Below are positions 1 through 64,000 of a DNA stretch of 64,000 nt, in pieces. Numbering within the stretch: position 1 is the first letter of the stretch; each line of letters opens with the position of its first letter. The stretch spans positions 1 through 64,000 of the IMG/VR virus record IMGVR_UViG_3300047462_000385, one strand, 5' to 3'. This stretch comes from a virus. The notes below the pieces were generated by a model that saw only the letters and a program-made list of their open reading frames with translations, did not search any database and was not told the origin of the DNA. The position numbers and the translations under genes were made by a program.

Positions 1-69
1 TAACTCAATGGTTAGAGTGCCATCCTGATAAGGTGGAAGTTCTGGGTTCGAGTCCCAGCTGTACGACCA
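1..69 (+). tRNA. tRNA-Ile(GAU), 5' end cut by window
   Basis: Anticodon arm CCATC-CTGATAA-GGTGG gives anticodon GAU; T-arm CTGGG-TTCGAGT-CCCAG; 3' acceptor strand CTGTACG, A73 and an encoded CCA (67-69). The window starts at position 8, so the 7-nt 5' acceptor strand lies outside. The next ORF starts 3 nt after the CCA. Confidence 0.88.
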
Positions 70-72
70 GCA

Positions 73-534
73 ATGCGTAATCAAGATGAGAACAATCAAG
101 ATGAGAAGCGTTGCGTTCGATGTGGTTATAACGCGCAATACACTTGGTCGGGATTAGAAGTTTGCGGCATGGGTTGCTATAAACTTCAAATGATAACTAA
201 TAAGCCAAACAAGAATCGTGATGTCGAATTCGAAATCATGAAACTATTATGTGATAATATTTCTGTGCAAGGGATTCAAGATGCACTTGATAACATCATT
301 AGGAATGGTGAAAGTGTTAAAATAGGGGCTACCACCTATTCAAGATATTATCCTAATCATCAAACTTGGGTAATAGAGCTTAATAAATATCATAGAGATA
401 ATTTACTCTGGTTATTCAATGTGATAGGTTATCCTTCTGGTAATGGAATTGAGCCATTTACATTTGCCAATACAGGTGATTGGGCTGTCGATGGTTCGAT
501 TCCATCAGGTACGACCAGTAACGAATGCAGTTAG
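73..534 (+). CDS. unknown protein with N-terminal zinc finger
   Basis: 153 aa, function not recognised. Cys14, Cys17, Cys31 and Cys35 form a C-x2-C-x13-C-x3-C arrangement that could bind zinc. The rest is mixed charged sequence without membrane segments. It starts 3 nt after the CCA of tRNA-Ile with no visible Shine-Dalgarno. The last ~17 codons run through DNA that also reads as a tRNA 3' half (467-517), so the C-terminus may have been created by fusion to a tRNA remnant. It ends in TAG, a rare terminator here. Confidence 0.6.
   Translation: MRNQDENNQDEKRCVRCGYNAQYTWSGLEVCGMGCYKLQMITNKPNKNRDVEFEIMKLLCDNISVQGIQDALDNIIRNGESVKIGATTYSRYYPNHQTWVIELNKYHRDNLLWLFNVIGYPSGNGIEPFTFANTGDWAVDGSIPSGTTSNECS
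467..517 (+). pseudogene. orphan tRNA 3' half
   Basis: A T-arm GATGG-TTCGATT-CCATC (490-506) is followed by an acceptor strand AGGTACG, A514 and CCA (515-517), almost identical to the 3' end of tRNA-Ile at 1988-2062. A stem CCAAT/ATTGG (467-483) sits where the anticodon arm should be, but the loop lacks U33, and no 5' acceptor strand complementary to AGGTACG is found nearby. It lies inside the end of the upstream ORF. Probably a tRNA relic. Confidence 0.6.
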
Positions 535-712
535 GATTACATAGCTAACGACCTTAAAGTAGCTACTAGTCCCGAGAGGGATCACACGACGGCATCAAAA
601 CGATCAAACAGGTAATGCTGAGGTCCACTGAACTCCTTGAGTTTAAGATGCGGGGCGAACGGCAATCGAAAGATTGCAATGTGCAGGTCATAAAGTGTCT
701 TAACAATTACTT
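518..712 (+). ncRNA. candidate structured RNA, family unknown
   Basis: No ORF is credible here, but hairpins are dense: GTTAG/CTAAC (530-549), TCCC-GAGA-GGGA (570-581), AACTC-CTT-GAGTT (631-643), GCAATC-GAAA-GATTGC (662-677), and a long-range GACCT/AGGTC pair (550-554 with 621-625). Two GNRA tetraloops on perfect stems suggest a folded RNA rather than spacer. It does not show conserved group I or group II intron core motifs. It could be a phage ncRNA linked to the tRNA cluster or the leader or trailer of neighbouring genes. Confidence 0.45.
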
Positions 713-716
713 GTCG

Positions 717-1190
717 TTATATTCTTTTTTTATTTCTTCCACAATAGGTGGGCGTTTGAGAGTGACAATTTGGGCACAATAATCTAAGATTAGATAATTC
801 GTTATTTGTATTGTCTCCATCAATATGATCAAGGTGCAAAGAAAGAGGTTTTCCTTGCCACTTAGAAATATGACACTCAATACATTCATTGATAAAAATG
901 TTTTCCGAAATCAATCTTAAACGTAATTGATGAGTATTATATGGTTTGCCACCTTTTATCAAAAGGGTTTTTAACGGAATTTTAGCGTTGTTAGGATGAG
1001 GTTTTCCTTCCCAGTGACTTTGCCCTGTAAAATGGCTAATGTCTAAATTGAGTTCTTTGACTCTTTGATAAAATAATTTGTAGGAGCCTCCAGCGGGTAC
1101 TAGACCTAATGTTTTAAGTGCTCCTCTTACAGAGTAATTATTTTTAATAGCTTCGATAAATTGTTCGTTAGTATATGTTCTTTTACTCAT
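717..1190 (-). CDS. HNH homing endonuclease
   Basis: 157 aa. The N-terminal ~35 residues resemble a helix-turn-helix DNA-reading segment. The C-terminal HNH domain has the zinc pair C103/C106, the core LDHIDGDNTNN (120-130), and CPNCH (139-143), matching phage HNH nucleases. It nicks or cuts DNA to promote its own spread. It lies antisense between a candidate structured RNA and tRNA-Leu, the usual setting for free-standing homing genes in phage tRNA regions. Start ATG at 1190. Confidence 0.9.
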   Translation of the reverse strand: MSKRTYTNEQFIEAIKNNYSVRGALKTLGLVPAGGSYKLFYQRVKELNLDISHFTGQSHWEGKPHPNNAKIPLKTLLIKGGKPYNTHQLRLRLISENIFINECIECHISKWQGKPLSLHLDHIDGDNTNNELSNLRLLCPNCHSQTPTYCGRNKKRI

Positions 1191-1229
1191 GGCACACTGA
1201 TATATAACAACAATAGATTAGTCTTCCAT

Positions 1230-1313
1230 GGTCTAGTGGGTTAATTGCAAAAGGCACAGCATGCGGGCTTAAAACTCGTACCTTTGTGGGTTCAAGTCCC
1301 ACCTGGACTACCA
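1230..1313 (+). tRNA. tRNA-Leu(UAA), atypical
   Basis: Acceptor GGTCTAG pairs with CTGGACT using two wobbles; anticodon arm GCGGG-CTTAAAA-CTCGT gives UAA; T-arm GTGGG-TTCAAGT-CCCAC; A73 and CCA encoded. The D region is unusually long (~24 nt) and the variable region only 6 nt, whereas bacterial leucine tRNAs normally carry a long variable arm. Confidence 0.7.
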
Positions 1314-1356
1314 TGATATATAATAGGTTATGAAACACCTAATCTATTTTCTAATT

Positions 1357-1500
1357 ATGTTAAGCTGCATGAATTGTGGATCTGCTAAGCAACCACCAGT
1401 TGCGCCAAGCGCACCACCGATATACATTGAGCCAGATCACAATCTTTGTCGCTGCCCACCTTATTGTGTAAGGAAAGGTAAGACTTGTGTTAAAGAATAA
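1357..1500 (+). CDS. small Cys-rich protein
   Basis: 47 aa, not recognised. Cysteines occur in pairs near the start (C4, C7) and in a C-terminal C-x-C...C...C cluster, with a proline-rich middle; this could be a zinc-binding or disulphide-bonded peptide. ATG at 1357. Its 3' end overlaps the start of the HNH gene in another frame. Confidence 0.45.
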   Translation: MLSCMNCGSAKQPPVAPSAPPIYIEPDHNLCRCPPYCVRKGKTCVKE

Positions 1501-1813
1501 GCCGACCATTAAAGAAATGTTAGCCGCTCCTCCATTGGTATGTCCAATCTGTGAGCGCCCGAATTATTTTCCATCAGACCATCATATGGTTCCAAAGTCC
1601 AGGGGCGGTAAGACTACTGAGACTATTTGCGAAGATTGTCACAAAGCAATTCACGCTCACTTTACCAATAAAGAATTAGAAGAAACATATCATTCACCAG
1701 AAGCTTTGTTATCGCATGAGGGATTTGCTAAGCAAATCAGTTTCATTTCTAAGCAAGATCCTGGTGGCAGAACTAAAACGAAGAAAAATAAAGATAGGCT
1801 GCGTAGAGAATGA
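1487..1813 (+). CDS. HNH endonuclease, small
   Basis: 108 aa if GTG at 1487 is used; ATG at 1517 is an alternative start. Contains CPIC (19-22), then DHH (31-33) and CEDCH (48-52), the metal-binding and catalytic signature of the HNH fold, and a basic tail. Homing or DNA-nicking enzyme by family. Its TGA overlaps the ATG of the next small gene (ATGA), so the two are probably translated together. Confidence 0.8.
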   Translation: MLKNKPTIKEMLAAPPLVCPICERPNYFPSDHHMVPKSRGGKTTETICEDCHKAIHAHFTNKELEETYHSPEALLSHEGFAKQISFISKQDPGGRTKTKKNKDRLRRE

Positions 1814-1983
1814 CCAAAGAAGAACTTGTTGCACTAGAGGTTGAAAGAAGAGCTTTGCTAAAAACAGTTGCTGAAATGAGCAAAGGTTGCGATGCTCGTA
1901 TGGAAGTAAGTCTTGATGAGTTCTGTAAAAGTCTGGAAGACAAAGCCAGAGAGATTCAAAAGATAATAGATAGTAATACATAA
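1810..1983 (+). CDS. small coiled-coil protein
   Basis: 57 aa, function not recognised. Almost entirely charged heptad-like helix (rich in E, K, L), so a short coiled coil is likely. The start overlaps the upstream TGA as ATGA, which supports it being a real gene. It ends 4 nt before tRNA-Ile. Confidence 0.6.
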   Translation: MTKEELVALEVERRALLKTVAEMSKGCDARMEVSLDEFCKSLEDKAREIQKIIDSNT

Positions 1984-1987
1984 ATAT

Positions 1988-2062
1988 CGTACCTTCATCC
2001 AACGGTTAAGACGGATGTCTGATAAACATCAAACGGTAGTTCGACTCTGCCAGGTACGACCA
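1988..2062 (+). tRNA. tRNA-Ile(GAU)
   Basis: Acceptor CGTACCT/AGGTACG, anticodon arm GATGT-CTGATAA-ACATC (GAU), T-arm GGTAG-TTCGACT-CTGCC, A73, encoded CCA. It is the second Ile(GAU) gene of the window, and its 3' end matches the orphan half at 490-517. Confidence 0.93.
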
Positions 2063-2083
2063 TAATTCTTTATTGGAGCATTC

Positions 2084-2962
2084 ATGAGCAAGACAAATTA
2101 CGATGAGTTGATGGCAGAACATAATAGAGATGAACTTCTAGAAAAGGCTGCTAAATTCTATACTAAGCTAAGACTAGAGCTAGCAGCTAGATCAGACAAT
2201 GAGCATGTGGGCTCTGGAATGGGCGGCAATGCCTCTCAGTTTTTCTTTCTACTTTCGCACAAAGTAGAGATTGACACAGCGCCTGTCTCAGCTTTTTTCA
2301 GCCGTGTTGAAGGTCATAGAATTCGTTTTCATGTGCCGTCTAAACCAGACATCAAACAAGTTAGAAAAGAACTAACCAAGTTCTTTGATGGGCATCCAGA
2401 TAAATTGGAAGTAACGAACGAGCAATTGTTAGACTCTACGTTTCTTAAAGAGCACCAATCAAAATCTCTAGAAATAAAACTGCTTGCTAGAGCAATAGAA
2501 GAATCGAAATTATTAACTGAATGGTTGGATCGAAAGATTGCATTACAAAATACTATTCGTAAAGCTTTTAGTGAAGAATACAAATCAATCGAAACTTCAT
2601 TTCTGAAGGAAATGGATCTTCCACTTTCATATTTCAGTGATCAAGAAGATGAAGAAGAGGTAGACTATACTCGTTTACCAATAAGAAAAATGCTGAATCA
2701 ACATCCAGTTTGGGGTGTTCGAAAGAAGGCTGTAGCCAAGCGACAAGAAGAAATGATAAAGCAATTGCTAAGTCAAGAAGATTTGGAAAGGATTTCCTTC
2801 ATTGGAAGTTTCCCAACCTATACAACGCTATTCGCTTTTAGAGCGTGTATCGGTATTGAAAGAATAGTTAGTCTCAATTTAGATGAATTGCCAGAGTGCG
2901 CATTCCTGAGTAAGATTAACAGAATTATTTCAGATAAAGATGTTGAGTCTGACGAAGACTAA
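2084..2962 (+). CDS. unknown protein, 292 aa
   Basis: Not recognised. Soluble, charged; a glycine-rich patch (GSGMGGNA, ~43-50), helical middle (~110-175) and an acidic stretch EDEEEV near residue 188, ending in an acidic tail. ATG at 2084 follows the RBS-like TTGGAG. It is flanked by tRNAs on both sides and appears monocistronic. Confidence 0.75.
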   Translation: MSKTNYDELMAEHNRDELLEKAAKFYTKLRLELAARSDNEHVGSGMGGNASQFFFLLSHKVEIDTAPVSAFFSRVEGHRIRFHVPSKPDIKQVRKELTKFFDGHPDKLEVTNEQLLDSTFLKEHQSKSLEIKLLARAIEESKLLTEWLDRKIALQNTIRKAFSEEYKSIETSFLKEMDLPLSYFSDQEDEEEVDYTRLPIRKMLNQHPVWGVRKKAVAKRQEEMIKQLLSQEDLERISFIGSFPTYTTLFAFRACIGIERIVSLNLDELPECAFLSKINRIISDKDVESDED

Positions 2963-3014
2963 AAAGTTTGAAACAAATGCCAGGTAAGGATTACATTCAT
3001 ATGGAGAACAAGGA

Positions 3015-3078
3015 GAAGGTCCGATTCCTTCCACTGCGACCAAAAGTTTTTATTGCAGTGTAGTGTAATGGCAGCACG
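3015..3078 (+). other. tRNA halves in permuted order
   Basis: A tRNA 3' half (T-arm GAAGG-TCCGATT-CCTTC 3015-3031, acceptor CACTGCG, A, CCA 3040-3042) is followed 11 nt later by a tRNA 5' half (acceptor TGCAGTG 3054-3060, TA, D-arm GTGTAATGGCAGCAC). The two acceptor strands are complementary over all 7 positions, yet the 3' half comes first. No matching 5' strand is found upstream of the 3' half. Either a circularly permuted tRNA gene or a rearranged relic. The anticodon arm cannot be assembled convincingly. Confidence 0.45.
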
Positions 3079-3115
3079 TGAAAAAATAATCTTTCCAATT
3101 TTTGTTGTTTCAATT

Positions 3116-3192
3116 GGTGCTATCGTATTTGAGGTTCAAGACCGCCCGCTGAAAACGGGACGAAATGGGTTCGATTCCCTTCGGCACCACCA
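3116..3192 (+). tRNA. tRNA-Phe(GAA)
   Basis: Acceptor GGTGCTA/CGGCACC, anticodon loop CTGAAAA (GAA) on a CCCG/CGGG stem, T-loop TTCGATT, A73 and CCA. The D-arm is longer than usual. The window also encodes a phenylalanyl-tRNA synthetase (59634-60701), a possible partner. Confidence 0.75.
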
Positions 3193-3216
3193 ATGTTATA
3201 TTACTAGAGAACTGCA

Positions 3217-3516
3217 ATGAAAAATCAAGACAAATTAATTCAAGATATTACAGAGTACTTCAATGCACTCAATGAATCCTTTGAACGTCCAAAAATTACT
3301 GTCTCCTTTAAAGAGAATCAATGCGTAGTTCATATCTCCAAGATGTATCATGGTCTTGGAAATTTAGTTTCATTTTCGGCATTGAAATGGTTATCTGAAA
3401 AATTGAAAACCGATAAAATCAATTTAGAAAATGAATACTACCGTGAGGGCTGCGAGTCATGCGATTGGGGCTCCGAGCATTGTGTAGATATCAAATGTTA
3501 TGATGTTCAAGTTTAA
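3217..3516 (+). CDS. unknown protein, Cys-rich C-terminus
   Basis: 99 aa, not recognised. A mixed alpha/beta-looking body is followed by four cysteines in the last ~25 residues (C79, C82, C88, C94 approximately), a possible metal site. ATG at 3217, 24 nt after tRNA-Phe. The gene ends 7 nt before the cytochrome gene start, so they may share an mRNA. Confidence 0.7.
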   Translation: MKNQDKLIQDITEYFNALNESFERPKITVSFKENQCVVHISKMYHGLGNLVSFSALKWLSEKLKTDKINLENEYYREGCESCDWGSEHCVDIKCYDVQV

Positions 3517-3523
3517 GGAAGCT

Positions 3524-5320
3524 ATGAAATTAAAGTATTTATCATTTCTATTATTCTTAGTGGGTTGCGGAGCTTTGTTAGCTCCTGTTACCGCTCCCAT
3601 TGTATCTCGCCCCGTACAATATCTGCCTGGTTCCTCTTTTGATGGAACCATAACTAATGGATTAACGGCAGGGGAACGTAAGGCTTATTACTCCATGGAT
3701 GAAGGTATTCAATACCTTCCTATCGATGTACTAATGTCTCTGAAGCGCACTGACGCATCGGGACTAAGAGTAATGGATGAACTTCTCTTTGCTCATCCTG
3801 AAAGATTTGGCTTGTTACCTAACTATGTAAATCCTCAATCGGATATTCCATTAGGTATTACTGTATCAACGGACGGGGATTATGTTCCGATGGCGGGCAT
3901 TAACTGTGCTACTTGCCATACTACAATGATTTCCAATCAAGACGGAAAGTTCTTCTTAGTAGATGGTGGAGCTTCAAGATTCGCCATTGATCGTTTCTTT
4001 GGAGAGATGATCAAGGGGCTGGTTGCCACATTAGTTAATCCAGAAGAGTTTGAAGCTTTCTATGCTCGTTATCGCGCACGCTTAGCTGCCGAAGAAGTTC
4101 CAGAAGATACTGGAGCCCATCGTCAACAAATTGCTACTCTGGTGCAAAAGTCCTATACTGAATCTGATTTGACGCATCTAAAAGTTAAGCTCAATACATT
4201 ACCAGTAGTTGATTCGAGACCAACTACTTTGACTTCCGCCGCATATCCAACTCAAAAACAATTGTCTACTAAGTTGGGAATGTATGTTTATCTTGCTAAG
4301 AGATTCATTTTCTTCTTCGAGCAAGTTAAGTACGGAACTAAAGTCAGCGGCTCTTTAGAGGCTGACGCCGGCTTAGGTCGCTCCAATCCTTGGTCATCTA
4401 CCAAGAAGATGTTAAATGATAAATTTATTCACTCTAAGTCATCTTATCAAATTGAAGGTGGTCCAGTGAATACTCCATTCAATTGGGATTTGGATCGTCA
4501 ACACTGGATTTTCTATACTGGTGTTACCAACTCTCTAGTAGAAAGAAACATGGCACAAGGTGTTGCCCTGTTAACAGACTTCAATGACACCACCTTTGAG
4601 AGTACTGTCTCCATTAGGAAGTTAGACCAAGTAGTTTCTTATGCTAAGAGAACAGCTCCACCAGTTTGGTCAGAGAGTATATTAGGATCTATTGATACTG
4701 GGCTTGCTGATAAAGGCAAAGTTCTTTTCCAATCCAAATGCTTAGGGTGTCACGATCCTCATCAGAATGATACTGTTACTGCCTCTGCGTATTATCAATA
4801 CATGGATGTTGGAACAGATGATGCATACTTCAAAGGTCAGTTAGAAAAGCTTGATGGCAAGGATTTGTTTAAGGACGTATTAACTCCATTCATGGCTAAG
4901 GTAAAAACTACTGCAGCAAAGAATGAAAACATTTATTTCTTAGAACCATACGAGACCAACAGAACTCCTGTTGTTTGGAAGACTCCAACTATCAATGGGT
5001 TTGCAGCAAAGCCATTGTATGGTGTCTGGGCAACTCCTCCGTTCCTACACAACGGTAGTGTCCCAACTATGTGGGATTTGCTTCAACCAACTGCGCAACG
5101 TCCAAGACAATTTCATATTGGTGGGTTTGTTTACGACTCAAAGAAGCTGGGTTACGTAGAAGATAAGACCTTGCCAGATGGATTTGATTTCCAGGTTTCT
5201 TGTGCATCATGTGACGGCAATGATAATCGTGGACACGAATTTGGAACTGATTTGTCAGATAATGATAAGTGGGCACTGATTGAATTTATGAAGTCTTATA
5301 CAAAGGAAACGACGTTCTAA
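3524..5320 (+). CDS. multi-haem cytochrome c lipoprotein
   Basis: 598 aa from the ATG at 3524 (RBS AAGGA). The N-terminus is a lipoprotein signal with LVGC lipobox (Cys15), so it should be anchored outside the inner membrane. Haem-binding CATCH (~128-132) and CLGCH (~406-410) are present. The C-terminal part (APLYGVWATPPFLHNGS, then GHEFGTDLS) resembles the di-haem cytochrome c peroxidase/RoxA-like superfamily. It would carry out redox chemistry in the periplasm if haem is attached by the host Ccm machinery. A bacterial-type gene that is surprising among phage genes and may be host-derived. It overlaps the next gene by one base (TAATG). Confidence 0.85.
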   Translation: MKLKYLSFLLFLVGCGALLAPVTAPIVSRPVQYLPGSSFDGTITNGLTAGERKAYYSMDEGIQYLPIDVLMSLKRTDASGLRVMDELLFAHPERFGLLPNYVNPQSDIPLGITVSTDGDYVPMAGINCATCHTTMISNQDGKFFLVDGGASRFAIDRFFGEMIKGLVATLVNPEEFEAFYARYRARLAAEEVPEDTGAHRQQIATLVQKSYTESDLTHLKVKLNTLPVVDSRPTTLTSAAYPTQKQLSTKLGMYVYLAKRFIFFFEQVKYGTKVSGSLEADAGLGRSNPWSSTKKMLNDKFIHSKSSYQIEGGPVNTPFNWDLDRQHWIFYTGVTNSLVERNMAQGVALLTDFNDTTFESTVSIRKLDQVVSYAKRTAPPVWSESILGSIDTGLADKGKVLFQSKCLGCHDPHQNDTVTASAYYQYMDVGTDDAYFKGQLEKLDGKDLFKDVLTPFMAKVKTTAAKNENIYFLEPYETNRTPVVWKTPTINGFAAKPLYGVWATPPFLHNGSVPTMWDLLQPTAQRPRQFHIGGFVYDSKKLGYVEDKTLPDGFDFQVSCASCDGNDNRGHEFGTDLSDNDKWALIEFMKSYTKETTF

Positions 5321-5556
5321 TGAAAATACAATTAGAAAAAGCAAGTGGGTCAGCGAAATGTCGAGGACCCAATTGCACGGATAATCCAGCTTACATTTCT
5401 GAAAAAGGTCGCATCAAAAAAGATACCACATGTGTTGGTATAACTATCCGAAGTGCAGCGGGAAGCAATACCTCCTACTATTGTAGGGAGTGTATTGATA
5501 AATTGTATGAAGATATGAGAAAGATTCTTAATCCAAAGTTATGGATTTTCTTATGA
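5320..5556 (+). CDS. small zinc-ribbon-like protein
   Basis: 78 aa, not recognised. Cys pair near residues 14/19 and a second pair YYCREC (~59-62) suggest one zinc site. The start codon overlaps the stop of the cytochrome gene, so it is translationally coupled to it. A similar cysteine layout appears in the small protein encoded at 40627-40909. Confidence 0.65.
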   Translation: MKIQLEKASGSAKCRGPNCTDNPAYISEKGRIKKDTTCVGITIRSAAGSNTSYYCRECIDKLYEDMRKILNPKLWIFL

Positions 5557-5564
5557 ATCTTTAC

Positions 5565-5638
5565 GGGTTCTTAGCTCAATGGTAGAGCTACCGGCTCTTA
5601 CCCGGTTGATGAGAGTTCAATTCTCTCAGGACCCACCA
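5565..5638 (+). tRNA. tRNA-Lys(CUU)
   Basis: Acceptor GGGTTCT/AGGACCC, D-arm GCTC/GAGC, anticodon arm ACCGG-CTCTTAC-CCGGT (CUU), T-arm GAGAG-TTCAATT-CTCTC, A73, CCA. The last A of CCA is also the A of the next gene's ATG. Confidence 0.95.
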
Positions 5639-5862
5639 TGTTATTTGAAATCAAAACATATAAACTAGAAATGTCTGGTATAGAATGCGGGTGGCATGCT
5701 TGCAAACGTTTACCAGAATATCATTGGCATATGATTGGGCAAGTGTATCATATTAAACAAGATACTATTTGCGCCACTATATGTGTTGATGGATTTACAA
5801 TAACAGTTCCAATTGTCATCGTAGAAAAACAGCTAAAGATTTTGGTTGGTATAAAAATATAG
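5638..5862 (+). CDS. unknown 74-aa protein
   Basis: Not recognised; mixed hydrophobic/charged, beta-rich, three cysteines. Its ATG shares its first base with the CCA end of tRNA-Lys; an AGGA inside the tRNA acceptor stem lies 8-9 nt upstream and could serve as ribosome site. It ends in TAG (5860-5862) just before the next tRNA; reading through this TAG would run into the tRNA, so here TAG is probably a true stop. Confidence 0.55.
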   Translation: MLFEIKTYKLEMSGIECGWHACKRLPEYHWHMIGQVYHIKQDTICATICVDGFTITVPIVIVEKQLKILVGIKI

Positions 5863-5866
5863 ATAT

Positions 5867-5943
5867 GGATCAATAGTGTTAATGGTAGCACAGCAGACTT
5901 TTAATCTGTTTAGGTCTCGGTTCGAATCCGGGTTGATCCACCA
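5867..5943 (+). tRNA. tRNA-Lys(UUU)
   Basis: Acceptor GGATCAA/TTGATCC, D-arm GTGT...GCAC, anticodon arm GCAGA-CTTTTAA-TCTGT (UUU), T-arm CTCGG-TTCGAAT-CCGGG, A73, CCA 5941-5943. Confidence 0.93.
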
Positions 5944-5944
5944 A

Positions 5945-6163
5945 ATGTTTTGTGATTACTGCGATTGTGAAGGTTGTCAATTTGGCGATGAACTTTCTAG
6001 ACACGCTCAGACTGCCCATGGTGCATGGATTTGTCACACGTGTTATACTTATGATCTGTGTACCGAAGATGGTCCAATGAGAAATTGGACAGGACCCTGT
6101 AAGGAAAAAGTTTGTCCACATAGACCTACATTGATTACTGATTGGATTCAATTTAAAGAATAA
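5945..6163 (+). CDS. small Cys/His-rich protein
   Basis: 72 aa, not recognised. Nine cysteines and several histidines (MFCDYCDCEGC at the N-terminus, CHTC, CPHRP later) suggest one or two zinc sites. ATG at 5945 lies one base after the encoded CCA of tRNA-Lys, with no Shine-Dalgarno. Confidence 0.65.
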   Translation: MFCDYCDCEGCQFGDELSRHAQTAHGAWICHTCYTYDLCTEDGPMRNWTGPCKEKVCPHRPTLITDWIQFKE

Positions 6164-6172
6164 GAGGAAGAC

Positions 6173-6739
6173 ATGAAGCATGACAACACCATGAAAACCA
6201 CCATCGTCAATTTATATGGAGGTCCTGGTAGTGGTAAATCTACTTCAGCTGCCTACTTCTACTACCTCTTGAAGACAGAGGGTTTGAACGTAGAGCTAGT
6301 CAGAGAGTACGTCAAAGACTGGGCATGGGAAGGTCGAAAGATTAGTACCTACGATCAAATCTATTTCCTTGGCAAACAAGTTCGTCGAGAGAGCATGTTG
6401 TATGGAAAGGTGGACTGGATCGTAACAGACTCTCCAGTCATGATGAATCTTTACTACGCCCAAAAATATTGTCCGCAATCTTTGGCAGAAGGTGTTCGAG
6501 CTTCAACCTTATCTTTCTATCGTCAAGCCGCAGAAGATGGTCATAAACATATTCACGTTTTCCTTAATCGAAACAAGCCTTACTTAAGCGAAGGTCGCTA
6601 TCAAACTGAAGAAGAGGCACGTGAAATTGATGGTGGTATCAAAAGACTATTAGAAGATTTTAAGATGCCTCATATTGAATCTACTCCAGATGAATCCGAA
6701 TTACTTAAAGTGATGAATAAAATCCAAGGTAAGGTATAA
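6173..6739 (+). CDS. P-loop ATPase/kinase-like protein
   Basis: 188 aa. A Walker A GGPGSGKST (residues ~16-24) near the N-terminus and TDSPV in the Walker B region fit the NadR/AAA_28-like P-loop kinases seen in phages, which phosphorylate small molecules or nucleosides; the substrate is not readable. ATG at 6173 follows AGAGGAAG. It heads a tightly packed set running to 8561. Confidence 0.8.
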   Translation: MKHDNTMKTTIVNLYGGPGSGKSTSAAYFYYLLKTEGLNVELVREYVKDWAWEGRKISTYDQIYFLGKQVRRESMLYGKVDWIVTDSPVMMNLYYAQKYCPQSLAEGVRASTLSFYRQAAEDGHKHIHVFLNRNKPYLSEGRYQTEEEAREIDGGIKRLLEDFKMPHIESTPDESELLKVMNKIQGKV

Positions 6740-6742
6740 GTC

Positions 6743-7156
6743 ATGATTGAAAAATTGGAAGATTTAGAATTGTCGCATGATGATGAAATGGAAACCATTG
6801 AGAAGAAGATTCAAGATAAACTCGGCATTTCTGTAAATGAAATGAGACAGGCTCTAAGTGCCTGGACAATGGAGCATGCCGAAGAGTTGACGCAAGACTT
6901 TGTTAACATGGCTCCATTGGGAGATTACAGCAAGTTGCTAGAGGATAACGATAGCATGGCAGAGTTTCTCAAAGCAGAAGCACATAAACCAGAACATTGG
7001 ATGTTATATTCCGTTAGAACTAGTGACGCCAACAAGGCTTTACTTTCTTTTGATTTCAAAAATGATGCTGTTGATGACGGCGATATTTTCAGTGGATTCG
7101 TATTTGTTTCTCTGAGTGGCAAAATCAGACATGCTTTTGCTCAAGGTGAGTCATGA
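6743..7156 (+). CDS. unknown acidic protein, 137 aa
   Basis: Not recognised. Acidic, helical first 90 residues, then a predicted beta-rich end (GFVFVSLSGKI). It starts 3 nt after the ATPase stop and ends in an ATGA overlap with the next gene, so it is part of the same operon. Confidence 0.7.
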   Translation: MIEKLEDLELSHDDEMETIEKKIQDKLGISVNEMRQALSAWTMEHAEELTQDFVNMAPLGDYSKLLEDNDSMAEFLKAEAHKPEHWMLYSVRTSDANKALLSFDFKNDAVDDGDIFSGFVFVSLSGKIRHAFAQGES

Positions 7157-7428
7157 ATTATAATGTAAAGTGGGATGTAATTGGTTTTCTTATTGTTGTA
7201 GCTGGCACCCTCCTTTCATTTGTAGGTTGTGATCCGGTGGAAATGAAACGAAATGAAATCACCAGTTCAGCTCAAAAATTATCCAAAGAGCTACATTACT
7301 ACAAAGACAGTAATACACATTTATGTTTCGCTGCTTATCACGTTGGTTTGCAATCAACATCTATAACTAATGTTCCTTGTACGCCTGAAGTGGAAAAGAT
7401 GGTGGATATGTTTTCAACGGTAAAGTAA
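7153..7428 (+). CDS. small lipoprotein
   Basis: 91 aa. N-terminal hydrophobic segment (~9-25) followed by FVGC, a lipobox-like site (Cys26). The mature part contains YYKDSNTHLCFA and a second cysteine. It is paralogous to the next ORF (YFKDSKT-x-ICFA), so the two are a tandem pair. Probably an envelope-located accessory protein; function unknown. Confidence 0.7.
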   Translation: MNYNVKWDVIGFLIVVAGTLLSFVGCDPVEMKRNEITSSAQKLSKELHYYKDSNTHLCFAAYHVGLQSTSITNVPCTPEVEKMVDMFSTVK

Positions 7429-7641
7429 ATGAAAAAGATTATAATTCTCTGTGGAATATTATTAGCTTGCGAAAAACCTTATTCTGAAAAAGAAAAAGTA
7501 GGGATGCGTCAAGACTATGTAGACCGGAATGTGACATCATTAAGATTTGTAATATATTTCAAAGACAGCAAAACATAGATTTGTTTTGCTGGAAGTAATT
7601 TGAATCAGTATGCGGCAACTCCAAAGAAAGTAGTAAGATGA
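7429..7641 (+). CDS. small lipoprotein with in-frame TAG
   Basis: 70 codons including one internal TAG at 7576-7578. The N-terminus is a lipoprotein signal (MKKIIILCGILLAC, Cys14). The 20 codons after TAG still match the upstream paralogue: YYKDSNTHLCFA there, YFKDSKT-TAG-ICFAG here, with TAG standing at the His. The extended frame ends in TGA at 7639-7641, forming ATGA with the next gene, the coupling used throughout this operon. This argues that translation passes the TAG; a CUA-anticodon tRNA lies at 20602. Alternative: a nonsense mutation. Confidence 0.65.
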
Positions 7642-8561
7642 AACGATATTTGGCATTGATAGTTATTTTGGTTTTTATTGGTTGTGCTTATGGTGTCGCA
7701 GATGAATCGGAAGGCGGCTCGCCAGATGCATCTTCCGATGTAGCCGATGAACCTACTTTGCCAGATGCTTCCTTACCACATATGGATGCAAGCGTTTCAT
7801 ATGGTGGGTTTGATTTGGGAGGAACAGAGCCCACACCAATTCAATATCATGGTGGTAGAGTAATGACTAACCCAGTCCATGTATATCTCATTTGGTATGG
7901 TAACTGGCAAAACAGACGCACTGTCCCAATCATCGAAGATTTAATTACTGACATAGGATCTAGTGATTGGTTTAAGATCAATACCACTTATTATGAACTA
8001 CCACCAAGTGATGCTGGTACTGAGTCGGGAATCATCTTCCATTTTGATGCTGGGAACGTTACCACAGATGGTGGAGTTGTTTTGGATTCAGGCACTTATG
8101 ATGCCAGTGACGATGCTGCCCTTGACAGCGGTCTTCCGAAGACTTATGTTATTAGTCAGGTATCACTGGCTCAAGAAGTCTTTATCGGTTATACTCACGG
8201 TTATACATTAGTTGATAACGATATCAGAGATATCGTTAAAGAGCAAATTACTAATAATCAGTTACCTTCAGATGAAAACGGTATTTATTTTGTTTTAACT
8301 GATGAATATGTATCTGAAGTTGGTGGAATGGGTGGATTTTGTACAGCCTATTGTGGCTGGCATGATTATGCCAAAATCAATGGTGCTGATATCAAATACA
8401 GTTTCATTGGGGATACCGAGCGCTGTCCAGCTGATTGTTCTACCAAAGCAGAATACATTAGCTTAGGCTACAATAGTTCTCCAAATGGGGACTGGAGTGC
8501 AGATGGAATGTTTGGTATCACATTAAGAAATAATCTTCAAGCGGAAGGTGTTCTTAATTGA
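7638..8561 (+). CDS. EXORDIUM-like lipoprotein
   Basis: 307 aa. Lipoprotein signal ending in FIGC (Cys15), then a low-complexity Asp/Ala/Ser/Pro linker (~20-55), then a domain with PVHVYLIWYGNW and INTTYYE, typical of phosphate-induced/EXORDIUM-like proteins of plants and some bacteria. The C-terminus is shorter than in relatives. Likely exported and anchored; role in phage unknown. Overlaps the convergent HNH gene by 25 bp. Confidence 0.7.
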   Translation: MKRYLALIVILVFIGCAYGVADESEGGSPDASSDVADEPTLPDASLPHMDASVSYGGFDLGGTEPTPIQYHGGRVMTNPVHVYLIWYGNWQNRRTVPIIEDLITDIGSSDWFKINTTYYELPPSDAGTESGIIFHFDAGNVTTDGGVVLDSGTYDASDDAALDSGLPKTYVISQVSLAQEVFIGYTHGYTLVDNDIRDIVKEQITNNQLPSDENGIYFVLTDEYVSEVGGMGGFCTAYCGWHDYAKINGADIKYSFIGDTERCPADCSTKAEYISLGYNSSPNGDWSADGMFGITLRNNLQAEGVLN

Positions 8562-9049
8562 ATATCTTCCACCCAATGCTCTATTGCATGACAAATAGCA
8601 CACAACACTTCTAAATTAGATAGTGAATTATTGTCACGGTTTCTATCTTTATGATGAATAACAATAGCAGCTATGTGCTCATCATATCCACAACGTTCAC
8701 ATTTCGGTGGTTTGTTGTGAAGAGCCTTGTCCATATAATGTGTGATTCTAGTTTTGTAATGTGGAAGTTGCATTCCAACTACCCCACCAATCTGTTGCGC
8801 CAAATCTTTATGTTTTCGACAGCAAAAATATAAACCGCTTTTGGAGCGAGATTTTTGTGTAGTGTTTAGATAGAATTTTGTTTGACAATAAGCGCACTCC
8901 ACATTAGGTTCTGGTTTAGTTTCTTGTGCTCTATTATAAATGCTAGAGCAACTTTGGCTACAAAATTTGGCAAAGCCGCGCTTGACATCTTGTGAGCGAG
9001 CCTTAAATTCTTGTTGACAATGTAAGCAATTTCTTGTAATAGTTGACAT
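8537..9049 (-). CDS. HNH homing endonuclease
   Basis: 170 aa from the ATG at 9049, preceded by ACGAGG. Two zinc knuckles (CLHC...CSQSC; CAYC...CRKH) precede a C-terminal HNH core: CERCGYDEH, then IHHKDRNRDNN and CAICH. Domain order matches the HNH proteins at 31720-32202 and 18454-18939, a paralogous family. Sits between an operon end and tRNA-Ala. Confidence 0.9.
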   Translation of the reverse strand: MSTITRNCLHCQQEFKARSQDVKRGFAKFCSQSCSSIYNRAQETKPEPNVECAYCQTKFYLNTTQKSRSKSGLYFCCRKHKDLAQQIGGVVGMQLPHYKTRITHYMDKALHNKPPKCERCGYDEHIAAIVIHHKDRNRDNNSLSNLEVLCAICHAIEHWVEDIQLRTPSA

Positions 9050-9127
9050 ATGTACCTCGTTGATTTTGCGCAAACGTTTTGCATTACATGCAAATCTATG
9101 CATAGCGAGATATATAGATTGTGTTAT

Positions 9128-9201
9128 GGGCTTGTGGGTAAATGGTATACTTTTTCGCTTGCACCGAAAAGTTGAGAGTTCGATTCTCTCCGGGTCCACC
9201 A
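9128..9201 (+). tRNA. tRNA-Ala(UGC)
   Basis: Acceptor GGGCTTG/CGGGTCC with the G3-U70 alanine identity pair; anticodon arm TTTCG-CTTGCAC-CGAAA (UGC); T-arm GAGAG-TTCGATT-CTCTC; A73; CCA 9199-9201. Confidence 0.93.
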
Positions 9202-9205
9202 AATT

Positions 9206-9376
9206 ATGACGAGAAAATTCGATCGTAAAGAAAAAGAAAGAAACGATTACATTCAAGAACATGCAGCTAAAAGAACATATTCAGCTGAGTTGAATGCGTT
9301 AAGAGAAGAAAATGAAAAGCTACAAGCAAAGGTAGCTAAGTTAGAGAAGAAGATAAAAGATTTGAAATCTAAATAA
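9206..9376 (+). CDS. small coiled-coil protein
   Basis: 56 aa. Highly charged; the second half is a clear leucine-heptad coiled coil (LREENEKLQAKVAKLEKK). ATG 4 nt after the CCA of tRNA-Ala, with no Shine-Dalgarno. Function unknown. Confidence 0.55.
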   Translation: MTRKFDRKEKERNDYIQEHAAKRTYSAELNALREENEKLQAKVAKLEKKIKDLKSK

Positions 9377-9397
9377 ATTCAAAGGTTAATTCTTTTG

Positions 9398-9530
9398 AGG
9401 TTATCAATAGCTCACTGGCTGATTAGAGAAATGAAAGAACGTTCAGTTTCTCACATTAATCAGCGTCAGATTGAGCACAACTTTGGTCCCTACACGGACC
9501 TAGTGAGTCCTGGAACACCGACTCAATAGA
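9398..9530 (+). ncRNA. candidate structured RNA
   Basis: Gene-free stretch upstream of tRNA-Ala(GGC). Nested perfect helices: GCTCA/TGAGC (9410-9476) enclosing CTGATTA/TAATCAG (9419-9463) and GAGAAA/TTTCTC (9426-9452), then hairpins GGTCC/GGACC (9485-9500) and GAGTC/GACTC (9505-9524). The three stacked helices of the first domain are unlikely in plain spacer. No known family recognised. Confidence 0.5.
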
Positions 9531-9552
9531 AAAATAAACTGTTCCTAGTTAT

Positions 9553-9626
9553 GGGTTCCTAGTTAAATGGGATAACTTTTGGCTGGCAGTCAAAAATTCA
9601 GGGTTCGATTCCCTGGGGATCCACCA
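9553..9626 (+). tRNA. tRNA-Ala(GGC)
   Basis: Acceptor GGGTTCC/GGGATCC with G3-U70; anticodon arm TTTGG-CTGGCAG-TCAAA (GGC); T-loop TTCGATT; A73; CCA. Confidence 0.88.
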
Positions 9627-9641
9627 AGTAAGTTTTGTTAT

Positions 9642-9717
9642 TGAGGAATAGACCAATTGGTAGGTCCCCTGACTTTGATTCAGGTCGGTGTAGGTTCGAA
9701 CCCTACTTCCTCATCCA
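9642..9717 (+). tRNA. tRNA-Gln(UUG)
   Basis: Acceptor TGAGGAA/TTCCTCA, anticodon arm CCTGA-CTTTGAT-TCAGG (UUG), T-arm GTAGG-TTCGAAC-CCTAC, discriminator U, CCA 9715-9717. Confidence 0.93.
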
Positions 9718-9722
9718 GTTAT

Positions 9723-9796
9723 TCGGGAATCGTCTAATGGCAAGACAGTGGTCTCTGAATCCACGAATAGGAGTTCGATTCTCTTTTCCCGAACCA
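9723..9796 (+). tRNA. tRNA-Gln(CUG)
   Basis: Acceptor TCGGGAA/TTCCCGA, anticodon arm GTGGT-CTCTGAA-TCCAC (CUG) with the same U31-U39 mismatch seen in the second Gln(CUG) gene at 37613, CCA 9794-9796. Confidence 0.92.
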
Positions 9797-9811
9797 GTTA
9801 CGAAAATATAT

Positions 9812-9915
9812 GCAGATGGGTGAAACGGTTCCACGCTAGGTTCAAGGTGAGAGCATCATGCTCATACCACGGATACCCTAGAGACATCGGGTTCAACTCC
9901 CGCTATCTGCTACCA
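9812..9915 (+). tRNA. anomalous tRNA, Met/Ile(CAU) or Leu(CAA) with insertion
   Basis: 104 nt. Acceptor GCAGATG/TATCTGC and T-loop TTCAACT are clear, and the 3' end reads U-A-CCA. Between them are two possible D-arms (GTG...CAC 9820-9834; GTTC-AAGGTGA-GAGC 9840-9854) and a helix CTAGG/CCTAG (9836-9840, 9877-9881). Reading 1: anticodon arm TCATG-CTCATAC-CACGG gives CAU with an extra 5' hairpin. Reading 2: CTAGG/CCTAG is the anticodon stem, anticodon CAA, with ~29 nt inserted in the loop. I cannot choose. Confidence 0.55.
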
Positions 9916-9936
9916 ATTTGAAGTTATTAAATTGTC

Positions 9937-10113
9937 ATGAAGATCAAGCGCAGCACCTTAAAAAAAGCTAAGCCTGAGAATCTACTACGTCTGGCAAAGT
10001 ATCTTAAACTTAGAACCGATGGCATGAGTCATCGAAATGTTTCTAAGCTAATCTACTGGCTTCTTACCCGCCGCGAAAAACGTGAGCGAGGGCTTACTTG
10101 GGCTCCATATTAA
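9937..10113 (+). CDS. small basic protein
   Basis: 58 aa, strongly basic (many K and R), helical, ending GLTWAPY. Could bind nucleic acid; not recognised. ATG at 9937 after tRNA; no strong Shine-Dalgarno. Confidence 0.5.
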   Translation: MKIKRSTLKKAKPENLLRLAKYLKLRTDGMSHRNVSKLIYWLLTRREKRERGLTWAPY

Positions 10114-10129
10114 TTGATATATTTAATAT

Positions 10130-10549
10130 GTGGATCCAATAGCAAAGAAAATACTCAATTCTCTTAAATGTCCAATTTGTGGCGGGCAAATTGATTTATT
10201 AACTTATAAAAAGCCTATTAGTAGCAAAGGCAATAATTTTGGCTGTGTAGTGGATCAAATGCACTACGCTATCTTTTTTGTTCACTGGGAAGCTCCCATT
10301 CGTATCGAAAAAGAAACCGTGATGCTATATGAGGGAACCAAGCTTTATGAAGTAAAGCAAGAGCATTACTTCCTAGGACGCCCAGTTCCTTGCACTGATA
10401 TCTACATCAAGCCAGTAGATTTAGAGAATAGAGTGTTGGATAATATCAAGCCTAAACACTTTCACTTTAATAAACTTTTGTTTGATTTTACTAAAACTAA
10501 TCGAGAAAAACTACTTAATAGAATTAAGACTATATTAGTCTTTCAATAA
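10130..10549 (+). CDS. unknown protein with CPICGG zinc knuckle
   Basis: 139 aa, GTG start at 10130. CPICGG near residues 14-19 suggests half a zinc ribbon; the rest is beta-rich with conserved-looking tyrosines and ends in a basic helix. Not recognised. Confidence 0.6.
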   Translation: MDPIAKKILNSLKCPICGGQIDLLTYKKPISSKGNNFGCVVDQMHYAIFFVHWEAPIRIEKETVMLYEGTKLYEVKQEHYFLGRPVPCTDIYIKPVDLENRVLDNIKPKHFHFNKLLFDFTKTNREKLLNRIKTILVFQ

Positions 10550-10572
10550 TTTGTCTCTTTACGGAGAATGAA

Positions 10573-11478
10573 ATGTCTACTAAAAATCTAGCTAAGACCG
10601 TTATCGAGGGCGGTCGTTATGGCGGCAACAAATACGACCGTAGAAAATCCTCTCAAGAAGAACGTGTCCGCGCCAAAGAGTTTTGCAAAAAGGCAAAGCT
10701 TGATCCAGAGGTTGCAGAAGAAGAGGTAATGGAAGAACGTCAACCAGTTTACAAGGGCTTTACCGATAAACTGGCTCCAATGTATCGCTGGCTTGACTCT
10801 CAAGCAGGTCGTCCTTGGAGTGATGTTCGTTCCGAGGTTTTCCAAAACTTCGATACTCGTACTACCGCTGGTCGTCATATTACCTTCGATCATCTTCTTC
10901 GTTCCGTCGTCGAGACCGAAAGCGGCTTTGATGATCGCGGCTACATCGCAGATCCCAATATCCCAAAAGAAAGTAGCAACAATCGTATTTGGTGGGCATA
11001 TTCCGATTACTATGTTGATTAACAAGGTATTTTTCAAAAAGCTGGTAACCGTCGCCGTCGTAATCGCGGTCCTCGTGCTTGTACCGAAGAAGAGTATATG
11101 GCTGCCGGTAAATGGTTAGATGGTCGCATGATTATGCAAGATGCCGGGAAGCTTCACTGGGTTTCCGCCAACGATGGTATCTGGATGGCTTCCTGGTTCG
11201 ATCCAGAATATCCTCCTCCACCATATTCTTATGCAAAGCTTGCTTACTATCTACGTGACAATGGTCATCACGAAGAGAAGCGCCAGATGCTTCCTCTCTT
11301 CCCAGGTGGTACTGGTTATACTATGACCCTTCAAATCCACAGCGATTTCTGGAACAAAGTGGATCATCCTTTCTCTTTCCGTCAACGTGGTGAATTAACC
11401 GATGACGAAGCTTACTTCTTTAAATCTATGCCTCAACGAATCCGCGACGATATTCTTGCTTATACCAAAAATAGATAA
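10573..11478 (+). pseudogene. unknown conserved protein split by in-frame TAA
   Basis: One continuous frame of 302 codons from ATG 10573 (RBS ACGGAG) to TAA 11478, interrupted only by TAA at 11020-11022. Codon use and protein character continue unchanged across it: WWAYSDYYVD before, QGIFQKAGNRRRRNRGPR after. The N-terminal part has RTTAGRHITFDHLLRS, seen in uncharacterised bacterial proteins. Either a nonsense mutation or sequence error, or readthrough; the CUA suppressor tRNA would not read UAA. A second start at ATG 11098 could yield the C-terminal piece alone. Confidence 0.6.
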
Positions 11479-11502
11479 TGCGTATATTCTATCATATAAA
11501 TT

Positions 11503-12033
11503 ATGGAAAATTTCAAAGTCCATGGACCATATAAAAGAAGAGACGGCAGGCAAATCGTTATTATCATTGAGAATAATGGTAAACGTAGAACTGTATCTTA
11601 TCCAAAATGGTTAATGGAAATACAATTGGGCAGGCAGCTTGACCCAAATCTAGAGACTGTGGATCACATTGATAGTGATTTTAATAACAACGAATTAAGT
11701 AATCTTAGGATTATGCCAAGGAATGAGCATTCGACAGAAGATACTCGACGTGTTAAACCAGTAAAGTTTATTTGTGCTTGGTGCGACAAAGAATTTGAAC
11801 GTAGTCCTCGTCTAATCAGAGATAAGGCTCGTAAGAACAAAGCTGGTCCATTCTGTTCTAGGAATTGTGCTGGCAAGTATAGTAGACAGCTGCAACTCAA
11901 ACTAATTGATAAGTTTGATTCGCAGAAGGCAGTAGATAGTGAATACTACAAAAAGAAGTATGTAGCAGCATCTGCTCCAGTGATCAGTATTGATTACTTC
12001 ATCGACTATATGTGTGACGTTTGGGATGAGTAA
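11503..12033 (+). CDS. HNH homing endonuclease
   Basis: 176 aa. N-terminal half holds the HNH core: VDHIDSDFNNNELSNLRIM (~53-71), the group that binds metal and cuts DNA, followed by a Cys4 zinc knuckle (CAWC...CSRNC). ATG 11503, 25 nt after the previous gene. It is the same zinc-knuckle/HNH family as other copies in the window, here with the HNH part first. Confidence 0.88.
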   Translation: MENFKVHGPYKRRDGRQIVIIIENNGKRRTVSYPKWLMEIQLGRQLDPNLETVDHIDSDFNNNELSNLRIMPRNEHSTEDTRRVKPVKFICAWCDKEFERSPRLIRDKARKNKAGPFCSRNCAGKYSRQLQLKLIDKFDSQKAVDSEYYKKKYVAASAPVISIDYFIDYMCDVWDE

Positions 12034-12051
12034 TTTAAAAATTAATACCGC

Positions 12052-12079
12052 TTGACCCGAGCCCGGGGGTGGTTATATT
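12052..12079 (+). promoter_or_regulatory. sigma70-type promoter
   Basis: TTGACC (12052-12057), 16-nt spacer, TATATT (12074-12079). Followed by the small membrane gene at 12108 with RBS GAGG. Confidence 0.75.
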
Positions 12080-12107
12080 GGCTGCACACGATTCTGTGAG
12101 GTATTCA

Positions 12108-12254
12108 ATGTTAACTATTCTAACGGTGCTTGGTATTGTGGTAGGATTAATCGCTTTACCGATTCTAATCAATTTAGATTACGGTGGAAGTGTATGGAAT
12201 ACATTCGACTTTGATCTGACTCAAAGTGAAAAATCTAAACCATCTAACAAGTAA
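12108..12254 (+). CDS. small single-pass membrane protein
   Basis: 48 aa. One hydrophobic helix (residues ~2-22) then a soluble tail. Start chosen at ATG 12108 because the -10 box ends at 12079 and TGTGAGG lies just upstream. Function unknown; cotranscribed with the next gene, 13 nt away. Confidence 0.65.
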   Translation: MLTILTVLGIVVGLIALPILINLDYGGSVWNTFDFDLTQSEKSKPSNK

Positions 12255-12267
12255 AAGGAAAATAAGT

Positions 12268-12774
12268 ATGTCTAATATGACTATTGCGCAAGCGCTTCGT
12301 AGAATTAAGAAACTCAAGGGACAGATTGCTGAACATCAGCAACGCGCCCAATTTGGTGTCTCTTATGATGCCTCCAAGAAACCAGCCTTCCCATTTAAGG
12401 AAGCAGTGACTGCCATGTTTGCCATTCAAGACGAAATGGTGCAGTTAGAATCTCGCGTGGCAATCGCCAATGCGAGCGCAACCGTTAAAGACGGCAGCGT
12501 TGAAATGCCAATGGCTCTTGCCATTCGTACCCTTCAAGAGTTGAAGGGACGCATTGCATTCCTTAAGGGATTGCATTTGCGCAGTGAGACGGTGAAAGAG
12601 CGTCTGACCGAGTGGGATAACATAGAGATGAAAAACATCTCGCGTGTAACCGAAACGACTTTCGTTTCGGATCTCACCGAGCAAGATCGTGACTCTCAAG
12701 TCAAGAGCTTGCAAGATCGTTTTGAGGCGTTAAATAACGCAGTCGAAGACGCAAATCACGCCGTAACGGTGTGA
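12268..12774 (+). CDS. unknown helical protein, 168 aa
   Basis: Helical, coiled-coil-like protein with two related segments (ALRRIKKLKGQIAEH near the start, AIRTLQELKGRIAFLKG in the middle), hinting at an internal repeat. ATG 12268 after AAGGAAAATA. No cysteines, no membrane segment. Immediately upstream of the RNA region holding RNase P RNA. Confidence 0.7.
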   Translation: MSNMTIAQALRRIKKLKGQIAEHQQRAQFGVSYDASKKPAFPFKEAVTAMFAIQDEMVQLESRVAIANASATVKDGSVEMPMALAIRTLQELKGRIAFLKGLHLRSETVKERLTEWDNIEMKNISRVTETTFVSDLTEQDRDSQVKSLQDRFEALNNAVEDANHAVTV

Positions 12775-12782
12775 AAAGATTT

Positions 12783-13070
12783 GCCCGTAAGGGCGCAGGA
12801 TTAGGGTACGCAAAACGTACTGTAAGCGACTGGAACCCCTCTCTCATAGGATAATGCCCTCGGGCATTCATTGAGTACAAATGGCTGCTCCTGATAAGAG
12901 CAAAACTCGCTTTCGATATCGATACTCTCCCCAGCGATCTTTAAGCTGGTTAGCAGTTAGCCTTTATAGCATCGTCAGCAGTAAGCTCTGAGCCATTAGC
13001 CATCAAGACTAAGCAGGAAGCATTTGTAAACCAGCTCCTTCGGGAAATTTTTCGTACCCTATATTTTTAT
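12783..13070 (+). ncRNA. hairpin-rich non-coding stretch before rnpB
   Basis: About 290 nt with no convincing ORF. Perfect hairpins: GCCC-GTAA-GGGC (12783-12794), GTACG-CAAAA-CGTAC (12806-12820), AATGCCC-TC-GGGCATT (12853-12868), and CCAGC/GCTGG (12931-12949). Could be the structured 3' UTR of the upstream gene, a separate ncRNA, or a 5' extension of the RNase P transcript. No family recognised. Confidence 0.45.
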
Positions 13071-13077
13071 AAAGTTT

Positions 13078-13405
13078 GAGAGTGGATTGGACAATCGCGA
13101 TTATATCGAGGAAAGTCGGAGCAGTTAGAGCAACTTGCCAGGTAACGCCTGGACACCGTGAGGTGGTGGAAAGTGCAACAGAAAATATACCGCCCGTAAG
13201 GGTAAGGGTGAAAAGGTGAGGTAAAAGCTTACCGCATATTTGGTAACAAGTATGGCATTGCAAACCCCAAGTGCTGCAAGCCTAATAGAGAGTGACACGC
13301 TCGGTCAATACTCTCTGGTTGGTGCTAGAATGATTGGGTGACCAATCATCAAGATTAATGATTGTCTCGTTTTATAGACAGGACTCCGCTTATAGATCCA
13401 CTCTC
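13078..13405 (+). ncRNA. rnpB: RNase P RNA (bacterial type)
   Basis: Catalytic RNA that removes the 5' leader of pre-tRNAs. P1 is a perfect 10-bp helix between GAGAGTGGAT (13078-13087) and ATCCACTCTC (13396-13405). Core landmarks occur in the right order: GAGGAAAGTC (13108-13117), GCCAGGTAACGCCTGG, GTGCAACAGAAAATATACCG, AGGGTGAAAAGGTG, GCAAACCCCAA, and ACAGGACTCCGCTTATAGA at the 3' end. At ~328 nt it is slightly short of typical type A. It is followed by a T-rich run. With the many tRNA genes here, it could process phage pre-tRNAs together with the host (or an unseen phage) RNase P protein. Confidence 0.95.
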
Positions 13406-13431
13406 ATTTTTTATTTGGAGAACATGACATT

Positions 13432-13941
13432 ATGAAAATTATTCCCATTAAACCAATCACACCAGAATTAGTTAAAGAAGCAGAAGATTTAGCTTCTAAG
13501 GCGGGTCGATTAGAAGAACGAATTATTGAGCGCATTCACTATATAATGGTATCAATATTTAAAACCTTCAATAAAAAAGAAGCCTACTGGTATTTTTATG
13601 GAGCTGAAGAAGGTGATGTTGGAGACCTTTGGAAACATTATAATAAAGATGATATTAATGTGGTGGTAATTAATGCTGTTGGTGGTGACAAGATGATAAT
13701 CCTTCTCAAAGATGGAAGTGAATGGGGATTTGAAGATAGTATTCCAACACGATGGTTATTTGAAGACTTCGAAGAAGAGTTGTCTGAAGGAAAGAAAAAG
13801 TTTAAGGAAAAAGAAGAATCCAGGAAACTTGCTGAACAAGAAAAGCGGCGTCAGAAAAAAGACACTGATGTTGCTATCGCAAAAGTTGCCAAGGCAAAAC
13901 TTTCCAAAAAAGAGCTGGCGGCACTTAAAAGGACTCTATGA
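13432..13941 (+). CDS. unknown protein with basic coiled-coil tail
   Basis: 169 aa, not recognised. Globular alpha/beta body (~1-115), then a long K/E-rich helix ending in KLSKKELAALKRTL. ATG 13432 after TTGGAGAACATG. ATGA overlap with the RNA ligase gene that follows, so coexpressed with it. Confidence 0.7.
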   Translation: MKIIPIKPITPELVKEAEDLASKAGRLEERIIERIHYIMVSIFKTFNKKEAYWYFYGAEEGDVGDLWKHYNKDDINVVVINAVGGDKMIILLKDGSEWGFEDSIPTRWLFEDFEEELSEGKKKFKEKEESRKLAEQEKRRQKKDTDVAIAKVAKAKLSKKELAALKRTL

Positions 13942-14552
13942 AAATAGATCTCATCTATCCAAAAATTCCAGAGAACTCTGATAAATTTCATGGCAAATGC
14001 ATTGCCTTTGAAAAGTATGATGGGACCAATCTACATTGGAAATGGGACCCTAATATGGGATGGTCTCACTTTGGAACTAGACGCACTCAGTTTACCCTGG
14101 ATAGAATTGGTATCGCCTCCTTCTCAAAAGAACATTCAGAGCTAGCATCGGCACCATATATTTTTAACGAAGCATTGCGCGATCAACTAACAATGTTTTT
14201 TTGCATAAATAGTGCGTTGCATCTACATAACATTATAGTTTTTACAGAATTCTATGGTCCTAACTCTTTTTCGGGCGGACATGTCGCACAAGATGATCAT
14301 AAGCTTGTTATGATCGATGTTATGATAAATGGCAGGTTGATGCCTCCCGAACAACTTATTCAAGACTTTTCCCAATTCGAAATTGCTAAGGTTATTTATA
14401 AAGGAAAATATTCCGGGCAGTTTGCCGAGGATGTTCGCAAGGGTAAGTATGATGTTAATGAGGGCGTGGTCGTCAAAGGCGTCGTAGATAATGAAGTTTT
14501 CATGACCAAGGTTAAAACTAAGGAATATCTAAAAAGATTACAGAAAAGGTAA
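13938..14552 (+). CDS. RNA ligase (nucleotidyltransferase fold)
   Basis: 204 aa. Motif I KYDGTN (~29-34) carries the AMP-accepting lysine; motif III-like FTEFYGPNSF (~102-111); motif IV EGVVVKG (~175-181); motif V KVKTKEYL. This set marks the small RNA ligase family that seals nicks, often in cut tRNAs. Same family as 40906-41523 but divergent. It would act in the cytoplasm on cleaved tRNA; substrate not shown by sequence. Confidence 0.85.
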   Translation: MKIDLIYPKIPENSDKFHGKCIAFEKYDGTNLHWKWDPNMGWSHFGTRRTQFTLDRIGIASFSKEHSELASAPYIFNEALRDQLTMFFCINSALHLHNIIVFTEFYGPNSFSGGHVAQDDHKLVMIDVMINGRLMPPEQLIQDFSQFEIAKVIYKGKYSGQFAEDVRKGKYDVNEGVVVKGVVDNEVFMTKVKTKEYLKRLQKR

Positions 14553-14570
14553 TTTTTTAAATTCAAGATA

Positions 14571-14625
14571 TTGACAATCAAAAGTAAATGCTTATAGTAG
14601 TGGCATATACAGGGAACCTTCCCTG
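14571..14625 (+). promoter_or_regulatory. strong promoter plus 5'-end hairpin
   Basis: TTGACA (14571-14576), 16-nt spacer, TATAGT (14593-14598). A perfect hairpin CAGGGAA-CC-TTCCCTG (14610-14625) lies at or just after the expected start of transcription; such 5' hairpins can protect mRNAs from decay. RBS TAGGAG then the gene at 14646. Confidence 0.8.
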
Positions 14626-14645
14626 CAAATTATAGGAGATTTACA

Positions 14646-14963
14646 ATGAGCACAAATACAGATGTTCAAGAACAATTGGCAAGCATTCAGCCCATTCTTG
14701 AAGCCGCACATACGGTTATCGATTCGATGAAGCTTGGTGAGCGCAAACAAATCAAGACTTTGGCACAAGAAGTCGGAGCAAAGCTTGGCAAGGAAGCCAA
14801 GGATGTGCTAGGTTTTGTCAATCATTTCGCCCACAATACCAAGATTGCTTATGTAACTCGTGGTAAGAATGGTGGAATCATCAAAGGTGTCAAGCCTGTC
14901 AAGACCCCAAAGGTCAGCAAGAAAGATAAGGCTGCTGATACTTTTACGACTCCAACTGTCTAA
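14646..14963 (+). CDS. unknown small basic protein
   Basis: 105 aa, not recognised. Helical N-terminal ~60 residues, then a lysine-rich tail (KPVKTPKVSKKDK). Strong own promoter and RBS suggest high expression, perhaps a nucleic-acid-binding structural protein (inference). Confidence 0.7.
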   Translation: MSTNTDVQEQLASIQPILEAAHTVIDSMKLGERKQIKTLAQEVGAKLGKEAKDVLGFVNHFAHNTKIAYVTRGKNGGIIKGVKPVKTPKVSKKDKAADTFTTPTV

Positions 14964-15007
14964 TAATCCTGCATCTAGATTAGATATAGTCTAGTTGCGA
15001 GGTTTGT

Positions 15008-15331
15008 TTGACTAGAGACCGCGAATTTATAGAAAAGTTAATTAAGTCCTGGGCGCAAGACCATCACAGTGGTTTTGTGATTGCAGAATTAGACCCCACT
15101 CAAGAAGCTCTGGATAAAACCGGAGGACACTTGACTTGGGTGATTAGAGAGAAGCATGCCAACATCGATCTGCTTGCTTTAGCGGATCGTTTGGAAGTCT
15201 TTCTTGAGAACAAAAAGCGTCGTCTTGCTGGCATGCATTGCAAAAAATGTATGGTCTTTTACGACTATGCAGAGCCTAACCAAGCTGACGGTTCCATGAT
15301 TTGTTATTCGTGTCGAAACCCTTGTGGCTAA
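15008..15331 (+). CDS. unknown protein with zinc ribbon
   Basis: 107 aa from a TTG start at 15008 (RBS GCGAGG). Helical N-terminus; C-terminal Cys4 ribbon CKKC...CYSC (~77-103). Not recognised. Confidence 0.6.
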   Translation: MTRDREFIEKLIKSWAQDHHSGFVIAELDPTQEALDKTGGHLTWVIREKHANIDLLALADRLEVFLENKKRRLAGMHCKKCMVFYDYAEPNQADGSMICYSCRNPCG

Positions 15332-15349
15332 GTTATAGGTGAGTGTAAG

Positions 15350-16636
15350 ATGAAGAACCTAGAAATTATTGGCGGTGGTACGGTCTTTCATGTCCGTAAC
15401 CATCTCGCATTAACTGCGCCTGCTTATGGCGAAACAGCCCGACAATTACAAGAAATGTGCTTCGAGCACGGCTCTGATTACTACAACATCAACTTACATT
15501 TAACCAAAATGGCTAATGCTGGTGTAGGAAATTTGGAAACCAATCAAGACATTTCAAAGCTGGTTGATGAGTTGATTGCCAACAAGGATACACGAATCAT
15601 TTTCTTCAACCCCGCTTTAGTGGACTATGAAGGTAGCATTGCTGCGTCTGGTCCAGTTGGGTATAACTGGGCAGATGATTTGCCAACCAAGAGTGGTAAA
15701 TACGAAGATCGACTCAAGACTTCGCAAGGTAAACAGATGATGATTCTAACACCATCCGATAAGGTGTTAAAGAAAATTCGTAAAGAGCGCAAAGATATTT
15801 TCTTGGTTGCTTTCAAAACAACTTGCGGGGCTACAGCAGATGAGCAGTTTTTAACTGGATTGCACTTGCTCAAATCCTCCAGCTGTAACCTTGTTTTGGC
15901 TAATGATACTAAGACTCGCGTCAACATGATCATTACTCCTGAGCAGGCTCGCTACTGTGTTACCACTAATCGCAAGGAAGCTCTTGAGAATTTGGCTAAG
16001 ATGACAATCCATAGAGCAGATGCTAAGTTTACTCGCTCTACTGTGGTTCCCGGCTACCTAGTTCCATGGGATATGGACAACATTCCCCATTCTTTGAAGG
16101 CGGTTGTTGATCACTGCATTGCCAAGGGAGCATACAAACCTTTCAATGGATCTACCGTTGGTCACTTCGCATTCAAGGTCAGTGACTCTAAGTTCATTAC
16201 GTCTATGCGTAAGACAGACTTCAACAACCTAAGCAAGGTTGGAGTGGTTTTGTGTGAAGCTGATGGCGATAATTCGGTGATTGCCCATGGAGCCAAGCCA
16301 TCTGTTGGTGGACAGTCTCAAAGGATTGTATTCAAGGATCATCCTGAAACAGACTGCATTGTTCACTTCCATTGCCCGCCTAAGCCAGAAGCTAAGCTGT
16401 CAGTTAGGGAACAGAAGTATTTCGAGTGTGGTAGTCATGAGTGTGGAAAGAACACTAGCATTGGTCTTAGGGAAGAGGTTCCGGGTGTCAAATGCGTCTT
16501 TCTAGACCAGCATGGACCAAACATCGTTTTCAATCATAGCATCGATCCTAAGAAGGTAATTGACTTCATTGAGAGAAATTTTGATCTGTCCAAGTCTACT
16601 GACCAAGTAAATCGTAATGTGGTGGAAGTCAAATGA
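15350..16636 (+). CDS. CoaB-like / class II aldolase-like fusion
   Basis: 428 aa. The N-terminal ~210 residues start IGGGTVFHVRNH and contain FKTT and LVLANDT, as in the phosphopantothenate-cysteine ligase (CoaB/DFP) Rossmann fold. The C-terminal ~200 residues resemble class II aldolase/adducin: GHFAFKV, FITSMRKTDFN, IVHFHCP with candidate metal histidines. Function is probably small-molecule metabolism, perhaps coenzyme A related; the fusion makes the exact reaction unclear. Overlaps the next gene (ATGA). Confidence 0.65.
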   Translation: MKNLEIIGGGTVFHVRNHLALTAPAYGETARQLQEMCFEHGSDYYNINLHLTKMANAGVGNLETNQDISKLVDELIANKDTRIIFFNPALVDYEGSIAASGPVGYNWADDLPTKSGKYEDRLKTSQGKQMMILTPSDKVLKKIRKERKDIFLVAFKTTCGATADEQFLTGLHLLKSSSCNLVLANDTKTRVNMIITPEQARYCVTTNRKEALENLAKMTIHRADAKFTRSTVVPGYLVPWDMDNIPHSLKAVVDHCIAKGAYKPFNGSTVGHFAFKVSDSKFITSMRKTDFNNLSKVGVVLCEADGDNSVIAHGAKPSVGGQSQRIVFKDHPETDCIVHFHCPPKPEAKLSVREQKYFECGSHECGKNTSIGLREEVPGVKCVFLDQHGPNIVFNHSIDPKKVIDFIERNFDLSKSTDQVNRNVVEVK

Positions 16637-16956
16637 CTTTTGTACATTATAATGGAAATATAGTTAACAGCCAAGACATTACCTTAGTTTCTTATGAAGA
16701 TTTACCTACTAAAGGTAGAGTTGTGGTTAAAAGAATTGGGCATGTAGACGAGGTTGTTAGTGGGGTAGAGGCGTTAAATTTGGTCATGAGGCTGTGCCCA
16801 GAGGCTTTGGAAGGTAAGCGAATGAAGTACCTTCGTCATCGATGGGCGGTCCACAATTTGGTCGGTCACCCCTTGATGCAGCTGCTATCGTGGTTACATT
16901 TGCCCTCCCTTGGCATCAAAATTCACAATGCCACCATTCCCATGCCAATAGAGTGA
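16633..16956 (+). CDS. conserved phage-type protein
   Basis: 107 aa. The C-terminal half RHRWAVHNLVGHPLMQLL resembles a small protein family found in phages and bacteria; no biochemical role known to me. Two His residues in a hydrophobic helix could face a membrane. Coupled to the upstream enzyme by ATGA. Confidence 0.65.
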   Translation: MTFVHYNGNIVNSQDITLVSYEDLPTKGRVVVKRIGHVDEVVSGVEALNLVMRLCPEALEGKRMKYLRHRWAVHNLVGHPLMQLLSWLHLPSLGIKIHNATIPMPIE

Positions 16957-16981
16957 TTGAACGAAAGTTATATAGTCAAAT

Positions 16982-17514
16982 ATGACTTTCTGTCTTATCT
17001 ATGTGGTTAAAATACTATCAACAACAAAGTCTATGTTGGACAAACTTGGCGTTCACTTGCCGTTAGATGGCACGCCCACTTGCTGCCTAGTACATATAAT
17101 CACTGCATAAAACTAAGAAGAGCACTTAAAAAGTATGGTAGTGAAAATTTTTGGATTGAGCTACTAACCATTTGTCATACTCAAGAGAAGTCTGATTATT
17201 GGGAAACTTACTTTATACATAAGTTTGATAGCATAAAACATGGTTACAATACATTAGAAGGTGGAGGATTTTCTCGAAAAGGAACCAAACATTCTTCTAA
17301 AACTAAAAAGCATATGTCCGTTAGTCGTAGGGGTGGCGGTAATGCTAATTCTGTTTTAACACTATGGCAAGTTAATCAAATTAGAACAGAATATAATGAT
17401 TTCAAAAACCCTAAGACTGGCTCAAAATATGGAGCGATAACAATGTTATCTAAAAAATATGATGTAGGAATTTCCACTATATTTGAGATCGTAAAAGATC
17501 AGGCTTGGCAATGA
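16982..17514 (+). pseudogene. GIY-YIG endonuclease, frameshifted near start
   Basis: From ATG 16982 the frame reads MTFCLIYVVK (GIY half), then the matching continuation NTINNKVYVGQTWRSLAVRW (YIG half) lies in another frame; one extra A in the AAAA run near 17010 would join them. The intact remainder contains the usual KYGSENFWIE and YNTLEGGG motifs plus a C-terminal DNA-binding part. Homing nuclease; either inactivated or a sequence error. Its TGA overlaps the CYTH gene (ATGA). Confidence 0.75.
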
Positions 17515-18041
17515 GTACTAAGCTAGAAATTGAGCGTAAATTCTTAGTAAAATTTCCAAAGTCGTGGTCAGCATTAGCCGAACTTTTTGATGGAATCGTG
17601 GATGTCAAACGAATCAGTCAAACCTATCTAACTCCCAAAGGGGATGAGCCAGCCGCTCGTGTTAGGAAGACAGTTGAGGGTTTGAGTGGAGATACCGATA
17701 CGGTTTTCCATTTCAATCAGAAGAAGCCGACTGGCGATACCGGAGTTCATGAAGAGACGGAGCACGAGATTTCCGAAAAAGAATATGAGAAATTCTTGAA
17801 GAAATCAAATCCATCCAAGTGTACCATAAGTAAGACCAGATTCGTTTTCAATTACCATGATCAGATATTTGAGTTAGATTTGTTCAAAGAACATCTAAGA
17901 GGCTTGGCTATTCTTGAGATTGAATTGAAGGACAAGGATGACACTGTGGAGTTACCTCCGTTCCTCAAAGTCATGAAGGAAGTAACAAAAGATAAAAGAT
18001 TTACCAATTTCAGTTTGGCGGATAAAGTCCTCAAGGAATGA
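17511..18041 (+). CDS. CYTH-domain triphosphate tunnel enzyme
   Basis: 176 aa. The N-terminal EIERKFL is the ExExK metal-binding signature; further charged residues of the beta tunnel follow (RVRKT, HFNQKK, EIELKDKDD). CYTH enzymes bind triphosphates: adenylate cyclase, thiamine triphosphatase, or RNA triphosphatase. Which activity this has is not readable. Start at ATG 17511, overlapping the upstream TGA. Confidence 0.85.
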   Translation: MSTKLEIERKFLVKFPKSWSALAELFDGIVDVKRISQTYLTPKGDEPAARVRKTVEGLSGDTDTVFHFNQKKPTGDTGVHEETEHEISEKEYEKFLKKSNPSKCTISKTRFVFNYHDQIFELDLFKEHLRGLAILEIELKDKDDTVELPPFLKVMKEVTKDKRFTNFSLADKVLKE

Positions 18042-18343
18042 TAAAATATCTCAGAATTGAAGATATGCATCCTAAAATTAGGGCTTTCTTTGAAAGAGCG
18101 GGGAAGCTTAAATTGGATGACGAAGAAACTCCTGAAATGGTTTTCCTCACACCTAATGGTGATATTCATGGTCATAGCATAGCTATAAGTGCGGCAGAAC
18201 TCAAATGGCTCGAAGATGAACCGAGAGTTTACGCCAAATTATGGGAAAATTGTCCTCCTGACAAATGGTTATATTGGGGCGTGGATAAGTGGGTTACAGA
18301 AGAAGAAATGCTTAAAATTATCAAGCTAAAAGCATTCATTTAA
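18038..18343 (+). CDS. unknown protein, 101 aa
   Basis: Not recognised. Acidic, tryptophan-rich towards the C-terminus (WLYWGVDKWV). ATGA overlap with the CYTH gene; ends 16 nt before a promoter -10 box for tRNA-Cys. Confidence 0.65.
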   Translation: MIKYLRIEDMHPKIRAFFERAGKLKLDDEETPEMVFLTPNGDIHGHSIAISAAELKWLEDEPRVYAKLWENCPPDKWLYWGVDKWVTEEEMLKIIKLKAFI

Positions 18344-18344
18344 G

Positions 18345-18374
18345 CTATCAATATCGCGATATAATACATACACT
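18345..18374 (+). promoter_or_regulatory. palindromic -10 promoter element, copy 1
   Basis: TATAAT (18360-18365) overlaps the palindrome ATATCGCGATAT (18351-18362), 12 nt before tRNA-Cys. A nearly identical ~30-nt block precedes tRNA-Ser(GCU) at 20336-20365. No good -35 box. Confidence 0.6.
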
Positions 18375-18376
18375 AA

Positions 18377-18453
18377 GTCGTAGATCCCATATTGGAATTG
18401 GGCACAGTCTGCAAAACTGTTGGTTGCGAGTTCGAATCTCGCCTACGACTCCA
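18377..18453 (+). tRNA. tRNA-Cys(GCA)
   Basis: Acceptor GTCGTAG/CTACGAC, anticodon arm ACAGT-CTGCAAA-ACTGT (GCA), T-arm GCGAG-TTCGAAT-CTCGC, discriminator U73 (the cysteine identity base), CCA 18451-18453. Confidence 0.95.
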
Positions 18454-18939
18454 ATGAGTAAGATGAATTTGGCATATATTCCAGGTTCGATTTGCAATAA
18501 ACCAATCTATAGACGACCTGCTCAGTTAGCAAAAACGACAGTAATCTTTTGTTCACATGAATGCAAAGGAAAGTCGCAACAGAAGCTTAATAAATGTACT
18601 ATGTGTGACAATATGATTTTGTCACGTCAACATAAAAAGACATGTAGTCGAAAATGTGCCAATAAACAAAAAATTGGTTTGAGATATAAACAGCTTGGTA
18701 GACCAGTAAAAGATAAGGTAAAAGATTTAGAAGCTCTTAGAAATAGGCTAATTTCATTACATGGTAATGAATGTAAAAGATGCGGATACAATAAGTATCC
18801 AATATTACACATTCATCATATAATAGAAAAATCAAAAGGTGGTCCGGACGATATCAATAATCTAGAATTAATATGCCCCTTATGTCATGCGGAAGAGCAT
18901 TACTTAAGGAGAATAGGGAATGGTGCAGGAGTGGCTTAA
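18454..18939 (+). CDS. HNH homing endonuclease
   Basis: 161 aa. Two zinc knuckles (CSHEC; CTMC...CSRKC) then HNH core CKRCGYNKY, IHHIIEKSKGG, CPLCH. ATG follows directly on the encoded CCA of tRNA-Cys, with no Shine-Dalgarno. The gene ends inside tRNA-Ser(GGA), overlapping its first 23 nt, so it is wedged between two tRNAs. Confidence 0.88.
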   Translation: MSKMNLAYIPGSICNKPIYRRPAQLAKTTVIFCSHECKGKSQQKLNKCTMCDNMILSRQHKKTCSRKCANKQKIGLRYKQLGRPVKDKVKDLEALRNRLISLHGNECKRCGYNKYPILHIHHIIEKSKGGPDDINNLELICPLCHAEEHYLRRIGNGAGVA

Positions 18940-19006
18940 CTGGCAACCCTGGAAAGGTTGTGGCGTCGCAAGACGTCCGAGGGTTCGAATCCCTCCCATT
19001 CCTCCA
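18917..19006 (+). tRNA. tRNA-Ser(GGA)
   Basis: Acceptor GGAATGG/CCATTCC, anticodon arm CAACC-CTGGAAA-GGTTG (GGA), long variable arm with GCGTC-GCAA-GACGT, T-loop TTCGAAT, CCA 19004-19006. The HNH stop codon lies inside it. Confidence 0.94.
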
Positions 19007-19009
19007 AGT

Positions 19010-19097
19010 GGAAATGTGCTAGAGTGGTTTATAAGGCTTGTCTACTAAACAAGAGAACCGAAAGGTTCCGTGGGTTCGAATCCCACCATTTCCTCCA
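19010..19097 (+). tRNA. tRNA-Ser, anticodon ACU
   Basis: Acceptor GGAAATG/CATTTCC, anticodon arm CTTGT-CTACTAA-ACAAG, long variable arm GAACCGAAAGGTTC, CCA 19095-19097. The loop gives anticodon ACU (19044-19046) where bacteria normally have GCU; A34 is rare outside Arg(ACG). Acceptor and anticodon stems match the suppressor tRNA at 20602, so the two are paralogues. Confidence 0.85.
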
Positions 19098-19113
19098 ATA
19101 TTAAGAGTTAACA

Positions 19114-19221
19114 ATGTGTGATAAGTGCATTAAAAGAGCAGTTGGTCGTGAGATTCTTGATGTCCAACTTAAGGTTGAAAAGCTTTTCAAGAAAGTGGAT
19201 GAAGATGAATCATTAAAGTAG
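19114..19221 (+). CDS. small protein with CDKC motif
   Basis: 35 aa: CDKC at residues 2-5 then a charged helix. Ends in TAG (19219-19221) with a second in-frame TAG two codons on. ATG 16 nt after the tRNA CCA. Possibly real, not recognised. A further short frame (ATG 19235 to TGA 19339) runs into tRNA-Ser(UGA) and is weaker. Confidence 0.4.
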   Translation: MCDKCIKRAVGREILDVQLKVEKLFKKVDEDESLK

Positions 19222-19302
19222 GTTACTTAGTTGTATGGCGGATCTTGTAAAGAAATACGACAAAATTTTGGTTAAAGAGAAGAAGAGAGTAGAAGCAATT
19301 AG

Positions 19303-19393
19303 GGAAGTATGGCAGAGTGGTTTATCGCGTTCGCCTTGAAAGCGAAAGGGGGTTAATAGCCTTCCGTGGGTTCGAATCCTACTACTTCCTCCA
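19303..19393 (+). tRNA. tRNA-Ser(UGA)
   Basis: Acceptor GGAAGTA/TACTTCC, anticodon arm TTCGC-CTTGAAA-GCGAA (UGA), long variable arm AAGGGGGTTAATAGCCTTC, T-loop TTCGAAT, CCA 19391-19393. Confidence 0.94.
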
Positions 19394-19413
19394 GTTATTT
19401 TATTAGGTATTCA

Positions 19414-20355
19414 ATGAAGAAGATTGCTACATTAGTTGGTTGCGCCATTGGTGATGCCCTTGGTAACCCATTTGAAACAAAGCCTGCTGACAATCCAAAG
19501 CTAGTTGCTTGGGATGGGCAGTTCCAAGCTGGTGGTACGTTTTGGGTTGGTGAACCAGGTCAATACACCGACGATACCCTAATGAGTATTGCATTGGCAA
19601 CTAGCCTAGTAGAACACAATGGCTTCAATGCTGAGGACGTTGCTCAGAGATATTTGGCTTGGATGGAGTCTGGTAATACCCGAGGTATTGGTGGGACTAC
19701 TGCGGCTGCTCTTCATAATATCAAGAACGGAATGTCTTACTTGGAAAGTGGATTATCACTTAACAATGATGGCACTCCTGTTGGTGGCAATGGTACTGCA
19801 ATGAGAGCTTCACCAATTGGTTTGGCTTATCGTCATGATTTAAGCAAGCTATTGTCGGTTGCAGTGGAAGATGCTTCCATTACTCACAATTCGGATGAAC
19901 CTAAAATGGGATCCATTGCAGTTGCATTGGGAACTGCTTTATTGGCTATGGGAGATGTTCCAGCAGTCAAACATTCATCTCTTGGAGTTCTTCCGGGAGT
20001 GATTAATGTCCTTTCGGTTAACGATTGTATTGTTGTTGCCAAATTGAAATTGGCATATGAACTTTGGAAAGATGAGGTTCCGGCAGAAGAGGCACTTGCC
20101 GAAATCGGGACCAGGGGTTATGTTCCTGAGACGGTAGCCGCCGCTTTCTATTGTCTCGCCGCCACAGATAATTTTAAAGATTGTGTTGTGATGGCAGTCA
20201 AGGGTGGAGGCGATACGGACACAACGGCTGCTATAGTGGGCGCTATGGCTGGCACGCTGTATGGTTTAGAGGGCATTCCAGAAGAGTATAAGAGCGTTGA
20301 AAACTTCGAATTATTGCAGGATTTGACTGACGAACTTATCAATATCGAGATATAA
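19414..20355 (+). CDS. ADP-ribosylglycohydrolase (DraG family)
   Basis: 313 aa from ATG 19414. GCAIGDALGNPFE at the N-terminus, YTDDTLMS (metal-binding), TAMRASPIGL, and GGDTDTTAAIVGA near the C-terminus are the DraG/ARH signature that coordinates two Mg2+. It removes ADP-ribose from proteins or nucleic acids, or opens ADP-ribose derivatives. A second, divergent copy lies at 50053-50967 next to NAD+ salvage genes. It may reverse host ADP-ribosylation or recycle ADP-ribose (inference). Confidence 0.93.
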   Translation: MKKIATLVGCAIGDALGNPFETKPADNPKLVAWDGQFQAGGTFWVGEPGQYTDDTLMSIALATSLVEHNGFNAEDVAQRYLAWMESGNTRGIGGTTAAALHNIKNGMSYLESGLSLNNDGTPVGGNGTAMRASPIGLAYRHDLSKLLSVAVEDASITHNSDEPKMGSIAVALGTALLAMGDVPAVKHSSLGVLPGVINVLSVNDCIVVAKLKLAYELWKDEVPAEEALAEIGTRGYVPETVAAAFYCLAATDNFKDCVVMAVKGGGDTDTTAAIVGAMAGTLYGLEGIPEEYKSVENFELLQDLTDELINIEI

Positions 20356-20365
20356 TACATACAAT
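20336..20365 (+). promoter_or_regulatory. palindromic -10 promoter element, copy 2
   Basis: ATATCGAGATAT with TATAAT (20351-20356), 12 nt before tRNA-Ser(GCU), inside the last codons of the preceding gene. Near-identical to 18345-18374. Confidence 0.55.
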
Positions 20366-20367
20366 AC

Positions 20368-20459
20368 GGAAGGTTGGCAGAGAGGCTTATCGTGTCAGTT
20401 TGCTAAATTGAAGAGGGTGTAAAAGCCCTCCGTGGGTTCGAATCCCTCACCTTCCGCCA
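20368..20459 (+). tRNA. tRNA-Ser(GCU)
   Basis: Acceptor GGAAGGT/ACCTTCC, anticodon arm TCAGT-TTGCTAA-ATTGA (GCU), long variable arm GAGGGTGTAAAAGCCCTC, G73, CCA 20457-20459. Confidence 0.92.
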
Positions 20460-20591
20460 ATGATAGATAAGGTTTTGTGTTGGCTAGGCTATCATAAGTT
20501 GATCTTCAACAATAAGATACAACGAGCTGGTACCTATGAAAGTGTTTGTTCTCGTTGTGCTTTTAAAGAGATAGTCTATTGTGTTGGCTGA
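20460..20591 (+). CDS. small Cys-containing protein
   Basis: 43 aa; C7, C33, C36 and C42 could form a zinc site. ATG follows directly on the CCA of tRNA-Ser. It ends 10 nt before the suppressor tRNA. Not recognised. Confidence 0.5.
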   Translation: MIDKVLCWLGYHKLIFNNKIQRAGTYESVCSRCAFKEIVYCVG

Positions 20592-20601
20592 CACGTAAGA
20601 T

Positions 20602-20693
20602 GGAAATGTGGGTGAGTGGATTATACCGCTTGTCTCTAAAACAAGAGACCGCCTAACGGTGGTCCGAAGGTTCGAATCCTTCCTTTTCCGCCA
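20602..20693 (+). tRNA. amber suppressor tRNA (anticodon CUA), Ser-like
   Basis: Acceptor GGAAATG/CTTTTCC, anticodon arm CTTGT-CTCTAAA-ACAAG with CUA at 20636-20638, long variable arm GACCGCC-TAAC-GGTGGTC, T-arm GAAGG-TTCGAAT-CCTTC, G73, CCA. CUA pairs with the stop codon UAG. Type II variable arm, G73 and close similarity to the Ser tRNA at 19010 point to serine charging. Two genes in this window have internal TAG codons (7576, 49725). Confidence 0.88.
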
Positions 20694-20758
20694 CTTGGGA
20701 ATATTATCGCCTTGTTGAGCTATACAATGCTTTGGAATCAACAAAAAGGATAAGATAC

Positions 20759-20832
20759 AGGGGTATCGTCTAATGGTAAGACTGAGGCTTCCAACACCTC
20801 CTACGTGGGTTCGATTCCTACTGCCCCTGCCA
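20759..20832 (+). tRNA. tRNA-Gly(UCC), irregular anticodon stem
   Basis: Acceptor AGGGGTA/TGCCCCT, D-arm with TAATGGTA, anticodon sequence CTTCCAA (UCC), but GAGG pairs with CCTC only if the loop has 9 nt. G73 is unusual for glycine. CCA 20830-20832. Confidence 0.72.
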
Positions 20833-20843
20833 CTGTAGAATGT

Positions 20844-20890
20844 AAGGCGCTCCCAATCTTTAAGATTCGGGGCGCCTTGACTTTTTATTT
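20844..20890 (+). terminator. Rho-independent terminator of the Ser tRNA cluster
   Basis: Stem AAGGCGC/GCGCCTT (20844-20878) with an inner AATCTT/AAGATT helix, followed by a T-rich stretch. Its 3' arm overlaps the next promoter's -35 box. Confidence 0.75.
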
Positions 20891-20904
20891 GGCATGATTA
20901 TATT
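20877..20904 (+). promoter_or_regulatory. sigma70-type promoter
   Basis: TTGACT (20877-20882), 16 nt, TATATT (20899-20904); RBS TTGAGGAAG before the gene at 20930. The same terminator-then-TTGACT layout recurs near 35457. Confidence 0.8.
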
Positions 20905-20929
20905 GATTCAAAATTGAGGAAGCTATCAA

Positions 20930-21499
20930 ATGAATACGACTAAAGGCATGCACCAACTCAGTGAAATGTTCAAAGGTAAAGACTGGTTCCATGATGTTGG
21001 AGTAGACCCGTATGGAAGACTGGTAGTGTACGTCAAGTACGCCTGTGAAGAAACCATTCGTCATATTCCAGATACAGCCGATGGTATTCAAGTATTGGTT
21101 CACTTTGCTGGCAGCGTGACCGCTCGTAAAGAAGACTTCGTTGCTTCACCTTCGTCCAGGTTGGTGATTCAGAATCCAGACTATATGATAGTCAAACGCG
21201 AAGTTCCCAAGGTAGTGGACATTTCTCAGGAAGCTGAGTACATTGGTCAAGAGGAAGACGAACTGGAAGAGTTGCCCTCTAGCTTCTTGGTCAGCGATAT
21301 TGGCGTCCTTGCCAGAGAGTTAGATCGCTTGGAACGAATTTGCGGCAGCAATATTCTGCAAGACATTTTTTATGAGATTCATGATGGCAAGAATGCTGTC
21401 ACCAATCTGTCAGCAAGATATACTGATGTTCGTGATTCTTTGAAAGAGTTGTACGAAGAATACGGTTTCGATGTCATCTATGAAGAAATGGACGGTTGA
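20930..21499 (+). CDS. unknown acidic protein, 189 aa
   Basis: Not recognised. The N-terminal ~85 residues are globular (HDVGVDPYGRLVVYV, VLVHFAG); then an acidic linker and a helical C-terminus. First gene after a strong promoter; the next gene follows by 3 nt. Confidence 0.75.
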   Translation: MNTTKGMHQLSEMFKGKDWFHDVGVDPYGRLVVYVKYACEETIRHIPDTADGIQVLVHFAGSVTARKEDFVASPSSRLVIQNPDYMIVKREVPKVVDISQEAEYIGQEEDELEELPSSFLVSDIGVLARELDRLERICGSNILQDIFYEIHDGKNAVTNLSARYTDVRDSLKELYEEYGFDVIYEEMDG

Positions 21500-21502
21500 G
21501 CT

Positions 21503-21799
21503 ATGAAAAATCTATTAGTGATCATGTGCGCCGTGACTATAGGATGTAGCGCAGAGAGTTATACTATCAGACCTAATGCTTCTTATGAGGATATGTCATT
21601 TGTCATATCAGAATCTGGGTATCCAATCATTGCGGTACGAGATGATGTAATAGCTCATGTTAAACATTTTTGCGCAGTCCGAGATAAGCAGTACGCGTTT
21701 ATTGATTGGCAAGAAAGTTTTGAAGAGCAGCATGACACTGACACTGTTAATGCCAAATTTATTTGTGTGAAATCGCTATGGGCTCCGAAAAGAAACTAA
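21503..21799 (+). CDS. small lipoprotein
   Basis: 98 aa. Lipoprotein signal with VTIGC (Cys15). Two later cysteines. Role unknown; envelope-located. Overlaps the HNH gene by 22 bp in another frame. Confidence 0.65.
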   Translation: MKNLLVIMCAVTIGCSAESYTIRPNASYEDMSFVISESGYPIIAVRDDVIAHVKHFCAVRDKQYAFIDWQESFEEQHDTDTVNAKFICVKSLWAPKRN

Positions 21800-22107
21800 T
21801 TAGAAAAGCCTTTCGAGACGCCTGCTACAAGCGTGACGGCTTCCGTTGCGCCATGTGTAACATGAAGTCTTCTAAGGAGAAATCGGAGCAGGAGCTTGAC
21901 GCTCATCATGTGACCAGAAAGATTATGCCTAACGGTGGATACGTCAAAGAAAACGGTATCTCCTTGTGTGAGGAGTGCCATAAAAAAGCTGAAGAGTTTC
22001 ACTCAACTGGAGTGGCTCACCCCGGATATGCACCGGACGATCTATACAGAAAGATCAATTCCAATTATGAGAAAGCAGTAGAAGCGAGTAAGAAATTAAG
22101 TCAATAA
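21778..22107 (+). CDS. HNH endonuclease
   Basis: 109 aa from ATG 21778. CAMC (~20-23), DAHHVTRK (~39-46) and CEECHKK (~63-69) are the HNH core with zinc-binding cysteines. Free-standing nuclease, likely homing. Confidence 0.82.
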   Translation: MGSEKKLIRKAFRDACYKRDGFRCAMCNMKSSKEKSEQELDAHHVTRKIMPNGGYVKENGISLCEECHKKAEEFHSTGVAHPGYAPDDLYRKINSNYEKAVEASKKLSQ

Positions 22108-22243
22108 ATACCTTGTTTTAGGCGTTATATAGTAGATAGATATTAATAAAATGGAATATCTTATGTAACCAACTTGAGGAGGTAATTGAATTCTGAATTT
22201 CCCAAAACCGCTTACTGATTGATTTTCATAAAATGGAGTTGCA

Positions 22244-22594
22244 ATGACTGCACAAGACTTAGAAGTTTTAACTGTTTCCGAAACAAACTCTAACGACCAG
22301 GATGACGAATACAGCATCCCCCTAGATATCTCTGACATCATTTCAATTTGCAGAGAGTTCAATAAGCTTGGCTGGCAAATACAGAATCAAGTCGAAAATA
22401 TCCTAGAAGTCGGCGTCGAAGAATCCATTAGAAGCGGTAATGTAAAAAGAGAATCATTGCCCCATATCAAGTCCTTTTTGGAAAGTATTTGCAAGAACGC
22501 TTATTTTGGGGATGCCATTGTGCAAGCCAAAGAATGTATCTTTTTAATAAACTCATATTGTGAAAAAGATATAATATTTTCAGTTAAAAACTAA
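22244..22594 (+). CDS. unknown protein, 116 aa
   Basis: Not recognised; helical, acidic N-terminus. ATG 22244 after ATGGAG. The 136-nt gap upstream holds only an isolated GAGGAGG ribosome-site-like sequence without a convincing ORF. Confidence 0.65.
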   Translation: MTAQDLEVLTVSETNSNDQDDEYSIPLDISDIISICREFNKLGWQIQNQVENILEVGVEESIRSGNVKRESLPHIKSFLESICKNAYFGDAIVQAKECIFLINSYCEKDIIFSVKN

Positions 22595-22603
22595 AATATT
22601 GTG

Positions 22604-22629
22604 AGCATGCAATATATTATATGCATGCT
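22604..22629. repeat. perfect inverted repeat
   Basis: AGCATGCA (22604-22611) and TGCATGCT (22622-22629) flank an AT-only centre. It sits just upstream of, and overlaps, the start of a degraded HNH gene. It could be an operator, a hairpin or a nuclease recognition site. Confidence 0.5.
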
Positions 22630-23217
22630 AACACCTGCACAACAAAGACGTGAACAAGATAAAAAAGATAAAGCCACTACTCTACTGGAAACGAATAGTA
22701 GAGAGTAGAGAGTGGTGAGCTTGAATGTCGAGTTTGTCACAAAATTTTACCCTTGAAAGATAATTTTACTCCTTGCCTTAAAAAGTTTGAACAAGCAGGA
22801 TATCTTTCTTTCAACAAAGAATGTCAAGGCTGTCGAAGCAAAAGACATTTTAATGATAGACATTTTGTTAAAACATCTTTAAGGGATGTGTTGGCAGATC
22901 GTTTATATGTTTCTACGATCAGGGCATCTAATAAAAATCTATCATTAGATATTGATTTACAGTTCTTGCTCCAGCTTTGGGAACAGCAAAATGGATTATG
23001 TTATTATACAAAGAAACCTCTATCATTGGAAATTAATAATACTAATAAAGTATCTATTGATCGTTTAGATTCTTCAAGAGGGTATACACGAGATAATGTA
23101 GTTCTATGTCGTAACTCCATCAATTATCTTAAAGGAGAGTTGCCCATTAACGATTTTAAATCTATCATAGAAGAGATTTACGACAACTTTATTAATGTTA
23201 ATTATGAAAGTATTTGA
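22625..23217 (+). pseudogene. HNH endonuclease, 5' end disrupted
   Basis: The nuclease frame contains CRVCH...CQGCR, KKPLSLE and a domain with IDRLDSSRGY and NVVLCRNSINYLKG, as in phage HNH proteins. The likely N-terminus (ATG 22625, charged helix) is in another frame and meets TAG; a GTAGAGA repeat lies at the break. The nuclease part alone opens at a TTG (22753). Probably inactive. Confidence 0.7.
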
Positions 23218-23662
23218 AGACAATCCGAAAAACATTTATGCTATCAAGCACAGACTTGGTGAGCTAAAGAAACACAAATCGGATTCTTGTTTTCATTACT
23301 ATGTTGGAGGCTTCATTGTCAAAATCTTTACCCATAAGATTCAAGAAGCTGGCACCATTGACATTATGTCTAACTGGATTATTAATCCAGATGGAACTCA
23401 TAGTGTTGATAAGTCATTGGACGATTGCATCACGAAACACAAAGATGTGGACGTTCAGCTTTATGAAAATAAGAAGGGTCCCGGACATACTGTCTATGAG
23501 GCTTTCATTAATATGGATTTTGATTCTCGTTTTTGTAACTATGAGCCCATTAAACATGGCGATAAGTGGGGCTCAAGAACGGGCGATAGCATGCCCATTA
23601 TCAACTTGTGCGAATTAATTAAGTATTTACATCGTTTATCTAATCTAGCAGTTTTCTTTTGA
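23204..23662 (+). CDS. unknown protein, 152 aa
   Basis: Not recognised; ATG 23204 overlaps the end of the HNH remnant. Mixed alpha/beta with several His/Tyr. The stop overlaps the RBS region of the following gene. Confidence 0.65.
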   Translation: MKVFEDNPKNIYAIKHRLGELKKHKSDSCFHYYVGGFIVKIFTHKIQEAGTIDIMSNWIINPDGTHSVDKSLDDCITKHKDVDVQLYENKKGPGHTVYEAFINMDFDSRFCNYEPIKHGDKWGSRTGDSMPIINLCELIKYLHRLSNLAVFF

Positions 23663-23670
23663 GGAATATC

Positions 23671-23853
23671 ATGAACGCAGAAGACAAAAAGGCATTGGCA
23701 GAGATTATAAAGAATTATCCTATTCGGGATGTCTTAGACACACTAACCGAAGTAATCAATGATCAGATAGATGAGCTAGTTGATTTAAATGCTGGGGAGT
23801 CTGGCATGGTAAAAGAAATGAGCATTGTCGCCCATCACTTGGAACTTTTGTGA
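23671..23853 (+). CDS. small acidic helical protein
   Basis: 60 aa from ATG 23671 (RBS GAGGA). Helical, acidic. Not recognised. Confidence 0.6.
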   Translation: MNAEDKKALAEIIKNYPIRDVLDTLTEVINDQIDELVDLNAGESGMVKEMSIVAHHLELL

Positions 23854-23885
23854 GATAAACTAGGGCTATCATACTGCATATTAGT

Positions 23886-24389
23886 ATGGTAGCCATTCTT
23901 CTTACAATTCTCATCAGTTACATCGTTGCCAGTCTGACGGGTCATCTCATCCATTGGGCGCTACATCAGTCTTGGACCGGATTCTTAAATCAAGCCCATA
24001 TGTCACATCATTTGAAGATGTATCCTCCTGAGGACTTCACTTCAGATGTTTATAGACATGCTGGTTCTAGCAGTAGCCCAAGGTACTTTGCCTTGGTTGC
24101 CCTACCAGTTATCATAGCTCCAATTGTTTTAGGCATTCTAGGATTCTTACCATTACACTTAGTGATAATCGTATTGGCTATGGAAGGACTAATAGGATTA
24201 TTGAGCGATCGTATTCATGATGCCTTCCATATTAACAATCATTGGATGACCCGCGTGCCTGGGCTGCGTGTTATATTCGCTAGGTGGACCAAGCTCCATT
24301 ACATCCACCATGTGGATATGAGCAAGAACTACGGCATCTTCGCCTTCCACTGGGACCGTTTATTCAAAACATTTCAAGACACTAAATAA
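23886..24389 (+). CDS. fatty acid hydroxylase/sterol desaturase-like membrane protein
   Basis: 167 aa. Hydrophobic helices at ~2-20 and ~70-110, with histidine clusters HLIHWALH, HMSHH, HDAFH and HYIHH, the eight-histidine di-iron pattern of the family. These enzymes hydroxylate or desaturate lipids in membranes; here it might alter host lipids. Somewhat shorter than usual family members. Confidence 0.8.
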   Translation: MVAILLTILISYIVASLTGHLIHWALHQSWTGFLNQAHMSHHLKMYPPEDFTSDVYRHAGSSSSPRYFALVALPVIIAPIVLGILGFLPLHLVIIVLAMEGLIGLLSDRIHDAFHINNHWMTRVPGLRVIFARWTKLHYIHHVDMSKNYGIFAFHWDRLFKTFQDTK

Positions 24390-24406
24390 GAAAGTTGTAT
24401 ATCAGC

Positions 24407-25106
24407 ATGAGGAAAGTTTATTGCCAAAAGAAGAATGGCGAGCTGATTACCACCAATACTTACTATGCCTGGGAAGGTTTCCGATTGAAAGGATATCAAA
24501 CTCTTTTCTTTGAAGGTGAGTTTGAATCCGAAGAATTAGACAACATTCCCTTAACCAAAGACGATATCGTTTGTGGTTACATCCCTATTGTAAGGAAAGT
24601 ATTTGATAGGCTAGCTATCACCCTTCTGTGGAAGGCATATTAGGTATGGAACTCTGGCAGAGATTCACCAGCAAGACTATGATGTTAAGCCTGTCTTCAT
24701 TAAGCCGCGCTACATTCAGAAGCAATTTGTTGGTCATGTGGTGTCCCAGTTCCGAGATTTAATCAAAACCTCATCTCAGAAAATGGATATGGAGATTCAA
24801 ATCTCCGAGCCCGTTGAATTCGTAACAGAGTATCGAGGATTCGTCCTACGAGGCGATTTAGTGGGCTTAAAACACTATAAGGGCGACTTTGGCTTGGTGC
24901 CTGACGTGGCGGTCATCAAACAGGCTATCGCCGCTTATAAGGGCGCCCCAGTCGCCTATTCCATTGATTTTGGTGTTGATGACAAGGGACGTTCTTTATT
25001 AGTGGAAGTGAATGATGCTTTTGCATTAGGCAATTATGGTTTGAACAGTTTGATTTATACTGACATAATTGAGGCAAGATGGGACGAAATAATGGGCGCC
25101 ACTTGA
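24407..25106 (+). pseudogene. ATP-grasp-like protein, +1 frameshift
   Basis: From ATG 24407 the frame ends in TAG at 24641-24643 after LLWKAY; reading one base further on gives RYGTLAEI...KPVFIKPR and an open frame to 25106. Joined, the ~233-aa protein resembles ATP-grasp domain proteins that ligate carboxylates to amines: IPIVRK, VFIKP, YRGFVLRG, VEVNDAFALGNYG near the C-terminus. A +1 shift at TAT-TAG-G, a mutation, or a sequence error would explain it. Immediately upstream of the J-kinase operon. Confidence 0.65.
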
Positions 25107-25131
25107 CACGAGCCCTCTAAATGGTTACATT
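25103..25131 (+). promoter_or_regulatory. sigma70-type promoter of the J-kinase operon
   Basis: TTGACA (25103-25108), 17 nt, TACATT (25126-25131). It places transcription start near 25138 and so favours the ATG at 25154 for the next gene. Confidence 0.78.
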
Positions 25132-25153
25132 GAGTACTAAGATAGATTTATTC

Positions 25154-26152
25154 ATGATTGATTTTGATCCGTATAAAACGCTAGAAGTTAGTTCTAGGGC
25201 TAGTCAATTAGTTATTAAAGCCGCCTACCAAGCTCTGATGAAGAAACATCATCCAGACCATGGCGGCACCAAAGAACAAGCCCAAGAATTGAACGAAGCT
25301 TACGAATTGCTCTCGGATACCGTCAAGCGTAAGCAATATGACAAGACCAAGAACCCTAAAGGTGGAACTGTCATTGGGAACTATAAGGTTCTAGAAGACA
25401 TTGCTGAGGGTGGTTTCGGTGTTACCTACAAGGGAGAGCATGTTATCACCAAGGATCCAGTATGCATCAAGCACTGTTCCATGGTATCAGCCGCTCATGA
25501 CAAGATTCTCATCCAAGAGATGAAATCCATCTGGGATTTGCGTCACTACGCGCTTCCAGTAATGCGTGACCTTCAGAGACTAGATGATGGTAGCTTGGCA
25601 CTCATTATGAGCTACATCAAGGGTCCTACCTTGGAACAGATTGTAGAGAAGGCTGGAAAGATTGAGCCAGAGAGCACAGCATGGATCGTTGAGCGAATCC
25701 TTAATGCTCTACTTTACCTTCATCACCATGGTGTTATTCATGGAGATATCAAGCCACAGAACGTTATCATTCAACCTGATACCCACTCAGTAGTTTTGGT
25801 AGACTTCGGTTTAGCAATGGTTAAGCCAGGAAGTTCGGACAAGTCACTAGGATACACACCAGTATTTGCCTCCCCCGAGCAAATTGATGGCAAGGCTTTA
25901 TTACCAGCGAGCGATTACTATAGCCTCGGAATGCTAATGGTATATGCCCTCAATGGTGGTAAGCGTATGGATAAAAAAGAGGTACCATCTAACGTGCCTG
26001 ATCCCATGTGCGATTTCATTCAGAAGATTACAAAGAAGGATATCTTACAAAGACCGCAACGCGATCTCTTCGATGAGTTCGTTGAAGTTCGCCACAAGTC
26101 TTTCGGTCGTTCCCGTTCAGGAATGAAGAATATCCCAGGGTTTAATAGTTAA
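25154..26152 (+). CDS. J-domain / Ser-Thr protein kinase fusion
   Basis: 332 aa. Residues ~3-65 form a DnaJ J-domain with HHPDHGG (HPD loop that stimulates Hsp70) and AYELLSD. Residues ~75-320 are a Hanks-type kinase: glycine loop EGGFGVTY, lysine in VCIKH, catalytic HGDIKPQN (with G-D in place of R-D), DFGLA, and SPEQ activation segment. It may phosphorylate proteins brought by a DnaK chaperone. It heads an operon with a VWA protein and a pyruvate-kinase-like protein. Confidence 0.9.
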   Translation: MIDFDPYKTLEVSSRASQLVIKAAYQALMKKHHPDHGGTKEQAQELNEAYELLSDTVKRKQYDKTKNPKGGTVIGNYKVLEDIAEGGFGVTYKGEHVITKDPVCIKHCSMVSAAHDKILIQEMKSIWDLRHYALPVMRDLQRLDDGSLALIMSYIKGPTLEQIVEKAGKIEPESTAWIVERILNALLYLHHHGVIHGDIKPQNVIIQPDTHSVVLVDFGLAMVKPGSSDKSLGYTPVFASPEQIDGKALLPASDYYSLGMLMVYALNGGKRMDKKEVPSNVPDPMCDFIQKITKKDILQRPQRDLFDEFVEVRHKSFGRSRSGMKNIPGFNS

Positions 26153-26165
26153 CAGGAGAATTATC

Positions 26166-27116
26166 ATGTCAGAATCATCAAATTATAGTCCCGGCGATTG
26201 GAAAGGTTATGACTTCGACGCAGCTCGTAAGTCCTACGATAAGCATGTAGGGCGCAGCTATAGCGACGCAAAGGCAGACAACAAGAGGACAGCGGACTTA
26301 GTTCCAGCCTCTATTAAGACTGAGAGTGAAGCTCCTCTAGTAATTTTAGTTGACGTAACTGGTTCAATGGGAGATTGGCCAGCCGTTATGTTTTCCAAGC
26401 TTCCTTATATGGATAATGAGTGTAAGGAGTATTTGGGAGAGAACTTTGAGCTAAGCTTTGGTGCAGTTGGTGATGCTAACTCTGATCAATATCCAATTCA
26501 AGTTCGTCCTTTTGCTAAAGGTCGTGATATGGAGAAGCAACTCAAGGAGCTAGTCATCGAAGGCAACGGTGGTGGTCAGTGCCATGAGAGCTATGAGCTA
26601 ACAGCCTTATACTATGCTCGTAATGCTGAAATGCCTAATGCAAAACGTCCTATTATGATTATCATTGGTGATGAAGGTTATTATGATCACGTCATCAAGA
26701 AACATGCCGCTCTAGCTCAAGTCAAGTTAGAAGGCAATGATATTTCTACCAAAGACATCTTCAAGGAGTTGAAGGAAAAGTTTTCGGTCTATTTGATCCG
26801 CAAACCTTATGACTCTGGTGATGATAAGTATATTCAGAAGAAGTGGGAAGACTTGGTGGGCAAAGAGCACATCGCCATCCTTCCTTCGGCTGATCGAGTG
26901 GTAGACGTCATCTTCGGCATCTTGGCGCAAGAGAAGAACAAGGTTCATTACTTCAAGGAAGAAATTGAAGAACGTCAACGTGAAGACCAAGTAGATACAG
27001 TTTACAAGGCTCTTAAGACCATCCACGCTATTCCTGCTAAGGTTACTGACAGTGGTGGCAAATCAGTATTACATACTCATATGAAAGGTAGCAAAACTAA
27101 GCGATTACTGCCATGA
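26166..27116 (+). CDS. von Willebrand factor A domain protein
   Basis: 316 aa. MIDAS motif DVTGSMGD (~63-70) with GGGQ and a later acidic GDEGY, as in TerY-like VWA proteins that bind divalent metal and partner proteins. Located 13 nt after the kinase gene; kinase-VWA pairs are typical of TerY-P stress-response loci, so it may be the kinase's target or scaffold (inference). ATGA overlap downstream. Confidence 0.85.
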   Translation: MSESSNYSPGDWKGYDFDAARKSYDKHVGRSYSDAKADNKRTADLVPASIKTESEAPLVILVDVTGSMGDWPAVMFSKLPYMDNECKEYLGENFELSFGAVGDANSDQYPIQVRPFAKGRDMEKQLKELVIEGNGGGQCHESYELTALYYARNAEMPNAKRPIMIIIGDEGYYDHVIKKHAALAQVKLEGNDISTKDIFKELKEKFSVYLIRKPYDSGDDKYIQKKWEDLVGKEHIAILPSADRVVDVIFGILAQEKNKVHYFKEEIEERQREDQVDTVYKALKTIHAIPAKVTDSGGKSVLHTHMKGSKTKRLLP

Positions 27117-28039
27117 AAAATAAAGTTCCAGAACTATCAGTTACATTATGGCCAAGCTTTCCACACTTTAAACGTTTTGCTCATGATAGCCGAGTGGATG
27201 GTATTCGACTCAATAGTGCTATGATGAGCAATCCTGAGCTGGATAAAGAGCTAGAGATTGTTAAAGGCATGACTAGCTCTAATCCCCTCTTCTTTGACGT
27301 TAAAGGACGTCAATTGAGGGTAACTGAGGTAATCCCTAATAAAGATTACTTAGATATCAGACTCAATCATCCTATCAGTGTTAAGACGCCTAGCGTAGTC
27401 TTGTTCAAGGCTGGGGCTGACGTAGCCTTATTGGATCGCCTAGAAGAGGATGGTCAAAGGCTTATCTTCGAGGGTGGACCACGATACAATGTAATTGCTG
27501 GAGAGTCACTACACATTAGAGATAAGAGCCTAGAAGTTCGAGGAAACATCTTTACTCCCCAAGAGATTCAGAAGATTGAGAAGGTTCGTGCAGCGGGCTT
27601 CAACAAATACTATCTGTCTTATGTGGAGCAGCAAAGTGATGTGGATCAGTTTTTGGAACTGGTTGGTCGTGATGCTGAGGTCTGGTTGAAGATTGAAAGC
27701 CTTGCTGGCATGAAGTATGCCATCAACACATTTAAGAAGAAAGACAACCTGGTTTTGGTGGCAGCTCGTGGAGATTTGTTCGTTGAGCTTGACAAACCAC
27801 ACCATATGATTCATGCTTTGCGTGCAATTATTAAAGCAGACCCCGAGGCTTGTGTTGGGTCTCGCATCTTGCTTTCAGTCATTGATAGCCCAGTTCCATC
27901 GTGTGCCGACCTAATTGAGATTGCTTGGCTAAATGATATTGGCTTCCGTCGCATGCTACTATGTGACGAGCTTTGTCTTAAAGAAAACCTATTAGCCACG
28001 GCAGTAGCCGTTTTTGATGGTGTCAAGCGAGAGTTGTGA
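27113..28039 (+). CDS. pyruvate-kinase/HpcH-like TIM barrel protein
   Basis: 308 aa. Features of the PEP/pyruvate-binding barrel: DGIRLNSA, KIESLAGMKYAI (metal-binding Glu), LVLVAARGDLFVEL, LLSVIDSPVPS. Lacks the ADP/K+ regions of a full-length pyruvate kinase, so probably a specialised enzyme. With ATP-grasp, kinase and VWA neighbours it recalls the biosynthetic modules of tellurite-resistance (Ter) gene clusters. ATGA coupled to the VWA gene. Confidence 0.7.
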   Translation: MKNKVPELSVTLWPSFPHFKRFAHDSRVDGIRLNSAMMSNPELDKELEIVKGMTSSNPLFFDVKGRQLRVTEVIPNKDYLDIRLNHPISVKTPSVVLFKAGADVALLDRLEEDGQRLIFEGGPRYNVIAGESLHIRDKSLEVRGNIFTPQEIQKIEKVRAAGFNKYYLSYVEQQSDVDQFLELVGRDAEVWLKIESLAGMKYAINTFKKKDNLVLVAARGDLFVELDKPHHMIHALRAIIKADPEACVGSRILLSVIDSPVPSCADLIEIAWLNDIGFRRMLLCDELCLKENLLATAVAVFDGVKREL

Positions 28040-28046
28040 GGATAAT

Positions 28047-28541
28047 ATGTGCGAAGATTTATCAGACGGATTATTTACAGTCAAATGTGATTGTGGTGTT
28101 GAGTTCCCCGCCGAGAATGGCAAATGTTCTTGTGGCAATAAAGGGGGAGAGTTGAGATTGGATGTTGATCAATTTCTTAACCGAGTCTATTCTTTACAAA
28201 AAAGGAAAAAAGATGAGGGTGAAGGATTAGATCTTGTCTTTGATGTATTCTGGCAGTTGTATGATCGCTTTGATATTATGAATGATATCCTGGCAAAATT
28301 AGATGTTACTCAAATAGATACAACTCTCATGGTTGGGTTTATAACTCAAACTTTTAAATATGATAAGCAAGTTACAAATCATGCGGGGCTTTGTGATCGA
28401 ATAGAAGCACGTCTTAGAGAGCTGGGCGAATCTGAAGAAAGAATTGCTCGTCTAGTTACCGGACGGCGTACAGCTGGTAATTACTGGGACAATATGAAAG
28501 CTTTTGGGGCTCCCGGCTGGTTAAGCGGACCAAAGCCGTGA
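28047..28541 (+). CDS. unknown protein with N-terminal zinc motif
   Basis: 164 aa from ATG 28047 (RBS GAGG). Cys-x-Cys...Cys-x-Cys near residues 16-31 (CDCGVEF, CSCGNK), then a helical body with a basic end (RRTAGNYWDNMK). Not recognised. Confidence 0.65.
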   Translation: MCEDLSDGLFTVKCDCGVEFPAENGKCSCGNKGGELRLDVDQFLNRVYSLQKRKKDEGEGLDLVFDVFWQLYDRFDIMNDILAKLDVTQIDTTLMVGFITQTFKYDKQVTNHAGLCDRIEARLRELGESEERIARLVTGRRTAGNYWDNMKAFGAPGWLSGPKP

Positions 28542-28954
28542 ATGCTGGCTCACTACTAATTCTATTGGCGGTAATGTTTTGGGGCGTTAGCACCTTCATC
28601 CAAAGGATGTCAGCTGAGAAGTTATCTCCATTCCTAATGCAGATAGTGGCGGCAGTAGCTTACGTCTTCTTTATCCCCTTTGCTTATAAGTTGGCTGGAC
28701 CAAGCCCCAAATGGAACACCAATAGTATTATACTTACCTCTATTGCTACTCTCATCTCTATTGGTGGCAACGTACTGTTGTATAGTGGTTTGAAGGGAAA
28801 TCAAAACTCTGGTGCCTCCGCCATGTTGATTTCGTTGTATCCAGTCATCACAATGATGCTGTCTATGTTTATTTTGAATGAGCAAATGACCGTCACCAAA
28901 ATACTTGGTGTAGTGGCAATGATTGGTGGAGCTATCCTCCTGAGTCTAAAATAA
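28538..28954 (+). CDS. EamA/DMT-type transporter half
   Basis: 138 aa, GTG start overlapping upstream TGA. Four hydrophobic helices, with SAMLISLYPVITMMLS and the terminal LGVVAMIGGAILL typical of one EamA repeat. Full DMT transporters carry two repeats; a single-repeat protein would need to dimerise, like small multidrug transporters. Substrate unknown. Confidence 0.8.
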   Translation: MNAGSLLILLAVMFWGVSTFIQRMSAEKLSPFLMQIVAAVAYVFFIPFAYKLAGPSPKWNTNSIILTSIATLISIGGNVLLYSGLKGNQNSGASAMLISLYPVITMMLSMFILNEQMTVTKILGVVAMIGGAILLSLK

Positions 28955-29293
28955 TTACTTTTTCTTTTTCTTAGACTTCTTTTTCTTTAGCTTGCCGCCC
29001 ATTTTACGATATACGTCATAGACAACTGCCCAAGGCTCATCATACTTTTTCCAGTACTTCTTGACGGACTTCTTGGCTCTGTCCCAGGTTTTCTCGCTAG
29101 CAACAACGCCTGGAGGATTATGAGGCAAGTACTTATCATTAGTACCATTTTGTTTGATAAGCCAGCGCTCACCTGGGTCTAACCAAGTTAAATCTTCAGA
29201 CTTCACATCTAGAGGGGCATTGTCCTCATAATGACGTGCGGCAATTTTAGCTAGGTAATCATCTGCCAGATCGGCTACTTTATCAAAACTCAT
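28955..29293 (-). CDS. unknown basic protein, 112 aa
   Basis: ATG at 29293. Ends in an extreme lysine tail (KKKKSKKKKK), suggesting nucleic-acid binding. Contains WLDPGERWLIKQ and WAVVYDVYRKMGGK. Convergent with the transporter gene with no spacer between their stops. Not recognised. Confidence 0.7.
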   Translation of the reverse strand: MSFDKVADLADDYLAKIAARHYEDNAPLDVKSEDLTWLDPGERWLIKQNGTNDKYLPHNPPGVVASEKTWDRAKKSVKKYWKKYDEPWAVVYDVYRKMGGKLKKKKSKKKKK

Positions 29294-29315
29294 ATCATTA
29301 TACTTGGTTAGTAAT

Positions 29316-29627
29316 ATGTCCCTAGAATATCATTATAAGCCGGAAGATTTAACTTATAGAATTGAGTTTGTTACCAAAAAGAATAAAAACATTTCCAATA
29401 TCTTTATTGAGATATATGGCAAACCATTTAAAGAATTTTTATTAGACTTGACTGGTAATTATCATTTGCCCCTTCTTAGTAAACAAATCATTCAAAAAAA
29501 GATTATGTGGGGAGTTACAGATAATCAGTGGTTCCAGATGAAGTTCGTGATTATTGCGATAGAGTGGTTAAAAACATGGCATTCCTGTAGAGGTCAACAT
29601 GATACAATATACTATTGGGGCGGATGA
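29316..29627 (+). CDS. unknown protein, 103 aa
   Basis: ATG 29316. Not recognised; overlaps the RNase HII start by 29 bp, so the two are probably coupled. Confidence 0.6.
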   Translation: MSLEYHYKPEDLTYRIEFVTKKNKNISNIFIEIYGKPFKEFLLDLTGNYHLPLLSKQIIQKKIMWGVTDNQWFQMKFVIIAIEWLKTWHSCRGQHDTIYYWGG

Positions 29628-30201
29628 GGTAGGGTATGGTCCATTAGCTGGACCCGTGGTAGTTTGTGCAATTCGTGCTCCTGCCGATTGGAAAATCGAT
29701 GGACTCAATGATAGCAAGAAGTTGTCAGCTAAGAAAAGGGAATCCGTCTGTGACAAGCTGAACGATTTGATTGCCAATGCATCCATTAGGTTCGCTCTTG
29801 CTGAAAGAAGCAACGTTCAGATTGATAAGGTAGGAGTAGCTGTTGCCTTAAAGGATTGCTACGTAGAATGCTTCAAGCGGTTGTACGACGAAGAGTCAAC
29901 GATCATTGTGGATGGAATTTTAAAGTTTGACAACTTGGGCGTGGATGATTATCGTATCCAGAGCGTCATCAAGGCGGATAGCAAGTATCCAACGGTGATG
30001 GCTGCTAGCATTTTTGCCAAGGTGTATCGAGATAAGAAGATGCAATTATTGCATAAACAATATCCCGAATACGGTTGGGATTCAAATGCCGGTTATGGTT
30101 CAAAGGATCACTTGGCTGCCATTGAGAAGTTCGGACCTTCTCCTTTGCATCGCATGTCCTATGCTCCAATGAAGAATATGAAAATTGAAGATACCAGATA
30201 G
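29599..30201 (+). CDS. rnhB: ribonuclease HII
   Basis: 200 aa. GADEVGYGPLAGPVV (catalytic Asp8, Glu9), NDSKKLS, IVDGILKF (third Asp) and AASIFAKVYRD (fourth Asp) give the full DEDD set. It cuts RNA in RNA/DNA hybrids, including single ribonucleotides in DNA, and may remove primers during phage replication. Terminates in TAG. Confidence 0.95.
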   Translation: MIQYTIGADEVGYGPLAGPVVVCAIRAPADWKIDGLNDSKKLSAKKRESVCDKLNDLIANASIRFALAERSNVQIDKVGVAVALKDCYVECFKRLYDEESTIIVDGILKFDNLGVDDYRIQSVIKADSKYPTVMAASIFAKVYRDKKMQLLHKQYPEYGWDSNAGYGSKDHLAAIEKFGPSPLHRMSYAPMKNMKIEDTR

Positions 30202-30207
30202 TTAAAT

Positions 30208-30862
30208 CTATTCTAATTTTAGATCAATGATTTCACAAACAATGCGAAGATATTTTTCAGCATTTTGTTGTTTGAAATATTTGAGGGCAGAAACATCTAA
30301 TATCACTAATTCAATACCACGTTCCAAACAAGCTTGAAATTTTCTGTTATCATTATTTTGGATCGATGATAATTTTTTTGAACCAAAAATAGGTTCGTAG
30401 TGAAAAAATTCCATTTAGCTCAAAAGCAATCTTCAATGAAGGAATATAGATATCGAGTTCAGAATTTATGATTTCTTTATGATTGTAAAGTATGTTCAGT
30501 AGCGGATACTTATTAGTTAATTGTTTTTCAAGCCATGCTTCTAGTTTGGAACGCCTATTACCTTTTGTTTTATGTGTGTTATTATAGGTGCCAGCACAGC
30601 TCTTACTACAAAAATTATTTCCACTTTTTGATTGTTTTTTAGTGCTCAATCTAATGGCAAATGTTTTTTCGCAATTAGCACAGGTTGCCAGTATTCTTAC
30701 CTCTCTTGATGCATTAAAACATTTTGGGCTGCAGAAGCGACATTTATTTTTACCCAATTTTAGATCACTTCGAATTTGTTTGGTTTCTTTATAAAAAGAA
30801 TTTTGGCAAAATTCACATTCCAGTGGCAATGTCTTATCTTGGAATTCATTAATTTTGGACAC
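30208..30862 (-). pseudogene. homing endonuclease (zinc-knuckle, EDxHD-like), frameshifted
   Basis: Starts at 30862. Two Cys4 knuckles (CEFC...CSPKC; CANC...CSKSC) then a nuclease domain SKLEAWLEKQL, NSELDIYIPSLKIAFELNGIF. The frame breaks at a T6 run (~30410); one T fewer joins it to FHYEPIFGSKKL and the rest down to the TAG at 30208. The restored protein matches phage homing nucleases with a Vsr-like fold. Either decay or a homopolymer error. Confidence 0.75.
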
Positions 30863-30959
30863 GTCAAATAGCGGTTTAATACAGATATATAATTGTATGC
30901 ATAGAATTTCAAATTTCGAAAATGCAATCTGCTACTCAAATAATAGTACATATGTTTAC

Positions 30960-31033
30960 GGTAGTTTAGTTCAATGGTAGAACGTCCGTTTCATACGCGG
31001 AATACAAGAGTTCGATTCTCTTAATTACCACCA
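30960..31033 (+). tRNA. tRNA-Met(CAU) or Ile2
   Basis: Acceptor GGTAGTT/AATTACC, anticodon arm TCCGT-TTCATAC-GCGGA (CAU), T-arm AAGAG-TTCGATT-CTCTT, A73, CCA 31031-31033. A CAU anticodon may be elongator Met or lysidine-modified Ile. Confidence 0.92.
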
Positions 31034-31034
31034 C

Positions 31035-31457
31035 TTATTTCTGAGCTACTTGAGGTTCGTTTGGATAACTCAAGTGAACGGTGAAGTTACTGTAATCTAA
31101 TTCTTCACCATTTCTTTTGGTAGGATAGATTTCCCAATACTTTTCTAAGAAGGCTTTGATTTGAGTTGTTAATGGTTGATATTTTGGCAGCAGATTATTT
31201 TTCTCTGCTGGAGCAATGTTCAAATTGGAAACTGTAATGGTTCTATCATTGTTGGTAACATCAAATGATAGATTGATGCCATCAGTAGTAGCCATTTGTG
31301 GAAATGGGATGATGCCATATTGTCTTTGACCTGCAGCGTTTCTTAGGTTGGTCCAGATATCAGATTCAATCTCAGAACGGTAATCTTCGGCATTACGGTT
31401 GGCATACTTTTCGAATTTCTTAGCTAAAACAAGTAGATGGCGTTGAGATTTTTTCAT
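31035..31457 (-). CDS. unknown protein, 140 aa
   Basis: ATG at 31457. Basic N-terminal helix, then a beta-rich middle. Its stop is 2 nt from the end of tRNA-Met on the other strand. Not recognised. Confidence 0.65.
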   Translation of the reverse strand: MKKSQRHLLVLAKKFEKYANRNAEDYRSEIESDIWTNLRNAAGQRQYGIIPFPQMATTDGINLSFDVTNNDRTITVSNLNIAPAEKNNLLPKYQPLTTQIKAFLEKYWEIYPTKRNGEELDYSNFTVHLSYPNEPQVAQK

Positions 31458-31495
31458 ACCTGATATATGATTTTAGCGGCATATAAAATACCAAT

Positions 31496-31570
31496 GCGCG
31501 ATTAACTCAGTGGTAGAGTGCTAGCTTTACAAGCTGGAAGTCGTAGGTTCGAGCCCTACATCGCGTACCA
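31496..31570 (+). tRNA. tRNA-Val(UAC), copy 1
   Basis: Acceptor GCGCGAT/ATCGCGT, anticodon arm CTAGC-TTTACAA-GCTGG (UAC), T-arm GTAGG-TTCGAGC-CCTAC, A73, CCA 31568-31570. Confidence 0.93.
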
Positions 31571-31578
31571 GATACCAT

Positions 31579-31652
31579 GGGCGGTTAGTTAAATGGTATA
31601 ACACCTCGTTTACACCGAGGATTCAGGGGTTCGATTCCCTTACTGCCTACCA
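31579..31652 (+). tRNA. tRNA-Val(UAC), copy 2
   Basis: Acceptor GGGCGGT/ACTGCCT, anticodon arm CCTCG-TTTACAC-CGAGG (UAC), T-loop TTCGATT, A73, CCA. Clearly different in sequence from copy 1, so not a recent duplicate. Confidence 0.92.
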
Positions 31653-31658
31653 AACTAT

Positions 31659-31729
31659 CTCTGGTTAGCTTGGTGGTAAAGCATCTGCTTGACTTGCAGA
31701 ATATGAAAGTTCGATTCTTTCACTGGAGA
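31659..31729 (+). tRNA. tRNA-Val(GAC), no encoded CCA
   Basis: Acceptor CTCTGGT/ACTGGAG, anticodon arm TCTGC-TTGACTT-GCAGA (GAC), T-arm GAAAG-TTCGATT-CTTTC, A73, then CAA instead of CCA. Its end overlaps the stop region of the antisense HNH gene, whose insertion may have replaced the CCA. Confidence 0.88.
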
Positions 31730-32202
31730 CAAGCGCGTCTGTGCTCTTTTGTATGACAGTTAGCGCAAAGTATTTCTAAATTCGTAAGCACATTATTCGA
31801 GTGATTCATGTCTTTGTGATGAATTTCTAATAGATCTACGTCATCAATTTTGCAGTTAGGATTTGCACAAATTAAAGGTCTACCACTTCTAAATACAATG
31901 AGTCGATGATCTTTCGTCACCACGTCATTGTATAATGGACCACCGAAAGATTGAGCTAATACTTTGTGTTCCATGCAACAAAAGAAAAGTTCTGTTTTTG
32001 AATTTTTAATAGCCGTTTTATTTCTATAAAGTGCCTTTTTACAAAAAGCACAAAAAGTATTAGGCTTGGGTTTATTTTTATTAGCAGTATGAAATCCAAC
32101 ACAAACTAGTGAGCAAAATTTGCCATTACCTCTTTTATGAGTATATGAGTCAACACTAAAATCTTTTTGGCACCATTCACATTTTTTAGTCACTTGTTCC
32201 AT
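31720..32202 (-). CDS. HNH homing endonuclease
   Basis: 160 aa, ATG at 32202. Two zinc knuckles (CEWC...CSLVC; CAFC...CCMEH) and HNH core CANPNCKIDDVD, IHHKDMNHSNN, CANCH. Close paralogue of 8537-9049. The 3' end overlaps tRNA-Val(GAC) by 10 bp on the opposite strand. Confidence 0.9.
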   Translation of the reverse strand: MEQVTKKCEWCQKDFSVDSYTHKRGNGKFCSLVCVGFHTANKNKPKPNTFCAFCKKALYRNKTAIKNSKTELFFCCMEHKVLAQSFGGPLYNDVVTKDHRLIVFRSGRPLICANPNCKIDDVDLLEIHHKDMNHSNNVLTNLEILCANCHTKEHRRACLQ

Positions 32203-32263
32203 GGTAGGTTATATATCATTCATAAACTTAATCGCCTACTATTTAAAAATAAAGGAAAGTATT

Positions 32264-32464
32264 ATGAAGAAATTTATCTCAATTTTAGTTGTTGGTATGA
32301 TTTTAGTTGGTGTGTTGGCTCCTTCTCAACCAGCTGAAGCTCAGGTTTTATTGAGTCGTAAGTGTTGTGATGCTGGCGGAAATGTCCGTTGTGTTCTAGA
32401 GAACTGGACACCAGTTGGCAATACATGTTTTTGCTATGGTCAAGGTTGGGGCGTTACCTGCTAA
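32264..32464 (+). CDS. small secreted Cys-rich protein
   Basis: 66 aa from ATG 32264 (RBS AAAGGAAAG). Clear signal peptide (hydrophobic ~5-22, likely cleavage after AEA). The mature ~38 residues hold five cysteines (KCCDAGG, CFCYGQ) that can form disulphides in the periplasm. Function unknown. Confidence 0.7.
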   Translation: MKKFISILVVGMILVGVLAPSQPAEAQVLLSRKCCDAGGNVRCVLENWTPVGNTCFCYGQGWGVTC

Positions 32465-32473
32465 GGTAATCCC

Positions 32474-32749
32474 ATGTTTGGTCAAATGAGAAAGCGCTCA
32501 CGACCAGGACCGCCTTGTCCGTGCGGAGGTAAATGTGACTGTCATCGACCAACGGATGATCGCTGGTTAGTTCCACTTATCCTTTTAGGATTAGCAGCAC
32601 TGGTACTTGTAATTGTAGTTTGTGGTCAAGCTAAAGCGCCTGTCCGCCATATCATGGTGGACGGCAAACAATGCACAGTACATTGGGTAACTGATCACTG
32701 CACATCTACTGGTGCCTGTAGTGGGCACGATGAGGCTATTTGTCCATGA
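32474..32749 (+). CDS. single-pass membrane protein with Cys-rich ends
   Basis: 91 aa. N-terminal CPCGGKCDCH, one transmembrane helix (~32-50), then an external part VDGKQCTVHWVTDHC...CSGH. Not recognised. ATGA overlap with the next gene. Confidence 0.65.
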   Translation: MFGQMRKRSRPGPPCPCGGKCDCHRPTDDRWLVPLILLGLAALVLVIVVCGQAKAPVRHIMVDGKQCTVHWVTDHCTSTGACSGHDEAICP

Positions 32750-33058
32750 TTAACAAGAAAGAAATATTCAAATTTCTACTCTCTTCATTTGAGGAAGAGA
32801 CTAAGTTTCTTTCCTTCACTGAAACAAAACACCCATATTATCAAGCAATGTTACATTGGGGGGAAAGCAGAGCCTGATGTAATTGTAGGCTTTTTGTTAG
32901 AGGCAGATAAGATTGATCCTAGTTGGACTATTCATCATCTCTTGTTTGATTTAGTTCCCACAAAAGAACATCCCCACGTTCCAGAGGAATCGCGGGGAGT
33001 TCACGAAGACATTGCAAACATTTGGCTTGCCTGGGGCAAGCTCAAAGGTTATAGTTGA
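32746..33058 (+). pseudogene. unknown protein, frameshifted at G6 run
   Basis: ATG 32746 overlaps the upstream TGA (ATGA). The first frame reads MINKKEIFKFLL...QAMLHWG and then stops at 32876; the rest (KAEPDVIVGFLLEADKI ... KLKGYS) lies in another frame. Dropping one G from GGGGGG (~32863) fuses them into ~104 aa. Function unknown. Converges with the kelch gene, overlapping 10 bp. Confidence 0.6.
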
Positions 33059-33999
33059 GACCAGGTAGTTCCAGACCAAGCCCAGGTTTGAGATGTAACT
33101 GCGCCAGTAGAAATTGAACTGTCACCTGAGTTAAAGCCACCAAACATCATAACTCTGTTTGTATGACCGTCCCAGCACATTTGACCCCAAGTAACTCCAG
33201 CTGGGGAGTTTTGAGGACCACATAGTGTCCAGTTGGTTCCGTCAAAGATCCAGGTTTCTGCCAAACGACCTGCGGTGTTTTGTCCGCCGAACATAACCCA
33301 TACGTTACGAGTTTGGTCATAACACATTTGAGCGCCAGTTCTTACAGAAGGAACTGTTGCTGGGTTTAGTTGGGTCCAGTTGGTACCATCATATTTCCAG
33401 GTATCGTTTAGAAGAGAGTTGGTTCCTTGACCACCAAACATAATGGTGTAAGAAGGTCCACCGTCCATACAGTGTCCGATTCTAGCAGGAGGAGATGCAG
33501 CTGTGGTTATTTGGGACCATTGCTTAGATGCACCGTTCCAAGACCATGTTTCATTTAGGAACGTACCACCGCCACCACCACCGAATCCGCCGAACATAAT
33601 AGCAGAAGTAGCACCAGTATTAAACTGACAAGCTTCAGCATAAGTACGTGCGAATGGTGCGGTACCTGTTGCCTTAGCCCAAACGGTTCCGTTCCAAGTC
33701 CAAGTATCATTTAAGGAACCGCCAGTTTCAGAACCTGCCTGACCACCATACATCATGATGTTAGTTCCATCATAAGTCATCGCAAAATTTTGGCGGCTAG
33801 GTAATGGACCAGCAGAGTCAATACCGTTAGCAGCAGTAGTAACGGCAGTCCAGTCGGTACCGTTCCAGGTCCAAGTTGCATTTACATAGTTAGAAAATGC
33901 TGGGTACGATCCTGAATCAAGAAGCACAACCTTATTGGTTGCTCCTGGCAAACGTGCCATACCAGCGAAAGCACAAGCAAATGGTGAGTGAGCAGTCAT
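33049..33999 (-). CDS. kelch-repeat protein
   Basis: 316 aa, ATG 33999, RBS AGAGG on the minus strand. About six repeats of the type MFGG...L-DTW-W-G--W, each a blade of a beta-propeller. No signal peptide. In phages such propellers can be virion adhesins or host-binding proteins; which applies is unknown. A second kelch protein is at 53302-54498. Confidence 0.88.
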   Translation of the reverse strand: MTAHSPFACAFAGMARLPGATNKVVLLDSGSYPAFSNYVNATWTWNGTDWTAVTTAANGIDSAGPLPSRQNFAMTYDGTNIMMYGGQAGSETGGSLNDTWTWNGTVWAKATGTAPFARTYAEACQFNTGATSAIMFGGFGGGGGGTFLNETWSWNGASKQWSQITTAASPPARIGHCMDGGPSYTIMFGGQGTNSLLNDTWKYDGTNWTQLNPATVPSVRTGAQMCYDQTRNVWVMFGGQNTAGRLAETWIFDGTNWTLCGPQNSPAGVTWGQMCWDGHTNRVMMFGGFNSGDSSISTGAVTSQTWAWSGTTWSQL

Positions 34000-34085
34000 A
34001 TTATCCTCTTTTTAAGTAGAGCCAAAACTTAATTTAACTTAATTCTATGACAGATAAGTGATAGAATTTTTAACAATAGTCGGGA

Positions 34086-34113
34086 TTGACAATAGGGCAT
34101 AACGTGATATAAT
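34086..34113 (+). promoter_or_regulatory. consensus sigma70 promoter of Gly tRNA cluster
   Basis: TTGACA (34086-34091), 16 nt, TATAAT (34108-34113), both perfect. Start of transcription would be within a few bases of tRNA-Gly at 34123. Confidence 0.9.
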
Positions 34114-34122
34114 AATGAATAC

Positions 34123-34196
34123 GCGGGCATGGCATAATGGTTGTGCTCTAGCCTTCCAAGCTAGCTATACCGGTTCGATTCCGGTTGCCCGCTCCA
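34123..34196 (+). tRNA. tRNA-Gly(UCC), copy 1 of cluster
   Basis: Acceptor GCGGGCA/TGCCCGC, anticodon arm CTAGC-CTTCCAA-GCTAG (UCC), discriminator U, CCA 34194-34196. Confidence 0.95.
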
Positions 34197-34202
34197 TACC
34201 AT

Positions 34203-34277
34203 GCGGATGTAATTCAGTGGTAGAATGTCTGCTTGCCAAGCAGAATGTCACGGGTTCGAGCCCCGTCATCCGCTCCA
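34203..34277 (+). tRNA. tRNA-Gly(GCC), copy 1
   Basis: Acceptor GCGGATG/CATCCGC, anticodon arm TCTGC-TTGCCAA-GCAGA (GCC), T-loop TTCGAGC, discriminator U, CCA 34275-34277. Confidence 0.95.
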
Positions 34278-34278
34278 C

Positions 34279-34398
34279 AGACGAATGCTGATGTGATTAC
34301 ATGGTAAATTTCTAAGGGAAACTTTAGAATAGATGGTTCAAACCCATCAACCTTTCTCGTAAGAGATTGGAAAAAGATCTCATCAATTTTAGTCGTCT
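34279..34398 (+). pseudogene. tRNA-like element with displaced acceptor strand
   Basis: Starts 1 nt after a tRNA CCA with AGACGA (34279-34284), has a stem TTCTAA/TTAGAA and a textbook T-arm GATGG-TTCAAAC-CCATC, but then ~45 nt (with TCTC-GTAA-GAGA and GAGAT/ATCTC hairpins) before the complementary strand TCGTCT (34393-34398). No CCA. Either a decayed tRNA, a tRNA with an insertion after the T-arm, or a tRNA-like RNA. Confidence 0.45.
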
Positions 34399-34403
34399 AT
34401 TAA

Positions 34404-34477
34404 GCGGTTATGGTCCAATGGTAGAATCCTAGATTGCCATTCTAGGGACACGAGTTCGATTCTCGTTAACCGCTCCA
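34404..34477 (+). tRNA. tRNA-Gly(GCC), copy 2
   Basis: Acceptor GCGGTTA/TAACCGC, anticodon arm CTAGA-TTGCCAT-TCTAG (GCC), T-arm ACGAG-TTCGATT-CTCGT, discriminator U, CCA. Confidence 0.95.
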
Positions 34478-34500
34478 AGTAAGTGCAAAGCTGTTAAAAT

Positions 34501-34578
34501 GCGGGTGTGGCTCAGTGGCGACGGCATCTGCCTTCCAAGCAGACATCATCATGGGTTCGAGTCCCATCACCCGCTCCA
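34501..34578 (+). tRNA. tRNA-Gly(UCC), copy 2 of cluster
   Basis: Acceptor GCGGGTG/CACCCGC, anticodon arm TCTGC-CTTCCAA-GCAGA (UCC), T-arm ATGGG-TTCGAGT-CCCAT, discriminator U, CCA 34576-34578. Confidence 0.95.
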
Positions 34579-34582
34579 TTAT

Positions 34583-35323
34583 TTAGAATATTCCTAGAAA
34601 CTTTTTTCTAGTCTTAGAAGGACGCTTAGCTGCTTTGGCACGCTTAACTTCTCTCTTCCATTCTGGCATCTCTTCACCAAATACTTGAGAGACCGTACCA
34701 GACTGACGAACGATCATGTAGCCGCCAGGAGTCATGGTAAATGGTGCTTTGAGTTTTCCTAGATAATCAAATGGCAAGTTAACTGTCGTTGCTTCTGGAT
34801 TGAACCAAGAAGGAAAGATGAAGTTAGATACTGAAACCTTTGCACCATTAACAGTAATGGCATAAGAATCGCCTTCTACTGGATCGCATAATTCTTGAGC
34901 ATATTCGCTACCTTGAGCGATGGCTGGACCATCGACCCATGCATTGGCAAAGCGATCACCAACCATTTCACAAATTTCATGACTCAATACAGAAGCAACG
35001 CTGACATTTTGTGGATTGTTTGTATCATACAATACCACCCCAGCATTACTTAAAACTGGTTGAGCAAAGATGTATCCATCAACCTTATCATTGTCTTCGG
35101 AGTGATAACCAAGAGCGCCAGCTTGTGTAGAGTTATCAAGCACGCTAATTACCCAAGCATAGCCTGGGACTTTAGTTTTATCGGCATAGAAAGTAACAGT
35201 AGCTGCCTTCATATTATAAGCAGGTAGTACATGCAGACTAAGCTGAATTTGAATGGCTTGGCACATGGTATTTACATCAATATTATTTACCATTGTAGAT
35301 TGATTAATAACAGCAATAAGCAT
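34583..35323 (-). CDS. metallopeptidase-like protein
   Basis: 246 aa, ATG 35323, RBS GAGAGGAAC. Central SVLSHEICEMVGD (His-Glu pair as in zinc peptidases) followed by ELCDPVEGDSY and a beta-rich part VSNFIFPSWF; basic tail. Resembles uncharacterised zinc-peptidase-like proteins of phages and bacteria. The typical HExxH is HEICE here, so catalysis is uncertain. It might be a virion or lysis component. Confidence 0.65.
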   Translation of the reverse strand: MLIAVINQSTMVNNIDVNTMCQAIQIQLSLHVLPAYNMKAATVTFYADKTKVPGYAWVISVLDNSTQAGALGYHSEDNDKVDGYIFAQPVLSNAGVVLYDTNNPQNVSVASVLSHEICEMVGDRFANAWVDGPAIAQGSEYAQELCDPVEGDSYAITVNGAKVSVSNFIFPSWFNPEATTVNLPFDYLGKLKAPFTMTPGGYMIVRQSGTVSQVFGEEMPEWKREVKRAKAAKRPSKTRKKFLGIF

Positions 35324-35416
35324 ATTGTTCCTCTCTAATTCTATTATCAGTATGATCTATTATTCACATTAAGTTTATAAATTAAAAAGAGGCAGGAATC
35401 GTTATATGAGTCGAGG

Positions 35417-35484
35417 CGGCTCAAGATATTTGGATTATATTAAAAATTTGCCGCCCTTGACTTACAATTTTTAAGATTTACTTT
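35417..35484 (+). promoter_or_regulatory. hairpin and promoter of the EF-Ts gene
   Basis: GGCGGC (35415-35420 region) can pair with GCCGCC (35450-35455), then TTGACT (35457-35462), 16 nt, TACTTT (35479-35484), 16 nt before ATG 35501. The layout of a hairpin followed directly by a TTGACT box is the same as at 20844-20904. Confidence 0.6.
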
Positions 35485-35500
35485 GCGCAAAGGTATTACT

Positions 35501-36358
35501 ATGAACAACACTGATCTGATCAAAGAGTTACGAGCACTTACTCAAGCTGGCATGAAGGACTGCAAAGATGCCCTCGAAGAAGCCGCATGGGACTTGCAAA
35601 AGGCAGTGGATATCGTAAAGATCAAAGGTCTTAATGTAGTCTCCCGCACCAGCAATAATGTTGCTACGGAAGGTATTGTTCGCATTGGTCATGTTGGAGA
35701 TAATCGAACCAAGAGTATGGTCGAGGTCAATTGCCAGACTGATTTTGTTGCTAATAGTCCTGACTTTAATAAGTTTGTGGATCTAGTATCTTTCCAACTT
35801 GGATCCGATGTAGCTCAGTCTAATCCATTCTATCATGATTGCGACGTCTTGGAAAATGCACGAAAGGACTTAATCTCTAAAACTAAAGAGAACATTGTCA
35901 TTCGTCGTTGGTGGGTTGAGCAAGTGATGCCAGAGGCTGGCAGAGTGTGTCACTACATACACTCCAATAATAAGATTGGTGTCTTGCTTTCCATGGTAGC
36001 TCCCTCGGTAGAGGCGGCTAATACTGAAGATTTCAAAACTCTTGGAGAGGAATTAGCAATGCAAGTGGCAGCCATGAGTTCAGTTGCAGTTTCTGTTGAC
36101 TCTTTACCAGCCGAGGTAGTTGAAAGACAAAGGGGAATCTTTGAAGCGCAACTGAAGGAAATGAACAAACCTCAGGCTGCTTGGGCAAAGATTTTAGAAG
36201 GAAAGTTCAAGAAGTGGCATACTGAAGTCTGTTTGTTAGAGCAGGAGTCAGTGGTTCAGCCTAAGACTTCAGTTCAACAGGTCGTGAAAAATATGAGCGC
36301 CAAACTGGGCGGAGACATTCAAGTAGTTGGATTTATCCGTTGCCAAGTTGGTGCATAA
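35501..36358 (+). CDS. tsf: translation elongation factor Ts
   Basis: 285 aa from ATG 35501. UBA-like N-terminus TDLIKELRALTQAGMKDCK with the conserved Thr-x-Ala-Gly-Met, then EGIVRIGHVGD and the core MVEVNCQTDFVANSPDF that contacts EF-Tu. Length matches bacterial EF-Ts. It recycles EF-Tu-GDP to EF-Tu-GTP. A phage copy could favour translation late in infection or serve as a replication factor, as host EF-Ts does for Q-beta (inference). Confidence 0.95.
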   Translation: MNNTDLIKELRALTQAGMKDCKDALEEAAWDLQKAVDIVKIKGLNVVSRTSNNVATEGIVRIGHVGDNRTKSMVEVNCQTDFVANSPDFNKFVDLVSFQLGSDVAQSNPFYHDCDVLENARKDLISKTKENIVIRRWWVEQVMPEAGRVCHYIHSNNKIGVLLSMVAPSVEAANTEDFKTLGEELAMQVAAMSSVAVSVDSLPAEVVERQRGIFEAQLKEMNKPQAAWAKILEGKFKKWHTEVCLLEQESVVQPKTSVQQVVKNMSAKLGGDIQVVGFIRCQVGA

Positions 36359-36373
36359 CAATAAAGGTATACT

Positions 36374-36673
36374 ATGAAGAAGAATATGAATGTTACAACC
36401 GATCAATTGATGGACAAACTAACTAAGGCGGTTAGCTTTAGGTTTCGCGACGACAAGACGTCTCCAGGAGTTACAGTCTCTGCTCTCAAGAAGGGCTATT
36501 ATTGCTCTGTGGTTCGTTATACTGGTGCATTCGCCAAGGATAAGTTGGTAGTTTGCAAGGCTCAGGGAAGCGATCTTCCTTCGGCATTAAAGGAACTTGC
36601 TAACAAGTTTGTTGCCATGACCGTGCAACCAAAAGATCCAGTTCAAGAGTTAGGCGACTTGGTTAGCCAATGA
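36374..36673 (+). CDS. unknown protein, 99 aa
   Basis: Not recognised; basic beta-rich middle (YYCSVVRY) and a helical end. Follows EF-Ts by 15 nt, ATGA overlap with the next gene, so part of the EF-Ts operon. Confidence 0.7.
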   Translation: MKKNMNVTTDQLMDKLTKAVSFRFRDDKTSPGVTVSALKKGYYCSVVRYTGAFAKDKLVVCKAQGSDLPSALKELANKFVAMTVQPKDPVQELGDLVSQ

Positions 36674-37026
36674 ATTCAAAAAATGCTGAAGTCCCCACCA
36701 CTTTTGAAGAGGCGATGGTGGCTCTAACCAAGATATTATCTCCTGAGGAACAAATTGAGTTGACCAAGGGTACTAGAGAAGATCTGTATAGATATCATCA
36801 TGGTTTGGGTAGGTGGATGCGTAACAACTGGGGACTTTGGAGTGGTGGACCCTTAGCCGCCCAAATGACTTCCTTAGGGTTTACTCATGCAGATGATATG
36901 TCTGGTTCACTCATTAAAGAGTTTTGGTTGCGCATGAATAATCTGCCTTCCGAATTAGAGCGGGATATCAAGGAATACAAAGAATTTTGGGAAAAATCAA
37001 AACGAGAGCGAGAAAGCATAACATGA
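36670..37026 (+). CDS. conserved phage-type protein, 118 aa
   Basis: Helical; contains LYRYHHGLGRWMRNNWGLW and DDMSGSLIKEFW, resembling small uncharacterised phage and bacterial proteins. ATGA overlaps on both sides. Confidence 0.7.
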   Translation: MNSKNAEVPTTFEEAMVALTKILSPEEQIELTKGTREDLYRYHHGLGRWMRNNWGLWSGGPLAAQMTSLGFTHADDMSGSLIKEFWLRMNNLPSELERDIKEYKEFWEKSKRERESIT

Positions 37027-37388
37027 AACGTGAAGATGTATTAAAAGATATGAAGCACATGATTGGAAATAAAGATCCGATTGAGTTCTTTGCAAAGATG
37101 GTTGATGCATTTGATTTGTTATTTGATCGTCTTGATGAAGTAGAGATAGAGCTTCGTAAGGTTAAAACCAACACAGCTCTCGCTATTAATTGGGAGCCGC
37201 GTGTTGCATCTGATATGCTTGCAAAGCAAGTGGACGTTTTAAGGCAAGATAAGGATACTTATTTTGATGAGCTTACCAAACTAAAGAAAGCTTTCGCTGA
37301 AGACGTAGTTACTCAGGATTACCATACGTTCTGCAATTTTTGGTTGGATACACTTGGGTGGCATCCCTTCTTGGATTATGCTGAATGA
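37023..37388 (+). CDS. unknown helical protein, 121 aa
   Basis: ATG 37023 overlaps the upstream TGA. Predicted long helices (LFDRLDEVEIELRKV; LAKQVDVLRQDKDTY) suggest a coiled coil. Not recognised; ATGA overlap downstream. Confidence 0.7.
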   Translation: MKREDVLKDMKHMIGNKDPIEFFAKMVDAFDLLFDRLDEVEIELRKVKTNTALAINWEPRVASDMLAKQVDVLRQDKDTYFDELTKLKKAFAEDVVTQDYHTFCNFWLDTLGWHPFLDYAE

Positions 37389-37585
37389 AAGCTGTCGATG
37401 TTTTTCTCAAGCTAGTTGACGCCTCTTATTGGTGGCTCAGCAGACAAATGCCAAGTAAAGTTCGTGATGGAACAGTGGAAACTAAGCCGGGAGACATGAT
37501 TAAAAAATTGTCTCCAGAAGAAGAGTTTTTGGAAAATTGCAAGCGTTACTGCTCTTCTAGACAACCGGTTGTATTAAAGAAGTGA
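37385..37585 (+). CDS. unknown small protein, 66 aa
   Basis: Last gene of the EF-Ts operon; ATGA start. Aromatic N-terminus (YWWLSRQ), acidic middle, two cysteines near the end. Not recognised. Confidence 0.65.
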   Translation: MKAVDVFLKLVDASYWWLSRQMPSKVRDGTVETKPGDMIKKLSPEEEFLENCKRYCSSRQPVVLKK

Positions 37586-37612
37586 CTGGTAATAAGTTTA
37601 CATTATGTTGAT

Positions 37613-37686
37613 TGGGATATCGTCTAACGGCAGGACAAAGGTCTCTGAATCCTTTTATCTAGGTTCGAATCCTAGTATCCCAGCCA
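37613..37686 (+). tRNA. tRNA-Gln(CUG), copy 2
   Basis: Acceptor TGGGATA/TATCCCA, anticodon loop CTCTGAA (CUG) on AAGGT/TCCTT, T-arm CTAGG-TTCGAAT-CCTAG, G73, CCA 37684-37686. The next tRNA begins at the very next base. Confidence 0.92.
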
Positions 37687-37760
37687 TCCGGGTTCGTCTA
37701 ATGGCAGGATAGGTTATTCCGAATGATCTGATTTGGGTTCGATCCCCAACCCCGGAACCA
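37687..37760 (+). tRNA. tRNA-Arg(CCG)
   Basis: Acceptor TCCGGGT/CCCCGGA (last pair mismatched), anticodon arm GGTTA-TTCCGAA-TGATC (CCG), T-arm TTGGG-TTCGATC-CCCAA, A73, CCA. The final A is the first base of the next gene's ATG. Confidence 0.88.
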
Positions 37761-38164
37761 TGAAATTACGATTAGATTTTGGTGAAAAATTAGACCTTTC
37801 TAAGTTTAGAAAGCAGGCAGCGTTCTATATAAGTACGCTTCCTCAGGTCAATTACTATCTAGTCTTACCGCACTACAAGGTCATAGCAGAAGTAGTTAGA
37901 CCGGAAGGAAGCCAAACCGGGCGCACTGTCACACTTAGTCTAACTGAATTGACGCGTGACAAAGAGGGCGAAATCATCGCAGAGAAAACTATTGTACCAC
38001 TTATTGATAACAGGTTTCAAGAGATAGAAGAAATCAAAAAAATATTTGTTATTGATCATTACGAAGCCACATTTGACTCTAACTCTCCTAATGAGATTGT
38101 TGATAAAATTTGTCACATTCTAAAAGTTGTTCACAAGATTAATCGATTGAAAGTATTTTTATGA
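37760..38164 (+). CDS. unknown protein, 134 aa
   Basis: ATG 37760 shares its A with the tRNA-Arg CCA; no Shine-Dalgarno. Alpha/beta, not recognised. ATGA overlap with the 2H phosphoesterase gene. Confidence 0.65.
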   Translation: MKLRLDFGEKLDLSKFRKQAAFYISTLPQVNYYLVLPHYKVIAEVVRPEGSQTGRTVTLSLTELTRDKEGEIIAEKTIVPLIDNRFQEIEEIKKIFVIDHYEATFDSNSPNEIVDKICHILKVVHKINRLKVFL

Positions 38165-38574
38165 AGTCTGTTGGTAAATTGGTGTATTCTCCGCGCACCC
38201 ACTTGTCTTCCTCTGAAAAGTGGCTAGTATTGATGTGCGATGATGAGATTTCCAAATACTACAGGCACCTGTTTACCAAGGATTACCCTTACCTAAACGG
38301 TGAGCGAATTGGTAAATTAACCCGTCCTGTATGGGGCACTCACGTCTCCGTAATACGAGGCGAGTTCATCCCCAACATAAAACTGTGGGGTTTAGATGCT
38401 AATAAACTTGTTGAATTCGAATATGATGGTGGTGTTATAGACAACAAGGAATACTATTGGCTCAAAGCTAAATGTCCGTATCTTTCTGAACTCAGAGAGA
38501 AATATGGACTATCTAGAGAGCCACGCTTTGGATTCCACTTAACTATCGGAAGGACCACCGAGGATGCTCGCTGA
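38161..38574 (+). CDS. 2H phosphoesterase-like protein
   Basis: 137 aa. Two motifs of the 2H family, GTHVSVIRGE (~60-69) and FHLTIGR (~125-131), supply the paired His-x-Ser/Thr catalytic sites. Family members open 2',3'-cyclic phosphates or cyclic nucleotides; a role in RNA end healing before ligation, or in removing cyclic-nucleotide defence signals, is possible. ATGA start. Confidence 0.72.
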   Translation: MKSVGKLVYSPRTHLSSSEKWLVLMCDDEISKYYRHLFTKDYPYLNGERIGKLTRPVWGTHVSVIRGEFIPNIKLWGLDANKLVEFEYDGGVIDNKEYYWLKAKCPYLSELREKYGLSREPRFGFHLTIGRTTEDAR

Positions 38575-39241
38575 CATTCAATTTACGCTTAGCCTTATTC
38601 GACACGGACAATCTGAGATTAACATCAAGCCAGATATTATGGGGCAACGGGCAGATGTCCAGTTAACCGATGTAGGTAGGCGGCAAGCAAGAGCATTACA
38701 TAATAAGTTTGTGCTGGATGGAAATTATTTCGATAAAATATATTCTTCTGATTACACTCGCGCACTCAATACTGCACAGATTGTTCGCGGAGAGTCGTCC
38801 CAAGAAATTATTTTGGCTGAGCCGCTGCGAGAATATGACGCGGGCGATTGGACTAATGCCAGCAGAAAAGAAACACTTAATGACCAAATGAAGTTAAGAA
38901 TGGGCTACCTTCATCATGGATTCTTGCCACCCAGTGGTGAATCAATGACTCAGGTAGAGCGTCGAGCTTCTAGATGGTTGGAAGAAACAATTTTATACAA
39001 TAAAGAAATGGCAGAGCTTTCTGCCTGGAAAAAAGAGAACGAACACCCTCCACTCAACATTGCTTGCTTCAGTCATGGCATGACTATAAAGTGCCTATTA
39101 CATTATGTAATGGGTTTTGAAAGAAATTTTACTTGGAAGGTAACTATAGACAATACTTCAGTATCAAAGCTTTCTTTTGGAAAAGAAGGTTGGAGACTGA
39201 TTAGTATTAATGACTGTTCTCACTTACTAGTAAAGAGTTAA
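38564..39241 (+). CDS. histidine phosphatase (phosphoglycerate mutase-like)
   Basis: 225 aa. LIRHGQSE (~10-17, catalytic His), QLTDVGRRQA, SSDYTRALNTA, EYDAGDW and CFSHGMTIK (second catalytic His). Acid-phosphatase-type enzyme; substrate not readable. Overlaps the upstream gene by 11 bp. Confidence 0.9.
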   Translation: MLADIQFTLSLIRHGQSEINIKPDIMGQRADVQLTDVGRRQARALHNKFVLDGNYFDKIYSSDYTRALNTAQIVRGESSQEIILAEPLREYDAGDWTNASRKETLNDQMKLRMGYLHHGFLPPSGESMTQVERRASRWLEETILYNKEMAELSAWKKENEHPPLNIACFSHGMTIKCLLHYVMGFERNFTWKVTIDNTSVSKLSFGKEGWRLISINDCSHLLVKS

Positions 39242-39242
39242 T

Positions 39243-39761
39243 ATGGGCGCACAAGAAAGAAAACGACAAAAAAGAATTAAAGAACATGTTATTGATCGTG
39301 ATGGGATGATTTGTTGCTACTGTGATAAAGTATTAACAGACGAAACTGTTACCATGGAACATATTGTTCCAGACAGTAAGAAGGGTACATTCAATAGTAC
39401 AAATCTAACCGTATCATGCTCTTATTGTAATAATAAGAGGGGAAATAAACCTTTCTTTGATTATTGTAAGCAATTTAATTTCTCGGAAGATAAGATTGAA
39501 AAATATAAAAAATTATATTACAACAATCTTAGAATCAAAGTATTGAATATAGCCAAAGAGGAATGTCTTAAAACCGACATTGCGGTCCCCAATACCATCA
39601 TTCAGCAGGCGTGCCAAGTTCTAAAAATTAGACCCATGACATTTGCCGATTATATGAGTATTTATCAGTTTGATATTAATTTTACTGAAATGTGTGAGCG
39701 TCGTCGCATCAAATTTTGTTTCGAGCAATTGATTAGAATAATAGAATCTGATTGTGGCTGA
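39243..39761 (+). CDS. HNH endonuclease
   Basis: 172 aa. CCYCDKVL, TMEHIVPDSKKG and CSYCNNKRG form the HNH core near the N-terminus; a helical C-terminus follows. Free-standing, directly after the phosphatase gene. Confidence 0.88.
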   Translation: MGAQERKRQKRIKEHVIDRDGMICCYCDKVLTDETVTMEHIVPDSKKGTFNSTNLTVSCSYCNNKRGNKPFFDYCKQFNFSEDKIEKYKKLYYNNLRIKVLNIAKEECLKTDIAVPNTIIQQACQVLKIRPMTFADYMSIYQFDINFTEMCERRRIKFCFEQLIRIIESDCG

Positions 39762-39785
39762 TATATTTTGTGTAGGAGATTACAC

Positions 39786-40073
39786 ATGAGCGTTCATCCA
39801 ATTAGAGATCAAATTGTTGTTACTGTTGTCACTGCTAAGAAGCAAGAGGGACTTATTATTAGACCAGATACTATCGAAGAGAAGCTAGTTACTGGTAAGG
39901 TAGTTAGAGTTGGCTCTGGTCGTGTTACACAACAGGGCGCGATTATACCATTAGATGTTGTTGTTGGCGATGAAGTAAAGTTTAACAAGAATATGGCTAC
40001 TGAAGTTTCTCATGGCGGAGAAACTGTCTTCGTCTTAAGAGAAGACAACGTTACCTGCGTTCTCAGAGACTGA
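39786..40073 (+). CDS. groES: co-chaperonin GroES
   Basis: 95 aa from ATG 39786 (RBS AGGAG), the normal GroES length. IRDQIVV, mobile-loop region EGLIIRPDT (canonical GGIVLP replaced), GKVVRVGSG, VGDEVKFNK and YFVLRE-like VFVLREDNV. It would cap host GroEL and may adjust it for phage proteins, like T4 gp31. Closed by a terminator. Confidence 0.88.
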   Translation: MSVHPIRDQIVVTVVTAKKQEGLIIRPDTIEEKLVTGKVVRVGSGRVTQQGAIIPLDVVVGDEVKFNKNMATEVSHGGETVFVLREDNVTCVLRD

Positions 40074-40097
40074 AAAAATTAAACTCAAACAATTTTT

Positions 40098-40128
40098 AGC
40101 CGCCCATTGTAATGATGAGGCGGCTTTT
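40098..40128 (+). terminator. Rho-independent terminator
   Basis: AGCCGCC (40098-40104) pairs with GGCGGCT (40119-40125) and is followed by TTTT. Terminates the groES transcript. Confidence 0.88.
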
Positions 40129-40138
40129 GTATTTCCTG

Positions 40139-40600
40139 TCAATTACCACCAGCACGAGGCTGGTGGCTTGTAAGTAGCATTGCTGCTCCTACATTGGCAT
40201 TGCTGCCGTTAGGCTGATTGACATCAGCCCGATCCGAAAGCTTATAGCTTTCAAGATGCTTGTTGCAAATATTTCTACTTGCATTCAAGTCTGAATTGAG
40301 CCTAAATCCACATTGCTTGCACTCGAAAGAGTGCTGCTTGCGATTGCTTCGACATATACAACCGCACTCACTACATCTTTGGCTGGTATAACGAGCATCG
40401 ATGTATTCGATACTGATACCTTTCATCATTGCCTTATAGGTCAAGAATTGACCAAGCTGGAAGTATGACCAGCTATTGATGAGAGTGCGTTGTGGTTTAT
40501 GTAGGCGCCTATTGCGAATACCAGTAAGGTCTTCCAAAACAATAGTGTCGCCAGCGTTTAGGCTCTGTATAATCTGTTTCGATATTCTATCAATGTAAAA
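40139..40600 (-). pseudogene. tnpB: TnpB (IS200/IS605-type) C-terminal remnant
   Basis: The minus frame from about 40600 reads NAGDTIVLEDLTGIRN (RuvC-II glutamate), SWSYFQLGQFLTYKA, YTSQRCSECG...CKQCG zinc ribbon and DLNASRNI (RuvC-III Asp), then ends at TGA 40139. The N-terminal two thirds, including RuvC-I and DNA recognition, are missing and no ATG suits it. A hairpin CCACCAGC/GCTGGTGG at the 3' end may be the old element end or omega-RNA part. No TnpA nearby. A dead copy. Confidence 0.8.
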
Positions 40601-40626
40601 TAAAACCAGACATTTTTCAGGTAAAT

Positions 40627-40909
40627 ATGGGTGGCGGCATTTTAAAAGAAGATAGTTGGGAGCGTGACGCCCGCGCCTATGAATTTAATCAATGGGTAGC
40701 TAATGGTGGGGCTCACCAAGCCTTTTTAAATAAAAAAATGTAATACCAGTAAAGATTGCCCCAATGACGCCAAATACACTGTACTCTATAGTGAAGAGCG
40801 TCTGTTTAGTGAAGAATGCTGCTGCGAAGAACACAAAGCTTACCGAGAACTGGCAATCAATGCCCGATTAGTTCCATTTATTTCTAATACATTAAAAACA
40901 TTTATATGA
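40627..40909 (+). CDS. small protein joined by frameshift at A7
   Basis: ATG 40627 gives MGGGILKEDSWERDARAY and ends at TAA (40741-40743) after a run of seven A. Skipping one A continues as CNTSKDCPNDAKYTVLYSEE...CCCEEHKAYREL to TGA 40909, which overlaps the RNA ligase ATG. That overlap and the zinc-like Cys/His pattern suggest the joined ~93-aa protein is real. A slippery run, mutation or sequence error could explain the break. Confidence 0.5.
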
Positions 40910-41523
40910 AATCATATCCATCAATTACAAAAGAAGTTAGACACGGAGTTTACATTTATGCTTTTGACAAGCTAGATGGGTCAAACATCCGTGCCGAGTG
41001 GAACGCCAAAAGGGGCTTCTATAAGTTCGGAACCAAGAACCAATTAATCGATGAAACCAATAAACCATTTGGGTGCGCGATTAATTTGTTGAGGGACAAA
41101 TATGCGGCTGATCTGGAAATGGTATTCAAAGAGCAAAGGTGGCGTGACGTCATTTGCTTCTTTGAGTTGTGGGGACCAAGTTCGTTTGCAGGCAACCATA
41201 ACTTCCAAGAGAACTTGACTGTAACGCTGATCGACGTGAACCCCTATAAACAGGGCATCCTGGAGCCCAAAGAATTTATTAAATACTTTGGACACCTAGA
41301 CACCCCAAAGGTACTATATGAGGGGAAAGTTAATACAGAATTGTTTGATGAGGTCAAGCAATCCACCTTGCCCGGCATGACTTTTGAGGGTGTAGTTTGT
41401 AAGGGTGCGTCCGACAGTAAAGCTCGTATGCCCGTAATGTTTAAGATAAAATCGCAAGCATGGTTACAAAAATTAAAAACATATTGCAATGGCAATGAAA
41501 AACTGTATGCAATGCTGGAATAA
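40906..41523 (+). CDS. RNA ligase, second copy
   Basis: 205 aa. Motif I DKLDGSN (~22-28, adenylated lysine), FGTKNQ, motif III FFELWGPSSFAG, motif IV FEGVVCKG (~162-169), motif V VMFKIKS. Same family as 13938-14552 with low identity. Likely repairs nicked RNA such as cleaved tRNA anticodons. Confidence 0.86.
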   Translation: MKSYPSITKEVRHGVYIYAFDKLDGSNIRAEWNAKRGFYKFGTKNQLIDETNKPFGCAINLLRDKYAADLEMVFKEQRWRDVICFFELWGPSSFAGNHNFQENLTVTLIDVNPYKQGILEPKEFIKYFGHLDTPKVLYEGKVNTELFDEVKQSTLPGMTFEGVVCKGASDSKARMPVMFKIKSQAWLQKLKTYCNGNEKLYAMLE

Positions 41524-41549
41524 TTAGACATTAGGGCATAGGAGATACT

Positions 41550-41783
41550 ATGCAATCAGGTGAACTAATTGTGACAGGCGCAGGTGAAGCAATAATTCAA
41601 TTGCGCAACTTCCCAGGAGAAGTCAAAGTTAAATTCATAAATGACCTTGAGCTGGTACCCTGCAACCCTCAGCATGTAGACACTTTGGAATATGAGGTAC
41701 AAACCACTGCAACTGGTGTAGTCTTAGTTGTTACTTGGAATGTAACTGGTGTTCGTGAAGTTAAATGGCATGTTGCCTACTAA
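41550..41783 (+). CDS. unknown beta-rich protein, paralogue A
   Basis: 77 aa. MQSGELIVTG start, CNPQH in the middle and GVREVKWHV at the end are shared with the next gene (41796-42074), so the pair arose by duplication. Looks like a small beta-sandwich; function unknown. RBS AGGAG. Confidence 0.7.
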   Translation: MQSGELIVTGAGEAIIQLRNFPGEVKVKFINDLELVPCNPQHVDTLEYEVQTTATGVVLVVTWNVTGVREVKWHVAY

Positions 41784-41795
41784 AAGGATAAGCAC

Positions 41796-42074
41796 ATGCA
41801 TTCAGGCGCTTTAACTGTAACTGGAGAAAATTCAACAAGAATTCTCCTATCTGGCAGACCAAGAGAGGTAAGTGTTCGTTTCAGACATGAAAAAGAACCT
41901 CATCCTTGCAATCCACATCACCACGATCATTTAGATTGGGAAATTATTCATGTGGATGAAGACCAACATGAACACAGAAAAGTTATTCATCACCATCATG
42001 ATCGCCAATTCTTCTTATATATAGAATGGGAAGTATTTGGTGTGAGAGAGATTGACTGGTTTGTAATCTATTAA
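41796..42074 (+). CDS. unknown beta-rich protein, paralogue B
   Basis: 92 aa. Same frame of motifs as its neighbour (MHSGALTVTG, CNPHHHDH, GVREIDWFV) with an extra histidine-rich insert (EDQHEHRKVIHHHHD), which could bind metal. Function unknown. Confidence 0.7.
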   Translation: MHSGALTVTGENSTRILLSGRPREVSVRFRHEKEPHPCNPHHHDHLDWEIIHVDEDQHEHRKVIHHHHDRQFFLYIEWEVFGVREIDWFVIY

Positions 42075-42079
42075 GTTAA

Positions 42080-43045
42080 ATGAAAGTTTTAGTATATGGT
42101 TGGTATAACCAATCAAACATTGGTGATGATTTGTTTGTTGAAGCATTTCAACAACTATTTCCCAACTGTCAGTTTGTTTTTTGTGACGCCATTACTACTA
42201 AAAAATTAGAAAATATTGATGCCGTCTTCTTTGGAGGCGGCTCTTTTCTTTACAGCCCGCCAAATATTCCTGCCGAAGTATTGCAGCTATTGAAATCTAA
42301 AAAAATATTTTACATTGGTGTTGGTGTCGAGATTGACATTCATCCAACTCATCTTGACCTAATGAGGGCGGCAAAACTAATAGCTACACGTTCTCCTGAT
42401 CAAGTTGATAGGTTAAAGGAAATAAATCCTAATACTAGATGGATTCCTGATTTAGTTTATTCCCTTCAATCCAAAGTGGTTAAATTGTCAAAATTTAATA
42501 AATCAGTTTTGATAATGCCTAATATTGCTGTGGTACCGAAAAATTCTGAACCGCACTGGAAACATGCGGCTTGGACCTACTTCAAGTCGGAATTTAGTCA
42601 GTTTTTAGATTATCTTGTTACTGAAGGTTATCGCATTAACTTTTTGTCTATGTGTCAAGGTAACAAAGATAATGATGATTGGGCAATAGCTGAGCTTCTT
42701 AGTTCAATGGATAAGGGCGACAAGACCTTTATCTTAAATGGTTTACCAGTAGGTATCAGGTCAGTCACCGCTCTTGTTTCCAAATATGAAACAGTTATTA
42801 CACAAAGATTTCACGGTATCATACTATCTGAAATGACCAGAACTCCATACCTAGCTATTCACCATCATGATAAGCTCAGGTTTGTACAGCCAAACGATGG
42901 AGTTTTCATAAACTACTATAATAGTTCCAAGAGAAAATTGATTGACTCTTTCGAGCAATCAATGAAAATGAAATTTCAAAATAGTTTTCCAACAGAATCC
43001 ACTATATTTGAGGCATTAAGTAAAGATGTGTTAAGTCTTACCTAA
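42080..43045 (+). CDS. polysaccharide pyruvyl transferase-like protein
   Basis: 321 aa. N-terminal GWYNQSNIGDDLFVEAF, FFGGGSFLY and IGVGVEID, and C-terminal TQRFHGIILSEM and HHHDK match the CsaB/WcaK pyruvyl transferase family, which adds ketal pyruvate to cell-surface sugars. Together with the next glycosyltransferase it may alter the host surface or virion glycans (inference). Confidence 0.82.
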   Translation: MKVLVYGWYNQSNIGDDLFVEAFQQLFPNCQFVFCDAITTKKLENIDAVFFGGGSFLYSPPNIPAEVLQLLKSKKIFYIGVGVEIDIHPTHLDLMRAAKLIATRSPDQVDRLKEINPNTRWIPDLVYSLQSKVVKLSKFNKSVLIMPNIAVVPKNSEPHWKHAAWTYFKSEFSQFLDYLVTEGYRINFLSMCQGNKDNDDWAIAELLSSMDKGDKTFILNGLPVGIRSVTALVSKYETVITQRFHGIILSEMTRTPYLAIHHHDKLRFVQPNDGVFINYYNSSKRKLIDSFEQSMKMKFQNSFPTESTIFEALSKDVLSLT

Positions 43046-43057
43046 TGGCTGGTGGAT

Positions 43058-44344
43058 ATGGCGAGATTTGTTGGAGTTAGGCACAACCGCATATGTGTGG
43101 TGTCAGACAAAAGTTTTAGCAATGAGGGCTTGGAGATAATTGAAATCCCGCCCGAGCTTTCACATGTCTCACCTACAGAACTCATTACTTCTTGCGTCGT
43201 TTGCAACGGCAAAATTAAATACAAGCATATCAAAAAGTCAGCTAAAGATTTGAAAGTGGCTTTGGTTGGAAATTGGAAAATGCAATGTGGAATTGCCACT
43301 TACTCCCAAAATTTATGGCCAGAAGTCGTAAAGCATGTGGGAGATTTTAAATTATTCATCGAAGATAATTCGGTTATTGGAAATCTAAATGAGATTGGTG
43401 GGCAAATAATTCCAGATGACAAAGTTAAAGTTTGCTGGAAGCGCGGACAACCAACATCTGATTTGGCTAAAGCTATTAAGGAATATGATCCGGATATCGT
43501 GTGGATTCAGCATGAGTTTGGATTATTTCCTGATGCTCGCCATTGGCTATCTTTGATGAGTCAGCTATCAGATTATAGGGTCATCGTTACTATGCACTCA
43601 GTCTTTCATCACAAAGACAAAACGATTTGTGAAGCTGCTATACCAGAGATCGTGGTGCACTTACAGGGCGGTTATGAAGTTTTAAAGAATGAAAAGAAAG
43701 TTCCTGGCAAAGTATATGTAATACCTCATGGTTGTTTCCCTTGTACTAGCAAAGAACGACTTTGGAACATGTATAAGTCAGAGCGAACTTTTATGCAGTT
43801 TGGATTTGGATTTAGATATAAAGGATGGGAAAATTCAATTCGGGCGACTGCAGAACTTAAGAAAAAGTTTCCAGATGTCTTCTTCACTGGATTATTTTCC
43901 GAGTCAGCACAAAGCAAGACAGAGCATGATGTTTATTACCATGAGCTAACTGACCTAATAGAACAGCTTGATATCCAAGAAAATGTGGCGCTGATTCGTG
44001 GTTTTCAGTCAGATGAAACTTTAGATAGCTATATGAGAACGAATCAGGCAACTTTATTTCCTTATGTATCTCATCCTGCCCATGAAGTATATGGCGCATC
44101 CGGCGCAGCAAGAATTGCAATGTCAAAGGCATTGCCTGTAGTTACATCTTCAGTCAATCACTTCTCAGATTTGCCCACGATTAAGGCTGATACCTCTGAA
44201 GATATTGCTAAAGCACTAGAACAACTGTTTACTAACCCTGCCGCTCGTGAAGCTCAAGTTAAGAAACAAATTGATTACCTAAATGAAAATACTTGGGAAA
44301 ATATCGCTTCACGTTACATTTTATTGTTCGAAATGGGTTGCTAA
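43058..44344 (+). CDS. glycosyltransferase, GT4-like
   Basis: ~428 aa from ATG 43058 (GTG 43052 also possible). A short N-terminal extension precedes VALVGNWKMQCGIATYS. DIVWIQHEFGLFPD, VIPHGCFP, FGFGFRYKGWE, and the GT-B nucleotide-sugar site HEVYGASGAARIAMSKALPVV. Transfers a sugar from an activated donor; acceptor unknown. Adjacent to the pyruvyl transferase. Confidence 0.88.
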   Translation: MARFVGVRHNRICVVSDKSFSNEGLEIIEIPPELSHVSPTELITSCVVCNGKIKYKHIKKSAKDLKVALVGNWKMQCGIATYSQNLWPEVVKHVGDFKLFIEDNSVIGNLNEIGGQIIPDDKVKVCWKRGQPTSDLAKAIKEYDPDIVWIQHEFGLFPDARHWLSLMSQLSDYRVIVTMHSVFHHKDKTICEAAIPEIVVHLQGGYEVLKNEKKVPGKVYVIPHGCFPCTSKERLWNMYKSERTFMQFGFGFRYKGWENSIRATAELKKKFPDVFFTGLFSESAQSKTEHDVYYHELTDLIEQLDIQENVALIRGFQSDETLDSYMRTNQATLFPYVSHPAHEVYGASGAARIAMSKALPVVTSSVNHFSDLPTIKADTSEDIAKALEQLFTNPAAREAQVKKQIDYLNENTWENIASRYILLFEMGC

Positions 44345-44427
44345 CTGAAATTAATGATAAAAAGTGATAATTTCTATGAAAGATATGATATATACGGTGT
44401 TGAAGGTTAACTAACACAGGAGATATT

Positions 44428-45390
44428 ATGTCTAACCCAAATTACACACTAGAAATCATTTCACACCACCCAAAGTTCGATAAGAAGAGCCTCCGTCAAT
44501 ATTACGTAGATGGCATCAATACTGTTGGAGCTTGGGGAGATGAACCATTTGAAATTGTATTCAAAAATCATTCTTGGCAGAAAGTTCAAGTAAAATTATC
44601 TATTGATGGAACTGACATTCTTACTGGAGATAAGGCTGATACAAAAGTCTCCGATGATATGTGGGTTGTAAATGGATATGGCACCTTAAATATAAAAGCT
44701 TGGCCAGAAACCAGTAATGGCGGTGCGCAATTAATATTTACTAGTGCGAACAATAGTGTAGCCGTTCATACTCATGGCGATCTATCTAGCAGAGGAATTA
44801 TCGCTGCAGCCGTTTTTACAGAAGGTCATGTGGAACCAGTTAGATTGAGCCCTCCTGTTATTGTTACTGAAGAGCATCACCATCATCACTATCCTAAGCA
44901 TTATAGTAATCCATTTTATTATCCTGTCATTTGGTACAATACCATCGGCGGCAATACTGGTGGACTTGGTTCAGGCAATGCAACTTTCAATTCTTCCAAT
45001 GTATTAAGAAACAGTCAATCTTTTGATTCAGTTGTTTCCAATAGTATAAATATTGGTGATGCTAGTGGAATTTATACATGCGATGCTTCTCCTCCTAAAG
45101 AACTAGAGAGTTTAGCTGCAGTTGGTGCAGGAGAACATGTTGATCAAAAGATTACTTATGTAACAGGTTTGATTAAGCCAACTCTATCTGAAACTGTTAG
45201 AGTCCGTTACATGTGGTGGGACGATTTGGTTGCCAAGTTGAAGGAACGCAATGTTCCAGCCCCTCATGCTTCCGGTTTTCCTGGCGACAAGAAACAACAC
45301 ATTATGAGCTTGGGTAATACTCCAAGAATTGGTTCTTTTAGTCGAGCTTTCCCACGAGAGCAGGCTGAACCAATGTACAGTAGGATTTGA
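44428..45390 (+). CDS. unknown protein, virion-like
   Basis: 320 aa. N-terminal ~130 residues look like an Ig-like or jelly-roll beta domain; a histidine run HHHHH at ~150, a Gly/Asn/Ser-rich linker (~170-215), and a helical C-terminus. This composition suits a structural or decoration protein, but no family is recognised. RBS AGGAG, own leader of ~80 nt. Confidence 0.65.
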   Translation: MSNPNYTLEIISHHPKFDKKSLRQYYVDGINTVGAWGDEPFEIVFKNHSWQKVQVKLSIDGTDILTGDKADTKVSDDMWVVNGYGTLNIKAWPETSNGGAQLIFTSANNSVAVHTHGDLSSRGIIAAAVFTEGHVEPVRLSPPVIVTEEHHHHHYPKHYSNPFYYPVIWYNTIGGNTGGLGSGNATFNSSNVLRNSQSFDSVVSNSINIGDASGIYTCDASPPKELESLAAVGAGEHVDQKITYVTGLIKPTLSETVRVRYMWWDDLVAKLKERNVPAPHASGFPGDKKQHIMSLGNTPRIGSFSRAFPREQAEPMYSRI

Positions 45391-45400
45391 GCAACGCGAC

Positions 45401-45514
45401 ATGACGTTCAAAGTGAAGCGGGCAGTCTGGAATGGTCCAAGGCTGCTCGTTTTATTTAAAAATAACGGTTGGTTTGACATCACGCAGTGCATGGTTATAT
45501 TTCAATTTGAGTGA
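45401..45514 (+). CDS. small basic protein, 37 aa
   Basis: ATG 45401 after GCAACGCGAC. Short, aromatic and basic. Weak evidence beyond an open frame of consistent codon use. Confidence 0.35.
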   Translation: MTFKVKRAVWNGPRLLVLFKNNGWFDITQCMVIFQFE

Positions 45515-45526
45515 ATCATTATTTAT

Positions 45527-45578
45527 ATCCCAGTGAGGGATTTTAATTTTTCACATAGTTCTCCGGTGAGGAGGTTTA
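45527..45578 (+). promoter_or_regulatory. tandem 5-nt-loop hairpins, copy 1
   Basis: ATCCC-AGTGA-GGGAT (45527-45541) and CTCC-GGTGA-GGAG (45561-45573). The loops share a GA end with the hairpins before the next three genes. Lies 27-78 nt upstream of the ATG at 45605. Confidence 0.55.
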
Positions 45579-45604
45579 ACAGACCGAAATTATAGGAGTA
45601 TACT

Positions 45605-45931
45605 ATGAAAAAAGCAAATATTGTATTGGACGAACAATCAACCGGGTTAACTATCATCGAAAGAATGGATTTTGAGCGCATAGACGCGTTTTTTGATGTA
45701 CTACATGATACTTTCCATCCCAATGAGTCACCTGATGAGTTTGATGTCAGGTTTATATCTTTCTGGAAATTATTTTTGGTTTCTGTTGGGTGGACAGAGA
45801 ATGAGTTTTGGGACGAATGGGATAAGAGACCACATACCTGCAAGGATTGTGGGGCTCATATGGATGAGGACGGAAATCATGTAGATGATGTCTCCAATCC
45901 ACAAACTCCACCAGAGTCAAAACCCAATTAA
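45605..45931 (+). CDS. unknown acidic protein with half zinc site
   Basis: 108 aa. Acidic, aromatic; CKDCGAHMDEDGNHVDD near the C-terminus could bind a metal. RBS AGGAG. First gene of the hairpin-led series running to NAMPT. Not recognised. Confidence 0.65.
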   Translation: MKKANIVLDEQSTGLTIIERMDFERIDAFFDVLHDTFHPNESPDEFDVRFISFWKLFLVSVGWTENEFWDEWDKRPHTCKDCGAHMDEDGNHVDDVSNPQTPPESKPN

Positions 45932-45978
45932 TTAGTCAATTTTGATGAAGGTTAGTTCTTTCATCAAAATCTATAAAG

Positions 45979-46022
45979 TTTCCAGAGAGGAAATACAAAA
46001 ACTTATGCTCCGGTGAGGAGGT
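45979..46022 (+). promoter_or_regulatory. tandem 5-nt-loop hairpins, copy 2
   Basis: TTTCC-AGAGA-GGAAA (45979-45993) and GCTCC-GGTGA-GGAG (46007-46020), the second with a stretch identical to copy 1 (CTCCGGTGAGGAGGT). Directly before the HNH gene at 46042. Confidence 0.55.
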
Positions 46023-46041
46023 AACTTCTATCGGAATAGTT

Positions 46042-46806
46042 ATGCCTTTAAAATCTAAATATCATGTTTTTTGTAATGATCAATTTGGTTCTTGGACAGT
46101 AATCGAAATAAATAAGCCAAAATCTCGCACCTTAGTTAGATGTATTTGTGGTTTTGAAAAATCAATTAGAACAGCCGACTTGGTAACAGGTCGCTCCCGC
46201 TCTTGTGGAAAAAGAGTATGTTTTGCAGATTATTCATGTCTTTTGGGAATGAGATTTGGATTTTTGTCAGTATTGAAAATCACTGATGAAAGATCGAATA
46301 ATGGCTCAATTATATGGGAATGCAAATGTATTTGTGGAACAATTTGTTATATTCCTTCGAAAAACTTAATCGCTGGTGCATCAAAAAGTTGCGGATGCAA
46401 GCGTGCTCAAAATAAAAACTCAACAATTGGTTTATTATCAGAAGATGATAGAGCAACCAAAAGAATTTTGAATTCATATAAAAGAAATGCTAAGCGCAGA
46501 AATATTGAGTGGAAATTATCGTATGATGAATTCTCATCTCTAATATCTAAAGATTGCCATTATTGTGGCGTATCTCCCAATAAAACTGTAGTTATTAAAA
46601 GAACCGATAACACAATCATATTTAATTATAATGGCATAGATAGGTTGGATAGCAATAGCGATTATACCATACAGAATTGTGTAACTTGTTGCTGGGTCTG
46701 TAATCGTGCCAAATTAGATATGTCATATTCGGCGTGGGTAAAATGGATAGACCAACTTATTAAATTTCAAACCAATTGTGCTACTAATATCGTGATATAT
46801 GTTTGA
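46042..46806 (+). CDS. HNH homing endonuclease with N-terminal DNA-binding repeats
   Basis: 254 aa. Two similar N-terminal units (GSWTVIEIN...RCICG and GFLSVLKIT...CKCICG) resemble the repeats that read DNA in phage HNH proteins. C-terminal nuclease: CHYCGVSP, NGIDRLDSN and CCWVCNRAK. Inserted between two hairpin-led genes, possibly duplicating the leader element. Confidence 0.85.
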   Translation: MPLKSKYHVFCNDQFGSWTVIEINKPKSRTLVRCICGFEKSIRTADLVTGRSRSCGKRVCFADYSCLLGMRFGFLSVLKITDERSNNGSIIWECKCICGTICYIPSKNLIAGASKSCGCKRAQNKNSTIGLLSEDDRATKRILNSYKRNAKRRNIEWKLSYDEFSSLISKDCHYCGVSPNKTVVIKRTDNTIIFNYNGIDRLDSNSDYTIQNCVTCCWVCNRAKLDMSYSAWVKWIDQLIKFQTNCATNIVIYV

Positions 46807-46852
46807 ATGCAAGTTCTCATTGAGAGGACGAATGCATGCTCTAAAGAAGAGC
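46807..46852 (+). promoter_or_regulatory. leader hairpins of NMNAT-Nudix gene, copy 3
   Basis: Outer stem ATGCA/TGCAT encloses GTTCTC-ATTGA-GAGGAC with an A/GAA internal loop (46807-46837), then GCTCT-AAAGA-AGAGC (46838-46852), 9 nt before the ATG. A palindrome ATATCGTGATAT lies just upstream, like those at two tRNA promoters. Confidence 0.65.
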
Positions 46853-46861
46853 GAGGTTAAT

Positions 46862-47875
46862 ATGGAAAAATTTGATTTTTGTGTATTCATTGGGCGTTTT
46901 TCTCCCCTTCAGAAAGCTCACAAATTTATTTTGGACAAAGCTCTTACCATAGCAGAAAAGGTGATTGTGGTGGTGGGAAGTTGTGGTTCGCCCCGCACCA
47001 TAAGAAATCCGTGGTCTGGCGATGAGCGTCAAGAAATGATTAGGCGGTGTCTCTCTTCGGAAGAAAAAGATAGAGTGATATTTATTTCAATGAAGGATTA
47101 TACTTACAATGATAATTTGTGGATATCAACACTTCAACAAAAAGTGAGTGAAGCCACGGATTATTCCGAAAAAGTATCCCTAATAGGATACGAAAGTGAT
47201 GAATCATCATATTATTTGAAACTTTTTCCCCAATATAAATATATTCAATGCGGGACAGAATATAATTTTCATGCCACCCAAGTTAGAGATTTATATTTTT
47301 CACATAACGCATCTTACAAAACAATGGTACCAAATGGTGTTGCTGAATATTTAGAAAATTTTAAGCAAACCAAAGAATTCGTGAACATAAAGCAAGAAAA
47401 GTATTTTATAGACAATTACAAAGAACAATGGCGAGGAGCCCCATTTCCACCCATATTTGTAACTGTTGATACAATAGTTGTGAAGTCTGGTCACGTATTG
47501 ATTGTGACTAGAAGGTCTAATCCTGGTAAGGGTTTGCTGGCTCTGCCTGGTGGTTTCGTCAATCAAAAAGAGAAATTGCAAGACGCCGCCCTCAGAGAAT
47601 TAAAAGAGGAAACCGGTATCAAAATTAATACTCCAGATTTAAAAAAATCGATAGCCGACTTTAAAGTATTTGATGACCCCTTGCGTTCTGCTCGCGGTCG
47701 TACTATTACTAATGCATACCTAATTGATTTGGGGATAGGTCCACTCCCTCAAGTAAAAGGAGCTGACGATGCAGAGAGAGCGTTTTGGTTACCTTTGGGC
47801 GAATTTCATTCGATGGAGAATGAATTTTTCGAGGACCACTACCATATAATAAAGTATTTTGTTTCCAAGTTCTGA
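46862..47875 (+). CDS. nadM: bifunctional NMN adenylyltransferase / Nudix hydrolase
   Basis: 337 aa from ATG 46862. N-terminal ~180 residues: nucleotidyltransferase with GRFSPLQKAH and HATQVRDLYF; the usual HxGH motif is altered (first His is Gln17). C-terminal: Nudix domain with a complete box (GGFVNQKE ... RELKEETG) at ~230-252. NadM-Nudix enzymes make NAD+ from NMN and ATP; the Nudix part hydrolyses ADP-ribose or similar. With the following NAMPT it completes the two-step nicotinamide to NAD+ route. Confidence 0.92.
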   Translation: MEKFDFCVFIGRFSPLQKAHKFILDKALTIAEKVIVVVGSCGSPRTIRNPWSGDERQEMIRRCLSSEEKDRVIFISMKDYTYNDNLWISTLQQKVSEATDYSEKVSLIGYESDESSYYLKLFPQYKYIQCGTEYNFHATQVRDLYFSHNASYKTMVPNGVAEYLENFKQTKEFVNIKQEKYFIDNYKEQWRGAPFPPIFVTVDTIVVKSGHVLIVTRRSNPGKGLLALPGGFVNQKEKLQDAALRELKEETGIKINTPDLKKSIADFKVFDDPLRSARGRTITNAYLIDLGIGPLPQVKGADDAERAFWLPLGEFHSMENEFFEDHYHIIKYFVSKF

Positions 47876-47904
47876 GCCAAGTTCTCACTGAGAGAACGAA
47901 TGGC
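47876..47904 (+). promoter_or_regulatory. leader hairpin of NAMPT gene, copy 4
   Basis: Outer GCCA/TGGC and inner GTTCTC-ACTGA-GAGAAC with the same A/GAA internal loop as copy 3. It begins right after the stop of the NMNAT gene and ends 18 nt before the NAMPT ATG; RBS GGAGAG is free. Confidence 0.68.
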
Positions 47905-47922
47905 AAACATACGGAGAGTATA

Positions 47923-49323
47923 ATGAAAACCAATCGTTTTAGTTACTTGTTTGATACAGACAGCTACAAAGTTTCCCACTACTTGCAGTATCCTCCTGGT
48001 ACCACAAGTATGTTCTCCTACATCGAAAGCCGAGGCGGAGAATACAGTGAAACTGTTTTCTTTGGATTGCAATACTACTTGAAGGAATATTTGACTCATC
48101 GAGTTACAGTAGAAGAGGTTGAGAAAGCCAAGGTACTCTTTGCGGCACATGGCGAGCCATTCAACTATGACGGCTGGATGTACATTGCCAAAGATTTGAA
48201 AGGCAAGCTCCCCATTCGTATTCGCGCCGTACCAGAAGGAACTGTGGTTCCAACCCATAATATTCTTGTCAGTATTGAATCTACTGATCCGAAAGTGTTT
48301 TGGATTGTTTCTTGGATTGAAACCATGTTGCTTAGGGTTTGGTATCCTATCACGGTAGCTAGCCGCAGTCGTACAATTCGTGGTATTATTTTGCGTGCAT
48401 TGCAAGCATCTTCGGATGATCCGCAAGCAGAAATCAGCTTTAAGCTTCATGACTTTGGCTCGCGTGGAGTTAGTAGCCAAGAGTCTGCTATGATTGGTGG
48501 CGCAGCCCACTTGGTCAATTTTATGGGAAGTGATACGGTTGTGGGAGTGTTATGTGCCAATGAGTACTACAATATTCCAATGGCTGGATTCAGCATTCCG
48601 GCAGCAGAACATAGCTCCATTACTTCTTGGGGCAAAGAAAATGAAGTTGAAGCATATCGTAATATGCTAAAGCAATTCGCTAAGCCGGGCGCCTTGGTTG
48701 CCTGTGTATCGGACTCTTACGACTTGTGGAATGCTTGTTCTCACTTGTGGGGTGATCAGTTGAAGCAGGAAGTGATTGATTCTGGTGCAGTGGTCATCAT
48801 TCGCCCCGACTCTGGTCATCCTCCTACGGTAGTGCTAAAGACCGTTAAACTATTGGAAGAAAAGTTTGGAACGACCATTAACAAGAGGGGCTATAAGGTC
48901 TTGAAAAATGTCCGTATCATTCAGGGCGACGGCATCAATGAAAGGTCTATCCAGCTGATCCTAGACACTTTGATGGACAATGGTTACAGTGCCACGAACA
49001 TTGCTTTTGGTATGGGTGGCGCTTTGCTACAACAACTCAACCGTGATACTGAAAAATTTGCTATGAAGTGCAGCCATATTTTCATCGGAGACAAATCGGT
49101 GGATGTATTCAAAGATCCAGTGACTGACAAGGGCAAGGCAAGCAAAGCAGGACGTTTGGATTTGTGCTTCAATGAACGCGGCGGTTATGAAACCGTTCCT
49201 TTGTTTGAAGATGAGGTTTCTCATAAACGCACTGTTATGAAGACGGTATATGAGAATGGTGAGATTTTGGTGGACGATAATTTCGAAGAAATTAGAAAGA
49301 GAGTTCGTCATGAAGGTGCTTAA
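47923..49323 (+). CDS. nadV: nicotinamide phosphoribosyltransferase (NAMPT/NadV)
   Basis: 466 aa, typical length. DTDSYKVSHYLQYP near the N-terminus, FGSRGVSS, GSDTVVG, IPAAEHSS, CVSDSYDLWN, VIRPDSGHPP and GDGINERS are family hallmarks for nicotinamide, PRPP and the phosphorylated-His loop. Makes NMN from nicotinamide and PRPP. Phage NAMPT plus NMNAT is the NARP2-type pathway that rebuilds NAD+ depleted by host defence. Confidence 0.97.
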   Translation: MKTNRFSYLFDTDSYKVSHYLQYPPGTTSMFSYIESRGGEYSETVFFGLQYYLKEYLTHRVTVEEVEKAKVLFAAHGEPFNYDGWMYIAKDLKGKLPIRIRAVPEGTVVPTHNILVSIESTDPKVFWIVSWIETMLLRVWYPITVASRSRTIRGIILRALQASSDDPQAEISFKLHDFGSRGVSSQESAMIGGAAHLVNFMGSDTVVGVLCANEYYNIPMAGFSIPAAEHSSITSWGKENEVEAYRNMLKQFAKPGALVACVSDSYDLWNACSHLWGDQLKQEVIDSGAVVIIRPDSGHPPTVVLKTVKLLEEKFGTTINKRGYKVLKNVRIIQGDGINERSIQLILDTLMDNGYSATNIAFGMGGALLQQLNRDTEKFAMKCSHIFIGDKSVDVFKDPVTDKGKASKAGRLDLCFNERGGYETVPLFEDEVSHKRTVMKTVYENGEILVDDNFEEIRKRVRHEGA

Positions 49324-49494
49324 AAAACAAGATATTAGCAATTGGACATACAAACATACTTGTGTTACTTGATCGATTTTGAAGGATATAATCATCGTTA
49401 CCTAGAGAAATCCTGGGATCAGGTGGTTAATGATCCTGACCGCCCAGTAGGACAAGCATTTGCTTTGTGTATGATTTTGGAAGGATATTTATGA
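49310..49494 (+). pseudogene. chimeric remnant, duplicate of next gene's C-terminus
   Basis: ATG 49310 (inside the NAMPT end) reads MKVLKKQDISNWTYKHTC then meets TGA; in another frame CYLIDFEGYNHRYLEKSWDQ ... GQAFALCMILEGYL runs to TGA 49494. The second part matches the C-terminal end of 49491-50060 (FLLDFDAHN ... GHAYVLAMLLEGI). Looks like two gene ends joined by deletion. The stop overlaps the next ATG. Confidence 0.6.
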
Positions 49495-50060
49495 TTAAAG
49501 TCATCAACTACCACTACAAGTCCCAACCTGGTGATTTGGTGGTCAATGCAACTTCTCGATCAAAAGATTGGAGCCAGTCCTTAAGCCCATTCTTTTGTGG
49601 ACCATGTGAGTTGTATAATGGTTATGTTTCCCAAAATATGGAAAATGCTTGGCAATATAGCAAGGTCTATGAATATTATCTAGAAGATAATGGAACTGTG
49701 GGCAAAAGATATTTCGATTGGGCATAGAGCGGTTGGAACAAAATCAGAGCCGATCGTTATCCAATGGGCAAAGAAGCAAAACCTTTGTATTCTTATTGGG
49801 ACGGTGAAAAATTTTCTTATGTAGAAGCAAGAAAGAAAATATACATCCCGCTATATGCTCGTGCAGTACAGCGAACGTTTGCTTTTGAAAAATTAAAAGA
49901 TCTAGCTAAAGCTAACGAAAAAGTATTTCTTTTAGATTTTGATGCGCATAATTTGGAACCTGGTACGTTTGATTACTGGGAACTAGTTAACAATCCAAAT
50001 CTAAAAGTGGGACATGCATATGTGTTGGCAATGCTATTAGAAGGAATAATACATGAGTAA
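49491..50060 (+). CDS. DUF6939-like phage protein with in-frame TAG
   Basis: 190 codons including TAG at 49725-49727. Before: VINYHYKSQPGDLVVNATS ... MENAWQYSKVYEYY. After: SGWNKIRADRYPMGKEAKPLYSYW ... LDFDAHN ... GHAYVLAML. Both halves belong to one known-type phage protein (pattern NAWQ-KVY then RYPMGKG-KPLYS), and the frame is unbroken and ends in overlap with the next gene. So UAG is probably read as an amino acid by the tRNA at 20602. Function unknown. ATG 49491 in ATGA overlap. Confidence 0.75.
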
Positions 50061-50967
50061 CGTACTATTAGGAACAGCTGTTGCAGATGCACTTGGCGTT
50101 CCGTTTGAAACTAAGCTAATAAACAACCCAGCCTTATTGGAATGGGATGGCAAAAGTTTCTTGGGTAGTGAACACCATAAGCTACAACCAGGACAATACT
50201 CAGATGATACTCAAATGAGTTTGATGGTTGCCGAATCTCTAATTGAGAATCGTGGTTTCAATCCAGACGATTTGTCTGCTAGGTACGTAGATTGGATGAC
50301 TTCTGGTCGAGCTAGAGGTTGGGGCAAAACTACCTTGATGGCAATTCAGAATTTGACTTCTGGCAAACATTGGAGTGAATCTGGTATTGTTGGCTCTCTT
50401 GGCAATGGTACCGCTATGCGCTCCGCACCATTTGGAGTCTATTTCCGCAATGACCTCAAATCATTAGTCGATATCTGTAAAGTTGATAGTGCTATCACCC
50501 ACGTATCACCAGATGCTGAGGCTGGTTCGATTGCTATTGCAGTGGCAGCTTATTACGCTGTCAATGATGATTCTGACAATTTGTTAGAAAAGATTTGGGC
50601 TCACTTGCCAGATAGTAAGGTAAAGAATACTGTCTATAGTTTAGATGCTTTGATTAGCTCTGACCACATTAGCCCACGGCAAGCTCTCAAGGTACTTGGT
50701 ACCAAGGCTAACGTTCAAGAAACAGTTCCAGCAGCACTATATTGCTTCTTGAAGTTTGATAACTACTATGATGCAGTGGTAACTGCTATCAAGGCTGGTG
50801 GAGATACTGACACGACTGCCGCTATTGTCGGCGCCTTATTTGGCGCAAAATATGGCATGAAAGCCATTGATCCTGCTTTCTATGCGGTAGAAGACTTCGA
50901 TAAGCTTATTGCTTTAGACAGTCAATTATTCAACAGATCTGATTCTTCATTCTTTCCAAGAGGGTAA
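50053..50967 (+). CDS. ADP-ribosylglycohydrolase, second copy
   Basis: 304 aa. LLGTAVADALGVPFE, YSDDTQMSL (metal site), NGTAMRSAPFG and AGGDTDTTAAIVGALFG. Same family as 19414-20355 with clear divergence. Next to NAD+ salvage genes; it may return ADP-ribose from modified molecules. Confidence 0.93.
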   Translation: MSNVLLGTAVADALGVPFETKLINNPALLEWDGKSFLGSEHHKLQPGQYSDDTQMSLMVAESLIENRGFNPDDLSARYVDWMTSGRARGWGKTTLMAIQNLTSGKHWSESGIVGSLGNGTAMRSAPFGVYFRNDLKSLVDICKVDSAITHVSPDAEAGSIAIAVAAYYAVNDDSDNLLEKIWAHLPDSKVKNTVYSLDALISSDHISPRQALKVLGTKANVQETVPAALYCFLKFDNYYDAVVTAIKAGGDTDTTAAIVGALFGAKYGMKAIDPAFYAVEDFDKLIALDSQLFNRSDSSFFPRG

Positions 50968-50968
50968 C

Positions 50969-51805
50969 ATGTCCAAGAAATTACATTGTTTCGGTCATGA
51001 TTGGGAACAAAATCATGAGACATGGTACACTACAATTGACAGATTTGTCGTTAATACTTGGAAATTTGGATCTATTCATCAGGCTAAAATTCTGGTAGAT
51101 TACGACTTAAAAATTGACGGAAAAACTCATGATGCTCCATTATCAAGACCGTACGTTGGCATTTGTTTACGTCCTGGTAAAACACGTGACGTAGCAATGA
51201 AGACTTGTCTTGATTGGATTGATGAGTTTAAAAAGAAAGGTCCGCCCACAGTTGAGGAGTCTTTTGAGTACTGCGCCAAATACTGGTCAGACATTTATCC
51301 GACTAGAGTTTCCTATCTTGATCATTGGTTCTTTACTATTGGTAATGGATATGATTGGTTAGATGGTAGCCTTATGAATACAAGCCCAGATAGTTATCTT
51401 GATTCTTTAGCTCGTCGCGAAGAAAATAAAGAAGTATTTGAGGCAGCCGCAGAGGTCAAGAAACTTCTCAAAAAATATGGATATGAAGAGATTCTAAACG
51501 AATACGACGATTATAGCGATCCACAATCCAAATATTGGACATCTGGTGTTTATAGCTTTTATCCTGTCTCCAAAGATTATTCCGATATTTGCAAGGTACC
51601 GGATGATGTGAAGCCAGATTGGTTAGCTTTAGCTTATGAAGCTGCCTTATTGTTGCGAGATAAAAGTGGCGTTCCTCAGGTCAAATCACGATATAGTAGC
51701 GGAGAAGATGATCACGCTCGCCAGGAAGAAAACAGGAAAATTGGCGTCCAAGTGGTTTCTGATTTAGAAAGAAGATTTCCTCATGTCCTCAAAAAAGGTC
51801 AGTAA
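50969..51805 (+). CDS. unknown protein, 278 aa
   Basis: Not recognised. Soluble, Tyr/Trp/Asp-rich with several DYS/YDW segments and a basic C-terminal helix. One base after the previous stop; overlaps the helicase gene by 23 bp. Confidence 0.7.
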   Translation: MSKKLHCFGHDWEQNHETWYTTIDRFVVNTWKFGSIHQAKILVDYDLKIDGKTHDAPLSRPYVGICLRPGKTRDVAMKTCLDWIDEFKKKGPPTVEESFEYCAKYWSDIYPTRVSYLDHWFFTIGNGYDWLDGSLMNTSPDSYLDSLARREENKEVFEAAAEVKKLLKKYGYEEILNEYDDYSDPQSKYWTSGVYSFYPVSKDYSDICKVPDDVKPDWLALAYEAALLLRDKSGVPQVKSRYSSGEDDHARQEENRKIGVQVVSDLERRFPHVLKKGQ

Positions 51806-53273
51806 GTTTCCACCCAAAAGACCAGATAATTCACACCTCGTCAAGTTCAATCCCAAGAGAGAGTGGTCTGACTTTCAGAAGAATATCTTCAAAGATATTG
51901 CCAAAGCATCAGATCATACTGTGGTAATTGCCCGCGCAGGTTCTGGTAAAACATCCACTATCGTAGAGGGATTCAAGTACATTCCGAGAGGTAAAAAGAC
52001 TCTCATGGTTGCTTTCAACAAAAGCATCGCTGAAGAGCTAAAGCAACGAGCACCATCCTACGTAGACACTCTAACCCTTCACAGTTTGGGCTTTCGCGCC
52101 ATCAAACAGAATTTTGGCAATGTCATCCTAGAGAACGATAAATGCAGAGCATTGGTCGCCACTTTGATTGGTGACGACTATGATTTGTGGGAGCTTAATC
52201 AAAGTATTTGCAAATGCGTTTCTTTATGCAAAGGCTTTTTATTTGACACTCCAACCAAAATCGATGAGTTGATGGACCGATTTGATATCGATCCTCTAGA
52301 TTTAGAACGACCCAAATTTATTGAGTACGTCATCAAAACACTAGGATTGTGCAAGTCTCAAAAGCAAGTTGTGGACTTTGATGATATGATTTGGTTTCCA
52401 TTCGTGTATCGTCTCAATGTTGGCAAATGGGATGTAGTATTCGTTGATGAGGCTCAGGATTTGAATGCTGCCCAAATTGCTATGGTAATGTCGGCAATCA
52501 AGCCAGGTGGTAGAATCATTGCGGTAGGTGACCCTGCTCAAAGCATTTATCAGTTTCGCGGAGCCGACAGTGAAGCTATTCCTAATTTCATTAATAAGTT
52601 GAAAGCTAAGACGTTGCCGCTTTCAGTCACATACCGCTGCCCTAAAAAGGTGGTGAAACTGGCACAAGAGATAGTTCCCGATATTCAGGCTCACGACAAT
52701 GCTCCAGATGGATTTGTTGTTGAAATGCCTGTGGAAGATTTGCAAAAATCAGTTAAGGCAGGAGATTTCGTTCTATCAAGAACTAATGCCCCATTGGTAA
52801 AACACTGCATGGCTTTGCTCAAAGCGGGTGTCCCAGCTAATATTCAGGGTCGAGATGTTGGTGCTAACCTATTGTACTTCATCAAAAAATCTAAGGCAAA
52901 AACCATTAATGATTTCATTGCTTATGTTGTTGAATGGAAAGAGCAAGAAATTAGAAGATTATTGTCGGAGAAGAGAGATACGACAGTATGTATCGATAAA
53001 GCGGAATGTTTATTGAACCTATGCGAAGGAACTTTGACGATTAAAGATCTCAAAGAGACTATCGAGAAACTGTTTAATGATGTTGATGATGCTGCTAAAG
53101 TTATGTTTTCTACGACTCATAAAGCCAAAGGTTTGGAACGCGATCGTGTCTTTATTTTGACCAGCACCTATCGAAAAAGCGGAATGGGCGGAGAAGAAGA
53201 TAACCTTTGGTATGTTGCCGTAACTCGTAGTAAATCTGAGCTATATTTGGTGAAGAAACTAGCCAAGATCTAA
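51783..53273 (+). CDS. UvrD/Rep-like superfamily 1 DNA helicase
   Basis: 496 aa. Motif I ARAGSGKTST (~50-59), Ia VAFNKSIAEE, Ib TLHSLG, II FVDEAQDL, III GDPAQSIYQFRGAD, IV YRCP, V STTHKAKGLE, VI YVAVTRSK. Shorter than UvrD (no large 2B insert). Unwinds DNA 3'-5' in replication, repair or recombination. Confidence 0.95.
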   Translation: MSSKKVSKFPPKRPDNSHLVKFNPKREWSDFQKNIFKDIAKASDHTVVIARAGSGKTSTIVEGFKYIPRGKKTLMVAFNKSIAEELKQRAPSYVDTLTLHSLGFRAIKQNFGNVILENDKCRALVATLIGDDYDLWELNQSICKCVSLCKGFLFDTPTKIDELMDRFDIDPLDLERPKFIEYVIKTLGLCKSQKQVVDFDDMIWFPFVYRLNVGKWDVVFVDEAQDLNAAQIAMVMSAIKPGGRIIAVGDPAQSIYQFRGADSEAIPNFINKLKAKTLPLSVTYRCPKKVVKLAQEIVPDIQAHDNAPDGFVVEMPVEDLQKSVKAGDFVLSRTNAPLVKHCMALLKAGVPANIQGRDVGANLLYFIKKSKAKTINDFIAYVVEWKEQEIRRLLSEKRDTTVCIDKAECLLNLCEGTLTIKDLKETIEKLFNDVDDAAKVMFSTTHKAKGLERDRVFILTSTYRKSGMGGEEDNLWYVAVTRSKSELYLVKKLAKI

Positions 53274-53301
53274 TATCGTCATAATGTAGCATTATGTTGA
53301 T

Positions 53302-54498
53302 ATGGTATGCTTCAAAATGCTTGGCAGAGACGTTGATTCGTCTCCAATACAATATAGAACTTGGGTAGTGAATGATACGCCGGATTTCACTGGTGCGCTA
53401 TATACTGGCGATAAATCAGGTCCTAGTCCGTTAGTGGATGTTACTGCTTATGAAATTCTTGATCCTAGTGTTGTAGCTAATTTCAATTTACCTAATGCAG
53501 AAGACTGGTCTACTACCAGAAGAGTGCTTCCATGCTACACCTGTGATTCACAAACCGCTGTTATTGATGGTTATGTCTATTTATTTGGTGGACAGAACAG
53601 TTCCAAGATTCTTCGTGCCCCCGTTAATAATCCGGGTGTTTGGGCTGATACTGGCGCTAAATTGCCAATACCGCTTGCTGGCTCGCAATTAGCTATTGTA
53701 AACAACTCTGTCTATTTGTTTGGTGGAACTACAGATGCTACCTTTGGAACACCAACCAATGCAGTTCTGTCGGCTCCAACCTCTAATCCATTAAACTGGA
53801 CCAATGATGGTTATATTCTGCCAAAAAATCTTCATCATTCCCAATTGGGCATTATTGATGGTTACATGTATTTATTTGGCGGCTATGATGGATATGGTCC
53901 AAGCAAAGCCATTCTAAGCGCCCCAACTAGCAGCCCACTATCGTGGAGTGATACCGGACAGACTTTACCAGATCCTTTATATGGTTCACAGCTAGCTATT
54001 GTAGATGGATATGCGATATTATTTGGCGGATTAACGACCAATAATACTACTACCAAGAATATTTATTCAGCACCGATTAATACACCAACTACTTGGTCTT
54101 TTACTAGCTTTTTACCATTTCCATGTTTTTATGGTCAGTTTGCCACAGTAGGTAATCAAGGATTTTTATTTACTCCAACTGATGGTTATGTTTCTCCAAC
54201 AAGAATCTTAAGATGTCAATTGTCTAATCCATTTTCATGGATAGATACAAAGACATCTATTCCTGGAGAAGTTTCTCAATCGCAACTTGCGATTATTTAC
54301 GATCGATTATTCTTATTTGGTGGCAATGGAAGTACTATTGTTTTTGCCAACAATTCTCTTTTGAAATACAAATTGGACGATGTGATTGCTGTCAGTTACG
54401 GCTCAGTTACACGAACCCAAGTCAATGCGACTCCTAACAAACTGGATTTGTTCGTAGTTCTCGGATTCCCTCCTTGGAAAACTGATTACGGCGCCTAA
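53302..54498 (+). CDS. kelch-repeat protein, second
   Basis: 398 aa (ATG 53317 also possible). Five to six blades of the type Q-AI-DGY-YLFGG ... S-P---P--W, forming a beta-propeller. No signal peptide; probably virion-associated or host-binding, by analogy with other phage propellers. Divergent from 33049-33999. Confidence 0.85.
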   Translation: MVCFKMLGRDVDSSPIQYRTWVVNDTPDFTGALYTGDKSGPSPLVDVTAYEILDPSVVANFNLPNAEDWSTTRRVLPCYTCDSQTAVIDGYVYLFGGQNSSKILRAPVNNPGVWADTGAKLPIPLAGSQLAIVNNSVYLFGGTTDATFGTPTNAVLSAPTSNPLNWTNDGYILPKNLHHSQLGIIDGYMYLFGGYDGYGPSKAILSAPTSSPLSWSDTGQTLPDPLYGSQLAIVDGYAILFGGLTTNNTTTKNIYSAPINTPTTWSFTSFLPFPCFYGQFATVGNQGFLFTPTDGYVSPTRILRCQLSNPFSWIDTKTSIPGEVSQSQLAIIYDRLFLFGGNGSTIVFANNSLLKYKLDDVIAVSYGSVTRTQVNATPNKLDLFVVLGFPPWKTDYGA

Positions 54499-54517
54499 TT
54501 TTTCAGATTGGCGGGGC

Positions 54518-54546
54518 TTGACTTCCTTATTTTAGTGATTAAGATA
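54518..54546 (+). promoter_or_regulatory. possible promoter before Pth2 gene
   Basis: TTGACT (54518-54523), 17 nt, AAGATA. The ATG at 54552 would lie at the transcription start, giving a leaderless mRNA, or a later ATG (54615) is used. Confidence 0.4.
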
Positions 54547-54551
54547 TTTGT

Positions 54552-55004
54552 ATGGAACCACTGGATTCATCAGAGGCAGCTGCAAAGCGAGCTAATCAAG
54601 AAGACCCTATTGTAATGTACCTAATCGTACGAGAGTCATTAGGCATGGGTATAGGTAAAACGGCAGCACAGTGTGCGCATGCTTCCCAAATGCTTCAGTT
54701 AAAGTACGACACTTTTCGTTCGGAAAATGAAGCAAACAATTTGTGTGGTTGGGAGCCAGAGCATGACCCTTCGTTAGTTACGTCTTTTAAAGCGTGGCTT
54801 GATGAATCTTTTCGTAAAGTTGTTTTAAAAGCTGATGATAAAGAATGGGACAAGATCAAAGCTGAATTTCCAAACAAGTTTGTTCTTGTGGTGGATGCTG
54901 GTTTGACTGAAATTGCTCCTATGAGTGAAACAGTTATTGGACTTTGGCCAATGAAGAAAAGCCAAGTTCCCAAAGTTATTAAAAAACTACAGGTATTAAA
55001 ATGA
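54552..55004 (+). CDS. peptidyl-tRNA hydrolase, Pth2 type
   Basis: 150 aa. MYLIVRESLGMGIGKTAAQCAHAS is the Pth2 N-terminal signature (lysine and histidine of the active site); KVVLKADD, FVLVVDAGLTEIAP and TVIGLWPM complete it. Frees tRNA stalled on peptides. Pth2 is archaeal/eukaryotic-like but also seen in phages. Fits the tRNA-maintenance theme. ATGA overlap downstream. Confidence 0.92.
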   Translation: MEPLDSSEAAAKRANQEDPIVMYLIVRESLGMGIGKTAAQCAHASQMLQLKYDTFRSENEANNLCGWEPEHDPSLVTSFKAWLDESFRKVVLKADDKEWDKIKAEFPNKFVLVVDAGLTEIAPMSETVIGLWPMKKSQVPKVIKKLQVLK

Positions 55005-55648
55005 GACATTTTACTGTTAAAGAAGTTAAGCCAAAGATTTTTCATCTGAATTTCAAAGACCCATATCAATGCGCCATGCATTTCTTGCGATATCAAGAGT
55101 ATTATGAGTCGCCCAATCCTAAATTTCGCAATCACGCTTTTAGTTTGGTAGATTTTATGGAGTGGTATTCTGAAACTTTTGGCAATGGCTCTTTTACTTA
55201 TCCACTAGATTGGGCGGGGTTCAATGTCCCAAGCAATGTCATTACCATGGTTCATAGCTTGGGAATTCCAGATAAAAACAAGTATGATCAAGTCATGTTA
55301 GATGTACATGCCGCTTGCAGCCAAAAAGCTGGAGGCGATTTTTACCTTATTGGTTCTACTGGCAATAAAACAAAGAATCTATTTACCATGAAGCATGAAG
55401 TGGCTCATGGTATGTTTTATTTGATTCCGAAATATAAAAAGGAAATGGCTACTCTTGTCAGTGAACTTAAGCCTAATTTTCGAAACTCTATGTTTAAAGT
55501 CTTGAAACGCATCGGATATACTTCCCATGTCTACGTGGATGAATGTCAGGCTTATTTATCTACTGGAGTGCCTGCTGGATTCAATATCAAACTTAAAAAT
55601 GAAAACAAACCATTTATCGAACTTTACAATAAATACTACAATGCATAA
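55001..55648 (+). CDS. zinc metallopeptidase-like protein (HExxH)
   Basis: 215 aa. FTMKHEVAHGMFYL (~129-142) contains HEVAH, the HExxH zinc site, with E/Y further on. No signal peptide. Small phage-type protein, perhaps a peptidase without known target. Coupled with Pth2 (ATGA). Confidence 0.7.
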   Translation: MRHFTVKEVKPKIFHLNFKDPYQCAMHFLRYQEYYESPNPKFRNHAFSLVDFMEWYSETFGNGSFTYPLDWAGFNVPSNVITMVHSLGIPDKNKYDQVMLDVHAACSQKAGGDFYLIGSTGNKTKNLFTMKHEVAHGMFYLIPKYKKEMATLVSELKPNFRNSMFKVLKRIGYTSHVYVDECQAYLSTGVPAGFNIKLKNENKPFIELYNKYYNA

Positions 55649-56216
55649 ACTTTTATTTGTCATTCTATTTGTTTTAGTGGGCTGTAATGACATGCCCAAT
55701 ATCAATGAAAAACCAATCAAACGTGATCCCGTTATCACAGCCCCAACCACTGTACAAGAATCGTCTGATATCCAGTGGAACGCTCACTTCTCACCCAATG
55801 GTGGCTGCACCACTCATGTAGTGGAGGAACTTGGTAAAGCGCAACAATCTGTTTATGTTCAAGCGTATTCATTTACTTCGGTACCAATTGCTCAAGCTTT
55901 GATGGCTGCCCATCAACGAGGTGTGCATGTCGAAGTGATTCTTGATAAGAGCGACAGGACCGGCAAAGGAAGCGTTTTGCCAATGTTGGTGGGTCATGGT
56001 ATAACTACCTACATTGATGACAAGCACGCTATTGCTCACAACAAGATTATGATTATTGACAAGAAGACTGTTTTCACTGGATCTTTCAACTTTACCAATG
56101 CTGCCGAGCATAGCAACGCAGAGAATAGTATCGAATTAACTAATGCCAAAATTGCAGAAACATATCAGCAAAATTGGGATCATCACAAAGAACACTCAAC
56201 TAGGCAATCACTATGA
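55641..56216 (+). CDS. phospholipase D-like lipoprotein
   Basis: 191 aa from ATG 55641. Lipoprotein signal FVLVGC (Cys15). One PLD site: HNKIMIIDKKTVFTGSFNFT (HKD motif) and VYVQAYSFTS, as in Nuc-type endonucleases that work as dimers. Likely outside the inner membrane; may cut DNA or lipids. A bacterial-style gene. Confidence 0.88.
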   Translation: MHKLLFVILFVLVGCNDMPNINEKPIKRDPVITAPTTVQESSDIQWNAHFSPNGGCTTHVVEELGKAQQSVYVQAYSFTSVPIAQALMAAHQRGVHVEVILDKSDRTGKGSVLPMLVGHGITTYIDDKHAIAHNKIMIIDKKTVFTGSFNFTNAAEHSNAENSIELTNAKIAETYQQNWDHHKEHSTRQSL

Positions 56217-56521
56217 AAAATAAGAAAACTGCAGAAACAGACTTGTTAATTGTCAAGATGCTTAATAGTTTGGGGGACGAAAAAATACTAAATTATTTGC
56301 TTCTTTCTTTTCAAGAAGATTTAAAAACATTAGATAATTCCATTAGGGATGAGCAAGTTTTTGCTAAAGAAAACCCTCCGCATAGTACATATGGTTTCGC
56401 TGGTACAGAGGCTCGCCAACGAGTGAAGTATCTAAAAAGAATTAGAAAAGAACGCGTACTACTTAACAAGAAGTTCAATTTGTGTATCAAGATGAAAACC
56501 CGTATAGATAAGATGTGGTGA
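56213..56521 (+). CDS. unknown helical protein, 102 aa
   Basis: Basic, helical, coiled-coil-like (RQRVKYLKRIRKERVLLNKK). ATGA start after the PLD gene. Not recognised. Confidence 0.65.
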   Translation: MKNKKTAETDLLIVKMLNSLGDEKILNYLLLSFQEDLKTLDNSIRDEQVFAKENPPHSTYGFAGTEARQRVKYLKRIRKERVLLNKKFNLCIKMKTRIDKMW

Positions 56522-56525
56522 AATT

Positions 56526-57410
56526 ATGAGCAATGATAATCTAGGCGACAGAATGAAATCCTATGAGGATGCTTATAGGACACATTTGCCCATTAGAATG
56601 CCCGTTATTCTTCGTATTGACGGCAAAGCATTTCATACTTACACCAAGGGCTGTAAGCGACCTCTAGATCAAGGTTTGATCGATTGTATGAACGAAACCG
56701 CAAAGTATCTTTGCGAGCATGTTCAAGGCTGTCAAATTGCCTATGTGCAATCTGATGAGATTTCATTGCTGCTAAACAATTATACAGACGTTGACACCCA
56801 ATCATGGTTTGATAATAACCTACAGAAGATGGTTAGTATTTCTGCATCAATGGCATCGGTTACGTTTACAATGAACTCTTGGCAAATTTGGGCGCCCAAA
56901 ACTTCCGCTGAAGTTGATGCTGGTGCCGATCCTATGAGTGAGTGTGATTTCAACAGACCAGCTTATTTCGATAGCCGCGCCTTCATTGTTCCGAAAGAAG
57001 AAGTGGTGAACTATTTTCTATGGCGCCAACAGGATGCCACCCGAAACTCAGTTCAAATGCTAGCTTGTACTCTATACTCTCACAAACAATTAGAGGGTAA
57101 AGGTAATTCTGAGCTACAAGAACTATGTTTCCAAAAGGGTATCAACTGGAATGACTGTCCAACCTCTCAAAAACGTGGTCGCTGTATTGTCAAGACCAAA
57201 GTGATGAAACAGGGCACTAACCCCAAAACTGGTGAAGTATTCAATGCAGAGCGTACTGAGTGGGTAGTAGATAACGAAATCCCTATCTTTTCACAGGATA
57301 GAAGCTATATTGAAAAGCATGTCTACGTAAGCAAAAGATTTAATGACATGGTGAAAGCTGTGGGAGATCTGGAAACGACTGTACTTGCTACAAGGATTCC
57401 ACCAAAATGA
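56526..57410 (+). CDS. Thg1-like tRNA guanylyltransferase
   Basis: 294 aa. PVILRIDGKAFHTYTKG (metal-binding Asp), QGCQIAYVQSDEISLLL (second Asp pair), AYFDSRAF and WRQQDATRNSVQ are Thg1 hallmarks. The enzyme adds nucleotides in the 3'-5' direction to tRNA 5' ends, normally G-1 of tRNA-His; Thg1-like proteins repair truncated 5' ends. Here it could mend phage or damaged tRNAs. Confidence 0.93.
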   Translation: MSNDNLGDRMKSYEDAYRTHLPIRMPVILRIDGKAFHTYTKGCKRPLDQGLIDCMNETAKYLCEHVQGCQIAYVQSDEISLLLNNYTDVDTQSWFDNNLQKMVSISASMASVTFTMNSWQIWAPKTSAEVDAGADPMSECDFNRPAYFDSRAFIVPKEEVVNYFLWRQQDATRNSVQMLACTLYSHKQLEGKGNSELQELCFQKGINWNDCPTSQKRGRCIVKTKVMKQGTNPKTGEVFNAERTEWVVDNEIPIFSQDRSYIEKHVYVSKRFNDMVKAVGDLETTVLATRIPPK

Positions 57411-58507
57411 AAATAGATCAGGATGTTGGTCGTTTTAAAAACATCGTTCGAAATAAGGTAAAGCACAACCTTGGCAAATATGTAAGCTCCGATCAGTTAA
57501 TCGGACAGCAGGGAAATAAGCGCGTTTCAATTCCAATTGATAGTATTGACCTGCCCCATTTTACCCACAGTCATGGTGGTGGTACAGGTCAAGGAGAAGG
57601 TGAAGACGGTGATCCAATTGACGGTCAAGGCAAGCCTGGTCAAGGAAAAGGTAAGGCTGGTAATGATGAGGGTCAGCATGGCTATCAAGCCGAATTTACT
57701 GCCGATGAACTAGCTCAACTTTTGAGCGAAGAACTATCTCTTCCAAATGTTGATGAGAAGGGCAAAGGTAAAATTGCCTCCAGTAAAAACAAATATACTG
57801 GAATTAGAACGGTAGGTTCTGAAGGACTCAAACACTTCAAAAGAACCTACAAAGAGATGCTGAAGCGAAATATCGCTTCTGGCACTTATGAACCAGGAAA
57901 ACCTGGGATGTTTCCTATCAAGGCTGATAGGAGATATCGTGCCGCTATTCCTATTGAAGAACCAAATATCAATACTGTCGTTATCTATATGATGGATGTA
58001 TCTGGTTCAATGGGAGCCGAACAAAAGCACATAGTTAAATCTGAAGTATTTTGGATTGATCTATGGCTGAAATATCAGTACAAGGATATTGAATCCCGAT
58101 TCATTATCCATGATACAGTAGCATCAGAAGTAGATCGTGAGCAGTTTTTCACTATCTCTGAATCAGGTGGTACTAGTATTTCTTCTGCGTATAAATTCTG
58201 TGCCACTATGATGGAAAATGAATATCCATTTGCTGAATATAATGTATATCCATTCCACTTTAGTGACGGAGACAATTGGGGAGATTCAGATGATGCAGTT
58301 GCGGTCTCTTTATTAGAGTCGAAAATCATCCCTAACTCCAATTTATTTTGTTATGGTCAGGTTAATTCGGGAACTGGTAATTTCCTCAAAGTATTAGAAT
58401 CCTCCTTTCTTGGGACTTCTCAAAAGGATAAGGTGATTTTAAGTGAAATTAACAACCGAAATGAAATCTTGCCATCCATTAAAAAATTCCTGGGAACAGG
58501 AAAATAA
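57407..58507 (+). CDS. DUF444 (YeaH/YhbH)-like VWA protein
   Basis: 366 aa. N-terminal RFKNIVRNKVKHNLGKYVS, Gly/Gln/Lys-rich linker (~62-92), FKRTYKEMLKRNI, and a VWA domain with MIDAS DVSGSMGAEQK (~198-208) and HFSDGDNWGDS. In bacteria this family is coexpressed with the kinase PrkA and SpoVR under stress; no PrkA is seen here, but a J-domain kinase lies at 25154. Confidence 0.88.
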   Translation: MKIDQDVGRFKNIVRNKVKHNLGKYVSSDQLIGQQGNKRVSIPIDSIDLPHFTHSHGGGTGQGEGEDGDPIDGQGKPGQGKGKAGNDEGQHGYQAEFTADELAQLLSEELSLPNVDEKGKGKIASSKNKYTGIRTVGSEGLKHFKRTYKEMLKRNIASGTYEPGKPGMFPIKADRRYRAAIPIEEPNINTVVIYMMDVSGSMGAEQKHIVKSEVFWIDLWLKYQYKDIESRFIIHDTVASEVDREQFFTISESGGTSISSAYKFCATMMENEYPFAEYNVYPFHFSDGDNWGDSDDAVAVSLLESKIIPNSNLFCYGQVNSGTGNFLKVLESSFLGTSQKDKVILSEINNRNEILPSIKKFLGTGK

Positions 58508-58516
58508 GGACATGTC

Positions 58517-59071
58517 ATGATTAAAGTTATTATGTTAGCGAGTTACTTGCTGACAGCCATGGTTTCATGGGTGCCACTCAAAGAACACTCGTATTATGAA
58601 AAAGAAGATTCTACTTTGCTAAGGTATTGTGAAATTGCGCTTGCTATGGCGACGGTCGCCCTAGACGAATCTCGTACTCCTGTGTTTAGCGGAGATGATG
58701 GAAAGGTAAAAACTGCCTTACTGTTAGCCTCCATTGCCTCTACTGAAACTGGATACGAGAAAAATGCTGTTACCTGTAAACGAAATGGTGATAATGGTAT
58801 CGCCTTTGGTCCATGGCAAACACATACCAGCAAGGCTCAAACTTGCAATAATTTATCAGATGCAGCAGGGTTTGCTTTGAACTTTGTTGAAAGAAGCTTC
58901 AATTGGTGTACAAGTCTAAATCCAAGAATTAATCCTTTGGATAAGCTTTCTGGTTATACAGATGGTCGTTGCCGTGAAAGTTGGCAATCTAGGCAAAAGA
59001 TTACTTGTGCCTTGAAATGGCATTCAAGTAATCCACTCCCGCCTGTTGAAATAGATGAGGGTGAAGAATGA
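58517..59071 (+). CDS. secreted lysozyme/transglycosylase-like protein
   Basis: 184 aa. N-terminal signal or anchor helix (~2-17). ASIASTETGYEKNAV places a catalytic-type Glu, and GIAFGPWQTH resembles the SLT/goose-lysozyme fold; several cysteines for disulphides. Likely cuts peptidoglycan in the periplasm, for lysis or entry. ATGA overlap with the SGNH gene. Confidence 0.72.
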   Translation: MIKVIMLASYLLTAMVSWVPLKEHSYYEKEDSTLLRYCEIALAMATVALDESRTPVFSGDDGKVKTALLLASIASTETGYEKNAVTCKRNGDNGIAFGPWQTHTSKAQTCNNLSDAAGFALNFVERSFNWCTSLNPRINPLDKLSGYTDGRCRESWQSRQKITCALKWHSSNPLPPVEIDEGEE

Positions 59072-59637
59072 GACTGTACTATCTTTTACCATTGATTTTG
59101 GGGTGCCAATCAGTAGCCTCTTCATCTAATTTATCAGAAGAAGATGCCGGAACCGATGTTGCTCCTCCACATCAAAACATTACAATAGTGGGAGATTCTA
59201 CTGCTGGCTATGCCAGCTGGAAACTTAATGACGTCAGGCAGCCTAATGAGACAATTACAGTTCATTACAAGGGTGGTACGCCAATTACCTATTGGAATGA
59301 TGGTCATTTCACAGAAGCACTGAATCAATCTCCTAGAACTGATGTGGTAATCATCTTTTTGGGAACGGTTAATTTCAATTTTCCATGGTTACCAAGTGTA
59401 CAGCGAATATTAAACGAAGTTACCGCCCGTCACCTCAAGTGTATTTGGGTGGGACCAACCGCCGTACATGGCGAAAAACATGTCATCAACACTTTATTAA
59501 AAAATAAAGTCACTCCAACTTGTGCTTACATTGATACAGAGAGCTTGAACATACCACTGGGTGATGGAGTTCATCCCACACCGGACGGCACAGTCAAATG
59601 GCTAAAGGAAATCTGGAAAGTCAAAAGTACGTTATGA
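59068..59637 (+). CDS. SGNH-hydrolase-like lipoprotein
   Basis: 189 aa. Lipoprotein signal LILGC (Cys13). GDSTAG (block I Ser), FLGTVNFN (block III Asn) and DGVHPTPDG (block V Asp-His) fit SGNH/GDSL esterases, which may deacetylate surface sugars. Coupled to both neighbours by overlaps. Confidence 0.82.
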   Translation: MRLYYLLPLILGCQSVASSSNLSEEDAGTDVAPPHQNITIVGDSTAGYASWKLNDVRQPNETITVHYKGGTPITYWNDGHFTEALNQSPRTDVVIIFLGTVNFNFPWLPSVQRILNEVTARHLKCIWVGPTAVHGEKHVINTLLKNKVTPTCAYIDTESLNIPLGDGVHPTPDGTVKWLKEIWKVKSTL

Positions 59638-60701
59638 ATAACATCCCTAGCAGTATTATCGAAAAAATTGGTAAGAATCTGTACAATGAGCCAAATCATC
59701 CGATTGCCATTGTTAAAGAGAAGGTATTTGAGTACTTTTCGGATTTAGCCAAAATCGATATTGACAATCCATATGTACCTATCGAATATAATTTCGATAG
59801 ATTACGTGTTCCCGAAGATCACCCATCTAGAAGCCCATCTGATACATTCTATTTAGATGAAAAGACTGTATTAAGAACACACATGACTTGCTATTTGTAT
59901 CCACTTGGTCATACTAACAGTGGTCAAAGTAGACTTCGATATATTACCTGTGGTGATGTATATCGAAAAGACGCCATTGATGCGACCCATTATCCAGCTT
60001 TCCATCAGATGGATGCCTTCTACATCGTAGATCCTGGCACTGATGTTAAGAAGGATTTGCGTAAAAGATTAACAGGACTGGTAAAACACCTATTCGGTGA
60101 TAAGTGTGTCTTCCGATTTTTAGAGGATTCAGAGCACAAAAACATCTACTTCCCTTTTACAGTTGATTCTTTGGAAGTAGAGGTCAAGTTCAAGATGGAA
60201 GATGGGTCAACTAAAGACCTAGAAATCCTTGGCGCGGGTACCGTTCACCCCGATATCATGAAAGACCTTGGTTTACCAGGTACTCAAGCCTGGGCATTTG
60301 GTCTTGGGTTAGAGCGATTGGCAATGGTTATGTTCGATATCCCTGATATTCGACTATTCTGGAGCACTGACCCGCGTTTCTTAGATCAATTCAAGGCTGG
60401 CAAGATTACCAAATTCAAGCCCTATTCTAAGTATGAGATGTGCTATAAGGATGTGTCATTCTATCTTAGCCCTAAATTCACATACAATGACTTCTGTAGC
60501 ATTGCCCGTGAAGAAGATAAGCTCAACTACATTGAGTCCATTGAACTAATCGATCAGTTTAAAAAGAAGGATAAAACCTCGCATTGCTACAGAGTGACTT
60601 ATCGTTCTATTGATACAACTCTAAAAAACTCAGAAGTAGAAAAAATACAAAGAGCCATTAGAAAAAGGCTCGTTTCAGAACTAGAAGTGGAGATGAGATA
60701 A
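59634..60701 (+). CDS. phenylalanyl-tRNA synthetase, single-chain mitochondrial type
   Basis: 355 aa from ATG 59634. Class II motifs: YRKDAIDATHYPAFHQMDAF (motif 2), FGLGLERLAMVMFDIPDIR (motif 3), LEILGAGTVHP; then FDX-ACB anticodon-binding domain (~270-355: KYEMCYKDVSFYL ... SHCYRVTYRS). This is the monomeric layout of mitochondrial FARS2, not the bacterial alpha2-beta2 enzyme. It lacks the editing domain. Charges tRNA-Phe, perhaps the phage tRNA-Phe at 3116. Confidence 0.95.
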   Translation: MNNIPSSIIEKIGKNLYNEPNHPIAIVKEKVFEYFSDLAKIDIDNPYVPIEYNFDRLRVPEDHPSRSPSDTFYLDEKTVLRTHMTCYLYPLGHTNSGQSRLRYITCGDVYRKDAIDATHYPAFHQMDAFYIVDPGTDVKKDLRKRLTGLVKHLFGDKCVFRFLEDSEHKNIYFPFTVDSLEVEVKFKMEDGSTKDLEILGAGTVHPDIMKDLGLPGTQAWAFGLGLERLAMVMFDIPDIRLFWSTDPRFLDQFKAGKITKFKPYSKYEMCYKDVSFYLSPKFTYNDFCSIAREEDKLNYIESIELIDQFKKKDKTSHCYRVTYRSIDTTLKNSEVEKIQRAIRKRLVSELEVEMR

Positions 60702-61036
60702 TGGGTGTTGATTTTTATACATGTGCAAATTGTAGTCGTAACTTTCCTGATTGTGGAAACTACTATTTCTGCGAAGAATGTTCCAATCAATTTTGTTCAA
60801 ACAAATGTGCTGACCCACAACCCTTAGACGAAGAAGAGGGTGAGGACGAAAATAATGATGAGAACGATGATGATTACGATAACACAAGATATAGCTGTTG
60901 TATTTGTCGTAAAGAAGAGGCAAATGACTATATTTTATTAGAGGCTCTTCTTAGACACTTTAAGATATCACGTGCTGATGCTTTAAAAATATGGCAGGAC
61001 GAAAAAGATTGCGATGCCTCCACCGAGCTTGATTAA
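60701..61036 (+). CDS. Cys-rich double zinc-finger protein
   Basis: 111 aa. CANC...CGNYYFCEEC...CSNKC resembles a RING or FYVE-like cross-brace; an acidic run (EEEGEDENNDENDDD) then CCIC. Function unknown. Start overlaps the PheRS stop (TAATG). Confidence 0.65.
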   Translation: MGVDFYTCANCSRNFPDCGNYYFCEECSNQFCSNKCADPQPLDEEEGEDENNDENDDDYDNTRYSCCICRKEEANDYILLEALLRHFKISRADALKIWQDEKDCDASTELD

Positions 61037-61057
61037 AGGGCGCGCAGTGGTTATATT
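61029..61057 (+). promoter_or_regulatory. sigma70-type promoter
   Basis: TTGATT (61029-61034), 17 nt, TATATT (61052-61057). A GGCT/AGCC hairpin follows in the leader of the HNH gene. Confidence 0.7.
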
Positions 61058-61099
61058 AAAAATAGGCTAGAGATGGAGCCTGGATTATAGTCCGTAATT

Positions 61100-61684
61100 A
61101 TGGTAATATTGCCCCATACTTGTATGAGGTTTTGTAATATACCAGATTGTAATAAAAAAGTTGTAGCGCGAGATTTATGTGATTTGCATTATAGGCGCTG
61201 GAAACGTCACGGAACTACTGATAAGCCAACTAGAATTGCTCACAATCAAAGGCAGTGGAAACCAGGTGAAAAAACTAAATTGATTAATTTGTATCTTGAT
61301 AAGAAAAATACTATAAATCAAATCAAAAACAAGTTCAAAATCTGTTCTGAACAGCTGTACATTGTATTAAAAGAGCACAATATTCCTTTAAGAGGAACCA
61401 AAAGGTTTGATAAATCTGGTAGAGATGGCTCAATAAAATCTGGTGGTTACCGAAAAGTATATAGAGATGGTAAATATATTCTTGAACACAGATACGTTAT
61501 GGAAAAATATTTGGGCAGATCTCTTTTAAAAAGTGAGAATGTTCATCATAAAAATGGCAACAGGGATGATAACAGGCTAGAAAATCTTGAACTTTGGAGC
61601 ACAAAACAGCCCTGCGGTAAAAGAATAGAAGATTTACTAAAATATGCTGAGGAGATAATTGAATTATATGGCAACCGAAAATAA
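61100..61684 (+). CDS. HNH homing endonuclease
   Basis: 194 aa (ATG 61124 also possible). N-terminal zinc knuckle CNIPDCNKK...[11 protein letters not shown]-like middle, then the HNH_3-type core [32 protein letters not shown]. Overlaps the next gene by 17 bp. Confidence 0.9.
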
Positions 61685-62303
61685 AGAAACGTTTCAATCC
61701 AGAATTAGACCTTACTTTAGCCCTTCGGATCAGCTTGACGTCAAACTCGCATATACTCTAGCCAAATTCGGGCATCGTGCCCAGACTAGAAAAGAACTTA
61801 CGGACGGAAAACCTACTCGATATTTCGAGCACGTTCGCCGAGTTGCCATTGTCCTAATGGATGAAATGAAAATCATGGATAAAGACATGATTATTGCAGC
61901 TTTACTTCACGACTCTATCGAGGATTGTCAGGACCTGTCGCCAGAACTATTAGAGCATTGCTTTGGAACCGAAGTAGTATCCTTAGTCAAGGTCCTGAGC
62001 AAGGTCCCTAAAGAGGGATATCTTGACCGTCTAAACAACTGTAAAAATTGGAAGGCACTTGCCCTCAAGGCTTGCGACCGCCTAGACAACCTACGTTCTT
62101 TAATGATTCCTGGAACGACTCCCGAATTCCAGAAAAAGCAAGTTAAAGAAACCAAGGAAAAGTATTTTCCATTGTTTGATCAGATGATGCAAATTTGTCC
62201 TCCGATGTATTTGTCAAATATCACTGTAGTAAGAGATGAAATAAGGCACCTGATTACTCGATATAGTACCATTATCGAGCTACAGGAGCCGACCGTAGGA
62301 TAA
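61668..62303 (+). CDS. SpoT/MESH1-like HD hydrolase
   Basis: 211 aa from ATG 61668. [38 protein letters not shown] (HD) and [11 protein letters not shown] give the metal-dependent alarmone hydrolase active site. No synthetase or TGS domain. It should remove pyrophosphate from (p)ppGpp or related signals, keeping host growth on during infection or countering alarmone-based defence. Confidence 0.9.
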
Positions 62304-62313
62304 AGGAAATTAC

Positions 62314-62853
62314 ATGACTTGTATTGTTGGGTTAGTAGACAAAGGCAACGTGTATATTGGTGGTGATAGTGCTGGAGTTAATGCAAGCGAGCTATCTATT
62401 ACTCTTAGAGCGGACGAAAAGGTATTTATCAACGGTCCTTTCATTATGGGCTTTACAACCTCATTTCGTATGGGACAACTGTTGAGATACAAACTTAGCC
62501 CGCCGAAACAGACGGTGCACATGGATGATATGAAATACATGGTCACTGACTTCATCGATACTGCCATTAAGTGTTTCGTTGAAAATGGGTATGGCACAGA
62601 ATCCTCTGGCGGTTCCTTTTTAGTGGGGTATAAGGGTACACTCTATACTGTAGATAGTGATTTCCAAGTTGGCAAACCAATCAATCAATATGCCGCAGTT
62701 GGATGTGGCTCTAATTTAGCTCTTGGTTCATTGTATACTACTGTAGGCAAGGACCCCAAGTACAGAATGAAGGTTGCTTTGGAGGCTGCCGCTCATTTTA
62801 GTGCAGGTGTTGCAGCCCCATTCGTGTACATGAAGCAGCCCAAGGAAAAGTAA
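62314..62853 (+). CDS. Ntn hydrolase, proteasome-beta-like
   Basis: 179 aa. MTCIVGLVDKGNVYIGGDSAG: Thr2 after Met removal would be the N-terminal nucleophile, with the conserved GGDSAG and a later VGCGSNLALGSL. Resembles phage proteasome/HslV-like proteins. No ATPase partner seen. May be a peptidase, possibly virion-linked. Confidence 0.82.
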   Translation: MTCIVGLVDKGNVYIGGDSAGVNASELSITLRADEKVFINGPFIMGFTTSFRMGQLLRYKLSPPKQTVHMDDMKYMVTDFIDTAIKCFVENGYGTESSGGSFLVGYKGTLYTVDSDFQVGKPINQYAAVGCGSNLALGSLYTTVGKDPKYRMKVALEAAAHFSAGVAAPFVYMKQPKEK

Positions 62854-62873
62854 CCGGCAAGATCCGTGCCAAC

Positions 62874-62902
62874 TTGACATGGACGCTGCGAATGCCTATA
62901 TT
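62874..62902 (+). promoter_or_regulatory. strong sigma70 promoter of DNA ligase
   Basis: TTGACA (62874-62879), 17 nt, TATATT (62897-62902). The ~80-nt leader can form AAGGTG-T-ATCC with GGAT-TG-CACTT and GGGCG with CGCC. Confidence 0.88.
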
Positions 62903-62981
62903 TGATGGGCGAGGGAAGGTGTATCCGAAGCCCTGATTTTTACCTGGATTGCACTTACCCGCCTCTAAAAGGTGATAGAAA

Positions 62982-64000
62982 ATGACGAAGGATCGTATCA
63001 AAGAGCTAGAAAACAAGATTTTCCAAGCCCGCACTGATTATTACAACCATCAACCCTCTGTTTCGGATAAGGTATACGATGCCTGGGTAGATGAATTGCG
63101 AACTTTAGACCCTACCAGCAAGGCTGTCACTGCAATTGGTGCTCCTATCGTCCCTTCTGAATGGAAGAAAGCCAAGCATCAAATCCCCATGGGCTCATTG
63201 GATAAAGTCAATACACCTGCCGAGCTGTCCAAATGGGTTGAAGATACTTACCCTGATGGCAAACTTTTCGTTACTGAGAAGCTTGACGGTCTATCCATCG
63301 AGCTGATTTACGAAAAGGGTAGCCTCGTACAAGCCATTACTCGTGGTGATGGCGAGACTGGTGAAGACATTACAGTCAACGTTGTTAAGATGGGTGGTGT
63401 TCGGTCTCATCTGAAAGACAAGTTTACTGGTTCCTTGCGTGGCGAAATTATCATGACCAGGAGCAACCACAAGCAATACTTTGCTGACAAGGCTAATCCT
63501 CGTAATGCAGCCTCTGGTACCAGCAAGCGCTTGGATGGCGTAGGTGTTGATAAGCTCAACATCATGTTCTATCAGGTGCTAGGCGATGTAGACTTTGGTA
63601 ATGAGCAGTTGCAATTCGTATGGCTCGTCAATCAAGACCTCGATACCCCCAACTGGTGGGTAATGAAGAATGCTGATATGGTCAATAAGCATTGGCGAGA
63701 GTATCAAGATGACAAGCGTGACAAGTTGGATTACGATATCGACGGCTTGGTAATTCGTGTTGACAACATGGAGAAGCAACTTGCACTTGGTGACAAGGAT
63801 ATGCGACCCAAGGGAGCTATTGCTTTCAAGTTTGATAACGAAGCTCGCGAGTCAGTCATTCGTGATATCATTTGGCAAGTAGGTAACAGCGGACGTATTA
63901 CTCCGGTTGCTGTGGTTGATCCTGTGCAACTAGTGGGCGCGACAGTCACCCGAGCTAGCATCTACAATATGTCATACATTGAAGAGTTGAAGTTGGATAT
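62982..64000 (+). CDS. ligA: NAD+-dependent DNA ligase, N-terminal part (runs off window)
   Basis: 340 codons visible from ATG 62982. N-terminal Ia-type region binding NMN; active-site EKLDGLS with lysine, RGDGETGED, LRGEIIM, NPRNAASGTSK, DGLVIRVD and the start of the OB-fold domain (GRITPVAVVDP). Uses NAD+ to seal DNA nicks, so it links replication to the NAD+ supply that the salvage genes maintain. Confidence 0.97.
   Translation, partial: MTKDRIKELENKIFQARTDYYNHQPSVSDKVYDAWVDELRTLDPTSKAVTAIGAPIVPSEWKKAKHQIPMGSLDKVNTPAELSKWVEDTYPDGKLFVTEKLDGLSIELIYEKGSLVQAITRGDGETGEDITVNVVKMGGVRSHLKDKFTGSLRGEIIMTRSNHKQYFADKANPRNAASGTSKRLDGVGVDKLNIMFYQVLGDVDFGNEQLQFVWLVNQDLDTPNWWVMKNADMVNKHWREYQDDKRDKLDYDIDGLVIRVDNMEKQLALGDKDMRPKGAIAFKFDNEARESVIRDIIWQVGNSGRITPVAVVDPVQLVGATVTRASIYNMSYIEELKLD

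Follow-up and report, generated by a model that had tools for sequence, protein, structure and literature searches.

Few ribozymes are nearly universal; RNase P RNA is among them, and its gene is counted as cellular housekeeping. Its presence has been used as a check of genome completeness (PMC8172020). In phage T4, tRNAs are made as closely spaced multi-tRNA precursors, which are cut by the RNase P of the host (PMC11143913). Bacterial-type RNase P RNAs are also known from plastids and chromatophores, and some of the plastid ones were reported as defective (PMC4264200).

For phages, we found no report of an RNase P RNA in the open-access papers searched. Papers on huge phages, on jumbo phages, on an rnpB finder and on Xanthomonas phage XacN1 do not mention one. 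The systems closest to the locus described here are the class A RNA of bacteria, tRNA-rich jumbo phages such as XacN1, tRNA maturation in T4 and other phages, and the RNAs of plastids and chromatophores.

Identity and fold of the RNase P RNA

The window, by which we mean the whole stretch of DNA analysed (64,000 nucleotides), is part of a 130,362-base IMG/VR virus record (G000). At positions 13079-13408 (+), cmscan matches RF00010 (RNaseP_bact_a, class A RNase P RNA) with 257.1 bits (E 1.2e-82), against a gathering score of 100 bits, which is far beyond chance. The match spans model positions 1-367 and is not truncated, which gives a full-length RNA of 330 nt. A preliminary description had placed a complete bacterial RNase P RNA at 13078-13405, and this covariance-model check confirms it, with the ends right within 3 bases.

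In the window RNA, 97 of 99 pairs are standard: two non-standard pairs fall among the 91 Rfam pairs, and the eight pairs of P4 are all standard. The 5' strand of P4 (AAG, a bulged U, CGGAG) lies at 13113-13121 (+) and pairs with the 3' strand at 13384-13391 (+; CUCCGCUU). The bulged U is kept, and the helix reads CGGAG/CUCCG, not the common CCGGG/CCCGG. Three compensated forms of P4 were found in the clade of viral RNAs to which this one belongs (see below), namely CGGAG/CUCCG, CGGCG/CGCCG and CCGGG/CCCGG. GGAG/CUCC is common in Clostridia; an origin there is not supported, as the tree does not put the clade with them and two members have CCGGG.

The core was defined as the 92 columns conserved in at least 25 of 26 bacterial rnpBs. 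Compared with these, 88 columns are kept and 4 are changed. The core motifs are thus intact, as had been claimed, and the loss of catalytic core residues, which the same description had named as evidence to the contrary, was not seen. One of the four changes, A304G, falls in CR-V, which reads ACAGG rather than the usual ACAGA in 8 of 9 clade members. This was counted against the preferred reading given below; ACAGG is also found in one Alicyclobacillus rnpB. The GGUU in L15 (13317-13320, +), which from established RNase P knowledge we take to be the docking site for the tRNA 3' RCCA, is invariant in the nine clade members. Two relatives, G026 and G045, carry an insert of about 150 nt in P12. 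The RNAs with this insert are at L091:1501-1983 and L275:1501-1991, and the insert is predicted to fold.

An alignment of seven members (A1) shows strong conservation of pairing, with 94.8% of pair cells kept, two-sided changes in 47 of 99 pairs and a covariation score of 0.456. When partners were slid by 1-3 columns as a control, 29-39% of cells were paired and only 4-12 pairs had two-sided changes. None of the shuffles of A1 reached the observed covariation score. This last test is inflated by the relatedness of the rows and by a structure that was fitted to one member sequence; even so, the effect is so large, and the slid control so much lower, that chance is implausible. The pattern indicates that the RNA is maintained as a folded ribozyme during its residence in phage genomes.

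The element is a class A RNase P RNA of bacterial type; it belongs to the phage and is most likely functional. We file it as class A RNase P RNA; what is new is its phage residence, its neighbourhood and the lack of a protein gene.

Neighbouring genes, tRNA arrays and possible substrates

Two tRNA clusters were assigned by ARAGORN on either side of the RNA, one upstream with Ala, Ala, Gln and Gln (9128-9796, +) and one downstream with Cys, four Ser, a CUA-anticodon tRNA and Trp (18377-20832, +). The nearest tRNA-Gln ends at 9796 (3.3 kb away) and the nearest tRNA-Cys starts at 18377 (5.0 kb away). The preliminary description had placed the RNA among tRNA genes. Strictly, this does not hold for the window, where it sits between two clusters, and the gap of 3-5 kb to the nearest tRNAs in this clade was counted against a role in tRNA maturation; it does hold for other phages, where the RNA is truly inside tRNA arrays. 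The CUA-anticodon tRNA (20602-20693, +) is class II and probably a Ser-type amber suppressor.

This arrangement recurs in relatives, with tRNA-Gln upstream in G046, G043, G005 and G045, and tRNA-Cys/Ser downstream in these four and in G028. In a second virus-only clade and in other lineages, the RNase P RNA lies inside tRNA arrays. At L098, from another lineage, tRNA-Cys ends 6 nt before the RNA and tRNA-Gly starts 6 nt after it, and a tRNA is 0-1 nt away at L083, L084, L088, L089, L090 and L095. When up to 1.5 kb of flank was fetched on each side, at least 4 tRNAs were found at 14 of 33 virus loci and at 0 of 28 bacterial loci; 25 of the latter have no tRNA and 3 have one or two. The setting points to a role in tRNA maturation, for which the recurring placement in tRNA arrays is the strongest contextual evidence. 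The 317-kb phage record G033 also has a tmRNA (RF00023, 124 bits; L325:9449-9802, -), with about 2.2 kb between it and the RNase P RNA.

Downstream of the RNA is an RNA ligase gene (13938-14552, +; PF09414, phrog_548). An RNA ligase gene is likewise found 3' of the RNase P RNA in G028, G026, G005, G043, G046, L334 and L335, and was not found in G045 within the short flank tested. One ORF separates the two in the window (13432-13941, +); it has no Pfam or PHROG match and a relative only in G046. An HNH endonuclease is also nearby. In G005, G043 and G046 the RNA starts before an upstream reading frame has ended, and this overlap suggests expression within a longer transcript.

Directly upstream of the RNA in the window there is an unclassified structured RNA (12802-13061, +), with a covarying closing stem formed by 12802-12810 and 13053-13061. 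Across four relatives, 95.2% of its pair cells are kept and two-sided changes occur in 17 of 63 pairs. It is about 260 nt long, with AGC motifs at a 7-nt period in the 3' half. It had no match in Rfam, and a viral scan returned only the known relatives.

The contig also encodes Pnkp, RlaP and two Thg1-like proteins. The first of the latter, a Thg1-like tRNA 3'-5' polymerase, is at 56526-57410 (+; PF04446, 105.9 bits) and the second is at L080:3450-4235. Elsewhere in the contig are a UvrD-type helicase, a nicotinamide phosphoribosyltransferase, a NadM/Nudix protein and a tyrosyl-tRNA synthetase. Two ADP-ribosylglycohydrolases (19366-20355 and 50053-50967, +) possibly counter ADP-ribosylation or tie in with the phage NAD genes.

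Some other genes were observed in these phage contigs. A di-heme cytochrome c peroxidase-like protein with a RoxA-like segment (3500-5320, +; NF040606, 284 bits) is unexpected in a phage, and a protein kinase with an N-terminal DnaJ-like domain is encoded at 25121-26152 (+). A complete glyoxylate shunt, made of isocitrate lyase (709 bits) and malate synthase A (768 bits), is present at L077:14224-17540 (contig 78224-81540), adjoining tRNA-Leu genes in a phage contig.

As for possible substrates, the contig of the window phage has 39 tRNAs, with CCA encoded in 38 and a U at position -1 in 24. Several tRNA spacers are shorter than 10 nt, and a tRNA-Gln/tRNA-Arg pair abuts with no spacer at all (37613-37760, +), so that a single RNase P cut would form the 3' CCA of tRNA-Gln and the 5' end of tRNA-Arg at once. 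Both tRNA-His genes encode G-1 opposite C73, so that the Thg1-like proteins seem more likely to serve in repair than to add G-1. Across phages, the docking GGU did not go together with CCA-encoded tRNAs, as several other lineages keep GGU with few CCA-encoded tRNAs.

The protein subunit RnpA (PF00825) was found in none of 34 virus records; as a control, the search did match in 10 of 14 reference genomes. These 34 include the fragment G000 and several records of 267-497 kb, also negative, with G046 and L335 outside the search. The simplest reading is that the phage RNA would pair with the RnpA of the host, a strongly diverged phage protein being possible.

Taking these observations together, we consider it probable that the phage RNA and host RnpA form a hybrid enzyme which matures the phage tRNAs. 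The hybrid, its substrates, its timing and its benefit are what we infer; the identity of the RNA, its intact core, its residence in phages, the selection on its structure, the lack of a recognisable RnpA and the neighbourhood are what the analysis showed. Some phages thus seem to bring their own tRNA-processing catalyst and to borrow only the host protein. The RNA would be transcribed during infection from the tRNA/RNA-ligase region, fold into a standard ribozyme and recruit host RnpA, as the phage encodes none that is recognisable. It would then cut the 5' leaders of phage pre-tRNAs, including those of tight pairs, in which one cut may free two tRNAs. Together with the RNA ligase, Pnkp, RlaP and the Thg1-like proteins, it may form a kit for phage tRNA maturation and repair, and this kit could sustain the phage tRNA supply when host transcription or host tRNAs fail. 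Against this reading, host RNase P RNA is normally stable, so it is not evident why a phage should need a copy of its own.

The phage RNA could also form an active enzyme whose gain lies in different substrates, such as phage tRNAs, the upstream structured RNA or phage mRNAs. The ACAGG in CR-V, the P12 insert of the two relatives and the structured RNA directly upstream would all fit such altered specificity, which we nevertheless regard as unlikely. The phage tRNAs resemble the usual substrates of bacterial RNase P, and the docking GGUU has not changed. With tRNAs of this kind, a gain in RNase P capacity, or capacity that does not depend on the host, accounts for the observations just as well, and the bias towards phage tRNAs raised in the preliminary description is one possible reading.

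Quite unlikely, in our view, is a non-enzymatic role in which the RNA would mainly sequester host RnpA and thereby reduce host RNase P activity during takeover. Such a decoy would agree with a phage that provides the RNA without the protein. It would be recognised by catalytic features lost and protein binding retained, whereas here the P4 active-site helix, the conserved core and the RCCA docking loop, which a decoy does not need, are all kept; the placement in tRNA arrays in other lineages would be left unexplained as well. The hybrid enzyme remains the preferred reading.

Phage residence and phylogeny

The first pattern scan of IMG/VR returned 75 stretches. RF00010 was then found in 34 of 42 records searched, six of them above 300 kb; among these six, one scored below the cut-off. 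Further records came from a second pattern and a third yielded L334 and L335, and such pattern searches give a lower bound for viral RNase P RNAs. A second record, G042, has an identical copy of the window RNA. The window's own 130-kb record, which is a fragment, gave no terminase, while three relatives that share the RNA and its neighbours contain a terminase large subunit: G005 (481 kb), G043 (359 kb) and G046 (267 kb).

We built a maximum-likelihood tree of 61 RNAs, including 28 named bacterial rnpBs, in which the bootstrap was not fully converged. The window RNA falls in a virus-only clade of seven records with 100/100 support, at a bacterial sampling of 28. L334 and L335 are two further members, placed by similarity and the shared RNA ligase and not by the tree. 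A second virus-only clade holds eight virus records (99/84 support). Other virus lineages are outside both clades, which makes more than one acquisition likely, with the number not settled.

Short IMG/VR records with 330-bit matches, in contrast, cluster with Acinetobacter rnpB, and short records similar to other bacterial rnpBs likewise fall among bacteria. These were rejected as phage RNAs and read as host flanks of prophages. Their grouping with bacterial rnpBs means that the tree separates host from phage cases.

When 50,697 public phage records were searched by BLAST with four phage RNase P RNAs, no match was verified, and diverged copies would escape such a search. The matches amount to seven distinct records: two from Acinetobacter phages, one bacterial-looking, one annotated Salmonella rnpB and three unannotated faecal contigs. 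Of the two Acinetobacter phage records, the one inspected (MD-2021a) has its match in host chromosome beside a prophage. "Microcystis phage MaAM05" (MW495066.1; L311) has fabI, engB, mtgA and glyS around rnpB and looks like a misfiled bacterial contig. The covariance model found nothing in ten other large or tRNA-rich phage records, XacN1, phage G and Atu_ph07 among them, and this was counted against the preferred reading.

Short prophage records do carry host rnpB and the inspected INPHARED matches are host DNA; for the window RNA, though, host contamination is practically excluded by the long-branched virus-only clade, the identical copy in G042, the synteny of the neighbourhood in independent large contigs and the strong covariation, and these leave a chimeric contig, or a recently captured host rnpB carried as a dead passenger, extremely improbable. 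The relatives in jumbo-phage contigs and the position apart from all 28 bacterial rnpBs support the earlier proposal of a phage-encoded RNA. The same description had named near identity to host rnpB with host flanks as a sign of contamination, and neither was found.

We lean, with some reserve, towards a broader picture. Several large-phage lineages may have acquired RNase P RNA separately and kept it as a standing part of their tRNA arrays. Joined to the host protein, these RNAs would make hybrid enzymes and render phage tRNA maturation independent of host rnpB, with specificity possibly tuned to phage transcripts.

Meaning and comparison with known systems

If phages maintain an RNase P RNA, their tRNA arrays would supply the RNA side of their own processing. 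The finding bears on why phages carry tRNAs, namely for independence from a host whose transcription or tRNAs are destroyed. It also provides diverged RNase P RNAs from nature whose protein partner must be a foreign one. Furthermore, rnpB on a contig is no proof of cellular origin.

The window RNA shares with E. coli M1 RNA, and with class A rnpB in general, the whole secondary structure, the core, the P4 pseudoknot, the GGU docking loop and a length of 330 nt. Unlike bacterial rnpB, it is encoded by a phage with no protein gene on the record, it belongs to virus-only clades and it has RNA ligase and tRNA neighbours; the ACAGG of CR-V and, in two relatives, the long P12 insert also set it apart.

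Xanthomonas phage XacN1 (PMC5852040) has in common with the window phage many tRNAs, two Thg1-like proteins, PNKP and an RNA ligase relative. It differs in having no RF00010 match by covariance model, and it uses host RNase P as far as known. With T4 and other phages, the window phage shares closely spaced multi-tRNA precursors; T4 relies on host RNase P for them, whereas the RNA subunit is encoded by the phage itself in the case of the window. Finally, plastid and chromatophore RNAs are similar as bacterial-type RNAs in a genome resident inside another cell; compared with those of plastids, the phage RNA keeps nearly all conserved positions and is viral.
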